NCBI RefSeq assembly: GCF_014230055.1
Contig: NZ_JACHVA010000069.1
Coordinates: 1-47,906 of the forward strand
DNA: 47,906 nucleotides
Direction: 5' to 3'
From: Puniceicoccus vermicola
Lineage (GTDB): Bacteria; Verrucomicrobiota; Verrucomicrobiia; Opitutales; Puniceicoccaceae
Shown: piece by piece, positions 1 through 47,906 of the stretch
Numbering within the stretch: position 1 is the stretch's first letter
Layout: each line of letters begins with the position of its first letter
Position numbers and translations under genes: made by a program
The notes under the pieces: model-generated
Databases searched by the model: none
Seen by the model: the letters and a program-made list of their open reading frames with translations, nothing else
Told to the model about the DNA's origin: nothing

Positions 1-291
1 ACGTTAGTGCGCCAAGCGAAGCGAGGCGCTTCTTGTCCGGTGAAAGTCCGGACGTTTCAAAGTAATAACCAAACAGAAACTACCGAGTGTTGCGCTGATG
101 TCAGCTAAGCCATTAGAAGGATTGCCGCTTTTAGAGGCGGAGCCCGATGCGTTATCCACATGGAAGCGTGTCGGGATGGCGGAACGACATCGACGAAGCG
201 TACACAGGGAAGCATGCAGGCCGCAGGGGAGTCGCAGTCCCCGAAGGCAATTTAGCCCCGTAAAGAGTGCAGATGCGGGTGACGACGGTTT

Positions 292-297
292 TAACGT
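292..297 (+). other. EBS1 of the group II intron
   Basis: TAACGT is the perfect antiparallel complement of the six bases just before the intron (1-6). It sits in a loop closed by GTG..GAC (279-286) and GTC..CAC (306-313), which matches the usual placement of EBS1 in a domain I hairpin. A six-base match could arise by chance in 450 nt, but the loop context and the agreement with the GTGCG 5' end make it convincing. Confidence 0.75.
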
Positions 298-451
298 GCG
301 CGGAAGTCAGCACGGGCAATGCCGCAATGGTAAGGCATTGTTCGGCCCGTCGGGGTTCGAAGCCGTGGCATGCATGCAAAGAAGCGTCCTTGAACTTGGG
401 AGGCCTGTTTGTTTCCTCTGGAAAGAGGTAGGAGGCATCAACTAACCGGAG

Positions 452-1900
452 ATGCAGTCGAAGGACAAACAGGAGTCAGACTCGTTCGTATTACTCGGAG
501 ACGGTAGGGCCGATCACGGGGGGAAGGAGCGGGCTGAGCGGTTACACGGGCAAAGCGCACACGCCTCGGGAAGGACTGTCCCGAACAAGAGCGTGTCAAG
601 CACCCTGCTCGGACTGAGAGAGAAAGCGGGGAAGGAGCCGAAGTATCGGTTTCGTTCTCTGTATCGAGAGATCAACCTGCCGATGCTGTACGAGAGCTTT
701 TACGAGCTTCGTCGCCACGCGGCCACGGGAGTGGACGGTGTGAGCGTGGAGAACTACGAGAAGGACTTGGACGGGAATCTGCGTGGGTTGTTGGAGCGTC
801 TGGTCGCCAAGCGGTATCGGGCCCAGCACGTAAAGAGGCGGTTTATCTCCAAGGGCGGCGGTAGGCTGCGGCCTTTGGGCATACCCGCGTTGGAAGATAA
901 GATCGTTCAGATGGCCGCGAGCAAGTTGCTGCAAGCAATTTACGAAGCGGACTTTCTGGATATGAGTAAAGGGTATCGGCCGAAGCGGGGAGCGCGCGAT
1001 GCGAGCCAGGAACTGCGCGAACGACTCGTTCTCGAACGAGTGCACTGGGTAGTGGAGGCGGACATCGAGGGGTTCTTCGAGAACGTCGATCACAACTGGC
1101 TGTGTCGGATGCTGGAGGAGCGGGTGGACGATCAAGCGTTCATTCGTCTAATCCGCAAGTGGCTCAAAGCCGGAATCCTGCAAGAGGCCGGTGAAGTGAT
1201 CCACCCGGCAACGGGAACCCCGCAAGGGGGGATCATCTCGCCTGTTCTGGCCAACATCTACCTGCACTACGCATTGGACCTGTGGGTGGAGAAGGTCTTG
1301 CCGAAAGGTCTTCGGGGGGCGCACGTCTGCATGCGCTATGCAGATGACTTTGTCGTCGGATTCGAATATGGCAGCGAGGCCGAGCGGTTCTTTTCGGAAC
1401 TGCCACGCCGAATGGCCAAGTTCGGGTTGAGCATGGCCGCTGACAAGAGTGCCATCCTGAGGTTCAGTCGGTGCGATCTCGAAGGCAGTGGCTGTTTTGC
1501 CTTTCTGGGATTCGAGTTCTACTGGGCTCGGACCCGCAAGGGTCGGGTCACCGTCAAACGGCGAACGTCCAAGAAGAAGTTCAGGGCTTCGCTCTCCGGG
1601 CTTAAAGAATGGATGCGGAATAACCGGAGTCGGCCTCTGAAGGAACTGGCTGTCATCCTCCGGCGTAGGTTTGCCGGTTACTTCAACTACTACGGAGTGA
1701 TCGGGAACTCGGACCGCCTTTGGCAGTACTGGACTCTGGCGCGGAAGATTATCTTCCGTGCCCTGAACCGCCGCAGCCAAAGACTCAGCTACAACTGGAC
1801 GGGGTTCTCCCGGATGTGGATTACCCTCGCTATCCCTAACCCTCATATCGTAGAAAAACCCTTCCAACGATCCGTCTCATGGACTCTCTCCTACAGATGA
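452..1900 (+). CDS. ltrA: Group II intron reverse transcriptase/maturase
   Basis: A 482-residue intron-encoded protein that helps the host intron fold and splice and copies it into DNA. The first 45 or so residues are a poorly conserved leader; the RT domain follows (about 50-360). It carries the conserved IPALEDKIVQ block, GTPQGGIISPVLANIYL, and the catalytic YADD at residues 296-299. The thumb/maturase X region includes RRRFAGYFNYYG near residue 405. The protein ends soon after LSYNWTGFSRMW with no room for an H-N-H endonuclease domain, so it is an endonuclease-less type. The frame is uninterrupted. The ATG directly follows CCGGAG, too close for normal Shine-Dalgarno spacing. Identification is secure; the intron class is not assigned. 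Confidence 0.95.
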   Translation: MQSKDKQESDSFVLLGDGRADHGGKERAERLHGQSAHASGRTVPNKSVSSTLLGLREKAGKEPKYRFRSLYREINLPMLYESFYELRRHAATGVDGVSVENYEKDLDGNLRGLLERLVAKRYRAQHVKRRFISKGGGRLRPLGIPALEDKIVQMAASKLLQAIYEADFLDMSKGYRPKRGARDASQELRERLVLERVHWVVEADIEGFFENVDHNWLCRMLEERVDDQAFIRLIRKWLKAGILQEAGEVIHPATGTPQGGIISPVLANIYLHYALDLWVEKVLPKGLRGAHVCMRYADDFVVGFEYGSEAERFFSELPRRMAKFGLSMAADKSAILRFSRCDLEGSGCFAFLGFEFYWARTRKGRVTVKRRTSKKKFRASLSGLKEWMRNNRSRPLKELAVILRRRFAGYFNYYGVIGNSDRLWQYWTLARKIIFRALNRRSQRLSYNWTGFSRMWITLAIPNPHIVEKPFQRSVSWTLSYR

Positions 1901-1938
1901 AAGCCTCCCGGTCCACTCCACTGCGCGACCGCTCAGAG

Positions 1939-2008
1939 GAGCCCTGTGCGGTAGTCCCGCACGCAGGGATCTGCGAGGGGGCCGTCCGGCAACGGACGGT
2001 CCTACCTT
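1939..2008 (+). ncRNA. Group II intron domains V and VI
   Basis: Domain V starts GAGCCC at 1939 and contains the catalytic AGC triad at 1940-1942. It forms a hairpin with the return strand CCGCACGCAGGGATC. Domain VI is a GC-rich hairpin (CCGTCCG 1982-1988, loop GCAA, CGGACGG 1993-1999). Its lower stem has an unpaired A at 2004, seven bases from the 3' splice site, the expected branch-point distance. Confidence 0.88.
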
Positions 2009-2019
2009 GATGCCTTAAA

Positions 2020-2631
2020 ATGAAAGCCATTAGGGCAATCTCAACTCACTCTTTCGTCTGTATCCTCATCACTGCGAGGCTTCTCGCCGAAGGCTGTCCG
2101 AGTGGTCACGAGACCCCTGAAGGGATTGCCTGCGATGCTGTGCAGGCCTACGCGGATTGCGACTCCAAGGCCTGGTTGAAGACTCTGATCAGACCTATTT
2201 ACGGAAAAGAAGGAGATGCAGCGTATGAGGAATTCAAAAAGTATATGGTCAAGATGACCGATGAGAATGAGAGCAAAGAGGGGTTTGTCGCTCCGATAAT
2301 CGTAAAGGTGTTCAAAGCAAGAAACTTTTCGATGAACGGGCCTGGCTCGATGGCCTACGCGATGCATGGCATCACCGGAAACATGTTTGTCGACATCGTC
2401 GTGGATGTCGGCGGTAGGCTACAAATCCTCAGGTATCATGTTATGCAGGACAAGGACCAGAAGTGGTATTTCGAACCTCGGCCCGATCTTGCCAGCCTAT
2501 TCGCGATGAGCCTGAATGACGAAGCACCTTCCGATGAGCTACTCTGGGGATTGAATCGAGAGGGCGAACACGACGATCCAGACAACCTGGTGAACTCGTC
2601 AGATAATCCAAAAAAGAAACGAAACGACTGA
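2020..2631 (+). CDS. Hypothetical secreted protein
   Basis: A 203-residue protein I do not recognise. The N-terminus has basic residues and then a short hydrophobic stretch (about 12-22, FVCILITARLL) followed by AEGC, so it is probably exported; the C is a weak lipobox candidate. The mature part is mixed alpha/beta in character. It has a C-terminal charged tail rich in D, N and K, and one Cys pair after the signal region. The ATG is only 8 nt from the 3' splice site of the intron, so any upstream translation signal lies in the 5' exon outside this window. The reading frame would also remain open across the splice junction (GTT AGC CTT AAA ATG), so a start in the 5' exon cannot be excluded. 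Confidence 0.6.
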   Translation: MKAIRAISTHSFVCILITARLLAEGCPSGHETPEGIACDAVQAYADCDSKAWLKTLIRPIYGKEGDAAYEEFKKYMVKMTDENESKEGFVAPIIVKVFKARNFSMNGPGSMAYAMHGITGNMFVDIVVDVGGRLQILRYHVMQDKDQKWYFEPRPDLASLFAMSLNDEAPSDELLWGLNREGEHDDPDNLVNSSDNPKKKRND

Positions 2632-2672
2632 GCTCTCGGGCTGAGGCACTGATCTCGACGTTCTGAAAAGAA

Positions 2673-3317
2673 ATGAATCAAAAATTCTTACCACTTAAGA
2701 TTGAAGGCAAACATGTCTACGTTGGATTCTGGATGCGTCTCGCGGCGGGGTTGGCCGATGCTCTTATTTTGATCTCTTTCGGTTTCTTGTTTGCATGGCT
2801 TGAGAGCATTGATCGGAACTTAGCGATTGCCGTCACAATCCCTTCCGCGACTTTGTTTGCGTTTTATAACATATTTTTCAATGCACGGTTTGGAGGAACC
2901 CCTGGCAAATTGTTCTTCGACATTCGGATTACACGCCCCGACGGAACTCCAATCGGCTGGAGACATGCTTGGTGGCGTTCGTCCGTCGATCTGTTCTTCG
3001 CGGTTTTGTTTCTTTGCGTAAAAATTTGGGCATTGTCTCAGATAGATCCTGAAACCTATACCGAGCTGGACTGGTTGAACAGGTCGCAAGAGCTCTCGAG
3101 TTTCTATCCTGCGTGGTATGGATTGCTGGGCATTCTTTCTGCCGTCTGGGTATGGGGAGAGTTTATCGTGCTATTGTTGAATAAGCGAAAACGCGCAATC
3201 CATGATTTTATTGCTGGTACGATCGTGATCAAAAAAGAGTTCTCAATGCACTCCAAAGACATCCTGAAACCGCCACTTGGCAATGAATCCGCGCCAGATC
3301 CAGCCAAGCCTTTGTGA
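2673..3317 (+). CDS. RDD family membrane protein
   Basis: A 214-residue integral membrane protein. The first segment (FWMRLAAGLADALIL, about 18-32) has the conserved Arg and Asp that name the RDD family. GGTPGKLFFDIRI follows near residue 75, then the closing motif RKRAIHDFIAGTIVI near 175. Four hydrophobic segments are visible (about 22-43, 48-68, 103-122 and 145-168). The function of RDD proteins is largely unsettled; some act in ion or osmolyte transport. The gene starts 41 nt after the previous stop on the same strand and has no clear Shine-Dalgarno sequence. Confidence 0.85.
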   Translation: MNQKFLPLKIEGKHVYVGFWMRLAAGLADALILISFGFLFAWLESIDRNLAIAVTIPSATLFAFYNIFFNARFGGTPGKLFFDIRITRPDGTPIGWRHAWWRSSVDLFFAVLFLCVKIWALSQIDPETYTELDWLNRSQELSSFYPAWYGLLGILSAVWVWGEFIVLLLNKRKRAIHDFIAGTIVIKKEFSMHSKDILKPPLGNESAPDPAKPL

Positions 3318-3393
3318 CCTTCGTGGTGAAAGAAATCTCGAATCTGTCATTGCAAATAAACCAGTGAATGAGCCCTGACATCCTGAAAACCCC

Positions 3394-3864
3394 ATGAAAG
3401 TTCAAGGCAGAGAGGTCGCCTACACCATCCTGACGCTTGGTTTTTCGGGCTATCGAAAAGCCAAGAGGATTCTCGATGAAAATGAGCTGAAAGAACGAAT
3501 CGTCTTCTCGGAACAGATCCTTGGACTGATGTTGGCCTTGCCGATCTTCTCATTCTTGATTGTCGCCAATAGTTTGATGGAAGGCTTGGCAAAAATCGAC
3601 AAGCTTCCAGCCGAAATCAAAAGTTGGTGGATCGACGGTGAAATGGGGACCTTCGATTTGATGGACGGCCTTTTCTGGATACCCCAGTCATACCTATTTT
3701 TCCTTATACTTCACTTGTATTTGGGCGTGGCCTTTTTTCAGCATTCGCACGGCATACAGGCGGAGGATCGGATGAAGGTCTTGTTTTTTGGATTTTATGC
3801 ACTGGACTGGGATCTTTCGAAGCATTTGGAGCCAACAAATCCTATACCAGAATCGCTAGAGTAG
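3394..3864 (+). CDS. Hypothetical membrane protein
   Basis: A 156-residue protein not recognised by family. The N-terminal third is charged and amphipathic (FSGYRKAKRILDENELKERI). It is followed by a membrane span (about 45-64) and, after an acidic loop, a second long hydrophobic segment (about 89-115). A C-terminal DWDLSKHLEP stretch is probably soluble. It follows the RDD gene by 76 nt in the same direction, so the two may share a transcript. The sequence before the ATG is pyrimidine- and A-rich (AAAACCCC) without a ribosome binding motif. Confidence 0.6.
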   Translation: MKVQGREVAYTILTLGFSGYRKAKRILDENELKERIVFSEQILGLMLALPIFSFLIVANSLMEGLAKIDKLPAEIKSWWIDGEMGTFDLMDGLFWIPQSYLFFLILHLYLGVAFFQHSHGIQAEDRMKVLFFGFYALDWDLSKHLEPTNPIPESLE

Positions 3865-4254
3865 GATGCTGTCGGATCTCATGGCTTTCGTTCGCTTGGA
3901 TCGTACTCCGTCCAGGATTTTGTCCGTTCCAAACGGACCTCCCCATCAGCTGACGCTGGTCCCCGCAGCCTTTTACCTTTCGGCAAGCTCGAGACCGATC
4001 CGTCTGCTTCGACAGCCGGTAATCGTAGATTGACTCTGCGTGAGCTCCCGGAATCAAGAGCTGGACTTATACCTGTGAAGGTGCCGAGCGAAGCATGGAA
4101 GCTCGCGACGTTCTTTGGGGAATCCGTTCTCGCATGACTTTAGTCGTGCGATTCCCGCGAAGGGATTGGATCTCGGAAAGATCGCGGATCGGACTTCGGT
4201 TCCGAAATCACTTGCCGAAAACGGAGCCCTGCGGTTTTCTTCAATCTCCCCATC
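3865..4254 (+). repeat. Gene-free stretch with palindromic repeat copies
   Basis: No convincing gene lies here. At about 4125-4155 there is one isolated copy of the palindrome GCATGACTTTAGTCGTGC, the same element that forms the 136-bp array at 12452-12935. At about 4052-4066 there is a half-copy of a third element (AAGAGCTGGACTT) also seen near 5644 and 5770. Short ORFs across this region have no domain-like composition. Confidence 0.6.
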
Positions 4255-4674
4255 ATGAAAAAATTATTCCTACTACTCTTGGTTTTCCTGACTCCCGGTT
4301 TGCTCCTTGCGGATGCGCTTCATCAATGGACGGGCTCGGGCCAAATTGAAGGCCAGGTCTTTGATCTCAAACTGGTTATTCTGGAGGACCACAATTTTGT
4401 CGTCTTGGTCCAAACTCCTGATGCCCCGTTTGCGGTCGAAGGAACTTGGGAAAGCGAAGACGGGAAAACCCTCAGTCTTACGGTCACCACGGAGAAGATC
4501 ATGGATGAAGAAATCCCGATTCAGAAAGGAACGCTCTTCATCACGGATGAGAAGAATGCGCTGATTGTTGCCGAGGGATTCGGGATCGAATTGGAGCGCG
4601 AGATGCCAGCGGGTGCGGATTCGGATGCTGGAACAACGGGCAAGACGGCTTCGGCCGGGGAATATGTGGGGTAG
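4255..4674 (+). CDS. Hypothetical secreted protein
   Basis: A 139-residue protein with a textbook signal peptide: MKK, a Leu-rich core (LFLLLLVFLTPGLLL), and a likely cut after ADA near residue 22. The mature part looks like a small beta-rich domain (WTGSGQIEGQVFDLKLVIL ... FAVEGTWESEDGKTLSLTV) ending in a Gly/Ala/Thr-rich tail. No enzyme motif is visible. The next gene starts 4 nt after the stop, so the pair is probably co-transcribed and may work together in the envelope. Function unknown. Confidence 0.65.
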   Translation: MKKLFLLLLVFLTPGLLLADALHQWTGSGQIEGQVFDLKLVILEDHNFVVLVQTPDAPFAVEGTWESEDGKTLSLTVTTEKIMDEEIPIQKGTLFITDEKNALIVAEGFGIELEREMPAGADSDAGTTGKTASAGEYVG

Positions 4675-4678
4675 GTCC

Positions 4679-5575
4679 ATGCCTTCCGCGCTTTCTCGCC
4701 CAATCTCAGGAAATTTGGCGATTGGAAAACGGGTTTTTATTCTATTGTTGCTCGTGTTCTTGGGAAGTGCCGGACACGGGCAGCCTGTTTTGCCGTCCAA
4801 TAGTCTGGTTTGGCAGGGCTTCAATGTTTCTGCGGAGGATTTTTCTGAGAAATGCCTGACTCTCCTCGAAGAAAAGAAGTACGGAGAGATCTTTTTAGTC
4901 ACGAACTGGCGGACTCAATCCATAGTGATGCAGGGAGTCATCCTGCTGAAGCCGGATATTTTAATTCCGACAGAAACGGGAGCTCAGCGTTTTATGGATT
5001 TCCTCGAAGGACAGGGAAGACAGGGAAAGGAATATCTCAATTTTGCCAGCAATGTCGCTCTTTTCGACCAGTCCGTTGCGTTCTCAGTCCAGGAAGGGTT
5101 GATTCCGAAATTTAAGGCTGAGGAGATCGACGAGATCCAACTCGAGGAGGCCAATTCCAAGTATCCATATTCTTTTTGTCGGGTAATTCTGAAGAACGGT
5201 AGTTTCTTTTATATTGCTTTGGACCGATCCAAATCTCAGGGCTGGAGACTGAGTGGCTTTATCGATGGGGCGGGTGAATTGGCTTGGCCCGCGTCCTTAT
5301 ACGAAGAGGTTTTACTCGTTAGAGAAATCGATCAACTTCTTGACGGGAAAGAGTGGCGTTGGGTGCCTGATGACAAGGATCTCGTCGAGGACTACGCGCT
5401 CAGTTACGGCGATCAAGCCCGGATCAAAAACCTAAGGAATACCGGTGCTGTAGAGGTTCTTGTTTCGGAAAACGGGGAAGAACAGTATTTTATAATTCTC
5501 GAGGGTGAGGTTATGGAAATGCATTCCGTTCTATCCGGGAATTCTGATTTGCCTGGATCCGAATCGTCTCTCTGA
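4679..5575 (+). CDS. Hypothetical secreted protein
   Basis: A 298-residue exported protein of unknown function. I place the start at the ATG at 4679, although the frame is open from 4565. The earlier start would overlap the previous gene by over 100 nt, while 4679 puts a signal peptide (GKRVFILLLLVFLGSAGHG, about 16-34) at the N-terminus. The mature protein has a Lys/Glu-rich N-terminal half (EEKKYGEIFLVTNW) and a beta-rich C-terminal half with repeated acidic segments. Only 4 nt separate it from the upstream secreted-protein gene. Confidence 0.6.
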   Translation: MPSALSRPISGNLAIGKRVFILLLLVFLGSAGHGQPVLPSNSLVWQGFNVSAEDFSEKCLTLLEEKKYGEIFLVTNWRTQSIVMQGVILLKPDILIPTETGAQRFMDFLEGQGRQGKEYLNFASNVALFDQSVAFSVQEGLIPKFKAEEIDEIQLEEANSKYPYSFCRVILKNGSFFYIALDRSKSQGWRLSGFIDGAGELAWPASLYEEVLLVREIDQLLDGKEWRWVPDDKDLVEDYALSYGDQARIKNLRNTGAVEVLVSENGEEQYFIILEGEVMEMHSVLSGNSDLPGSESSL

Positions 5576-5621
5576 CGCTTCCGTTCTCTTTCGATTAGAC
5601 TGATCTCGTGAGGGAGAGGGA

Positions 5622-5663
5622 CAAGAGCTTTTCGCTCTTGGAATCGAGAGCTGGAAGCTCTCG
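5622..5663 (+). repeat. Paired perfect hairpins (third palindrome family)
   Basis: Two adjacent inverted repeats follow the gene ending at 5575. CAAGAGC / GCTCTTG with loop TTTTC spans 5622-5640, and CGAGAGCT / AGCTCTCG around a GGA loop spans 5645-5663. Half-copies of the second occur near 4052 and 5770. No U-tract follows, so these are not classical terminators, although they may still act at the 3' end of the preceding transcript. Nothing else is visible between 5576 and 5845. Confidence 0.6.
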
Positions 5664-5845
5664 CTACTTTGAGATTGCGCTTTTTTCGCTTCTGCGAGGA
5701 GGTTTTTCGGGAGATGTACTCTGTCCTCATTTCTGGGATAAAGCACGGTAGAGGGATTGGCGGGCCCTTGAGATCGAGAGCTGGACTTGTGCTCGGATCA
5801 AAAAAGAAAGCTGACAATTCGGTCGGGGTTCCTTTCGTTCTCTAA

Positions 5846-6796
5846 ATGCAACGAGTGAAATTGAATGAGTCTGCTGCGGCCGCTGAACCTCAACCGGTTC
5901 TGATTGTCGGATCGGTCGGATACGACGATATCGAAACTCCTTTTAACAAGGACACCCGGATCTTGGGTGGATCGGCTTCGTATGCCTGCTTGGCCTCGAG
6001 CTATTTTGCGCCGACCCGGATGGTGGCGGTCGTGGGCAATGATTTTGAGCCGAGTGACCGCGCTCGTCTAGACGATCACGGGATTGATACAGCTGGACTG
6101 CAGGTGGACGAAAGTGGTCCGACTTTCACTTGGTCGGGTAAGTATCTGGAAAATTTCAACGAGCGGGAAACCCTCGATATTCAGCTGAACGTTTTTGAAA
6201 AATTTGAGCCGGTTCTTCCGGCAAGCCAGAAGGATTCCCGCTATGTCTTGCTGGGGAACATCCACCCGGGTCTACAGTCGCACGTGCTCGATCAATTGGA
6301 TTCGGACGACGCCTTTGTCGCGGTCGACACCATTGATCTTTGGATCACCATCGCGAAGCCAGAGTTTCTCGACCTGCTGAAGCGGGTCGATTTCCTGGTC
6401 ATCAATGATAGCGAATCGGAACTCCTGACCGGTGAATCCAATATTATCAAGGCCGGTGCCGCTCTCCGTGCCTTGGGGCCGGACAAGGTCGTGATCAAAA
6501 AGGGGGCTCATGGCGCCTATTTCTTCTATGAAGGGGGACTGTTCGCTCTTCCGGCGTATCCGGTAACTGAGCTGCGTGATCCCACCGGCGCCGGAGACAC
6601 CTTTCTTGGTGCGGTTATGGGCTATCTCGCCGCTTGCGACAAACGCGACATTCCGACGATCAAGCAGGCTCTGCTTTACGGAACCGCCGTCGCCAGCCTG
6701 ACCGTGGAAGCCTTCAGCTGCAATCGACTCGAGTCGGGTGGGGCGGAGACGATTGAGAAGCGCGTCGAAGAGCTTCGGGCGATGATTTCGCTCTGA
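5846..6796 (+). CDS. PfkB family carbohydrate or nucleoside kinase
   Basis: A 316-residue ribokinase-fold ATP-dependent kinase. The N-terminal substrate-side motif GGSASYACLASSYF is near residues 42-55. The C-terminal signature DPTGAGDTFLGA contains the catalytic base Asp at residue 251 and the anion hole GAGD. The length fits the family (290-330). The adenosine-kinase/ribokinase branch is suggested by the overall layout, but the substrate cannot be read from the sequence. It has no metabolic partner nearby. A 109-bp repeat array begins about 25 nt after its stop. Confidence 0.88.
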   Translation: MQRVKLNESAAAAEPQPVLIVGSVGYDDIETPFNKDTRILGGSASYACLASSYFAPTRMVAVVGNDFEPSDRARLDDHGIDTAGLQVDESGPTFTWSGKYLENFNERETLDIQLNVFEKFEPVLPASQKDSRYVLLGNIHPGLQSHVLDQLDSDDAFVAVDTIDLWITIAKPEFLDLLKRVDFLVINDSESELLTGESNIIKAGAALRALGPDKVVIKKGAHGAYFFYEGGLFALPAYPVTELRDPTGAGDTFLGAVMGYLAACDKRDIPTIKQALLYGTAVASLTVEAFSCNRLESGGAETIEKRVEELRAMISL

Positions 6797-6820
6797 GCGG
6801 TTCAGGCGAACCGCCGATGC

Positions 6821-7235
6821 AAGAAGTAACCGCTCAGCTTCAGCTGCGCGGGGCCTGGGGCTGCGAAAGTCCTTTCTGGCTGCCGTTCCGAAACCGACGC
6901 GATGGGGGCAGCTAAAGCTGCGCCCCTACAGGAAGTAGCCGCTCAGCTTCAGCTGCGCGGAGCCTAGGGTTGCGAAAGTTCTTTCAGACTGCAGCTCCGA
7001 AACTGACGCGATGGGGGCAGCTAAAGCTGCGCCCCTACAAGAAGTAGCCGCTCAGCTTCAGCTGCTCGGAGCCTAGGGTTGCGAAAGTTCTTTCAGACTG
7101 CAGCTCCGAAACTGACGCGATGGGGGCAGCTGAAGCTGCGCCCCTACAGGAAGTAGCCGCTCAGCTTCAGCTGCGCGGAGCTTGGGATTGCGAAAGTTCT
7201 TTCTGGCTGCCGTTCCGAAACCGACGCAAATGGGG
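6821..7235. repeat. 109-bp tandem array of palindromic elements (family A)
   Basis: Four head-to-tail units start near 6821, with GCTCAGCTTC at 6832, 6941, 7050 and 7159, an exact 109-nt spacing. Each unit has a left palindrome (CGCTCAGCTTCAGCTGCGC), a more variable middle of about 60 nt, and a right palindrome (GGGGCAGCTAAAGCTGC followed by GCCCCTAC). In the last unit the right palindrome is replaced by a different one, GGTAGCCAATTCTACC. The array fills the gap between two convergent genes. Short ORFs across it are artefacts of the repeat. Confidence 0.92.
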
Positions 7236-7277
7236 TAGCCAATTCTACCGGGCTGCGAGGCGGGGTTCTCGGATCCC

Positions 7278-7652
7278 TTACTGAATGTGCCGCGAATCGT
7301 CGTGATCTTTTTCGGTGTAGCCGGACTCCTGGCGCTGGTGGTTGACTTTGTTTTTGGCGAGGTAGGCCTGATAAACATCGTCGGCGCTCATGCCAAGGGC
7401 CTGGGCGGCTGAGATCAGAAAGTGAAAGAGGTCGACGACTTCGACGCGGGCGTTTTGTTCGTCAAATTCCTGGTACTTGGCCCACCATTTCCAGGGGACG
7501 GAGTCGATGAGTTCCGCGATCTCCTGCTGCATGGCGCGGGTGTAGTTCAGGACCCACTCGGTCTTTTTCTCGGGAGTCAGGTCTTTCAGCGTGACGCCAA
7601 TGCGCTCGTTTAGCTTTTCCTGCAGGTCGAAAATTTCCTCAAATTTATCCAT
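7278..7652 (-). CDS. Dimeric all-alpha dUTPase (dUTPase_2 family)
   Basis: About 124 residues, hydrolysing dUTP to dUMP and pyrophosphate and so keeping uracil out of DNA. The metal-binding all-alpha NTP pyrophosphatase signature is present: QQEIAELIDSVPWKWW (ExxE), then VEVVDLFHFLIS (ExxD), then KNKVNHQRQESGY. These match the dimeric dUTPases of phages, Campylobacter and kinetoplastids rather than the trimeric Dut type or plain MazG. I use the ATG at 7652; a GTG two codons upstream (7658) is equally possible, and neither has a ribosome binding motif. Convergent with the kinase at 5846 and divergent from the regulator at 7869. Confidence 0.85.
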   Translation of the reverse strand: MDKFEEIFDLQEKLNERIGVTLKDLTPEKKTEWVLNYTRAMQQEIAELIDSVPWKWWAKYQEFDEQNARVEVVDLFHFLISAAQALGMSADDVYQAYLAKNKVNHQRQESGYTEKDHDDSRHIQ

Positions 7653-7868
7653 GTCCACGGAGTGAATCGGTTTCTCGGTCAGAAAACAATCCCCGAGAAG
7701 CGAATATCCCGCGAGTCGAGTCTAGAGGGGAGTTGAGAGCGGGGTGGTTTTCCTCAATCGTTGTTTTCGGGATTAGGTTTTGGGGATTTTCGGGGCAAAT
7801 CTTAAAAAATGGGGAAAACCCCACTCTTGCCATTGTCCGTAAGCTGCGCTAATCGGTCAGGTTTTTCC

Positions 7869-9368
7869 ATGCCAGAAACCGAGAAAGACAGTCTTCCCCG
7901 AATCCTGATCGTCGATGATGATAATGAGATTCGCTATTCCTTGAAACGAGTCTTAGGGAAATTGGACGCTGAACTCCTTGAAGCAGGTAGCGGCGAGGAA
8001 GGCCTCAAGGTTGCAGAGAAGGAGAAGCCCGAGGTAATTCTTCTGGATAACCGGATGGGCGGAATCAGCGGAATGGAGACTCTTCAGAACCTGCGTTCCC
8101 TCGGCGGCGGCTCTGTCATCATTATGATGACGGCGCACGGAACGACGCAGACGGCGATCGAGGCCATGAAGTACGGCGCTTTCGATTATCTCATGAAGCC
8201 CTTCGAGCCGGAAAAGATTCTCGATTTGGTCAAAAAGGGACTGCGGGCACACAAGGATCGCCGATCCTCGGGTAATTACGAATCCAAGCTCAAAGTCGAG
8301 GACTATGCCGAAGGGATCGTCGGAAGCTCCGAGGGCATGCAGCTCGTCCTGAAGCAGGTCGGGCAAGTGACGGCCAGTGATGCGACCGTGATGATCACTG
8401 GAGAGAGTGGAACGGGGAAGGAACTCGTCGCTCGCTGTATCCATGACCACAGCCTCCGTTCGAAGAAGACTTTTATCGCTGTCAATTGCGCAGCGATTCC
8501 CGACAACCTGATTGAGAGCGAACTTTTCGGACACGAGAAGGGTTCTTTTACGGGAGCGACTTCCCAGCGACAGGGGAAATTTGAACTTTGCGACGGGGGC
8601 ACGCTCTTTCTCGACGAGATTGGCGATATGGCTCTGCCCACGCAGACCAAGATCCTCCGGGCGATTCAGGAGGGAGAAATTCAGCGGGTCGGTGGAACTT
8701 CTCCGATCCAGGTGAATGTTCGGGTTATCGCGGCGACCAATCGGGACATCGAGGAAATGGTCAAAACGCAGGATTTCCGCGAAGACCTTTACTACCGTCT
8801 CAACGTCTTCCGGATTCGGATCCCCCCCTTGCGCGATCGCCGGGACGATATCCCGGAGATCATCGACTACCATCTGCAGCGTTTGGCGAAGCAGAAGAAG
8901 ATCCGCCCACGTAGCATATCTGCCGAGGCCTTGGAGGTGATGAAGGCCCAGCCTTGGAACGGAAACGTTCGGGAACTGGAGAATGTTGTCTACCGAAGTG
9001 CGGTAGTCGCCCAGGGGTCGACGATCCTAGTCGCCGATTTGCCAGCAGATCTGGAAGGTCGAGAAGGAACAGACCCCATTGCTGCTCCGGCAGCTCCCTC
9101 CCGAGTGGAAAATGAGGTTCCGTCCACTGGAACGGACCCCGTCAGTCAGGATCAGGGGGAGGAATCCCTCTTCGATGCCCTCTTTAATACCTTGGTGACA
9201 AAGGAAGAGGGACGTTTGCTTCAAGCCGTTGAATATGCGATGATTCGCCGGTCGATGGATCATTTCGAAAACAATCAGGCCAAGGCCGCATCTCTCCTCG
9301 GGATGTCGAAAAGCACTTTGAGAACCCGACTTTCCCTGCTCCGGGCGGAGGAAAGCAAAAGCGAATAA
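7869..9368 (+). CDS. NtrC-family sigma54-dependent response regulator
   Basis: A 499-residue transcriptional activator. The receiver domain (about 10-125) has the DDD acidic pocket near 16-18, phospho-acceptor D60 and K110. The AAA+ domain (about 148-390) has Walker A GESGTGKE (178-185), the sigma54-contacting loop as GSFTGA (225-230) in place of the usual GAFTGA, and Walker [12 protein letters not shown]. After a linker, a Fis-type helix-turn-helix closes the protein ([20 protein letters not shown]). The start at 7869 gives a normal N-terminus; the frame is also open from an ATG at 7809. A possible sigma70 promoter (TTGCCA 7827, 17-nt spacer, TAATCG 7850) precedes it. The ketosynthase starts 2 nt after its stop. 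No cognate kinase is adjacent. Confidence 0.92.
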
Positions 9369-9370
9369 CC

Positions 9371-10609
9371 ATGGAAGACGACCGTAGGATCGTGATTACT
9401 GGCGTAGGACTGACTGCGCCCAATGGAAATGATTTGTCGGAGTTTCGGACAAATCTTCTGGAGTGCCGCCCCCGGATCGGAAAGCTGGACCTGCGCTACA
9501 TGGGGGAAACTCCGGCAGGGATTTGCGATTTCGATGCGCTGCGCCACCAGAAGAAGCGCGAACTTCGAGTGGGAACCCGGGCCGGAAGTGTCTCCATCTA
9601 TTGCGCCCGCGAAGGGTTGGCCGACTCCGGGCTTGAGTGGGAGTCGATGGACACCAACCGCATCGGAGTCTATGTCGGCACCACTGAACACGGAAACGTC
9701 GAAACCGAGAATGAGGTCTACAATATCTCCCAATTCGATTACGACACCCGCTTCTGGTCCCATCACCACAATCCGCGGACGGTGGCGAACAATCCGGCTG
9801 GGGAAATTACTCTGAATCTTGGGATTCACGGTCCGCACTATACGATCGGGGCTGCTTGCGCCGCCGGGAATGCCGGAATGATCCAAGGGGCTCAGATGCT
9901 GCTTCTCGGTGAAGTGGACGTCGCTGTGGCTGGAGGAGTGAGTGAGAGCATTCGTAGTTTTGGGATTTTTGCCGGATTCCGCAGTCAGGGAGCTCTCGCG
10001 ACCCATGAGGACCCCAATCAAGCCAGCCGCCCCTTTGATATGGGCCGCAACGGCATTGTCGTAAGTGAGGGTGGGGCTCTCTACGTTCTCGAGCGTTTGA
10101 GTGATGCCAAGAAGCGCGGAGCCAAGATTTATGCCGAACTCAGTGGGTGGTGCATCAACTCCGATGCCTCCGACTATGTGCTCCCGAATTCTGAGCGTCA
10201 GTCGGAATGCATGACCCGGGCGTTGAAGATGGCCCAGATGAACCCAGAGGACATCGGAATCTTGAGCACCCACGCCACGGCAACGAAGCAGGGCGATATT
10301 CAGGAGTGTAAGGCAATTCGTTCGGTATTTGGGAATTCGAAGACCACTCACATCAACAATACCAAGAGTTACATCGGTCACTGCATGGGAGCCGCCGGAG
10401 CCTTGGAATTGGCGGGGAATATTCCTTCCTTCGATGACGGGATTGTCCATCCAACGATCAATGTGGATAGCCTTGACCCGGAATGCGAATTGCCCAACTT
10501 GGTCATTAATGAGCCGAAAGAGGGTGTCCCCGTGAACGCCATTCTGAACAGCTCATTCGGGATGCTGGGAATCAACTCGGCCCTGATCATCCGCAAATTT
10601 ACCGATTAA
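9371..10609 (+). CDS. Beta-ketoacyl-ACP synthase (KAS II / FabF-like)
   Basis: A 412-residue thiolase-fold condensing enzyme that joins an acyl group to a malonyl-ACP-derived unit. The Cys-His-His triad is complete: C163 in GAACAAGNAGM, H301 in STHATATKQGD and H337 in KSYIGHCMGAAGALE, with K332. The active-site contexts differ from housekeeping FabF (TACATGT, NAHGTST, NSxxGH), which points to a specialised paralogue. The insert NISQFDYDTRFWSHHHNP around 118-135 is also unusual. It lies between the regulator and a dedicated ACP, 2 nt and 11 nt away. The product is unknown; a polyene, alkyl or unusual fatty chain is an inference from the neighbours. Confidence 0.9.
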   Translation: MEDDRRIVITGVGLTAPNGNDLSEFRTNLLECRPRIGKLDLRYMGETPAGICDFDALRHQKKRELRVGTRAGSVSIYCAREGLADSGLEWESMDTNRIGVYVGTTEHGNVETENEVYNISQFDYDTRFWSHHHNPRTVANNPAGEITLNLGIHGPHYTIGAACAAGNAGMIQGAQMLLLGEVDVAVAGGVSESIRSFGIFAGFRSQGALATHEDPNQASRPFDMGRNGIVVSEGGALYVLERLSDAKKRGAKIYAELSGWCINSDASDYVLPNSERQSECMTRALKMAQMNPEDIGILSTHATATKQGDIQECKAIRSVFGNSKTTHINNTKSYIGHCMGAAGALELAGNIPSFDDGIVHPTINVDSLDPECELPNLVINEPKEGVPVNAILNSSFGMLGINSALIIRKFTD

Positions 10610-10620
10610 CCCCTTTCAAA

Positions 10621-10875
10621 ATGACAAAAGAAGAAGTTCAGAAAATCGTTCTCGAAATTATTGAGGAGATCGCTCCCGATGAGGATGTCTCCTCGATCAA
10701 ACCGGAGGTCCGTCTCAGGGATCAACTCGATCTCGATTCCATGGACTTCCTGGATATCGTGATGGAGCTTCGCAAGAAGTACGGGATTGAAGTCCCTGAG
10801 GAAGATTATCCCAAGCTGGCCAGCCTCGAAAGCTGCGGAGAATACCTAACTCCGAAATTTAACGAGAAAACCTGA
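10621..10875 (+). CDS. Acyl carrier protein
   Basis: An 84-residue acidic protein that carries acyl chains on a phosphopantetheine arm. The attachment Ser is residue 40 in DQLDLDSMDFLDIVMEL, which fits the DSL/DSM motif at the start of helix II. The protein is slightly longer than housekeeping AcpP (about 78). Its tight position between a ketosynthase and a FAD oxidoreductase suggests a dedicated carrier for that pathway. The start is preceded by CCCCTTTCAAA, with no Shine-Dalgarno motif. Confidence 0.93.
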   Translation: MTKEEVQKIVLEIIEEIAPDEDVSSIKPEVRLRDQLDLDSMDFLDIVMELRKKYGIEVPEEDYPKLASLESCGEYLTPKFNEKT

Positions 10876-10903
10876 TCCGCAGGCGCGGATTTCGGGCGGG
10901 TTC

Positions 10904-12328
10904 ATGGATCTTGGTGTCGCCCGTATGAGTGATTATTACGATGTAGTTGTCATCGGAGCCGGGATGTCCGGCTTGGCGGCGGCAATTCGGGTTGCCCTCG
11001 CGGGTAAGTCCGTTGTCGTCCTAGAGAAACACGAGGCACCCGGTGGGCTGAATAGCTTTTACCGGCAGGATGGTCGTGTTTTCGATGTCGGGCTCCACGC
11101 TCTGACGAACTATGCCGAGAAGGGGCAGAAACGTGCTCCGCTGAATAAGATCTTCCGGCAGCTGCGCATCCCCCGTGAAGCCTTCGACCTGAACCCTCAA
11201 GTGGGTTCACGGATCCGGTTTCCAGAAGCCAGTCTGGCCTTCACAAATGATCCGGCCCGATTGGAGGAAGAGATCGCCACGCATTTCCCTGATTGCATTG
11301 ATGGCTATCGGGAAGTCGTCCGCTTCGTAGAGGAGCGGGATGCGACTGCTCTCACGGATCGCGGAGAGATGGCTGGACCTTTTCTTCGCGAGAAGATTGC
11401 GGATCCTCTTCTGCGGGAGATGCTTCTTTGCCCGATTCTTTATTATGGAAGCGCGACCGAAGATGATCTCGACCTCGATCAGTTTGTCATCCTCTTTCGC
11501 TCCCTCTTCTTAGAGGGCTTTTCCCGGCCCGTAGAGGGAGTTCGAACCATTGTCCGGGCTCTCCTGAAGAAATTGAAGGAAGTCGGCGGAGAGCGTCGTA
11601 TGCGCTGCGGAGTGGCCCGCATCCTAACCGAATCCGGCAAAGCGACCGGTCTCGAACTCGACGATGGCACAACTCTTCGCACCGGAACCATTCTCTCGAG
11701 TGCCGGGCTCGTCGAGACCAATGAGCTCTGTGGTGTCCGCGAGGATCGCGAACGGGTGGGGCGCCTCTCGTTTGTCGAAACGATTTCTGTCTACCACGAG
11801 AATCCCGGTAATTTCGGTTGGGAGGACACGATTACCTTTTTCTCGACTCGGCGCCCATTTCGCTACCAACGCCCTCAGGATGACCTTGTGGATCCCTGCA
11901 GCGGCGTCATCTGCATCCCGAATCACTATCAATACGAAGAAGGTCGATCGCTGAAGGAAGGATTGGTTCGTTTGACGGCCCTCGCGAATTACGATCGATG
12001 GAAGTCCCTCCCCGCGGAAGAGTACCAAGTCGCGAAGACCGATTGGTTCCGCAGGCTGCAGGAAGTCGCCCGTGAGGTGCTGCCGGTTCCCACCAAGGAT
12101 CCGACTCACTCCTTAGTCGGCCGGGATATGTTCACTCCTTTGACTGTTGAGAAATTTACCGGTCACCTCGGCGGGGCGGTCTATGGATCCTCGCAGAAGG
12201 CTAAAGATGGACGGACCGACTTTGAGAATCTATACCTTTGCGGTACCGATCAGGGCTTCCTCGGCATCGTCGGTGCCATGCTGAGCGGGATCTCGATCGC
12301 GAATCGGTACGTGGTCGCTGGGGAGTAG
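10904..12328 (+). CDS. FAD-dependent oxidoreductase, phytoene desaturase-like
   Basis: A 474-residue flavoenzyme of the CrtI/amine-oxidase fold. The N-terminal dinucleotide-binding motif VVVIGAGMSGLAAAIRVA and the following EKHEAPGG are canonical. The C-terminal FAD motif reads NLYLCGTDQGFLGIVGAML SGISIAN. An ATG seven codons in (10925, MSDYYD) gives the more usual N-terminus; both starts lack a ribosome binding site. Family members desaturate, isomerise or saturate polyene-like chains. With the ketosynthase and ACP upstream, the simplest inference is modification of an acyl chain made by those two, possibly while it is still ACP-bound. Carotenoid synthesis is less likely, since no phytoene synthase is present. 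Confidence 0.85.
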   Translation: MDLGVARMSDYYDVVVIGAGMSGLAAAIRVALAGKSVVVLEKHEAPGGLNSFYRQDGRVFDVGLHALTNYAEKGQKRAPLNKIFRQLRIPREAFDLNPQVGSRIRFPEASLAFTNDPARLEEEIATHFPDCIDGYREVVRFVEERDATALTDRGEMAGPFLREKIADPLLREMLLCPILYYGSATEDDLDLDQFVILFRSLFLEGFSRPVEGVRTIVRALLKKLKEVGGERRMRCGVARILTESGKATGLELDDGTTLRTGTILSSAGLVETNELCGVREDRERVGRLSFVETISVYHENPGNFGWEDTITFFSTRRPFRYQRPQDDLVDPCSGVICIPNHYQYEEGRSLKEGLVRLTALANYDRWKSLPAEEYQVAKTDWFRRLQEVAREVLPVPTKDPTHSLVGRDMFTPLTVEKFTGHLGGAVYGSSQKAKDGRTDFENLYLCGTDQGFLGIVGAMLSGISIANRYVVAGE

Positions 12329-12451
12329 AGGGTTCTCCGAGCGGCAAACCTGTGTCCGCACCTAACTTTTCGGAACGGCGCTTCTGGAAAAGCCTGTCGA
12401 GTGCGTAGAGGCGCGGCGACCTTTGCGGCGGGTTTGTGAGATTATAGTCTC

Positions 12452-12935
12452 GAATCGCACGACTGAAGTCATGCGAGAACGGAGAGGTTGGCGATTGACT
12501 TTAGTCATTCGGGAAAAGCGGTCTTGCCGCTTTTGTTTTGCGGGGAAGCTACGGCGTTGCGGAGAGGTCGGTTCTGGGGTTGTGCGGGAATCGCACGACT
12601 GAAGTCATACGAGAACGGAGAGGTTGCCGATTGGCTTTAGTCATTCGGGAAAAGCGGTCTTGCCGCTTTTATTTTGCGGGGAAGCTACGGCGTTGCGGAG
12701 AGGTCGGTTCTGGGGTTGTGCGGGAATCGCACGACTAAAGTCATGCGAGAACGCTGAGGTTGCCGATTGACTTTAGTCATTCGGGAGAAGCGGTCTTGCC
12801 GCTTTTGTTTTGCGGGGAAGCTACGGCGTTGCGGAGAGGTCGGCTCTGGGGTTGTGCAGGAATCGCACGACTAAAGTCATGCGAGAACGCAGGGGTTGGC
12901 GATTGACTTTAGTCATTCGGAAAAAGCGGCCTTTC
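12452..12935. repeat. 136-bp tandem array of palindromic elements (family B)
   Basis: Units begin with GAATCGCACGACT at 12452, 12588, 12724 and 12860, an exact 136-nt spacing; the last unit is partial. Each unit holds an imperfect palindrome (GCACGACTAAAGTCATGC, with G in place of the middle A in some copies), a second GACTTTAGTC palindrome, and a third hairpin AAAAGCGG / CCGCTTTT. The array lies between the convergent oxidoreductase and channel genes and ends a few bases from the channel's stop. The 120 nt before the array (12329-12451) show no gene. ORFs read through the array are repeat artefacts. Confidence 0.92.
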
Positions 12936-12941
12936 GGCTTT

Positions 12942-14000
12942 CTATGGACTGAGGACGGCGTTGAGCTGGTCCTGCCACTCTTGGGTCTGCGTCAGCTGGA
13001 GAAGGAGAATATCCATTTTCTCCCGGTAGGGCGCCTGCGGGGGAAGAGCGATTCCGTAATTTTCGCGGGTGAACGTTGATTTGAGGATATCGATATGACG
13101 AAGATCGTCTTTGGCGACGTAGTATTCGAGGACAGGCTTATCATAGACCACGGCATCCCATTTGCCTTCTTCGAGTTCACTGAGCAAATCCTCGATGGAA
13201 TTAGAGGTGCGATAGGGAATCTTGAGCATGGAGAGCCAATCCGCGGAGGTGGAGCCTTTTACGGTAGCAGTTTTCACGTCGTTCAGGTCGCGGATGTCCT
13301 CGACTTTGCTGGAGAGCGTATCGCGGGTGAGGCTGGAGGCAAAGCCGGCCGTGAAACCCGAAATGATGATGATGGCCATAAACATCCAGATTAGGCCGAC
13401 GACCCTTCCCAAAAGAGTCTTGGGGGCTTTGTCCCCATATCCAACGGTCGTCATCGTCACCGCGGACCACCAGAGCCCGGCTCCGATCCCTTTACCGGGG
13501 CGTCCTCCAAATTCGTCTGGATTGTGTTTCCTCTCCGCGAGCCAAACGAAGAGCCCAACCACGGCAAGAAGGAGTAAGAGACTGAATACTGCCTGCAGAA
13601 AGCGGAGGGAGAAAATATTGCGCAAGGCCAGGATCCACATCTCGGTGTCGGTGTCACTCGCGGCGATGCCAATGCCGCTTTCAAAAAAGGAATGGGTAAA
13701 ATCAACGAGTTCCTCTCGATCGCTGGTGATGGAGAGCGCCGCAATTCCAGCATCGATCTGATTCTTTTCGAGGCTGTCGAAAATCTCGGTCAGAGACATC
13801 GTCTTGAACTCCGGAGTCCGATCCATCTCGGCAAGAATTTCTTCAATCAGCCAAACCGCGGGGCCACTCCAGTTCCCATTCTCATCCTGAATCGTGAAGG
13901 GTGGCGTTTCCTTGATCCCGATCGTAAAGGTCGATTCATCGGCTGCGCTGGCGAGCAAGGCGGGCATCCAAGAGAGGAGGAATATTGATAGAAATTTCAC
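12942..14000 (-). CDS. GluR0-like glutamate receptor potassium channel
   Basis: A 352-residue protein that fuses a periplasmic-binding-protein-type ligand domain with a K+ pore. A signal peptide (1-20) is followed by lobe S1 (TFTIGIKETPPF ... ALSITSDREELVDFTHSFFESGIGI). R95 sits where ionotropic receptors bind the ligand alpha-carboxylate. Membrane helix M1 is about 132-155. A pore loop carries the potassium filter TTVGYGD (184-190), and M2 is about 196-220. Lobe S2 (about 230-350) completes the clamshell. There is no M4 helix and no amino-terminal domain, as in cyanobacterial GluR0. The start is GTG at 14000 with no Shine-Dalgarno motif. Likely role: an amino-acid-gated K+ channel in the inner membrane. 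The ligand is not known. Confidence 0.92.
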   Translation of the reverse strand: MKFLSIFLLSWMPALLASAADESTFTIGIKETPPFTIQDENGNWSGPAVWLIEEILAEMDRTPEFKTMSLTEIFDSLEKNQIDAGIAALSITSDREELVDFTHSFFESGIGIAASDTDTEMWILALRNIFSLRFLQAVFSLLLLLAVVGLFVWLAERKHNPDEFGGRPGKGIGAGLWWSAVTMTTVGYGDKAPKTLLGRVVGLIWMFMAIIIISGFTAGFASSLTRDTLSSKVEDIRDLNDVKTATVKGSTSADWLSMLKIPYRTSNSIEDLLSELEEGKWDAVVYDKPVLEYYVAKDDLRHIDILKSTFTRENYGIALPPQAPYREKMDILLLQLTQTQEWQDQLNAVLSP

Positions 14001-14050
14001 GTCCCAAGGATAGTGAGAAAGATTTTGAGAATCATCAAGAAGGGAGGACG

Positions 14051-14074
14051 CGTAGTTTCAGTTTTGAAACTACG
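14051..14074. repeat. Perfect 10-bp hairpin (family D)
   Basis: CGTAGTTTCA and TGAAACTACG flank the loop GTTT. It lies 50 nt upstream of the GTG start of the channel gene. It resembles the other palindromes of the window in design but not in arm sequence. It could affect channel expression or simply be another interspersed element. Confidence 0.7.
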
Positions 14075-14120
14075 GCAGACCTTCGGATCGCAGAACCGCT
14101 GACCTGAATTCGAGTGAACT

Positions 14121-14342
14121 GTAAGTAGGGGAGTAGCTTTAGCTGCCCCCATCCACGTAGGTTTCGCTCAGGAATCTCAACAGCCTCTCCGCCCCGCAAG
14201 GCCGCGCAGCTAAAGCTGAGCGGATACTACAAGTTGGGGAGTAGCTTTAGCTGCCCCCATCCACGTAGGTTTCGCTCAGGAATCTCAACAGCCTCTCCGC
14301 CCCGCAAGGCCGCGCAGCTAAAGCTGAGCGGCTACTGTAAGT
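14121..14342. repeat. 108-bp tandem pair of family A elements, inverted
   Basis: Two units 108 nt apart (GGGGAGTAGCTTTAGCTG at 14128 and 14236). Read on the minus strand, they match the family A layout: a left palindrome CGCTCAGCTTTAGCTGCGC, a variable middle, and a right palindrome GGGGGCAGCTAAAGCT. The middle differs from the other arrays, while the two end palindromes are conserved. Confidence 0.9.
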
Positions 14343-14375
14343 TTCGGGATCCCCCAAAAAATGATAGTAATATTT

Positions 14376-14420
14376 CCCGGGGCGCTGCCCCGGGCTCACA
14401 GGTTTTGCACCGTTGGTGCA
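14376..14420. repeat. REP-like double GC hairpin
   Basis: CCCGGGGC / GCCCCGGG with a GCT loop (14376-14394) is followed by TGCACC / GGTGCA with a GTT loop (14406-14420). Both stems are perfect. This paired layout resembles REP/BIME elements mobilised by REP-associated tyrosine transposases; no such transposase lies in the window. Confidence 0.75.
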
Positions 14421-14512
14421 GGAGACTACGGTTCTGGTTAGGGAAGCGAGGAATCCTAAGTTTCGCCCTCTGGCTTTGCAGGAATATGTCTACGTTTCGC
14501 CCGTTGAAGTGA

Positions 14513-14626
14513 GAGTAGGGCCGCAGCTTCAGCTGCCCTCATCCCACGAAGGTTTCGCTCAGGAATCTCAACAGCCTCTCCGTGCCGCAAGGCCGCGCAA
14601 CTAATGCTGAGCGGCTACTTTGACCC
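14513..14626. repeat. Single diverged family A element
   Basis: One further inverted copy (GCAGCTTCAGCTGCCCTC near 14521, ending near TGAGCGGCTAC) lies 3 nt beyond the stop of the RND permease. It shares GGTTTCGCTCAGGAATC with the pair at 14121-14342, so the three copies probably arose by local duplication. One arm has decayed (CAACTAATGCTGAG). With the hairpins above, it accounts for most of the gene-free stretch 14001-14628. Confidence 0.8.
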
Positions 14627-14628
14627 GA

Positions 14629-17600
14629 CTACGCTTTCGGGGGCTCGATCGCTTTCGCCGGTTCGTCGTGGTCGTCGTCCCCGTCCTTATGCTTCCGGTG
14701 ACCGATCTTCTCAATCATGTAGAAGGTGGAGGGGATGACGAGAATGGAGATGACTGAGGCCGCGAGCATTCCGCCGATCACGGTGGTTCCAAGGATTCGG
14801 CGAGAGTTCATTCCGGCCCCGAGGGCGAAGTAGAGAGGCATACATCCGAGGATGAAGGCGAAGGAGGTCATGAGAATCGGCCGTAGACGCAGGCGGGCTG
14901 CTTCCAGGGCTGCTTCTCGGAGAGACTTTCCTTCCTCCAGGTATTGGGCTCGACCGTACTCAACAATGAGGATGGCATTCTTGGCCGCGAGTCCGATCAG
15001 CATCACCAAACCGATTTGAGCGTAAACGTTGTTCTGGAAATCCCGCACATCCAAGAAGATGAAGGCTCCCCCGACTGCGATGGGCAAGCTGATCAATACG
15101 CTGAACGGCAGGGACCAGCTCTCGTAAAGGGCCGCGAGAATCAGGAAGACAAAGGTCAGCGACAGAGCGAAAATCGCAGTGGGCGAAACGCCGTCAGCCG
15201 CCTTCTTTTCCTCATAGGACATACCGCTATAGCTGAAGCCCATGGAGGAATCCATCGTCTCTGCAAAAGTTTCCTCGAGAGCTGCCATGGCATCACCGCT
15301 GGAGTATCCGTCAGCGGCAGTGACATTCAACTGCGTAGAACGGTAAATGTCGTAGTGACGGATGTATTCGGGACCGTGCGTCTTTTCAGGCGTGGTAAAG
15401 ACATTGAGCGGAACAGGATCTCCGGCGTTGTTGCGGACGTAGAAGAGGTCTAAGTTGGCGATATCGGTGCGGAATGCCCCTTCGGCTTGGACGTAAACCT
15501 GCCACTGGCGTCCGAATCGATTGAAGTAATTGACGAAGGCTCCCCCCATGAAGGTTTGGAGAGTCTGGTAGACCGAAGAAAGGGGAACTCCTTGTTTGAG
15601 TACCTTGTCCTTATCGACGTCGACGTAGATCTGGGGGATCTTGGTCGAGAAATTGGTAGATGCCGAACCGATTGCAGGGTTGGCTGTCGCTGCTTCGATA
15701 AAGCGTTCTGTCTGCTGCTGCAGAAACTCGGGGCTACGCCCGCCCCGATCTTGGAGAATGAAAGTAACCCCACCGGAGGCTCCAATCCCGGGAATGGCCG
15801 GAGGCGGGAAGGCGAACCCGGTCGCACCGGGGATCGTTTGAATCCGCTCGTTGATCTCCTTGTAGATCGTTTTGAGATTCATGGTTTCCACGTTCTCGCT
15901 GGAGTAGCGATAGGACCATGGCTTCAGCGTGAATGCGATGAAGGAGCTGTAGGTATTTTGGACTCCGGAGAGCAGGTTGAATCCGGCTACGGTGACGGTG
16001 TGTTCGATGCCGGGAATGTCTTTCGTCACCTCATAGACTTGCTGATTCACCTCTGTGGTTCGTTCCAAGGAAGCGGCGGCGGGCAGATTCATTGAGGCGA
16101 AGAGATAACCTTGGTCCTCATCAGGGATAAATCCTGAAGAAAGACGGGATGCGCTGTAGCCCCCAATTCCTCCAACGATCACAATAATCCCGATGGCAAG
16201 AATCGACTTGCGCATGATGCCACCGCAGATGGCGACGTATTTTCCGGTGGCCTTTCCGAAATAGAGATTAAACTTGCCGTAGAACCATCCGAGTGGGCCG
16301 TGAGCTTTCTTCCGGGGGCGGAGAAGCAATGCGGATAGAGCCGGACTCAGCGTGAGAGCGTTAAAGGTCGAGATCAACACCGAGACCGCAATGGTGACCG
16401 CAAATTGTTGATAGAGTCGTCCCGTGATTCCCGGGATGAAAATCGTCGGGACGAACACGGCGACCAAGACCATACTGGTGCCGAAGATCGGTCCGCTCAC
16501 GTCCTTCATCGCTCGCATCGTCGCCTCCTTGGAGCCGAAGCCTTCTTCGATATACCTCTCGACAGCCTCCACGACGACAATGGCATCGTCCACCACCAAC
16601 CCGATGGCCAATACCAATCCGAAAAGGGACAGGGTGTTGATGGAGAACCCGAGGATCGGGAAAAAGATGAAAGTTCCGATGAGAGAGACCGGAACCGCGA
16701 TCAACGGAATAAGGGTGGCACGCCAACCTTGGAGGAAAATAAAGACCACGATAACCACCAGGACCAGGGCCTCGAAAAGCGTATCCTTAATTTCTTCAAT
16801 ACCGGCGGTGACCGCTTCAGTGGTGTCGAGAGCTACCGTGTATTCCATTCCATCCGGGAAGCTCTTCGCTGCCTCCTCCATGAGGCTCCGCGCATCTTCT
16901 GCCGCCTGCAGAGCGTTGGAACCCGGAGTCTGGTAGAGGGCGAGAATCGCGGAAGGTTTGCCATCGTAGACCCCGTTGACGGTATAGGTCTGCGAACCGA
17001 GTTCGATTCGGGCGATGTCCTTGACGCGAACGACGGAGCCGTCGGGATTGGCCCTAACGATGATGTCAGCGAATTGTTCCGGTTCGGTCAGACGGCCTTG
17101 GGCACTGACGGTGTAAGTGAATTCCTGGCCTGCGGGAACAGGGTCCCCCCCGATCTTACCCGCGGGGTTCACGGTGTTCTGGCTCTGGATGGCGTTAATG
17201 ATCTCGCTGACCGTAATGTTCCGGCTGGCGAGAACATTGGGATCCACCCAGATCCGCATAGCGTAATTGCCGGAACCGAACACGGTCACACTGGCAACCC
17301 CGCCGATGCGGGTAAAGGCGTCGTTCAGGTTGATGACCGCGTAATTTGCGAGGAAAAGGCTATCGAGGGAGTCGTCGGGTGAGGTCAATGCGAACATCAC
17401 GAGGGGAGAGGCCAATGACTTCTTGACGACGATCCCTTGGTTGGTGACGGAAGTCGGCACCTGCGACTGGGCTTGGCTGACCCGCATCTGGGTCAAAATC
17501 TGGTCCGTATCGGTGTCGGTCTCGACATCGAATGTCACGGTGAGATTCATCAATCCGTTGTTCGAACTGGTGGAGGTCATGTACTCCATCCCTTCGACCC

Positions 17601-17811
17601 CACTCATCTGCTGCTCAATGGGGAGAGCGGTCGATTCTTCGATGGTGATCGCATCGGCACCCACATAGGTGGCATTGACGGTAATCTGCGGTGGAACGAT
17701 TTCCGGATATTGGGCGATCGGGAGCATCGTCATGGAGACGAGACCCACGATCACAGTCAGGATGGCGAGAACCATCGCGACGATCGGGCGATTGATGAAA
17801 AACTTATACAT
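14629..17811 (-). CDS. RND multidrug efflux permease (HAE1/AcrB-like)
   Basis: A 1060-residue proton-driven inner-membrane transporter that exports hydrophobic compounds through a tripartite channel. The N-terminus MYKFFINRPIVAMVL is typical of HAE1 members, and the length matches AcrB (1049). The proton relay is intact: D408 and D409 in GLVVDDAIVVVE, and K944 in GLAAKNAILIVE. Twelve membrane helices are expected, with two large periplasmic loops. A short charged tail rich in H, K and D ends the protein. It is third in an operon after the outer membrane factor and the adaptor (33 nt gap). No TetR- or MarR-type regulator is adjacent. Confidence 0.96.
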   Translation of the reverse strand: MYKFFINRPIVAMVLAILTVIVGLVSMTMLPIAQYPEIVPPQITVNATYVGADAITIEESTALPIEQQMSGVEGMEYMTSTSSNNGLMNLTVTFDVETDTDTDQILTQMRVSQAQSQVPTSVTNQGIVVKKSLASPLVMFALTSPDDSLDSLFLANYAVINLNDAFTRIGGVASVTVFGSGNYAMRIWVDPNVLASRNITVSEIINAIQSQNTVNPAGKIGGDPVPAGQEFTYTVSAQGRLTEPEQFADIIVRANPDGSVVRVKDIARIELGSQTYTVNGVYDGKPSAILALYQTPGSNALQAAEDARSLMEEAAKSFPDGMEYTVALDTTEAVTAGIEEIKDTLFEALVLVVIVVFIFLQGWRATLIPLIAVPVSLIGTFIFFPILGFSINTLSLFGLVLAIGLVVDDAIVVVEAVERYIEEGFGSKEATMRAMKDVSGPIFGTSMVLVAVFVPTIFIPGITGRLYQQFAVTIAVSVLISTFNALTLSPALSALLLRPRKKAHGPLGWFYGKFNLYFGKATGKYVAICGGIMRKSILAIGIIVIVGGIGGYSASRLSSGFIPDEDQGYLFASMNLPAAASLERTTEVNQQVYEVTKDIPGIEHTVTVAGFNLLSGVQNTYSSFIAFTLKPWSYRYSSENVETMNLKTIYKEINERIQTIPGATGFAFPPPAIPGIGASGGVTFILQDRGGRSPEFLQQQTERFIEAATANPAIGSASTNFSTKIPQIYVDVDKDKVLKQGVPLSSVYQTLQTFMGGAFVNYFNRFGRQWQVYVQAEGAFRTDIANLDLFYVRNNAGDPVPLNVFTTPEKTHGPEYIRHYDIYRSTQLNVTAADGYSSGDAMAALEETFAETMDSSMGFSYSGMSYEEKKAADGVSPTAIFALSLTFVFLILAALYESWSLPFSVLISLPIAVGGAFIFLDVRDFQNNVYAQIGLVMLIGLAAKNAILIVEYGRAQYLEEGKSLREAALEAARLRLRPILMTSFAFILGCMPLYFALGAGMNSRRILGTTVIGGMLAASVISILVIPSTFYMIEKIGHRKHKDGDDDHDEPAKAIEPPKA

Positions 17812-17844
17812 GGCGGACTCGCTGGCGGTAGGTTTCCGTTAGGA

Positions 17845-19122
17845 TCAAGACTGAGTGCCTTGGCTGGAATCCGCGGATGAAGAAGAAGAGTCAGAAGAGG
17901 AGGAGGACCCGGAGGACGAATCGGAACCGCTCGAAGAAGTTGAGCTTTGAGAAGAGCTGGCGGAGGAGTTACTGGAGCTCGAGGAGGAGTCACTGGAGTC
18001 GGAAGACGACGATTTAAAAAGGGTGGTCTTGACCTTCGCGCCTTTCTTCACCTTCTGAATTCCTTCAACGATGACGGTATCGCCCGTTTTGAGGCCCGAG
18101 GTGACGACTACGTTGCTACCGGATGTTTCCCCGAGCTTAACCGGCACCGAGGCGACGGTGTCATCGCTATTAACGGTGTAAACGCTGGACATTCCCTGGG
18201 TTTCGACGATGGCCCGCTGGGGGATCTTGATGATATCCTTAAGGGTATTGATCTTGATCCTGACCATGGCGTATTGGCCCGGGCGGAGAATGCTGTTCGG
18301 GTTGGCAAAGAGAACGTAGACACCAATCGTGCCGGTGCCGGAGTCGATCTGACGGTTAATGAACTGGAAACGTCCCTTGTGTTTGTAAATGGATCCATCC
18401 GCCATCACCAGTTCAATGTCCTCTGGACGCTCGGAGAGGGGAATCTTGACCAGTTCTTGCAGACGCTCGGCGCGGCTCATGTAAGCGCGTTCAGGAATGT
18501 AGAAAACCGCTTGAATGGGATCGAGGTTGGACATCGTCGCCAAGACTTGAGTGGGGCCAACCAGATCCCCGATATCGGTCGAGGCTTTTCCGACGATCCC
18601 TGCGATAGGAGCGTAAATTTTGCAGTAGCTGAGATTCAGCTTTGCCTGATTCAAAGCCGCCTTGGAAGCGGCGACCTGAGCTTTGACCGCGTCCCGTTCC
18701 TGGACTGCGTTATCAAGCTGCTTCTGACTGATGGCGTCGGCCTTGATCAGCTCCTGGTCGCGTTGGACCGTAAGCTCGGCTTTCACCAAATTGGCCTCTT
18801 GGACCTCGACGTTCGCCTTTGCTTGCTGGACATCGATTTCGTAAGTCGAAGGATCGATGGTGAAGAGGAGATCGTCCTTCTTTACGAGAGCACCGTCCTC
18901 GTACTCCTGAGTGAGAAGGTAGCCCTGGATCTTCGGTTTGATTTTCGTGTTAACGGGACCCTGCAGAGTTGCCACGATTTCGCGATAGACGGGAAGGTCG
19001 GTCTCGCTCGCGGAGATAACCTCAACGGTTGGCGGAGTGCTGGCTTGCTGCGGCTTCTTCTCTTTGCACCCCGGCAAAAGGGCGAGTGAGAAAAGAAAGA
19101 GTGGAAGGATGCGAAGGTTCAT
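17845..19122 (-). CDS. RND periplasmic adaptor (membrane fusion protein)
   Basis: A 425-residue lipoprotein that links the permease to the outer membrane channel. The signal ends at lipobox LPGC (Cys19). The barrel-sandwich/lipoyl segment (VNTKIKPKIQGYLL) is followed by a coiled-coil hairpin (about 85-165, rich in A, K, Q and E) and the beta-barrel region (GDLVGPTQVLATMSNLDPI). The last 55 residues (371-425) are almost pure Ser with scattered Asp, Gly and Gln, a tail not found in classical AcrA. It starts with ATG overlapping the upstream stop by four bases (ATGA), so translation is probably coupled. Confidence 0.94.
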   Translation of the reverse strand: MNLRILPLFLFSLALLPGCKEKKPQQASTPPTVEVISASETDLPVYREIVATLQGPVNTKIKPKIQGYLLTQEYEDGALVKKDDLLFTIDPSTYEIDVQQAKANVEVQEANLVKAELTVQRDQELIKADAISQKQLDNAVQERDAVKAQVAASKAALNQAKLNLSYCKIYAPIAGIVGKASTDIGDLVGPTQVLATMSNLDPIQAVFYIPERAYMSRAERLQELVKIPLSERPEDIELVMADGSIYKHKGRFQFINRQIDSGTGTIGVYVLFANPNSILRPGQYAMVRIKINTLKDIIKIPQRAIVETQGMSSVYTVNSDDTVASVPVKLGETSGSNVVVTSGLKTGDTVIVEGIQKVKKGAKVKTTLFKSSSSDSSDSSSSSSNSSASSSQSSTSSSGSDSSSGSSSSSDSSSSSADSSQGTQS

Positions 19123-20606
19123 TTTTGCTTCGAGGATTCGTTCTTCTGTGAAGGAAGGGGAGGCGGTGCCGGTGAGTCGTTGATTGGGCCGGCTTCGAAA
19201 TTGCCTCCCAACGCAAGGTAAAGATCGACGCGGTTCGTGAGAATGGAACCGCGGGAGGTGATGAGGTTCGACTGGGATTGGAGCGATTGACGTTGGACCA
19301 CCAAGTAACTGGTCATGTCAGTTTCCCCTTCCTTGTATCGGATTTCAGCAACCTTGGCAGCCTTTTGGAGATTGTCAGATGCGATCCCCAGCTGCTTGAC
19401 CTGCTCTTCCAGCGACGATTCAAGCGAAAGGGTGTCCTCGACTTCCTGAAAAGCGTCGAGAGCTGTCTGCTTATATTGGGCCACTGCCACCATTTGTTGC
19501 GCTTCGGCTTGCAGGAACTGGTTCTTGCGGAGTCCGGCGTCAAAGAGCGGCTGGAAGAGGTTGATCCCCAAGTTGGTCAGCATGGAGGAGGCATCGAAAA
19601 GATCGCCAAAATTCTCAGCGCTCGATTGATAGCTGGCGGTGAGCGAGAACTGGGGGAGTCGCGCCGCGGCGGCGGATTTGGTGAAGTAGAAGGCGGAGGA
19701 TACGTTGCGGTCAGCAGCGATCAGGTCCGGGCGGCGTTGGAGTAGGCTCGAGGGAAGCCCGGCCGGAACCGGGGGGAGATCGATGGAGAGAGAATCCGCA
19801 AGCGAAAGATCGGCGGAGGGATAGCGGCCGAGGAGGATTTCCAGGCTGCGAATCGAAGACCGGGTTGAGTAGAGGGCCTGTAGGGCGGATTGACGGGCAT
19901 TGGCGACATCGGCTTGGGCGGAGTAGACGTCCTGCGCCGAAACCTCCCCCGCATTGAAGCGGGCTGTGGCAATCCGGAGAGCTTCTTCAAAATTCGAGAC
20001 AAACTGATTCGCCAGCTCATACTGAAGCTTGTTGGTCACGGCTTGGAACCAACCCTTGGTGACCTGCGCAGCGAGGCTCTGGCGGGCGAAAGCATAGTCT
20101 GCCGCAGTCGCCGATGCGGCGAAGGCAGCGCTTTTGGACGCATCGGAAACGCGCCGCCAAACATCGAGTTCCCAGCTCAGGGCAAGTCCGACGCCTAGAG
20201 TCGTCTGATTTTTCTCATACTGGAGGAGTTCATCCTGCTGAGTGAGTTCGAAACGGTGGGTCTGCTGCGCGCCAGCCTGAAGGTCGAGCTCAGGGAAGAG
20301 GGCCGCGTTGGCCTGGCGGGCTTCTGCGATAGCGGCGGAAAGGGAGGCTGCGGTTGCGGCAAGGTTGGGGTTGGCTTCCTGAGCTTCATTGACCAAGTCG
20401 ATCAGGACCGGATCGTTGAAAGCGGAAAGCCAATCGTCGGGGACTTCGCCGGTATCTTTGCTCGAATCCCAGCTTTCGGTCGGAGCTAGCTCGCCCATCT
20501 CCTTCTGAGGGTCGGGCTGAGGGATCGAGCAACCTACTGCAATGAGCAGGAAAATTATTCCTCCGAGTAAGGTCAGAGGTGTACGAAAAGCAGTATCGGA
20601 ACGCAT
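19119..20606 (-). CDS. Outer membrane efflux protein, NodT/TolC family
   Basis: A 495-residue outer membrane channel lipoprotein. Lipobox AVGC puts the modified Cys at residue 26. The two TolC-type repeats are visible as long amphipathic helices rich in A, Q, E and L (ANPNLAATAASLSAAIAEARQ near 95; the related segment in the C-terminal half ends in VAEIRYKEGETDMTSYLVVQRQ). RPDLIAADRNV is the typical midpoint motif of the NodT group. It is the first gene of the efflux operon, whereas many RND operons put this gene last. The 113 nt upstream is shared with the divergent gene at 20720. Confidence 0.94.
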   Translation of the reverse strand: MRSDTAFRTPLTLLGGIIFLLIAVGCSIPQPDPQKEMGELAPTESWDSSKDTGEVPDDWLSAFNDPVLIDLVNEAQEANPNLAATAASLSAAIAEARQANAALFPELDLQAGAQQTHRFELTQQDELLQYEKNQTTLGVGLALSWELDVWRRVSDASKSAAFAASATAADYAFARQSLAAQVTKGWFQAVTNKLQYELANQFVSNFEEALRIATARFNAGEVSAQDVYSAQADVANARQSALQALYSTRSSIRSLEILLGRYPSADLSLADSLSIDLPPVPAGLPSSLLQRRPDLIAADRNVSSAFYFTKSAAAARLPQFSLTASYQSSAENFGDLFDASSMLTNLGINLFQPLFDAGLRKNQFLQAEAQQMVAVAQYKQTALDAFQEVEDTLSLESSLEEQVKQLGIASDNLQKAAKVAEIRYKEGETDMTSYLVVQRQSLQSQSNLITSRGSILTNRVDLYLALGGNFEAGPINDSPAPPPLPSQKNESSKQK

Positions 20607-20719
20607 TTAAAGACTTCGCCGAGAATCGAGTTAGCGAAACTGGAGCTTCAAAGTGGTCTATTCCACTGGCAAGCTTTTTTAGGTTTATTTCAGAATTCTT
20701 TAACTAGTTCCGGTTCTTT

Positions 20720-23293
20720 ATGATCCGAAACCGTTGTCTGAGCTACGTTTCATTGCTTTTCCCCGATCTTCTCCTTTTCTGGAGTCCAGTGTTATCGTCA
20801 CGGAAAGGAAAAAGCCTAAGAATCCTCGGAGGAGTCTGCCTCTTGGTGATTTCAGCAGGGGTCTCGGGACTCGGGGCGGGGCCGCATCGGTTCCCGGCGA
20901 AACAGGAATTTCCCGGTTTTTTCTCCATCTTCTCTCCGAAAAGCCCTGAAACGGTAATTCTTCTGCCCCTTGTCGCTTCTGAACGACTGGAGGAAGCCGT
21001 CGAAGAATTTCAGGATCGGGTCTATGAAATGGGAGGTCCTTGGATCCGATCGACTCGGGATGATCGCGATTTGACCGGCTTTTCTGTGATTCAATTCAGG
21101 CGGAGTGTGGACCGAGCCCCAATGACTTCACCCAACGGCGAAGAGGGTAGCTTTCGTATCAAGGTCGGGAGAAAGAATCTCACGATCGAAGCCTTGGACG
21201 ACATTGGATGGGAATTCGGTCTCTACACTCTCTTGGATGAATTCGGGGGAGTGCGCTGGTATTGGCCGGGAGAGGAGGGGACCTATACGCCGAAACGGGA
21301 TCGATGGAAGGTTCCTTACGGAAGCTATGATTATGCGCCGGCATACGTTTCCCGGCAGTTGACGGGGCTTCATAGCCGTGAGGAGAAGCTTTGGGGCCGA
21401 CACAACCGACTTCACGCCACCTTTTCGTTTATGCACAATCTTTGGCGAATCTTTGACCGGGAGTTCTTTCTGGAGCATCCCGAAGCCCTCGCCGTCGATT
21501 GGGATCCGGCTGATCCACCTCCGCCGGGAGACCGTTTCTGGCGAACTCAACCCGATCTAAGCTCCCCCGTCGTTATCGAGGCTGCGGCGGAAGCTGCCCG
21601 GGAAGCATTTCGTGAGGATCCTTCGCTGGTTTCCTTTGCCCTCGGTACTAACGATAATACCGATTTTGGCGATAGCCCAGGCATCCGGGAATGGACGCGT
21701 CCGATGAGCTATTTCCGCGATCTGCCTGATTATTCCGATTTGGTTTTCCAGTTTATGAACCGGGTTGCGGATCAGGTCTCGCCGGAATTTCCCGACCGTT
21801 ATCTTGGATGCCTCGCCTACATGTGGAGTGAGAATGTCCCCAGTTTCCCGGTGAGATCGACCGTATTGCCCTATCTTACGGCCGACCGCAGCCATGGATA
21901 CGATGTGGATTTTACCGAAGAGGATCGGGAACTCGTTCAAAAGTGGACCGAGGCCGGCCCGCGAATCATTGGAGTCTACGACTATATTCATGGAGCCCCT
22001 CATCCCTTCCCCAGAAGGGCCAATCTCCTCATCGGGCAACGGATTCGCGATATGCACGAAGCTGGAGTGAAGGCCTATCGGGGTGAAATCTCTCCCATTT
22101 GGCCTTTTCATGGCGAGGTCCCGTGGATGGTGGCGCGCATGCTTTGGAACCCGGATTTGAAGCCCGGGGAACTCGAGCGGGAATTTTGGACCGATTTCTT
22201 CGGACCGGCCGCAGAAACCATGGGGGCCTTTTACGATCGTGCCCGCGATGCTTGGATGACCCAGGAAGGCTCGGCGGTCTGGATCAAATATTTCTATGAT
22301 GAGGGTGGCGTTGACGTGTTCACGGATGAGGACCTCGAGGAGATGACCGGTCTTCTGGAAACGGCCTTGGCTGAGGTGGGCGATGGATTGTACCGGGACA
22401 GGGTTCAATCGGTTTGGGATACGTGGCAACTCACGCTGGCCGCTGCCCAGTTTCAGAACGCTCGCCGTCAGCTCGTCCTCACTCAGGAACTCTCTGGTGC
22501 GATACCTTTTTATGAAATGCTGATGGCACGGAAATGGTGGGATGTGATTTCGACCAAGGTTTCGCGGCATCCCTGGTCCCGTCAGGCATCCCGTAGCCGA
22601 CTGACTTTTTCGGATCCCAGCTATCATGCCGCTCGCAATTTGCTCGTGGGAGCTGAGCCCGAAAACCGAAAGATCCTCGCCGATCAAATCGAGATGGAGG
22701 CCCATCGATTGAATGACGGCCTTGCCTTTTCCATGTTTCATTTCGCGGAGTTGGCCACGGACAGCGAAAAGAAAGAGATCATCCTGCAAGGACCGATTCG
22801 CGAATCGGCCGGGGAGATCCGAATCACTGGGCCGGAGCCTTGGGAGCGGGCGCTGGATCCTCCGTGGCAGTTGAAGCTCAGCCCTTCCGGGCGGGTATCG
22901 ATTGACTATGTCTCTACCGGTGATGCGGTGTCCCTTCGGATTGAGGATGCCTACGCGGCCGGGCTCAAATTTGAGTTCCCTTTAATCGCGCCAAGGGTCG
23001 ATAACCTTACTGAATTCTACGAAGCGGAAATCAATTTATCCGCGCAGATATCGTTGGGAAACCGGACTGAAGTAAAGTTCCAGTGGTTGGATGACGAGGG
23101 AAAATCCCTGGGATCGACGCGTGCGATTCGCCTCCCGACCCATGGCAATCCCTATCCGTTACGTCTCAGTGTTCTCGGGGTTCCCGCAAAGGGAGCGGTG
23201 CGAGGGGTGCTAGTCATTTCGACAGTTCGCCAGGAGGAGGGAGATTGGCTTTCCTTGTCCTCGATCGAAATCGTCCGATTCCCTTTGCGGTAG
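20720..23293 (+). CDS. DUF4838 domain secreted protein
   Basis: An 857-residue exported protein. The middle contains IGWEFGLYTLLDEFGGVRWYWPGEEG, the segment typical of DUF4838 proteins and reminiscent of the N-terminal domain of alpha-glucuronidases and family 20 hexosaminidases. The DUF4838 body follows (about 210-560, with GRHNRLH, SLVSFALGTND and GVYDYIHG). The C-terminal 180 residues look like a beta-sandwich. A hydrophobic stretch SLRILGGVCLLVISAGVSG (about 33-51) is a signal peptide. A GTG at 20789, preceded by GGAG, would place it at the N-terminus and may be the true start. Relatives occur in polysaccharide-degrading bacteria; the activity is unproven. Confidence 0.8.
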   Translation: MIRNRCLSYVSLLFPDLLLFWSPVLSSRKGKSLRILGGVCLLVISAGVSGLGAGPHRFPAKQEFPGFFSIFSPKSPETVILLPLVASERLEEAVEEFQDRVYEMGGPWIRSTRDDRDLTGFSVIQFRRSVDRAPMTSPNGEEGSFRIKVGRKNLTIEALDDIGWEFGLYTLLDEFGGVRWYWPGEEGTYTPKRDRWKVPYGSYDYAPAYVSRQLTGLHSREEKLWGRHNRLHATFSFMHNLWRIFDREFFLEHPEALAVDWDPADPPPPGDRFWRTQPDLSSPVVIEAAAEAAREAFREDPSLVSFALGTNDNTDFGDSPGIREWTRPMSYFRDLPDYSDLVFQFMNRVADQVSPEFPDRYLGCLAYMWSENVPSFPVRSTVLPYLTADRSHGYDVDFTEEDRELVQKWTEAGPRIIGVYDYIHGAPHPFPRRANLLIGQRIRDMHEAGVKAYRGEISPIWPFHGEVPWMVARMLWNPDLKPGELEREFWTDFFGPAAETMGAFYDRARDAWMTQEGSAVWIKYFYDEGGVDVFTDEDLEEMTGLLETALAEVGDGLYRDRVQSVWDTWQLTLAAAQFQNARRQLVLTQELSGAIPFYEMLMARKWWDVISTKVSRHPWSRQASRSRLTFSDPSYHAARNLLVGAEPENRKILADQIEMEAHRLNDGLAFSMFHFAELATDSEKKEIILQGPIRESAGEIRITGPEPWERALDPPWQLKLSPSGRVSIDYVSTGDAVSLRIEDAYAAGLKFEFPLIAPRVDNLTEFYEAEINLSAQISLGNRTEVKFQWLDDEGKSLGSTRAIRLPTHGNPYPLRLSVLGVPAKGAVRGVLVISTVRQEEGDWLSLSSIEIVRFPLR

Positions 23294-23312
23294 AAAACTG
23301 CGAAGGGCGGTG

Positions 23313-23387
23313 TGGTACTCCCGCTGGGATTCGAACCCAGATCTACGGCTCCGGAGGCCGTTGCTCTATCCATTGAACTACGGGAGC
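23313..23387 (-). tRNA. tRNA-Arg (anticodon CCG)
   Basis: A full cloverleaf on the minus strand. Acceptor GCTCCCG pairs with CGGGAGT, discriminator A and an encoded CCA follow. The anticodon stem ACGGC/GCCGT encloses the loop CTCCGGA, so the anticodon is CCG and it reads CGG. The T-arm has GGTTCGAATCC. It is not interrupted and has no integrase or attachment-site signs beside it. Confidence 0.96.
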
Positions 23388-23506
23388 AGAAACGGAGAAC
23401 TTAGGACGGTTTCTGAATCGCTGACAAGTGGAAAAGGGGCTGCCTCGCGATTCAGCGAAAAATCGATACGGAGGAGAAGGACTTTCGAGGCCCGATTCCG
23501 AAACGA

Positions 23507-24700
23507 TTACGGATGCGACAGATGGCTTTTCTCCGGAAAAGAAAGATCTTCGATTGTCGCTCCCGAACGCGAATAGACTTCGGCAACACATTGATCGCCA
23601 ATGGAGAAAGTGACGACTGCCGTCCGCCAATCGAGATCCTCCAGTTCCTTATCGAGAGCGAAGACCGCTGGATACCATTCGTCTTCTTCGGCAATTTTTG
23701 CAACCTTCACATACTCGCGATTTCCAATGTGGACCATCGACGGGATCTTTCGCTGCCCAACCTTTCGGTTGTCTTTGTCATACAAGTAGAGGTGGATCTT
23801 TACTTCGGAAAAAGGCACGGCGTCCTCAACTTTCACGCGGGTCTCAATGCAATCGCGTCCATGACGCCAATCCTCATTGAACCACATCGAGTCGTCCCAT
23901 TTGGACTTTTTGACCTTGTCGATGACGAGGGTATAATCTCCAACGGGGCCGCGAGGACCCGGAGAATCTTCCGTGGGACGACCGTCCCAAGCTGGAAAAA
24001 GTTTTTTCTTTTCGTCGAAAGCGAACGGTTCGAAGCTTGATTTCGGGTCAGTCTCGGCCGACATTCCGTCCGGGCCTGAAAAAACGATAAGAACCGTCTT
24101 CCAGTCCCGTTCGACCAAAAACTTCGAAAGAGGAAAATAGTATTCATATCGCTCGCCTTGAGTGAGCTTTTTTACGGGATCGGCATACTCATTCGTTTTT
24201 ACCTCATATCGGGCAGAGCGTGGATATTTCTGAATCAAGATGTCGTCTCGATCATAGAAATAGGCACAAACATTGCCTTGGATTTGGTTCCGGTCGCCTT
24301 CATATTCGACGATGACCTCAATGGCTTCAATTTCCTGTTCCCAACCTTCTTCGGTTTTAATGTAACCGGACATTCGCGATTCACGAACACCACGAATGTC
24401 ATAGGATTCGGAATTCTGCGGTTTCCTCCAATCAATGGCTTCCTGCAGGCTCTTCTTCTTCAGATCTTCAATGAATTCACGGTCAGCTTCGGAGAGTTGA
24501 TCCAGCCCAATAGAAAAGCGGAATCCATCACTGCGGCGTATTTCAATCGAATCTCCATCAATGCTGAGCAGACTCGCTTGAATCTCTCGCCCGTCGGCGC
24601 TGGTCCATGTCCTGATCTCATCAGAAGCATCTGCCCAGGAAGGGCTGAGAACGCTCAAAAGAAGAGCCAGGGCAGGCATCAACAGTCGATCCAAACTCAT
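23507..24700 (-). CDS. SHD1-domain secreted protein
   Basis: A 397-residue protein exported by a signal peptide (MSLDRLLMPALALLLSV, cut near ADA at 24). It is followed at once by an SHD1-like domain: RTWTSADGREIQASLL, IEIRRSDGFRFSIGLDQLSEADREFI (about 30-80). This module is common in secreted proteins of Verrucomicrobiota and Planctomycetota. The rest consists of two related beta-rich regions, each with a segment of the type YFYDRDD or HLYLYDKDNRKV and a pattern of charged edge strands, so an internal duplication is likely. Function unknown. The gene lies 119 nt downstream of the tRNA on the same strand. Confidence 0.78.
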   Translation of the reverse strand: MSLDRLLMPALALLLSVLSPSWADASDEIRTWTSADGREIQASLLSIDGDSIEIRRSDGFRFSIGLDQLSEADREFIEDLKKKSLQEAIDWRKPQNSESYDIRGVRESRMSGYIKTEEGWEQEIEAIEVIVEYEGDRNQIQGNVCAYFYDRDDILIQKYPRSARYEVKTNEYADPVKKLTQGERYEYYFPLSKFLVERDWKTVLIVFSGPDGMSAETDPKSSFEPFAFDEKKKLFPAWDGRPTEDSPGPRGPVGDYTLVIDKVKKSKWDDSMWFNEDWRHGRDCIETRVKVEDAVPFSEVKIHLYLYDKDNRKVGQRKIPSMVHIGNREYVKVAKIAEEDEWYPAVFALDKELEDLDWRTAVVTFSIGDQCVAEVYSRSGATIEDLSFPEKSHLSHP

Positions 24701-24884
24701 TATGCGAAGATCTTCTTTGGTTTCGGCCTCGCGACGAGTCTCTTTCTCCTCAATTGGGGGAATCCCTCATGAAAATTTCAAGAGGCAAGACCTTATCAAT
24801 GGGAGGCGGATCGAATGGGCGAAGGGTGAATGGCACTAGATTCAGGGTTTTAGCGGGGAAATTTTGATATTGGCGACTTTTGAA

Positions 24885-25018
24885 GAGGAACCCCTCCACC
24901 GTCTGGCGACGGTCCCCCTCCCCTGTAGCAGGGGAGGAGTCTTTCTGTAATTTTCTGACTCCCCTCCCTACGAGTAGGAGGGGGGACCCCGACTATGTCG
25001 GGGGTGGGGAGGTTCCCA
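24885..25018. repeat. Nested inverted repeat of about 130 bp
   Basis: The outer arms GGAACCCCTCCACC (from 24888) and GGTGGGGAGGTTCC (25002-25015) are near-perfect complements. Inside them sit matching smaller blocks (GTCTGGCGAC / GACTATGTC; CCCTCCCCTGTAGCAGGGGAGG / CCCTCCCTACGAGTAGGAGGG) around a short AT-rich centre. The whole could form a long cruciform, as expected of a MITE-like or REP-type element. The rest of 24701-25158 shows no gene. Confidence 0.75.
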
Positions 25019-25158
25019 TTCCATACAACCCCTTAAACTAGTGTCATTCGGACGGAGGAGGTTAAGGCCCTGTCATATTATCTACAAACAAGCTTCGTAA
25101 AACGGCTTAAACTAATGGCCTTCTGGCCCAAGGGTGGGGCCCCGTTTCCTTCAGCAGT

Positions 25159-25431
25159 TCAGAAAAGTGAAAGGCCGAAAGCGCTTTCGTAGACCACCCA
25201 ACCCAGGAAAACCAGAAAGATCAGGGCAACGCCGATCTTGAAAAAACGTCGTTTCCTGCGGCTCAAACGGTCCCGGAAGCCGGAGAATTCTTTTCCTTCC
25301 CGCGTGGACCGGGCGAGATGTCGCCCAAAAGAGATCCCAAATCCTTTTCCTGCCCCGATAAAAGGACGGTAGGACTGGGCCCGCTGACGACGGAAATAGC
25401 GCCAACGATAAAACTTGCGGAAAAAAAACAT
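25159..25431 (-). CDS. Small basic single-span membrane protein
   Basis: About 90 residues from the ATG at 25431. A longer frame reaches 25548 but would overlap panB. The N-terminal two thirds are rich in Arg, Phe and Tyr (MFFFRKFYRWRYFRRQR). A Lys/Arg cluster then leads into one membrane span (IGVALIFLVFLGWVVY) near the C-terminus, the layout of a tail-anchored protein with a cytosolic basic domain. It diverges from panB, with 55 nt between the starts. I do not recognise a family. The strong amino-acid bias makes the gene plausible but not certain. Confidence 0.5.
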   Translation of the reverse strand: MFFFRKFYRWRYFRRQRAQSYRPFIGAGKGFGISFGRHLARSTREGKEFSGFRDRLSRRKRRFFKIGVALIFLVFLGWVVYESAFGLSLF

Positions 25432-25486
25432 GTTGAAGGTCTTCTCGGAAACGGTGAGCCTATTCTTTTTATAGAAAAGGGTTCGA

Positions 25487-26260
25487 GTGAAAATAACGAC
25501 CAAAACAATTCGTGAACTCAAGGGGGATCGACCGATATCCGCGGTCACTGCCTATGATTTTCCGACGACTGTTTACGCGGACGAAGCTGGCATCGATCTG
25601 ATCCTGGTTGGAGATTCTGTCGGCACGACGGTCCTGGGCTATTCAACGACCGTACCCGTTACCCTCGAGATGATGGAACACCATGCAGCAGCCGTCTTGC
25701 GTGCGGTCCCCGATGCCTTGGTCGTAGTCGATCTACCTTTTGCCGAAGCCTCGCTCGAGCGGGAGCACGTGCTCCGGGCTTCCCGCCGGTTTCTACAGAT
25801 GGGTGCCGGAGCCGTAAAACTTGAGGGCGGGGTCGCCCAGCAGGATCTTCGATCTTACCTTGTCGATGCCGGTATCCCGGTTCTCGGACATATTGGACTT
25901 CTCCCACAGCGGATTCAGGTCGAGGGGGCCTATCGAAAATACGGCCGGAGTGAGGCGGAAGCGGAACAGATTCTCGCGGACGCAGAATCCGTTGAAGCCT
26001 CGGGTTGTTTCGCCTGCATTGGCGAGATGATCGACCCCATTCTTTCCGGTGAGATTCGAGATCGCCTCTCGATCCCCTTAATCGGCATTGGTTGCGGGCC
26101 GGAGTGTGACGGGCAGATTCTGGTCAGCCACGACATGCTGGGTCTCGGCACCGAAAAAGTGCCCAGCTTTGTCAAAGTTTATGCGGAGCTTGGCCCGCAG
26201 ATTCGTCGTTCCTTCGAAGCTTACCGCGAGGACGTTCTTGAAAACCGTTTCCCATCATGA
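25487..26260 (+). CDS. panB: Ketopantoate hydroxymethyltransferase
   Basis: A 257-residue enzyme that transfers a hydroxymethyl group from methylene-tetrahydrofolate to alpha-ketoisovalerate, the first committed step to pantothenate and CoA. The motifs are clear: AVTAYDFPTTVYADEAGID, LVGDSVGTTVLGY, GAGAVKLEGG, PVLGHIGLLPQ, IGIGCGPECDGQILVSHDMLG. The length matches the family. The start is GTG with no strong ribosome binding site. The stop overlaps the ATG of gpsA by four bases, so the two are translated together although their pathways differ. panC and panD are not in the window. Confidence 0.97.
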   Translation: MKITTKTIRELKGDRPISAVTAYDFPTTVYADEAGIDLILVGDSVGTTVLGYSTTVPVTLEMMEHHAAAVLRAVPDALVVVDLPFAEASLEREHVLRASRRFLQMGAGAVKLEGGVAQQDLRSYLVDAGIPVLGHIGLLPQRIQVEGAYRKYGRSEAEAEQILADAESVEASGCFACIGEMIDPILSGEIRDRLSIPLIGIGCGPECDGQILVSHDMLGLGTEKVPSFVKVYAELGPQIRRSFEAYREDVLENRFPS

Positions 26261-27255
26261 ATTTTGCCGTTCTTGGAGCTGGTGCTTGGGGCACCGCACT
26301 CGCGCTACACCTCGATCGCTGCGGTCACACGGTGACCTTGGTTTCCCGCCGGTTGGAGCATGCCGCCGAAATGGCCTCTTCCCGGGAGAATAAGGACTAT
26401 CTTCCAGGGGCTAAGATTCCACCGTCGCTTCAACTGGGCCATGAGATCATGCCAGCCCTAATGGAAGCGGATGCGGTGATTCTCGCTTGCCCGGCAAAGG
26501 CCCTAAGGAATCTCTGTGAGGAAATTGCCTCGATGCGCGAATCCTCATGGGGGATCTCGGCGGTGATCGCCGTCTGCAAAGGGCTGGACCCTCAGTCGCT
26601 GGATCTACCGGTTGAAGTCCTCAAAGAAGTTCTCCCTCATTATCCCGCTGGAGTTTTGAGCGGTCCGACACACGCGGGCGGTTTAGCGGAGGGGTTGCCC
26701 TCTGCCGCGGTATTGGCCTTTGCCGAAGATTCGCAGTGGATTCGTGACCTTCAAGGGGCATTCAGTAACGATGCGTTTCGCCTCTATTTTTCGGACGATC
26801 CCATTGGGGTTTCCCTTGCGGGGAGCCTGAAGAATATTTTCGCGATCGCCTGTGGTTGCTGTGATGGTCTCGGTCTGGGCGACAATGCCAAAGCTGCGCT
26901 GCTCACCCGGAGTCTCGCTGAAATGGTTGAAATCGGAACCACCCTGGGCGGAAAACGCGAAACCTTCTCTGGTTTAAGCGGAGTCGGCGATCTCGTGGCC
27001 ACAAGTTATGGTCCGTGGAGCCGAAATCGCACATTTGGCGAGAATCTGGCCAAAGGGAAATTGGTCGAGGATCAGCTTAAAGATCGGAAGACGGTGGTCG
27101 AAGGGGCTCTTTCAGTGCGATGGTACCGAGAACGCTGCCGGAAGATGGAGATCAGCACTCCGATTCTCGATGAGGTCTATTCACTGGTCTACGAAGAAAA
27201 AGATCCGAGTCACGCTCTCCGCGATTTGATGTCGCGGCAGTTGAAGTCCGAATAG
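26257..27255 (+). CDS. gpsA: NAD(P)-dependent glycerol-3-phosphate dehydrogenase
   Basis: A 332-residue enzyme that reduces dihydroxyacetone phosphate to sn-glycerol 3-phosphate for phospholipid synthesis. It has the Rossmann motif VLGAGAWGTALALHL, then the motif SGPTHAGGLAEGLPSA (usually SGPSFA), the catalytic Lys region GSLKNIFAIACG, and the GVGDLVATSYGPWSRNRTFGE block. The length is typical. It begins inside the panB stop (ATGA) and ends 5 nt from the convergent histidine kinase gene. Confidence 0.96.
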   Translation: MNFAVLGAGAWGTALALHLDRCGHTVTLVSRRLEHAAEMASSRENKDYLPGAKIPPSLQLGHEIMPALMEADAVILACPAKALRNLCEEIASMRESSWGISAVIAVCKGLDPQSLDLPVEVLKEVLPHYPAGVLSGPTHAGGLAEGLPSAAVLAFAEDSQWIRDLQGAFSNDAFRLYFSDDPIGVSLAGSLKNIFAIACGCCDGLGLGDNAKAALLTRSLAEMVEIGTTLGGKRETFSGLSGVGDLVATSYGPWSRNRTFGENLAKGKLVEDQLKDRKTVVEGALSVRWYRERCRKMEISTPILDEVYSLVYEEKDPSHALRDLMSRQLKSE

Positions 27256-27260
27256 TGGGA

Positions 27261-30200
27261 TTATTGCTTCTTCGACTCCCGCCACCGTTCTAGAACGGAC
27301 CGGAGGACGATGTTGCGAGCTGGCTTGGCGATGTAGTCATCCATCCCCGCTGCTAGGCAAAGATCCCGATCTCCCTTGAGAGCGTTGGCCGTGAGAGCGA
27401 TGATGTAGGGTGGGCTGACTGGCTCGCCGTCCATGTTCTTACTCGTTTCTGCATAGGCAGCCCGGATTCGGCGGGTTGCTTCGTATCCGTCGACTTCGGG
27501 CATCTGACAATCCATGAAAATGATTGGATAGTGAAGATTCTGCCAAGCTGCGACTGCCTCTTGCCCGTTGGAGACCGTATCGGCGGAAATACCAATCTTC
27601 TCCAGCTGCATGGTTATGACTTTGCGGTTGATCGCATTGTCCTCAGCTACGAGTACACGGGCAGGCGTCTCGAGTTCCCTTTCATTCGGCACAATTTCTT
27701 CCTCGGGAGCCACATCCGCAGCAATGATTGTCTTTTCCCCAAGGGCACCGGCGAGCGCGTCATAAATACGCGAAGGAGAGAGAGGTTTTCTCAGAACTTC
27801 ATCAATCTTGGCCTCTCGCAGCTGGTGTGGAAGAAGGGTCAGACCGATCGGTTTCAGGAAAATGGTCGCGGGTCGGCTCGAAACCTCTTCCAGGGCGTTG
27901 GCAACCTCCTTGGCGGTGGAGAGAGGATCTTCTGTGCGAAGGCTCGAATCTACGAGTAGAAGGTCGAATGACTGGCGACGCAGGTTGAGCCTGGCCTCTT
28001 CCACGGTAAATACGGTCGTCGTCTCGATGTTCCAACGCTGGAGTTGGCTTTGAACAATTTCGGCGGCATTGGAACTCTGGAAAACTAGGAGGCAAGTCCG
28101 TCCGTCAAAGATCTCACTGGCCGGAAGGCCTTGCCGGGAATCCGCATCATGGGGGACCTCGATTAGACCAATGCGGAATGAGAATTTTGTTCCTTCCCCC
28201 AATTTGCTTTCGACCTTGAGCTTTCCGCCCATGGTTTCGACCAGACGCTGAGAGATGGAGAGCCCGAGCCCCGTTCCTCCGTACTTCCGCGCCGTGGAGC
28301 CGTCGGCCTGAACGAATGGCCTAAAGATGCGAGTGCACTGCTCCTCGGTCATCCCGACACCCGTGTCCGAGATCTCGAAGAGTAGGTACAGCTTACCCCG
28401 TGCTCGTTCGATTGCCTTAATTTTCAGGATGATTTCCCCGTTCTCAGTGAATTTAATCGAATTCCCGAGAAGATTTGTGATGATTTGCCGGATCCGCCCG
28501 GAATCCCCCATCAACTCAACTGGCTTTTCCAGTTCGATCCAAGGAAGGATCTCATTTCCCCGCCGGGCGGCTACGGGTAAAAGCAGCTCCACGGTCGTAT
28601 TGACCAGTTCGCCCAGCGAAAAGCGTTCGTTCTCCAGTTGAACCTTGCCCGCTTCAATTTTTGAGAAATCAAGGATGTCATCAATGATACTAAGGAGAGC
28701 ATCGGCGCTTTCACGAATAACTTCCACGCAGTCACTCTGATCAGGGCTCAGAGAAGTTTCTTGAAGGATTGAAGTCATGCCGATTACCCCGTTCATGGGG
28801 GTCCGGATCTCATGGCTCATATTGGCGAGGAACTCACTCTTCAATCGATTGGCCTCTTCCGCTTTTTCCTGCATCGAAATAATCTCAAGTTCCCGTTGGA
28901 CATCGAGAGTGACGTCGCTCGTGAACATCATGATCCCACCAATCGATCCGTCGGGCTCGTGCCAGGGACGCACCTCCCACCGCAGGTATTGGTCATGATC
29001 CCAGCCCGGAGGACGCCAGCGGTCTCGGTTACAGTATTCGACCTTTCCCTCAAGGCATCGATTGTGAATCTCCTTCCACTCATCACTGATGTTGGGAAAG
29101 ATCTCGTAGTGAGAGATTCCGAGAATCGGACGGTCTTCCAGTCGGTAATCTTTCAACCAATATCGACTCGCAGCGATGTAGCGCAATTGGGGGTCAAACA
29201 TGGCCACCGCAGCTGGAGCGTGGGCCACAAATGATTTTAGGCGGGCCTGATTCCGGGCCAGTTCCCAGCGAGCCTCTTCCACTTCCTTCAAACGACGACG
29301 GCCGACCTGAAGACTGTGGATGAGAAAGGAGAAGAGGATCGAAGTAATAATTCCCCCGGCTAAAAAGATATTTTGAAGACGGTTCCGAGTTTCCAATGAC
29401 CGTGGATCCGCAGTGACAATCCAGGAGAAACGGTTGGTCAATCTTCGAACAGAAACCGCATTATGACCGAAGTCCATTGAGCCGATTTCGCTAGTGGGCG
29501 CCAGAGTGATCGACATGTTGGCGGAGTTTTTCCCTAACTGCCCGCGAAACTCATCAAGAGTACCAAATGCCAAATTCTCCCAATCAATAATGGCAAATAG
29601 GTGGATCTCCCGCGAATCGGCATCCCCCGGCGTTCCTTCGTAGATACTCAAGGCGATTTTATGAGGGGAGACGTTTCCGGGAATGCTTTGAATGGTTAGG
29701 GTCTCAGAAGGATCCCACGTCATCGCGTTTTTCTTCATCCATTCGTCAAAAACGGTATTTGATTCGGGATAAGCCCAGTTGATGTTCAGAGCCCTGTCTT
29801 GAACGGCGATGAAGTTCAACGAAGGAAAATCTTCAAGGTAGTGTGCGGCATCCTTCGCCCAACGCTCATACTCGTCGGCTTGAGAGAGCGAAACCCGTTC
29901 TCCCATTCGGGAGAGAGCGTTCTCAAGCTCATCAAGACGGGCAGACAATAATTTTGTCATGGAGTCAGTCGCTCCGCTAGCGACTTTAATGCGACCCTGC
30001 TCCGAATTCGTTGATATAGCGAAATAGATGGTGAAAATTGCAAAAGTCGTGGAGCAGAGAACGGGAAACCAGAGCCAACGCGAGGAATCCACAAAACTAG
30101 CGATACCGCAGCGAAGTTGAAGTGTGATCAGGCCAGTGGAGAGTAGGAAAAAGCCAAGAGCGGTGTGAAGAGACATCGCGGTTAGCTGTTCACCGAACCA

Positions 30201-30761
30201 GATCGTTGGTTGGATATCGACGGCGTAGGAAATCAGCACGGAGCTCGATATTCCGGCGACCATCCCGGAAATCAGAATGACCAGAATCCCCGAGTTGGTC
30301 TTCAAGGATTGGAGGGAATAGAAAAGGACGGCGACGCCGATTGATAGAAAGAACCACCCACTCAGGATCGACATTCTTCCGGGGGCGTCGGATCCATATT
30401 CGATGAACGGTCTACCGAAAAGTGAATCGATCCCGAACTGAATCGGAAAAGCATGTTGCAGCAAATTGAGTCCTGCCCAAAAAATCAAAAGGATCGAAGC
30501 GAGCCTAGCTACTCGGATTGATTTCGCAGGCCCTCGAATCGAGGAGGCTAAAACGGCGATAGAGAGGAAGAGGAACCCGATCGCCGTCGTTGACGGCATC
30601 GGTGCCAGACCCGGGCCGATCTGGACGATCAGAGAGCTTTTAATCTGCCAACCAACCAGAACGATGAAAGACGCAATAATTCCAGCTACAGAAACGGCGA
30701 GAGAATAGGGGCATCGCTTCGTTGAAACCTCTGCTGAGTTTCTCTTTTCCTGTTCGGACAT
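27261..30761 (-). CDS. Hybrid sensor histidine kinase with two receiver domains
   Basis: A 1166-residue membrane sensor. The N-terminal 240 residues hold about seven or eight hydrophobic helices. A periplasmic CHASE-like region (about 255-460), a further span (about 467-487) and a PAS domain (about 510-620) follow. The HisKA box FLANMSHEIRTPMNG contains the phospho-accepting H650. The ATPase domain has DTGVGM and GGTGLGLSI. Receiver 1 (about 885-1005) keeps D938 but lacks the usual acidic pair, so it may be degenerate. Receiver 2 (about 1035-1150) is canonical (AEDN, D1084, KP). No partner regulator is adjacent. It is convergent with gpsA. Confidence 0.93.
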   Translation of the reverse strand: MSEQEKRNSAEVSTKRCPYSLAVSVAGIIASFIVLVGWQIKSSLIVQIGPGLAPMPSTTAIGFLFLSIAVLASSIRGPAKSIRVARLASILLIFWAGLNLLQHAFPIQFGIDSLFGRPFIEYGSDAPGRMSILSGWFFLSIGVAVLFYSLQSLKTNSGILVILISGMVAGISSSVLISYAVDIQPTIWFGEQLTAMSLHTALGFFLLSTGLITLQLRCGIASFVDSSRWLWFPVLCSTTFAIFTIYFAISTNSEQGRIKVASGATDSMTKLLSARLDELENALSRMGERVSLSQADEYERWAKDAAHYLEDFPSLNFIAVQDRALNINWAYPESNTVFDEWMKKNAMTWDPSETLTIQSIPGNVSPHKIALSIYEGTPGDADSREIHLFAIIDWENLAFGTLDEFRGQLGKNSANMSITLAPTSEIGSMDFGHNAVSVRRLTNRFSWIVTADPRSLETRNRLQNIFLAGGIITSILFSFLIHSLQVGRRRLKEVEEARWELARNQARLKSFVAHAPAAVAMFDPQLRYIAASRYWLKDYRLEDRPILGISHYEIFPNISDEWKEIHNRCLEGKVEYCNRDRWRPPGWDHDQYLRWEVRPWHEPDGSIGGIMMFTSDVTLDVQRELEIISMQEKAEEANRLKSEFLANMSHEIRTPMNGVIGMTSILQETSLSPDQSDCVEVIRESADALLSIIDDILDFSKIEAGKVQLENERFSLGELVNTTVELLLPVAARRGNEILPWIELEKPVELMGDSGRIRQIITNLLGNSIKFTENGEIILKIKAIERARGKLYLLFEISDTGVGMTEEQCTRIFRPFVQADGSTARKYGGTGLGLSISQRLVETMGGKLKVESKLGEGTKFSFRIGLIEVPHDADSRQGLPASEIFDGRTCLLVFQSSNAAEIVQSQLQRWNIETTTVFTVEEARLNLRRQSFDLLLVDSSLRTEDPLSTAKEVANALEEVSSRPATIFLKPIGLTLLPHQLREAKIDEVLRKPLSPSRIYDALAGALGEKTIIAADVAPEEEIVPNERELETPARVLVAEDNAINRKVITMQLEKIGISADTVSNGQEAVAAWQNLHYPIIFMDCQMPEVDGYEATRRIRAAYAETSKNMDGEPVSPPYIIALTANALKGDRDLCLAAGMDDYIAKPARNIVLRSVLERWRESKKQ

Positions 30762-31070
30762 TTAGAATGGGGGGTGCGTGAGTGCCGGATCGATGCTTGA
30801 ATCACCAAAAGAGTAGGGACGGAAAACCCTTTTTGTTGGTAATTTAGAAGAAACTTGCGCCGCAATGCACTCATATTCGCACCTCGTTTACAGCGAAGGC
30901 TTGCTTGGATGACGGGAATGCCCAGCCGAACTGCAAACGTGCTTTTAACGTGATCCCCCCCTCTAAATCGGGCCTGCCGAAGGTAGCAGATCCTATTATG
31001 TGCCCAGCGTTTTAAAATGACGCTGGGAATGGTTCGGTAGGCAATCTTACGAGCACCAACCGAAAGGGAA
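30762..31070. other. Gene-free stretch with one stem-loop
   Basis: No supported gene. A perfect 8-bp stem (CCCAGCGT 31003-31010, ACGCTGGG 31020-31027) encloses an AT-rich loop, about 45 nt past the stop of the TPR gene on the minus strand. It is not followed by a U-tract, so it is only a weak terminator candidate. A minus-strand ORF crossing here is rejected. Confidence 0.5.
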
Positions 31071-32474
31071 TTAGCCCTTGTTCCGATTGGCGTAGAACTC
31101 GTCGATCTTTTTGGAGACGTCCCGGAATCCGATATCGGCGGAATAGATCTCCTTGTAACGGTCGATCGCCTTCTCGGTTTCACCCATTTTCTCGTAGCAC
31201 TCGGCGAGGTTGTAGATGACGTCCTTTTTGATTTCAGACATCCCATTGATTTCGCCTTTAGCCGTTTCAAACTGCTCGGCTGCCAAATCGTAGAATTCCT
31301 TCGCCTTATAGGCTTGTCCCAAGAGGTTGAGGCTCGGGATGCGCACCTTCGGGTTGCGCAGGGCAATTTGAAGTTGCTGAATCGCCAAATCGATCTGGCC
31401 GTCCTCAAGAAGCAATTCACCGTATTGATGACGAGCTGCATAGTCATTGGGGTAGCGCTTGACCATATCGGCTGAATGCTCGATCAAATACTTCTTCCGC
31501 TCTTCGACCATTCCCTCGAGCTCTTGTTGCAGCTCTTGGTTTTCGGGATCGGCCTCGAGTTCTGCCTTCTTCGCCTGGATCAGACTGTCGACATATTCGC
31601 GGTAAAGCTTTGTCTCAAGCCGCTCCAAACTAACATCAGCCTTACCACCTTCCAGCTTGCGGGCTTCTTGAACCCAAGAAATGGCTGACTCGTAATCACC
31701 AGCACGGTGGTAATAGGTGCTGATCTGCTTGTAGTTGGTAAGATTTTCAGGCTCTGCTTGGATCTTCTCGTAGGTGTCTTGGATGAGTTTCTCGAGATTC
31801 TCTTCAGTGGTCGTCGAGCGGCTTGCCTGTTCGAGATTTTCAGCCTCGGCTTTATTCTTCAGTTTCGAACGGAAATCTCCTTCCTCCTCCCATTTGCCCT
31901 TTTCCATGGACTGGGCGACGGATGCCCGCTTGACGATGTCTTGCGCTTCGCCGTCACCGGGATGTTCGCGAATGATGCGCTCACAGACACGGATACAGTC
32001 GTTGGGACGATCTACCTTGAGGTAAAGATCGGCCAATTTCTTCGCAACATCGAGGTTGCTGGTGTCCTTTTCATAGGCACCCTCATAAGCAAAAACAGCG
32101 GTATGGGGTAGATCTTTGAGAGCCGCTCCGTCGCCGAGTAGGCGAAGAGCATCGACGCTATCCGGGTCGTCCTTGAGAATTTTTTCGGCCTGAATCATCG
32201 CCTTGGCCGGATCTTTCTTCAAGGTAACCCCTCCGATTTTCGAGAGAGGTTTGGAGGTCAGACCAGAAAGGAAAGATTTCTTCTTGCCCGACTTGGCGGC
32301 TCGGTGAGCGGAATGGAGCACCTCTCGCGCTTCGACGCACCCTGGATACTTCTCTACGAGACCCATGCAGATCTCTATTGCGAAAGCGGCACTGCCAGTT
32401 TTGACACTGTTTCTGGCCTTTTCGACTTGTTTACGGATTCGGGGATCTAGCTCTGTAAGCGGTTGGTCGGACAT
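31071..32474 (-). CDS. Tetratricopeptide repeat protein
   Basis: A 467-residue soluble protein made largely of TPR helical hairpins. Repeats are readable at about 90-190 (AEKILKDDPDSVDALRLLG, YEKDTSNLDVAKKLADLY, ERIIREHPGDGEAQDI) and 340-455 (VKRYPNDYAARHQYGELL, GETEKAIDRYKEIY). A charged, coiled-coil-like middle (about 280-330, rich in E, K and Q) joins them. There is no signal peptide or membrane span. Probably a scaffold for a protein complex; the partner is not evident. Its start region lies back to back with the divergent glycosyltransferase gene, about 207 nt apart. Confidence 0.85.
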   Translation of the reverse strand: MSDQPLTELDPRIRKQVEKARNSVKTGSAAFAIEICMGLVEKYPGCVEAREVLHSAHRAAKSGKKKSFLSGLTSKPLSKIGGVTLKKDPAKAMIQAEKILKDDPDSVDALRLLGDGAALKDLPHTAVFAYEGAYEKDTSNLDVAKKLADLYLKVDRPNDCIRVCERIIREHPGDGEAQDIVKRASVAQSMEKGKWEEEGDFRSKLKNKAEAENLEQASRSTTTEENLEKLIQDTYEKIQAEPENLTNYKQISTYYHRAGDYESAISWVQEARKLEGGKADVSLERLETKLYREYVDSLIQAKKAELEADPENQELQQELEGMVEERKKYLIEHSADMVKRYPNDYAARHQYGELLLEDGQIDLAIQQLQIALRNPKVRIPSLNLLGQAYKAKEFYDLAAEQFETAKGEINGMSEIKKDVIYNLAECYEKMGETEKAIDRYKEIYSADIGFRDVSKKIDEFYANRNKG

Positions 32475-32681
32475 GATTGGGTTATAGACAGAAGGGGATA
32501 CTATCGGGAAGAACGCCCTATGCGTCTAGCCCGAAATGGGGAATTCGCTCAGGAAATCATCTCATCCGAGAATCGGTTTGTGACGATTTCTTCATGTAGC
32601 AGCGCCCAATTGCGTTGGACTCCAGAAGTCCTTTTCAGCATGGTTCACAGTTCCGACTTAGCACGATCAGCCTTCAATTTC

Positions 32682-33878
32682 ATGCGAATCTGTATATTCT
32701 CGGATAGTTTTTATCCCTATATTTCCGGCGTCTCGATAGCGATCCTTCAACAAGCCAACGCGCTCGCCGCCCGGGGTCATGAGGTGTCTATCGTCCGCCC
32801 ACGGCCCGCCCGCAAGGAGGCGGCAGAATCGATCCCAGACCTTGATCCGACCATCCAAATTTTTGACACTCCGGTCACCATCCCTCACCGCGCTTTCGCA
32901 CGCCTGCGTCTTGCCTGTCCGACCTTTTTCTCCACCTGGCGCAAACTTCGCACGGTCAATCCCGATGTGATCCACGTCCATACCGAATTTGGAACCGGAT
33001 GGGAGGGTCTTGCCATGGCCCGCGTTCGGAAAGTTCCGCTACTGGGCACCTTCCATACGTTTTTCGCCGAACCGGAATACCTGAAGCATTTCCCGGTGCC
33101 CAATTGCCGACTGACCCGGGGAGTACTCTGGCGGTATTCGGTTGGTTTTTTCAACCGCTGCCACACGGTGATTACCCCCTCCCGGGCGGTCCATGACTCT
33201 CTAGCCGGGCGCGGGGCCAAATGCCGACTTGAAAAGGTTTCGAACGGTATCCGACGTCCCAAACTGCAAACGGAGGAATCCATCCGAGAACGGCGCCGCG
33301 AAATGGATTTGGAGGGAGTCACCTTTCTCTATGTTGGCCGGGTGTCCCATGAAAAGTCGATCGAGCTGGTCCTCGAGGCGTTTGGGCAAGTCTGGTCAAT
33401 CAATCCAAGCGTCCGCCTCCTCGTGATTGGCGGAGGGCCCCACGAGAAGGAACTGCGGCAAATGGCAGTGAAAATGCCCTGCGCCGCGGCAATTCAATTC
33501 ACGGGAGCCATTCCCAATCACCAACTGCTCTCCGAAAACCTCTATCGTCTCGGCGATGTCTTCGTTACCGCGAGTACGACCGAAAATCAGCCAGTCAGCA
33601 TCCTCGAAGCGATGTCGTTCGGGTTGCCTTTGATCGGGCCGAGGGCCAAGGGACTGCCGGAGATGATTCTCGACGATCAAAACGGCCGCCTCGTCGAACC
33701 CAAAGATGTGAAGAGCCTCGCTCAGGCCATGACCCAGGCCGCCGAGGATCACGAAGCCCGGGAGCGATGGGCTCAAGGAGCCATCTCAATGGCCCAAGAA
33801 CACGATCTCGACCGCGTCGCCGGGCGATTGGAAGATCTTTACCAAGATGCGATAACTTCCCGCCGTGTACCCGTATGA
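32682..33878 (+). CDS. GT4 family glycosyltransferase
   Basis: A 398-residue GT-B-fold enzyme transferring a sugar from a nucleotide donor. I start it at the ATG at 32682, where the sequence MRICIFSDSFYPYISGVS matches the usual N-terminus. The frame is open back to 32463, but that part overlaps the divergent TPR gene and looks non-coding. The donor-side motifs are present: KVSNGIRRP, FLYVGRVSHEKSIELVLEAF, and the EX7E motif ENQPVSILEAMSFGLP. It resembles glycolipid transferases of the PimB or monoglucosyl-diacylglycerol synthase kind, but the acceptor cannot be told from sequence. Confidence 0.9.
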   Translation: MRICIFSDSFYPYISGVSIAILQQANALAARGHEVSIVRPRPARKEAAESIPDLDPTIQIFDTPVTIPHRAFARLRLACPTFFSTWRKLRTVNPDVIHVHTEFGTGWEGLAMARVRKVPLLGTFHTFFAEPEYLKHFPVPNCRLTRGVLWRYSVGFFNRCHTVITPSRAVHDSLAGRGAKCRLEKVSNGIRRPKLQTEESIRERRREMDLEGVTFLYVGRVSHEKSIELVLEAFGQVWSINPSVRLLVIGGGPHEKELRQMAVKMPCAAAIQFTGAIPNHQLLSENLYRLGDVFVTASTTENQPVSILEAMSFGLPLIGPRAKGLPEMILDDQNGRLVEPKDVKSLAQAMTQAAEDHEARERWAQGAISMAQEHDLDRVAGRLEDLYQDAITSRRVPV

Positions 33879-33924
33879 GGAAGTGCTGCTTGCGAGTTTT
33901 TCCGCGAAACTGTCGGAACCCCGT

Positions 33925-34110
33925 ACCGTGCAGCTTCAGCAAACGGCTTCACTGGAGAGGCAACGTGAGGCGCAGCTGAAGCTACTGCCCTACGTGGGGA
34001 ACGCGCATTTCCGTAGTCGCTCAGCTTCAGCTGCGCGGTCCTGTGGTAACGGAAGGTTCTTTCAACGAGCCGCCGGAAAAAACCGACGCTGGCGCCGCTG
34101 AAGTTGAGTC
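33925..34110. repeat. Diverged family A elements
   Basis: At least two partial copies lie between the convergent glycosyltransferase and addA genes. GCAGCTTCAGC (33930) and GCGCAGCTGAAGCTACTGCCC (near 33970) form one, and CGCTCAGCTTCAGCTGCGCGG (34019) with GCGCCGCTGAAGTTGAGTCCC (34091) forms the other. The second has decayed arms. They account for most of the 295 nt gap. Confidence 0.8.
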
Positions 34111-34173
34111 CCGACGAGATGAACCTCTCCGTCGTCCCTATCCGGGCGCTCTCATTTTCTTTTCGCTGCCAGA

Positions 34174-37100
34174 TCAAACCGTCTCGACCTGGCCTGTTCT
34201 CAGAAAGATCAGTTGGGCTTCAATCCGGTCTTCTTCGATTCCGAGGATCATGGCGAGGGCCTTCCGGTAAATCCGCATCTGCTCCCGATATCCGGCTGGA
34301 ACTTCTTCGCTCCGAGTGCGATCGGTTTTAAAATCGATAATCATCGGGTTGGCGACGCCTTCCTTCCAGCCCTCGGGGAGATGCACCCGGTCGAAAACAC
34401 CGGAACTCCAGGCACCTTCGATACAGGCGTCGAACGCGCGTTCCCGCCAGACCGTCGTCGATTTGTTCGGTTCGCTGAGAATAGTTTGGATCTCCGGGAC
34501 TTGGAGAGCGTCTTCGATGATCTGGCTCACCTCGGGATCGTCGGCAATTGGGAGGAAGGATAACGCGGGCCATTCCCAAGCAGCGAGGGCAGCGTGAACT
34601 CGGCGTCCGAGATCGAGACTCTGATTGCGCCCGGGAAGGAACGGAGACACACGTTCTTCGGAATCTCCACCAGAAGGGGTGAGCAACCTTCTCGCCAGCA
34701 CGGGAGGAGGATCCTTGCGTTGAGGCGGGTGCGGTTCAGCGGGTGCGGGAGTCGGCTCTGTTTTCTCAGCGGCGGGTAAGCCCTTACCGAGAGAAACCAA
34801 AACGCCTTCATCGACATCGGGAGCGAATGCCTTCTCGATCCAATAGTGAATGCCGTTCTTCGATTTCCCTTTTTTCTCCGAAAGAAAAAGATGAAGACTC
34901 GCAGCTGCTCTTGTGAAGGCTACGTAGTGCACGCACAGGTTTTCGAATTCGCGATCCTGTTCGGCTGACAAAGCCCATTCCTCCAGCGGCGGAAAGGCGG
35001 TTCGGACGTCCGTTTTCACGCTTTCGAGAACGCGAATGACCCGGCCGTTCTCCTCATGGGTCCAGAACTCTTTAAAATTACCGGAATTCTGCTTCGCATC
35101 GAGATCGGGGAGGAGAACCATGTCGAACTCCAGCCCCTTGGACCGATGGATGGTCAGAATCTGAACGCTCCCTTCGGCACCGGTATCTTCGATCCGGGCG
35201 TGTTGAATGGTACGCGCCATTTCCCGAAGAGCCGGATCGGGTGAGGTTTCGATCCCTTGCAATAAGGAGTGAACGGAACGGAGGCACCGGCGTTCAGAGT
35301 CGTCCATCCAACCTTCCTCCTCGAGGGCTTGTTCAAACTCAGCAAGAAATGTGGAGCTCGACCCATCCTCCCATCGTTCACGCAGAGATCCTGCCGTGAT
35401 CGGACCATGACAGAAGGACTCGATGGCGGCGTGGGCTGAATTGGATCGAAGGAAGCCGAGGGCTGCGGTGTCGCCGGGGTGGAGTAGCACCTGGAAAATC
35501 GCGTGCAAAAGACGGCCGGAAGTAAAATCACGACAGATGGAGAGGGCCCCATCGCGAACGACAGGGATTCCCTCGGCTCGCAACATCGACTCGTAGCGAT
35601 TGGCCTCGGTGTTCTTTCGACAGAGGATGGCAACCGATCGGCCACTTTTCCATGGCGTCTCGGTTTTGAGAAACTCGACGACCTCACTATCCCGGGCATT
35701 ACTGTCAGCGGCTCGATGAACCATAACTTCGCCAGTCAGATCGGCTCGGGCCGACTCATGGTGAGTCCAGGCTTTCATCCAGCGCTCTACGACCGCGGGA
35801 TCGGCTGCATCGGGGAATGACTCCGGTGAACCGAATAGGCGGTTGGTGAACTCGACAATCGCGGGAGCACAGCGATAGGTCTTGGCCAGTGACTGAGTCT
35901 CGAGAGCTCGGGGCTCGAAATGTCGATAGCGTTCGTAAATCTCGTCAAAGAGGCGACTGTCCCCCTGGCGCCAACCGTAGATGGCCTGCTTTTGATCCCC
36001 GACGCAAAAAAAACTGCGGGGGTTCTCCGCATCATAGAAAAGCTCATCCACGAGCGGATGAATTACCTGCCACTGGCTACGGCTCGTATCTTGGAACTCA
36101 TCCAGCAGCCAATGTTTCAGTCGGGCGTCTAGTCGGTAGGCCAGAACTGTTCCCTCGAAGGTTTCCAGAGTCGAGAGAAGATGGGGCAGGTCGGCGAAAC
36201 GAATCGATCCTGCGCGAAGTCGCCGCCGCACGTATTCCTGCTCGTACATTTGCAGGAAGGCATGGGCACCCTTCGTGTTGCGAACGGCAACATGTACGAC
36301 GTTGGCATGGAAAATTCCAGAAAGCTCGACCAACGCTTCTCCAGCTTCTTCTTCGAGAACCAGCCTCTTGCGGTTGAGCATAAAGTATTTCTTCCCGGCG
36401 AGCAGCTTTTCGCGATCCGCCGCACCCGCCTTAATCCATTTCTCTGCCTCCTTCGGAAGGGCCGGAGAAAGATCCCAGGTTCCCAATAATTCAAGAACCT
36501 CCTCAACGCCACTTCGGCACTCTGGAGGGATCTTTTGGCTTTTCAATGCCGTTTCGAACCGGGTCAGACGTTGGTTCCATTCCTCCAACGACACCGGAGG
36601 GAGCGACATCTCGGAGGGGAGGGCGCCCCAATATTCCGCCTGAGGGGCCGACCGAAAAAGGGACTGTGCATTTTGAATCCAGTCTTCCAATACGTTCTGA
36701 AAAGAACGCACCGATTCGGCGCCACGGTCTTCTTCGATGAGGTGAAAGATTGCTTGTCGGACTTCATCGGAAGACGCGGCAAAAATGCTACGGAGAAGAT
36801 CGCGGGTCAGAAAATCATCGGCGGTTTCGGCTCCCATTCTCACGTCGGTGCCAAGGCCGAGCTCCAGTCGAAAAAGGCCGACTAACTCGAGGAAAAACGC
36901 ATCGATGGTGCTGAGGCGCAGCTGATCTGGGTCCCGGACCAGTTGGCTCAGGAGGCCAAGGAATTCCTCACCGCCCCAATCTTCATGGCCGACTTCTTCC
37001 GCGAGAAGATCGGCTTTGCCCGGATTCGTGACCGCATCGGCAATGGCTTTCAGCAGTTTGCTACGAAACTCCCCAGCTGCCTTGCGGGAGAATGTCGCGG

Positions 37101-37230
37101 CAAGGATTGACTCTGGAGCCTCTCGGTCTGCGAGGAGGCCGATTAGACGCCGGACGAGGAGATAGGTTTTTCCGGATCCGGCTGACGCGCGGACCAGTAA
37201 ATGCGGTCGGGGCTGACGCTGAATACTCAT
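34174..37230 (-). CDS. addA: AddA-like helicase-nuclease subunit (UvrD/RecB family)
   Basis: A 1018-residue ATP-dependent helicase/exonuclease subunit for double-strand break repair. Walker A ASAGSGKT is at residues 15-22, Walker B/motif II is WLLDEFQDTSRSQWQVI, and motif VI-like HRSKGLEFDMVLLPD and HYVAFTRAAASLHLF are clear. The C-terminal PD-(D/E)XK nuclease reads MIIDFKTDRTR with D966 and K968. It begins within the stop of the upstream gene (ATGA), so it is coupled to addB. Assignment as AddA rather than RecB rests on the partner being an AddB-like nuclease and on the absence of RecC and RecD. Confidence 0.88.
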   Translation of the reverse strand: MSIQRQPRPHLLVRASAGSGKTYLLVRRLIGLLADREAPESILAATFSRKAAGEFRSKLLKAIADAVTNPGKADLLAEEVGHEDWGGEEFLGLLSQLVRDPDQLRLSTIDAFFLELVGLFRLELGLGTDVRMGAETADDFLTRDLLRSIFAASSDEVRQAIFHLIEEDRGAESVRSFQNVLEDWIQNAQSLFRSAPQAEYWGALPSEMSLPPVSLEEWNQRLTRFETALKSQKIPPECRSGVEEVLELLGTWDLSPALPKEAEKWIKAGAADREKLLAGKKYFMLNRKRLVLEEEAGEALVELSGIFHANVVHVAVRNTKGAHAFLQMYEQEYVRRRLRAGSIRFADLPHLLSTLETFEGTVLAYRLDARLKHWLLDEFQDTSRSQWQVIHPLVDELFYDAENPRSFFCVGDQKQAIYGWRQGDSRLFDEIYERYRHFEPRALETQSLAKTYRCAPAIVEFTNRLFGSPESFPDAADPAVVERWMKAWTHHESARADLTGEVMVHRAADSNARDSEVVEFLKTETPWKSGRSVAILCRKNTEANRYESMLRAEGIPVVRDGALSICRDFTSGRLLHAIFQVLLHPGDTAALGFLRSNSAHAAIESFCHGPITAGSLRERWEDGSSSTFLAEFEQALEEEGWMDDSERRCLRSVHSLLQGIETSPDPALREMARTIQHARIEDTGAEGSVQILTIHRSKGLEFDMVLLPDLDAKQNSGNFKEFWTHEENGRVIRVLESVKTDVRTAFPPLEEWALSAEQDREFENLCVHYVAFTRAAASLHLFLSEKKGKSKNGIHYWIEKAFAPDVDEGVLVSLGKGLPAAEKTEPTPAPAEPHPPQRKDPPPVLARRLLTPSGGDSEERVSPFLPGRNQSLDLGRRVHAALAAWEWPALSFLPIADDPEVSQIIEDALQVPEIQTILSEPNKSTTVWRERAFDACIEGAWSSGVFDRVHLPEGWKEGVANPMIIDFKTDRTRSEEVPAGYREQMRIYRKALAMILGIEEDRIEAQLIFLRTGQVETV

Positions 37231-40043
37231 TCGGAATCCTCCTGATTTCCGGACTCGAGAGAGGCCAAATCAACCAGGCCTTCCGGGGTCCAGCTGGCCT
37301 CTCCATTCGGTCCGGACCATTCGAATTGGTCGGACTGCTTGAAAGTCGAGCTCGGCGGCCAAAATCCTTTCTGTCTCCAGAATGCTACGACTTTTTGCGC
37401 GGTCGAGAACCCGTCTTGGGCCAGGTCATCGGTAAACTCGGGCCACTCTACCAATTTTGATTCGGTTACGGCGCGGGGCAACTGGATATAGGCAACCCGA
37501 ATCGGGCGCCCGGGATATTTCTTTCGTAGGGCCGCGGCATAAAGTGGGAGTTGGAGATTGGTCCAGCCCCACTGAGAAAGTCCGGAAACCGGGAGAAGAG
37601 ACGAGACGCTGAAAGAACGCCGCCGGGAAAGGTCGGTGATGTGAGCATCCAGCGGATCGGTGGCTTTTTCACTGGTCTTATAATCGACTACACGAAGTTC
37701 ATCCCCCCGTTCCTCGACGAGGTCGATCTGTCCGGAGATTGGAATCCCCTCAATGGTCAAAAGTTGCTCGTCCCGAAAATTCCACTCCACATGCAGTGGA
37801 GTCCAGCCCTCGAGCCGAGATTCCTGCCGAATTTTCACCGCCGCCTGAACTCTTCGCTTCAAGCCCTCACGCTGCAGCTCAAGCAGGAGACCTGGGCGAC
37901 GTCCAAACTCATCGATAAACCAGTTGTCGAGAAGGGTATAGGCCCTGGCTTCCACGGCTTCCAAACCTTCCCAATTCAATGGCTCGCTTTCCGGCTCGTC
38001 CAGTTGCCGCATGACCTCGTGCAATCCGGTCCCGAAGGCTCCGGGATCCATTTCCAAGCGGTCGGGATCCACGCATTTCCAGTTGGCGACCCGTTCCAGG
38101 AAGAATGTAAATGGACAGCGGACCCAGGAGGAAAAACTGGTCACATGGATTCGGTCGAGGGAGTCGAGCCAGTCGGCGATAACCTCGGGGGAGGAAGGGT
38201 TGATGGTGATTGGGGAGGCGGAGGAGGCCGGAGCGGTCGGAGTGGGCTCCTGTGACAACCATTGGACCCGATGCGGCAATGCATCCGGCTTCGTATAGTA
38301 GAGAAGCCGCGAGGGGGAAACGACGCTGCCCTCCAAGTCCCTGCCGGGCACGTGGAGATCGACACGTCCGTTTTGGCTTCGGAGGTCGATAAGAGTGCGA
38401 AGAATGTACGCGTCTCGGGCATCCCGGGTTTTACGGCCTGGGATGTGGAGGTTCTGGCGGAGAGTTTCCGGAAGCAGTGGATGAGAGCCAATCATCCCCG
38501 GAACGGATCCATCGTAGAAGTCGGGGATCTGCAGCCACTCGTTTTCTTCCCAGAGCAATTCGAGCCAACCGAGTACTTCGATGACCTCGGCCGGACGATC
38601 CGCATACACCGGAAATTTCATCGCTTCCTCGACTGCCCAACGCCCGAGCGAGTAAAGATCGCGAATCCCGGCGAGGCGTCCCGCAGACTCGTGAATCGCA
38701 GCGAGGGCAGAAGCGAACTCGGGAACCCCTTCAGAGGTTTCGACCTCGGCGAGAAGGGGCCGTAAATCGGGATGCTCCACCAGTGCAAAAATATTCCCCG
38801 TCTCCCGGGCGGTGCGTCGGAGGGCTCGAGTCATACTGAGGACCCGGGACCTCCGTTTCCGGTTCGCCACCACGTTGAAAAAATCGCCAATCGCATTGGG
38901 AAGGATCTTTTCCAAAAGCTCGTCGGCTTCCTGGATCCAGTCCTCACGGCTGGCGCGTTCTCCCGCAGACTTCATCCATCGGGCGACAAAGGGATCTCTC
39001 AGCCAGGCGACCAAGTCGGGAATTTCTTCGCCAAAACAAACTCCAGTGAGGTGGCGAAAGAATCGACCTGCTTCCGTCGAACCAAAAGGTTGGCCAGCGG
39101 GATCGTAGGCGGAAATGCCCTTGGTTTGCAGTTCGAAGGTCAGGGCGGCTCCATCGGCGGGAAACCCGACCCCGCAGACACAGGCAGACCGTGATTCCGG
39201 GTGCTGGCTCAACCGATCCGCGATCTTCCCGTTGGCTTCCCCCACATCTTTGCAGACGATTAAGGACTCGTCGGGTATCTCGATGGGAGCTGCGGAAAAC
39301 CACTCGACACGAGGGCGACCCACCTCGTCGAACCCATCCGCCTGATCCGGATCGGCAAGAACGAGAATTTCGATCGGAAATTGCGTCCCCAGATTCCGGA
39401 GGCAGACGGCAACCCTCTCTGGGAAATCGGGGGTTCCGGCGATGACCATCCTTTTCCACGGAAAAAACTCGGTTGGATTCTTGGCAATCTGAGCCGCACG
39501 GTCATCAGGATCCTGCTGGCCGTTTTCATCGAGTAAACGGCTATACAGGTGTTCGATTCCGGCAAGAGCCCTCCACCGGTCGCGGTCGCCAATCGTTTCC
39601 AACTCACAAGCTTCTCTAAAATCAAGTAGGGCCTCGCTCAATTCCCGTCGGGTTTCGAGAAAGAATCGGGCGAAGGAAAGTTGTTCTTCCAGCCCTCCTT
39701 CAGGATCTCTTCCGAAGGCGGCGTTCAACATTTCAGAGGAGGCCGATCGAAGTGCCCGGGCAACGACGAGAGTTTGGTCAGCGCGAGAGAGCCCTGCAGC
39801 ACCTCCGCCCATGGCCGAAAATAGCGACCCGGGGGTAAGGACCGTGGGGCTGAGTAGAGCCCGGCCTTCCTCCAAGGCACGGAGAGCCAGGGATTCCCGA
39901 ACTCGTCGCCCGACATTGCGGGTGGGAAGCAGCAAAGCCGTATTCGAGAGATCCGGAATCTCTGAAGTGCCAGGCGTCCAGAGGTGGTCGAGCAGGCTGC
40001 GAAGAATGGGCCGTTGGCAGCCGGTGTAGTGAAGTTCGATCAC
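37227..40043 (-). CDS. addB: AddB-like PD-(D/E)XK nuclease subunit
   Basis: A 938-residue partner of AddA. The N-terminal half is a degenerate helicase fold (ALLLPTRNVGRRVRESLALRAL) without a usable Walker A, as is usual for AddB. The C-terminal nuclease domain starts with SFSSWVRCPFTFFLERV (about 690) and carries LRVVDYKTSEKAT with D787 and K789. Only one Cys is obvious around the nuclease, so the iron-sulfur cluster of Bacillus-type AddB appears to be missing. The start is GTG, overlapping the upstream dehydrogenase stop (GTGA), and the end overlaps addA (ATGA). Confidence 0.85.
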   Translation of the reverse strand: MIELHYTGCQRPILRSLLDHLWTPGTSEIPDLSNTALLLPTRNVGRRVRESLALRALEEGRALLSPTVLTPGSLFSAMGGGAAGLSRADQTLVVARALRSASSEMLNAAFGRDPEGGLEEQLSFARFFLETRRELSEALLDFREACELETIGDRDRWRALAGIEHLYSRLLDENGQQDPDDRAAQIAKNPTEFFPWKRMVIAGTPDFPERVAVCLRNLGTQFPIEILVLADPDQADGFDEVGRPRVEWFSAAPIEIPDESLIVCKDVGEANGKIADRLSQHPESRSACVCGVGFPADGAALTFELQTKGISAYDPAGQPFGSTEAGRFFRHLTGVCFGEEIPDLVAWLRDPFVARWMKSAGERASREDWIQEADELLEKILPNAIGDFFNVVANRKRRSRVLSMTRALRRTARETGNIFALVEHPDLRPLLAEVETSEGVPEFASALAAIHESAGRLAGIRDLYSLGRWAVEEAMKFPVYADRPAEVIEVLGWLELLWEENEWLQIPDFYDGSVPGMIGSHPLLPETLRQNLHIPGRKTRDARDAYILRTLIDLRSQNGRVDLHVPGRDLEGSVVSPSRLLYYTKPDALPHRVQWLSQEPTPTAPASSASPITINPSSPEVIADWLDSLDRIHVTSFSSWVRCPFTFFLERVANWKCVDPDRLEMDPGAFGTGLHEVMRQLDEPESEPLNWEGLEAVEARAYTLLDNWFIDEFGRRPGLLLELQREGLKRRVQAAVKIRQESRLEGWTPLHVEWNFRDEQLLTIEGIPISGQIDLVEERGDELRVVDYKTSEKATDPLDAHITDLSRRRSFSVSSLLPVSGLSQWGWTNLQLPLYAAALRKKYPGRPIRVAYIQLPRAVTESKLVEWPEFTDDLAQDGFSTAQKVVAFWRQKGFWPPSSTFKQSDQFEWSGPNGEASWTPEGLVDLASLESGNQEDSE

Positions 40044-40870
40044 GGGAGGATTCGAAGCAGGGAAATAAAATCATCGTCGCCATAACCCGCTTCGAGGGCG
40101 GCCTTTAGTCGTTCGCGAACGAGTGCGAGCGAGGGCAGGTCGAGTGGAGCCGAATTCGTCGCCAGACGCATGTCCTTCTCCATGTTGCGGACAGAAAACT
40201 GTGGAGAGAAATCCATTTCCCGAATCTTCTCTTCTTTCAGTCCAGCCAGACCGGACCAAGCAACGTTTTCCCGAAGAACATCGAAAAACTGGCCGTCGCT
40301 GAGTCCAGCTTTCCTCGACCAGGCAATTCCTTCGCAGAGGGACTCGGTGATTGCCGAAATTTGGTGATTCATGGCCAACTTGATGGTGGCCGCCTGCGTG
40401 GGCGTATCGAAACGGAAACGCTTCCGGGAGACGAGAGACAGGATCGGTTCGATAAAATCGAGGTCGGCATCCGATCCTCCTTGGAAGTAAACCGTTTGTT
40501 TCTCCTCCGCCGCTGGTTTACTCCCCGTGAAGGGAGCTTCGACATAACGCGCTCCGGTCGAGCGAACCTTCTCCGCAAATTTCTCGGCACTGATCGGGTC
40601 AATAGTGGACGATTGAAACACGATCTTCGAAGCATCCAGCACCGGTAGAATAGACTCGAGCACTTCCTCCACCGAGTCCGGATCGTAGAGACAAAGCTGG
40701 ACAATCTCTCCGGCCTCAGCGGCCGCAGACGCTGAATCCACCCACTGGGAAAAATCAGGTTTCGGCGTCCGGTTCCAAGTCGCGGCCAGCACACCTGCTT
40801 CCGAATAATGACCGGCCCAAATCGAGCCAATAATCCCCAGTCCCAAAACCGAAATCGTAGGTTGTTCCAT
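40040..40870 (-). CDS. 3-Hydroxyisobutyrate dehydrogenase-like oxidoreductase
   Basis: A 276-residue NAD(P)-dependent beta-hydroxyacid dehydrogenase. I use the ATG at 40870 because the Rossmann motif TISVLGLGIIGSIWAG then falls at the expected place. An in-frame ATG at 40942 adds 24 poorly conserved residues. SSTIDPISAEKFAE and APFTGSKPAAEEKQ match the substrate-binding region, and the catalytic Lys is K164 in KLAMNHQ. Relatives include glyoxylate/succinic semialdehyde reductases, so the substrate is open. It is first in an operon with addB and addA, which has no obvious metabolic logic. Confidence 0.88.
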   Translation of the reverse strand: MEQPTISVLGLGIIGSIWAGHYSEAGVLAATWNRTPKPDFSQWVDSASAAAEAGEIVQLCLYDPDSVEEVLESILPVLDASKIVFQSSTIDPISAEKFAEKVRSTGARYVEAPFTGSKPAAEEKQTVYFQGGSDADLDFIEPILSLVSRKRFRFDTPTQAATIKLAMNHQISAITESLCEGIAWSRKAGLSDGQFFDVLRENVAWSGLAGLKEEKIREMDFSPQFSVRNMEKDMRLATNSAPLDLPSLALVRERLKAALEAGYGDDDFISLLRILP

Positions 40871-40965
40871 GAAGGAAAGGTTTACCGGAACCAGCGCCCT
40901 TTTGTCGAAGGGGAAGTTTCGGAGAGAAGGGGGCTGGTTCAAAAACGTTCACTCCATCGTAGAGT

Positions 40966-41326
40966 CGGACGACTAAAGTCATCCGAGAACGGGAGAGCGC
41001 CTACAAGTAGCCGCTCAGCTTTAGCTGCGCGGTCCTGTGGCCGCGGAAGGTCTCTCCAGCAGGATCCGTCCGAGGAATACGCAATGGGGGCAGCTGAAGC
41101 TGCTCCCCTACGGGTAGCCGCTCAGCTTTAGCTGCGCGGTCCTGCGGTTGCGGAAGGTCTTCCCAGCAGGATCCGTCCGAGGAATACGCAATGGGGGCAG
41201 CTGAAGCTGCTCCCCTACGAGTAGCCGCTCAGCTTTAGCTGCGCGGTCCTGCGATCGCGGAAGGTCTCTCCAGCAGGATCCGTCCGAAGAAATCGCATTG
41301 GGGGCAGCTAAAGCTGCGCCCCTACT
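40966..41326. repeat. Family B copy followed by a 107-bp family A tandem array
   Basis: A single family B palindrome (GACGACTAAAGTCATCC, about 40968) is followed directly by three family A units. Their CCGCTCAGCTTTAGCTGCGC starts are at 41011, 41118 and 41225, exactly 107 nt apart. Each ends with ATGGGGGCAGCTGAAGCTGC and a CCCCTAC run. Middles are nearly identical between units (CAGCAGGATCCGTCCGA). The array ends about 80 nt past the stop of the minus-strand MFS gene. Confidence 0.92.
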
Positions 41327-41338
41327 ATGCCCTTACGC

Positions 41339-41372
41339 AAAAGGGGCCCGAACGAAACCGACCGAGCCCCTT
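41339..41372 (-). terminator. Possible terminator of the MFS gene
   Basis: AAGGGGC (41341-41347) pairs with GCCCCTT (41366-41372). Read on the minus strand, the hairpin ends in a run of four T, about 35 nt past the MFS stop codon. The long loop and short T-run make this a modest candidate. Confidence 0.45.
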
Positions 41373-41406
41373 GGCTGATGATGAGTCCCTACTGAGGATG
41401 AAAAAA

Positions 41407-42945
41407 TCAGGTCTCGGATTTCAGGGCCATGGCTTCGACGACTGGATTGTCCTTGGAGGGGGGAGTCGGGTCTTCGGGCTCTGGGTCCTCGAGGGATTCG
41501 AGATTGATGCCCTTGGTTTCGATGCCAAACCAAGCCGTCACTCCGGCACCGATAATGGAGGTGCCGATGAGGATGTAGAGCAGGTTGGTCGTGCCAATCT
41601 GATTGAGTAAAACGGGGAAGAGAAAGGCCGTCGTTACGGCGCCAATCTTGGCAAAGGAAGCGGCAAAACCAGCCCCTTTGCCGCGTAGTTTTGTCGGGAA
41701 CACTTCACCCGCGATGAGATACGTCATGGCATTGGGCCCGATATTGGTCATGAAATTAAAAAGCATGAATCCGACAAAGATGAGAAAGAGATTCGTCGAT
41801 CCGTCCGGATGGAGAGAAAGAGCCGCGAGGAGAAGGCCGACCGCACAACCCAGAAAACCAAAGATCTGCAGACGAATCCGGCCAATCTTGTCGACGAGGA
41901 AGACGGCGCAGACAATCCCGACGATGAGGAGGATGTCGAGAATTGCCGATCCCTTGGCTGCCAGCACGTCGTCGTGAATGATTGCCGCGAGATTGTGTTC
42001 GGCGCTCTTGGCTCCGATCATCGTCGCGAGAATGGTCGGAGTGAAGATACCGATGCCGTAAGTGCCAAGATCCTGAAGGAACCAGGGGATCGCAGCGAGA
42101 ATCGTCGCTCTGCGATTTTTTCGGGAAAAGAGATCGGCGTAGGTCGCCTTCTTTTTCTTATGCTTGTGGGGCTTTTTCGGCATCTTCAGAATAATCTCAG
42201 TCGGATAAGACGGATTTCTCTGAAGCAATTTGCCAAGGGCCCGGCAGGCGTCGTCATGGCGATGTTGCGAAACCAGCCAGTGGGCGCTCTCAGGAATGAA
42301 GAATCGGAGAAAAACAATAACGACACCGAGGGGAAGGACGCTCCCGTACATCCAGCGCCATGCATCGGGCTCTGGATAGACTTTGAGGATGAAGAATCCA
42401 AGGACAGTTCCGAACAGAGCCCCCACCGCCTGGAAGGCAAAGGCACCGAGAACCAGTCGACCCCGCACCCGGCTCGGAATGCTCTCGGAAATCACCACGT
42501 GGGCGGTTGGATAGTCACATCCCAAGGCGGTTCCGACTCCGAAGAGAAAGATGACAAAGGTCCAATAACCCGGACTGAAAGCCACGCCCAAAAGAAAGAG
42601 AACGAAGAGAATCATCTCTGCGATGAACATCCGCTTTCGTCCAAAGGTATCCGCGAGGCCCCCGAGAGCGGTCGCCCCGATTAGGATGCCGAAAAGAGGT
42701 GCGGCGCCAACGATTCCTTTCTGGGCGGCGGTAAGACCAAAATCCTGATGGAGAAGGGGAATGGCCACGCCCGTCATAAAGACGACCATTCCCTCAAAAA
42801 ATTTACCGGCAGTTGCCAGAACCCAAATGCGTTTCTGGATCCCCGTAATCAGCGAGTCGCTAACGGTGGTACCGTCTTCCCAGAAAGGAGTTTCATCGAT
42901 ATACGACTGAACGGATCTCGGTTTCTTTGTTTTGGAAGCACTCAT
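41407..42945 (-). CDS. MFS transporter, sugar-porter-like
   Basis: A 512-residue inner membrane transporter with about twelve helices. The cytosolic loop motif GLADTFGRKRMF (after helix 2) and its C-half counterpart VDKIGRIRLQ are present, as is PESAHWLVSQHRHDDA before the central loop. The central loop is strongly basic (KKPHKHKKKK). GEVFPTKLRGKGAG is typical of the sugar/aromatic-acid porter groups. Both ends are long and polar; the C-terminal tail is Pro/Glu/Asp-rich. It lies 110 nt downstream of the P-ATPase gene on the same strand. The substrate is unknown. Confidence 0.88.
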   Translation of the reverse strand: MSASKTKKPRSVQSYIDETPFWEDGTTVSDSLITGIQKRIWVLATAGKFFEGMVVFMTGVAIPLLHQDFGLTAAQKGIVGAAPLFGILIGATALGGLADTFGRKRMFIAEMILFVLFLLGVAFSPGYWTFVIFLFGVGTALGCDYPTAHVVISESIPSRVRGRLVLGAFAFQAVGALFGTVLGFFILKVYPEPDAWRWMYGSVLPLGVVIVFLRFFIPESAHWLVSQHRHDDACRALGKLLQRNPSYPTEIILKMPKKPHKHKKKKATYADLFSRKNRRATILAAIPWFLQDLGTYGIGIFTPTILATMIGAKSAEHNLAAIIHDDVLAAKGSAILDILLIVGIVCAVFLVDKIGRIRLQIFGFLGCAVGLLLAALSLHPDGSTNLFLIFVGFMLFNFMTNIGPNAMTYLIAGEVFPTKLRGKGAGFAASFAKIGAVTTAFLFPVLLNQIGTTNLLYILIGTSIIGAGVTAWFGIETKGINLESLEDPEPEDPTPPSKDNPVVEAMALKSET

Positions 42946-43055
42946 GACTCTCGGTATTCACCTCTTTTATCGGTGCAGCAAGCGCTTCTTCTCCATGCAA
43001 CGGGATTGTTGCGAACCCATTGGTTTCCGATTGGATTATGTCCCCAACACCAAGA

Positions 43056-45380
43056 TCAGCGGCGACGCATCCGGGAGGCCCGGGCGACGGTCAGGAGAGC
43101 GCTGGAGGGCATCAAAATGGCCGCGAGTAGCGGATTCATCCAGCCGAAGAGACAGAGGGCGATGGCAGCTACGTTGTAGACGGCTGCGAAAGTGAAGACC
43201 TGGCGGAGAATGCGCGCCCGCAGAACCCCGGTTTCGAAAAGATGGCGGATGCCGGATAAATCGCGTCCCGTGAAAAAGAAATCGCAACGGGATTCGAGAA
43301 GACCTTTGTCGAGGAGTGGGGTGCCACGACATAGAGCGCGGGAAAAGGCGAGGGCGTCGTTGGCCCCATCGCCAATCATCAGAGCTGAGCCTTTTGCATT
43401 CTTCTCGATCCACTGGGCTTTCGCTTCCGGGCTCAGTCCTCCCAAGGCCCGTTCGCGCGGGATCGGTAGACCGGAGGCAAGGGTATCGACTTTTTCCTGA
43501 CGATCTCCACTGAGGATGGCCAGACCCAGACCCCGGTCAGCCAGCTTCTGCAACTCCTCGGAGGCTTGTTGGCGGACGGAATCGGTGAAGACAAACCGAG
43601 TCAGCACCTCCCCATTTCTAGCGAAAACCGTAGCCCCATCGGCCTCGTCTTCGGCATCCTTCCAACCCGCTTTCCCGAGCGTCCATTCCTCGGAACCTTT
43701 CGCGGCAACGACGCCTTGGCCGGCAATTTCGGTAAACGAATCGGGCGGCAGACTGCGTACTCCGCGGCGTAGGAGTTCCTCCCGCAGAGTCCGACCGACG
43801 GGATGAAAACTGGATTCAACCAAGCTCAGGAGGAGCGATTTTTCCGGTTCGCCAAGACGATCCAATGAGGAGGGATCGGTGAGCGTCGGATTCTCGAGGG
43901 TTAAGGTTCCCGTCTTGTCGAAAACAGCTTCCTTAACGTCGTCGAGACGTCCCCAGAGATCGCCTTCCCGCAAATAGACCCCATGACGCCGTAATCGACC
44001 CGCAGCGATGTCATTGATGAGCGGCCAAGCAATCCCAAGGGAGCAGGGGCAGGAAACGACGAGTACAGAGATGGCCACTTGGAGACCGGAAAAAACGTCC
44101 CCGAACACTCCCCAAGCCGTCCCTCCGAGCACCGCTAGTGCAATCACCAGGCCGGTGTAGAAAACCAAAATCCGCTCAAGGAGAAGGTTGCGGGGCGGAT
44201 CGCCTGTCTCGTTCGTCAGACGGAAAAGCAGAGAATCTTTCCATGTCTCTTCGGCGCGCAAATGAGCCGGATCACTGCTCGTCAGGATGGCGCCCGAGGG
44301 GACCCGTGAACTGGTTTCGAAGGAGACCCCATCCGACTCGCCATTCATATTTTCGAGGCTAAAAGTGGCCGGGCCATTCTCGAGAACCGAACGAACCGGC
44401 AAGGTCTGCCCGGGCTCTAGAGAGAAACGGTGCTCGGGGCGGATGGCTCCGGCGGCGAGGCGCTCATTTCCTACGAGGGACTGGTAGGTCGTCGCCGCTG
44501 GATCCAAGGCCTGTGCCCGGGCGCGGTTTCGCTCAATGGATCGCTCCTGCAACCAGCGGCCGGTCAGCATTAAAAAGATAAAAATGGCGACGAAATCGAA
44601 ATAGACGAGATCCTCGCGCCCCAGCAACCATCCGATGATGGATCCACCCCAAGCCGCACTGACTCCGAGAGCGATCGGCAGGTCGATATGAAGAACCCCC
44701 ATTCGTGCGGCGTCCCACGCCCGACCCACGAACCAGAGCCCTCCGACTCCAAAGCTGATCGAGGCGAACAAGACGGTGAGGATCCCGAATAGATCTGCAA
44801 AGGGGAAATCCTTCTCCATGCCCAGGTAACCCGGCAGGGTAAAAAGCATCGTATTCAGGGCCAAAAAGGCACAAATGCCCAATCGACTCAACAGGGGGCC
44901 GGAATCTGACTCGGTCGGGCCCGAGCGAGGGGCGAATCGATAGCCAAATCGCCGGACTTCTTCAGCAAATTTCACCGGTGAGAAAACGCCGGGGCGCCAT
45001 TCGAGCTCGGCCCGTCCACTCTGTGGGTTGACCGAGAATCGGCGTCCGCCCGATTGTTTGCGGAAAAGCTCCTCGAGAAGCCACACACAACCAACGCAGG
45101 AAATTCCTTTTACATCGAGGGAGAGCTGCGCCGCACGGCCTTCGACCTCGGCAGTTTTTTCCGCTTCCCCAACAGCCGCTCGGAGCCATTCGAAGTCGGC
45201 CGGTCGCGAGACCGCGGGTGAGACGGGTTCAATGGCACGGCCTCGGAGTGAGTAGAATTTCTCCAATCCTCGCTCCTCGATCAACTGGTGAACATGGGCG
45301 CAGCCTGCACAACAAAACTCCTCGTCCGATTCACTCAGAAAAGGAGTCCCGCAGTGTTTGCAGGATTTGGTCTCAGCCAC
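43056..45380 (-). CDS. Copper-type heavy-metal P1B ATPase
   Basis: A 774-residue ion pump. I use the GTG at 45380, which overlaps the nadD stop by eight bases; a longer frame to 45491 would run deep into nadD with unconserved sequence. The N-terminus holds a Cys-rich metal site (CKHCG ... CCAGC), followed by a heavy-metal domain with CVGC. Membrane metal site CPC is at residues 444-446, the phosphorylated Asp is D488 in DKTGTLT, and the hinge is GDGAND. The N-terminal zinc-ribbon-like part resembles the FixI/CcoI pumps that load copper for cbb3 oxidase, but no cco genes are nearby. Confidence 0.9.
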   Translation of the reverse strand: MAETKSCKHCGTPFLSESDEEFCCAGCAHVHQLIEERGLEKFYSLRGRAIEPVSPAVSRPADFEWLRAAVGEAEKTAEVEGRAAQLSLDVKGISCVGCVWLLEELFRKQSGGRRFSVNPQSGRAELEWRPGVFSPVKFAEEVRRFGYRFAPRSGPTESDSGPLLSRLGICAFLALNTMLFTLPGYLGMEKDFPFADLFGILTVLFASISFGVGGLWFVGRAWDAARMGVLHIDLPIALGVSAAWGGSIIGWLLGREDLVYFDFVAIFIFLMLTGRWLQERSIERNRARAQALDPAATTYQSLVGNERLAAGAIRPEHRFSLEPGQTLPVRSVLENGPATFSLENMNGESDGVSFETSSRVPSGAILTSSDPAHLRAEETWKDSLLFRLTNETGDPPRNLLLERILVFYTGLVIALAVLGGTAWGVFGDVFSGLQVAISVLVVSCPCSLGIAWPLINDIAAGRLRRHGVYLREGDLWGRLDDVKEAVFDKTGTLTLENPTLTDPSSLDRLGEPEKSLLLSLVESSFHPVGRTLREELLRRGVRSLPPDSFTEIAGQGVVAAKGSEEWTLGKAGWKDAEDEADGATVFARNGEVLTRFVFTDSVRQQASEELQKLADRGLGLAILSGDRQEKVDTLASGLPIPRERALGGLSPEAKAQWIEKNAKGSALMIGDGANDALAFSRALCRGTPLLDKGLLESRCDFFFTGRDLSGIRHLFETGVLRARILRQVFTFAAVYNVAAIALCLFGWMNPLLAAILMPSSALLTVARASRMRRR

Positions 45381-45984
45381 GGGAATAGAGCGGGTTTTGG
45401 TCGAGATAATCGGCCACGGCAGCCGGGAGAAGAGAGCGAACCGATGCTCCCTGTTGGGCTCGTTCCCGAATCTCGGTGGCGCTAATATCAATCCGTCGCG
45501 AGGGAAGGAAAATCACATCTTTATCCTCCGGCTCTTCGACTTCTGGGGTGGAGTCCTGATTCCCTTCGCGGGAGGCACAGAGAAACGTCACTTCCTTCCG
45601 AAGTTCATCAATGGCGTGCCAGTCGTTTAGTTGATCGTACTGATCGCGGCCGATGAGGAAAAATAATTCTGCCTCGGGGAATTGCGCCCGATAGTGACGG
45701 ACCGTTTCGACGCTGTAGACGCGGCGTCCCTGCCGAATATCGAAGTCGTCCACGGAAAAATGAGGATACTTTTCCACTGCGGCCCGAACCATCGCAAGAC
45801 GGTCGGTGGCGGGAGTTTCCGCGTCCCGACTGCGTAAGGGCGCGGAGAAAGCGGGAAGGAAATGAAGCTGATCCAACTGTGCAGCCTGTAGAGCATCTTC
45901 GGCGATGATCAGATGGCCCAGATGGATCGGATCAAAAGTGCCGCCATAGATCGCAATGCGGGCAGGACGGTTCGTTTTCGCCAT
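45373..45984 (-). CDS. nadD: Nicotinate-nucleotide adenylyltransferase
   Basis: A 203-residue enzyme that adenylates nicotinate mononucleotide to deamido-NAD in NAD synthesis. The nucleotidyl transferase motif GGTFDPIHLGHL is at the N-terminus and the C-terminal ISATEIRERAQQG is the family's second signature. FFLIGRDQYDQLNDWH is the central conserved block. The length is normal. The gene overlaps the P-ATPase start, suggesting co-translation. No Shine-Dalgarno motif precedes it. Confidence 0.95.
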   Translation of the reverse strand: MAKTNRPARIAIYGGTFDPIHLGHLIIAEDALQAAQLDQLHFLPAFSAPLRSRDAETPATDRLAMVRAAVEKYPHFSVDDFDIRQGRRVYSVETVRHYRAQFPEAELFFLIGRDQYDQLNDWHAIDELRKEVTFLCASREGNQDSTPEVEEPEDKDVIFLPSRRIDISATEIRERAQQGASVRSLLPAAVADYLDQNPLYSRG

Positions 45985-46049
45985 AAGAATAGAGCGGTTG
46001 CCGATCCGGGAGCAGCTTCAACCAGTCCGGATTCCGCCCCTGCGGATCA

Positions 46050-46421
46050 CTACTGCAGAGCGGGTGTCACGTTTCCGAAGACCCCCAGCCATGCGGCTAA
46101 GCCCGCCAGAACGATGACAGCGACCCAAAGTGCTTTGTTCCATGCCGGTTTCTTATTGATCATGGACAATGCGCCGCCGAGCAGAACCCAGATCACGATC
46201 TTGAGGATGAGCCAGATCGGCCAACCGAGACTTAATTTGGCCTGCATTCCGAATCCACCCACGAGAATCATCAGGAGCCCAATGCCGCTGAGGATTGCAC
46301 CGAATATCCGCACTGGCTTGTTGTCAGGGGCCAGAACCGCCCGAGCCAAAAGGGCTCCATACCCTAAAATGAGAAGAAACGCTCCGAAGAGGTGAATGAA
46401 AAGATAGAAGTTGATAGACAT
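46050..46421 (-). CDS. Small four-helix membrane protein
   Basis: A 123-residue integral membrane protein with four hydrophobic segments (about 5-28, 38-59, 66-86 and 97-118) and short polar loops (PDNKPVR, NKKPAWNK). The layout and HLFGAFLLILGYGAL start resemble small cytochrome-associated or SirB-type proteins, but I cannot assign a family. It sits upstream of nadD on the same strand with a 65-nt gap. Confidence 0.65.
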   Translation of the reverse strand: MSINFYLFIHLFGAFLLILGYGALLARAVLAPDNKPVRIFGAILSGIGLLMILVGGFGMQAKLSLGWPIWLILKIVIWVLLGGALSMINKKPAWNKALWVAVIVLAGLAAWLGVFGNVTPALQ

Positions 46422-46598
46422 GATTTTCGCTCAGCGGAGGAGTGTAGGGGAAAAGCCTCCCGGGAGACGAGGGAATTCGAATTCGCCCGGGGCTCAAGAA
46501 TAAGAAGCGGGTCAAACCCAAAGTTGCGAGAACTTCCATGCTTTGCAGGACAAGACCAGCTCTCGATTTTAGGCTGAAGGCATAAGAGAAAAGATGCA

Positions 46599-47069
46599 AT
46601 GCGCCGGACCCTGCTTCAATATAAGCGCAAGACCATCATCGATGTGAAAAAGAGAACCCTCAGATGGATTTTTTGGCCCCTATTTCTCGGTGGAGCGGCG
46701 GTTTTTGCTGGAATAAATTTTCTTTCGAGTTTCACCCGAATCGGAGCATTGAAAGCGCGCACGATGTCTCAGTTTTCCCAGATTGCTTTCGCGATACAAC
46801 TCACTGAGCAGGACTATGCAAAGCCATTGGAATTCTCCGATTCATCGGACCTGGCGGTTATACTTCAAGGGGATAATTTCCACGACGGAAATCCAAAGCA
46901 GATTCGATATATGTCCTTCACAGAAGAATCTCTCGACGAGAACGGAATGATTCTCGATGCCTGGGGGAACCCGATTCGGGTGGAGACGAGATCGGACAAC
47001 TATCGTTTGCAATCAGCGGGGCCGGACGGAGTCTTTGAGGTACCGTCGGAAGGAGACGACCTTATTTTT
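46599..47069 (+). pseudogene. GspG-like pseudopilin gene cut by an IS element
   Basis: The frame runs from 46599 to 47216, but everything after about 47069 is antisense to the adjoining transposase and so belongs to the inserted element. The host part (about 157 residues) has a basic N-terminus, one membrane span (about 23-43) and a C-terminal portion typical of type II secretion pseudopilins: MILDAWGNPIRV, then YRLQSAGPDGVFEVPSEGDD. This usually lies a few residues from the end of the protein, so only a short C-terminus may be lost and the product could still fold. No other secretion genes are nearby. Confidence 0.6.
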
Positions 47070-47906
47070 GGTTCATCGTCATTTCCCGGGGAAAGCATGC
47101 TTAATCTTGAGGAAGAAGTATTCCGTATCCCTGAAGCCATAAGCGGTTCTTTTGATGACCTTGATCTTGTTGTTCATGCCCTCGAGCACGCTGGTGTTGA
47201 GTGGGTATTTGGCTGAGGCTATGATTCCACGGAGGTAGGGTCTGAGTTTATCAGCGAAGGCGAGCAGGGGTTTGATTTTGGACTCACGGCACATCCTCCA
47301 CCATGTGCGCCAGCGTTTGAAGGCGCCCCAGATGCTTGAGCTTCGCCATAGTTCTTTGAGCTGTTCTTTCAGGACGTAGACTTGAGCCAAGGATTGGTTG
47401 GCATTCATCAGCTCTTCGAGCCTGACAAGTTCTTCTTCATTGAGGTTGTCCTTGTTCTTTAGAAGTAACCATCGGCTACGTTTGACCGCTCTGCGAGCCG
47501 ACTTGTTCTGCCTTAGTTCATTGGCCTGATCCACGCGGACTCGGTCGATGACTTCACGGCCGTATTTGGCAACGACATGAAAAAGGTCGTAGACGACTTC
47601 CGCATTCGGGCAGTGCATCTTCACCTCCAGGTCAAAGGCGCTGTTCTGATCCATCGCGACCGCTTCGATTTGATCGCAGTGTTCGCCCAGTGATTCAAAG
47701 AAGGGGCGTATGGATTCGCGACTGCGCCCTTCACCGATCCAAAGCACTTGCCGAGTGTCCGCATCGGCTACGACGGAGGCGTAGCGGTGCCCCTTGTGCA
47801 ATGCGAACTCATCCATGACCAGAGTTCTGAGCGAACCGTAATCGACTTCAGGCAACTCCCGAACCAACCTAGCTTTGTCAATGCGTTTGACGGTGTGCCA
47901 AGGCAA
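47070..47906 (-). mobile_element. ISL3-family insertion sequence, cut by window edge
   Basis: Identified by its transposase. The visible end is probably near 47070, where GGTTCATCGTCATTTCCC looks like a terminal inverted repeat of the GG-T-C type seen in ISL3 elements. The other end lies beyond the window, so the inverted repeat and the expected 8-bp target duplication cannot be checked. Confidence 0.65.
47079..47906 (-). CDS. ISL3-family transposase, N-terminus missing
   Basis: The C-terminal 275 residues of a DDE transposase that runs off the right edge; its true start is outside. The first catalytic Asp is in TLVMDEFALHKGHRYASVV and the second in EAVAMDQNSAFDLEVK, followed by VVYDLFHVVAKYG. 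The C-terminus contains LNTSVLEGMNNKIKVIKR with the catalytic Glu and GFRDTEYFFLKI, standard ISL3 features. The first codon in the window is TTG, which should not be taken as the start. Confidence 0.93.
   Translation of the reverse strand: MPWHTVKRIDKARLVRELPEVDYGSLRTLVMDEFALHKGHRYASVVADADTRQVLWIGEGRSRESIRPFFESLGEHCDQIEAVAMDQNSAFDLEVKMHCPNAEVVYDLFHVVAKYGREVIDRVRVDQANELRQNKSARRAVKRSRWLLLKNKDNLNEEELVRLEELMNANQSLAQVYVLKEQLKELWRSSSIWGAFKRWRTWWRMCRESKIKPLLAFADKLRPYLRGIIASAKYPLNTSVLEGMNNKIKVIKRTAYGFRDTEYFFLKIKHAFPGK

Follow-up and report, generated by a model that had tools for sequence, protein, structure and literature searches.

The window, i.e. the whole 47,906-nucleotide stretch of Puniceicoccus vermicola DNA that was analysed, encodes a protein that is most probably a K+-selective channel, tetrameric and gated by an amino acid. 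With a probability of roughly 0.88, we regard this protein as a Group 1 prokaryotic ionotropic glutamate receptor (iGluR) of the GluR0 type, in which four subunits would form an inner-membrane K+ pore gated by an alpha-amino acid. Its identity as a GluR0-type K+ channel had been proposed from the DNA alone (the sequence-only reading), and domain matches, layout, filter, anchor residues and predicted fold all agree with that proposal. The protein is a canonical member of a known family; such genes are common in bacteria, and Verrucomicrobiota were already represented. The window corresponds to contig C69 in a 5.2 Mb assembly of 143 contigs (96% complete), in which a 16S rRNA gene was not found. 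The assembly carries one full copy of the channel gene and three other matches, labelled by eye as a voltage-sensor-like channel pore (L002), a TrkA-N-like channel pore (L003) and a binding protein (L004).

Table 1. Coordinates of the channel gene, its predicted segments and the neighbouring efflux operon in the window
Feature	Position	Strand	Basis
GluR0-type channel gene, 352 aa	12942..14000	minus	GTG start at 14000, stop 12942-12944; ORF, Pfam, 71% identical congeneric gene
Predicted signal peptide, residues 1-21	13938..14000	minus	hydrophobic N-terminus after MKF; pLDDT 55-58
S1 lobe, residues 22-116, R95 codon 13716-13718	13653..13937	minus	SBP_bac_3 match; R95 invariant in 60-row alignment A2
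M1 helix, residues 132-156	13533..13607	minus	helix in model 132-156; hydrophobic stretch 123-159
Pore helix and selectivity filter MTTVGYGD, residues 170-190	13431..13493	minus	model helix 168-183; A2 conservation
M2 inner helix, residues 196-228, contains GFTAGFASS	13317..13415	minus	model helix; GluN2B alignment
S2 lobe, residues 241-352, S250-T251 and D287 (codon 13140-13142)	12945..13280	minus	fold match 1ii5 (model 20..351); D287 invariant in A2
RND efflux operon: OEP 19119-20606, membrane-fusion protein 17845-19122, AcrB-type pump 14629-17811	14629..20606	minus	Pfam

Domain architecture and predicted fold

The translated open reading frame exceeds the Pfam cut-offs for SBP_bac_3 (E 1.4e-19), Lig_chan (E 1.1e-15), Ion_trans_2 (E 3.6e-13), Ion_trans and Lig_chan-Glu_bd, the last of these narrowly (31.9 bits against a cut-off of 30). 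The SBP_bac_3 match covers residues 26-276 and thereby spans the pore. In a phmmer search of the PDB, the best match was 2pyy, the ligand core of a GluR0-type protein from Nostoc (E 2.3e-23), followed by GluN2, GluD2 and GLR3.4 chains, i.e. NMDA, delta and plant receptors, among the 60 matches listed of 512. Given these E-values, the PDB match and a full-length gene of 71% identity in the same genus, the predicted identity as a receptor-type channel is not due to chance.

Pfam, hydropathy and the structural model place the S1 and S2 lobes on either side of M1-P-M2, which is the arrangement of Group 1 prokaryotic iGluRs. Hydrophobic stretches were found only at residues 1-21, 123-159 and 192-226, and M4 is absent since none lies beyond residue 226. 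The complete layout given by the sequence-only reading (S1 with R95, M1, the TTVGYGD filter, M2 and S2, without M4) was thus recovered from the ORF, Pfam, hydropathy and the model. The K+ selectivity filter TTVGYGD occupies residues 184-190, within MTTVGYGD at 183-190. In A2, an alignment of 60 chosen homologues, mostly the closest ones, R95, D287 and T185-D190 are invariant and M183 and T184 nearly so. The GFTAGFASS segment of M2 aligns with SYTANLAAF, described as the gate motif of eukaryotic iGluRs (PMC6385376, PMC12226733), and retains T-A-x-x-A in the GluN2B alignment from the PDB sequence search. The loops flanking the pore are slightly net positive (4 K/R vs 3 D/E between M1 and P, 3 K/R vs 0 D/E between P and M2), as expected of the cytoplasmic side; hydropathy and loop charge are the two grounds on which the signal peptide and outside lobes are predicted.

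The AlphaFold2 model of a single chain, computed with 60 aligned homologues as input, reached a mean pLDDT of 90.0 and a pTM of 0.73, with a poorly modelled M2-S2 linker (pLDDT <50 at 227-229). Foldseek returned a mix of AMPA, NMDA, kainate and delta receptor chains among the 50 matches listed (best E 6.1e-21, TM by query 0.48-0.70); 362-432 columns were aligned, and therefore the ligand-binding domain and the pore were covered together. The ligand domain of the model has the clamshell fold, which is common to amino-acid binding proteins too. In VIA-align, the GluR0 core with L-glutamate (1ii5) ranked first (Z 28.9, rmsd 1.9 Å, 218 residues) and 2pyy third (Z 28.4, rmsd 1.6). A clamshell modelled as unable to bind amino acids had been named beforehand as a ground for abandoning the assignment; the predicted one superposes on glutamate-bound GluR0 cores at 1.6-1.9 Å. 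Engineered glutamine-binding proteins at ranks 2 and 4 (Z 28.5 and 28.3) tie with the GluR0 cores, and because of this tie the lobe fold alone does not separate a receptor from a binding protein.

The tie bears on the alternative that the protein is the binding protein of an amino-acid ABC transporter that acquired a membrane segment and serves uptake rather than ion flow. The best NCBIfam names are indeed those of ABC binding proteins (TIGR01096, E 1.2e-19, and GlnH), the S1 signature is present in binding proteins as well, and the four homologues on plasmids carry the annotation 'transporter substrate-binding domain-containing protein'. However, all 13 NCBIfam matches fall far under their cut-offs (best 70.8 vs 256 bits), and no ABC permease or ATPase is found among the 11 typed neighbour proteins (36 ORFs picked in the window). 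Binding proteins are soluble and uninterrupted, whereas here a full K+ pore with a conserved filter interrupts S1-S2. It is this inserted pore, not the lobe fold, that separates the channel protein from binding proteins, and we consider a role in uptake highly improbable. The binding protein L004 of the same genome adjoins a permease-like ORF (label by eye).

Comparison with characterised receptors

Synechocystis GluR0 (slr1257), whose ligand core heads the fold comparison, shares the S1-M1-P-M2-S2 order, the K+ filter, the S1 Arg and the S2 Asp, and likewise has neither M4 nor an N-terminal domain. It belongs to another phylum, its S1 has two extra residues past the Arg, and identity is low (14 of 49 residues aligned in S1, 14 of 55 in S2). 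The Nostoc punctiforme core 2pyy is 31% identical over 211 aligned residues; this PDB chain is the ligand core alone, so the comparison covers the core and not the pore. Eukaryotic iGluRs (GluN2, GluA, GluD, GLR) have in common with the window protein the S1/S2 clamshell, the M1-P-M2 pore and the T-A-x-x-A of the gate, but the window protein lacks their M4, N-terminal domain and C-terminal tail and has a K+ filter. A K+ filter has also been reported for a eukaryotic receptor, rotifer AvGluR1 (PMC12332018).

The S1 segment had been described as very close to the eukaryotic consensus, a view that the counts do not bear out. They lie near the homologue medians: 11 of 25 residues are identical to GluN2B (median 10 among 121 homologues, rank 14), 10 of 25 to GluN2C (median 10) and 12 of 25 to the Nostoc GluR0-type protein (median 12). 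Similarity to L004 is lower than usual, with 5 of 25 (median 10, rank 119 of 121). The Lig_chan score of the window protein, 59.9 bits, is only sixth among 25 matches in the phylum sample (28.4-69.4), so that its closeness to eukaryotic receptors is not special.

Proposed mechanism and ligand

The orientation, tetramer, ligand, gating, selectivity and physiological role suggested here follow from homology with GluR0. Four subunits would build one K+ pore in the inner membrane, inverted with respect to ordinary K+ channels and with S1 and S2 both in the periplasm. Between the lobes an alpha-amino acid (perhaps L-glutamate) would be held, R95 taking its carboxylate and D287 its amino group. Closure of the clamshell may then pull on the S2-M2 linker and open the M2 gate, whereupon K+ would flow through TTVGYGD. 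The likely use would be to alter K+ flux or membrane potential quickly upon external amino acid or salt, in line with what has been reported for Synechocystis GluR0 under KCl upshock.

According to Ger et al. 2010 (PMC2950845), Group 1 receptors hold the amino acid with an Arg of S1 and an Asp of S2. R95, inside ALSITSDREELVDF, and D287, inside VVYDKP, are the corresponding residues here and do not vary across the A2 alignment. Anchors of this type are common to amino-acid binding proteins, and together with the fold tie to glutamine-binding proteins this means that the bound amino acid cannot be named. For Synechocystis GluR0 it has been reported that K+-uptake-deficient E. coli regains growth and that PhoA fusions place the termini outside, part of the orientation data being statistically non-significant in the source (PMC13099474).

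The same source reports that Synechocystis GluR0 slows shrinkage after KCl upshock also without added glutamate (PMC13099474), which would fit a GluR0-type channel that has a non-amino-acid ligand or is gated mainly by ions or voltage, with the lobes as a modulator. Relatives elsewhere in the class retain the filter without both anchors (35 of the 42 K+-filter proteins outside the order, 1 uncalled), and hence a channel can outlive amino-acid binding. The window protein, however, retains R95, S250-T251 and D287, and R95 and D287 are kept in all 14 other sampled proteins of the order. We therefore think such gating unlikely for the window protein and favour gating by an alpha-amino acid.

Genomic neighbourhood

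The RND efflux operon ends 628 bases ahead of the channel start on the same strand. The same gene order occurs in genome G002, with a gap of 161 bases to the channel GTG. A channel coupled to this operon and sensing its exported substrate could account for the position directly downstream in both genomes, but G001 carries the operon without the channel, 108-base repeats occupy the gap in the window, and a simple scan for promoters and terminators gave nothing beyond chance. In addition, a comparison with 15 other loci gave no neighbour in common with the window at E<=1e-10; it is not exhaustive, as it recovered the channel in 14 of these loci but missed it in L015. Coupling to efflux is thus very unlikely, and we read the proximity of operon and channel as accidental or as a matter of genus-level history.

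Tandem arrays built from units of 107-109 or 136 bases occupy intergenic sequence at 12452-12941, 14118-14343, 6823-7235 and 41000-41325, and two of them flank the channel gene. Across the genome, 77 matches to the 108-base unit were found, and most of the full-length matches are 70-80% identical to it. An 857-aa DUF4838 protein (20720-23293) is encoded divergently from the RND operon; its relatives adjoin the RND operon in G001 and G002 (51-55%) and an OEP gene in G003 (42%). At the contig end, a match to group II intron D1-D4-6 (43-365) is followed by a reverse transcriptase ORF (452-1900).

Distribution and phylogeny

Of the other two genomes in the genus, one has the channel gene (71% identity, full-length, GTG at the aligned start). 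It is missing from the genus mate G001, so the function is dispensable. At E<=1e-10, nine of 52 relative genomes (own included) matched, eight with a full-length protein and G012 with the pore only. The filter and both anchors are kept in all 15 sampled order proteins, window included; the loss of pore residues in close relatives, which the sequence-only reading would have counted against itself, was accordingly not seen in this sample. Two weak Lig_chan matches in the order, L148 (G160) and L151 (G194), are under the cut-off, in frames of 278-283 aa.

Cerasicoccus arenae and C. frondis (L064, L086), in the same order, have the full layout, the K+ filter and the anchors, but are only 38-39% identical to the window protein, and for C. 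arenae (L157) the neighbour comparison found no gene in common with the window. G308 also shares the order, and its locus L109 is contained whole in L064. NCBI places C. arenae in Verrucomicrobiota, Opitutia, Puniceicoccales, and the order limits of the two classifications may differ.

Homologues at E<=1e-25 were present in 75 of 384 genomes of the class, own included. Across the phylum, Lig_chan matched at E<=1e-5 in 25 of 288 genomes and above cut-off in 20 of 288, with 0 of 14 controls. At least 578 places in the genome contigs database encode a relative, in a scan that favours K+-filter members because its patterns contained the filter or pore helix. The best 80 of these at least 578 relatives all have the filter, R95 and D/E287, and they cover 12 named phyla (3 rows without placement), two Cerasicoccus species included. 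The gene had been expected to widen the lineage range of such channels; with database relatives in at least 12 phyla, Verrucomicrobiota among them, and in 75 class genomes, it does not notably do so.

Ger et al. 2010 listed 12 Group 1 (K+-filter) proteins (PMC2950845). Judged by title and abstract start, none of the papers listed in a search of mostly non-subscription literature deals with such channels in Verrucomicrobia, which is not a claim of absence from print. Some of the 12 listed accessions are presumably from Chlorobi and Pseudoalteromonas.

Of 152 loci, 135 gave a phmmer match at E<=1e-15 and 17 none; 121 rows, window included, were counted after dropping the window's own loci and identical cores. 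The general tree held 97 of these 121 rows, the other 24 being near relatives of kept rows or odd-pore rows. In it, the window protein and L005 sit on a long stem (1.24), with a position not settled within a fork of 28 rows (support 88) from Verrucomicrobiota, order members, Chlorobiota and Pseudomonadota. A tree of the class alone, with 80 of 88 rows (eight short or very divergent rows left out), places the window protein in a fork of 10 order rows (support 89), and a wider 16-row fork (support 80) includes one non-order protein, L105. An origin by transfer was considered and rejected: neither tree shows transfer, and the GC content of the gene (0.536), near that of the window (0.547), gives no sign of recent arrival.

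Four plasmid records carry a homologue at 25-36% identity. Six phage records match the pore or S1 only, and none covers 80%. In the viral collection, the single-protein query gave 28 pattern matches, none confirmed, and a query with alignment A1 gave 12 confirmed loci (L093-L104). L093-L097 match most of the query at 28-31% identity and the other seven the pore region only. The former are GluR0-like proteins on five putatively viral contigs; L093 and L097 score alike, and L094 has the filter TTIGYGD and neither anchor.

Anchors and filter across the class

If the K+ filter is defined as G-Y/F-G-D, it is absent from 31 of the 88 class proteins, all of them farther off than the sampled order proteins. 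Both anchors are present in 26 of these 31 (not in 4, 1 uncalled), whereas only six of the 42 K+-filter proteins outside the order have R95 and D/E287. Class proteins outside the order thus tend to retain one of the two, the K+ filter or the anchors. The pattern clusters on the tree, and a trade-off as a statistical law is unproven: two independent pairs on starred branches (three on all) differ in the filter, too few independent filter changes for a sign test.

In family f35 (L117, L119, L121, L123, L126, L127, L168, L171, L173 and L176-L178), all 12 proteins have TTIGYGD, while residue 95 is L, Q or Y and residue 287 is R (7) or E (5). To judge from these residues, they are probably orphan receptor channels that do not sense alpha-amino acids.

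Ten class genomes carry two or three homologues. Eight of them (G055, G121, G208, G237, G264, G323, G327, G385) have one paralogue with the filter but not both anchors and one with the anchors but not the filter; G067 departs from this split and G241 is uncalled. For six of these eight genomes, R95 persists in the filter paralogue and D287 alone is missing. The pairs L167/L186 (G208), L172/L182 (G237), L169/L179 (G327), L191/L196 (G121), L195/L193 (G264) and L180/L209 (G323) each consist of one protein that has the K+ filter but has lost D287 and one that has both anchors but a non-K+ filter (e.g. LLVGGADN). A division of labour in heteromers is possible for such pairs. In the window protein one might see the complete form, with both tasks in one gene, of a channel radiation in its class whose sister families split filter and anchoring between paralogues; this is a tentative idea that we consider unlikely.

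Implications

Should this idea be true and the pairs co-assemble, bacteria would have hetero-tetrameric receptors whose subunits are specialised, much like NMDA receptors, and the undivided state might be what the window's order shows. The window gene itself adds one more well-preserved and probably functional member in Verrucomicrobiota. Our surveys show that the distribution of such channels reaches far beyond a few cyanobacteria. Across the class, natural variants separate amino-acid anchoring from K+ selectivity, and these variants may help in studying how evolution joined receptor domains to K+ pores.
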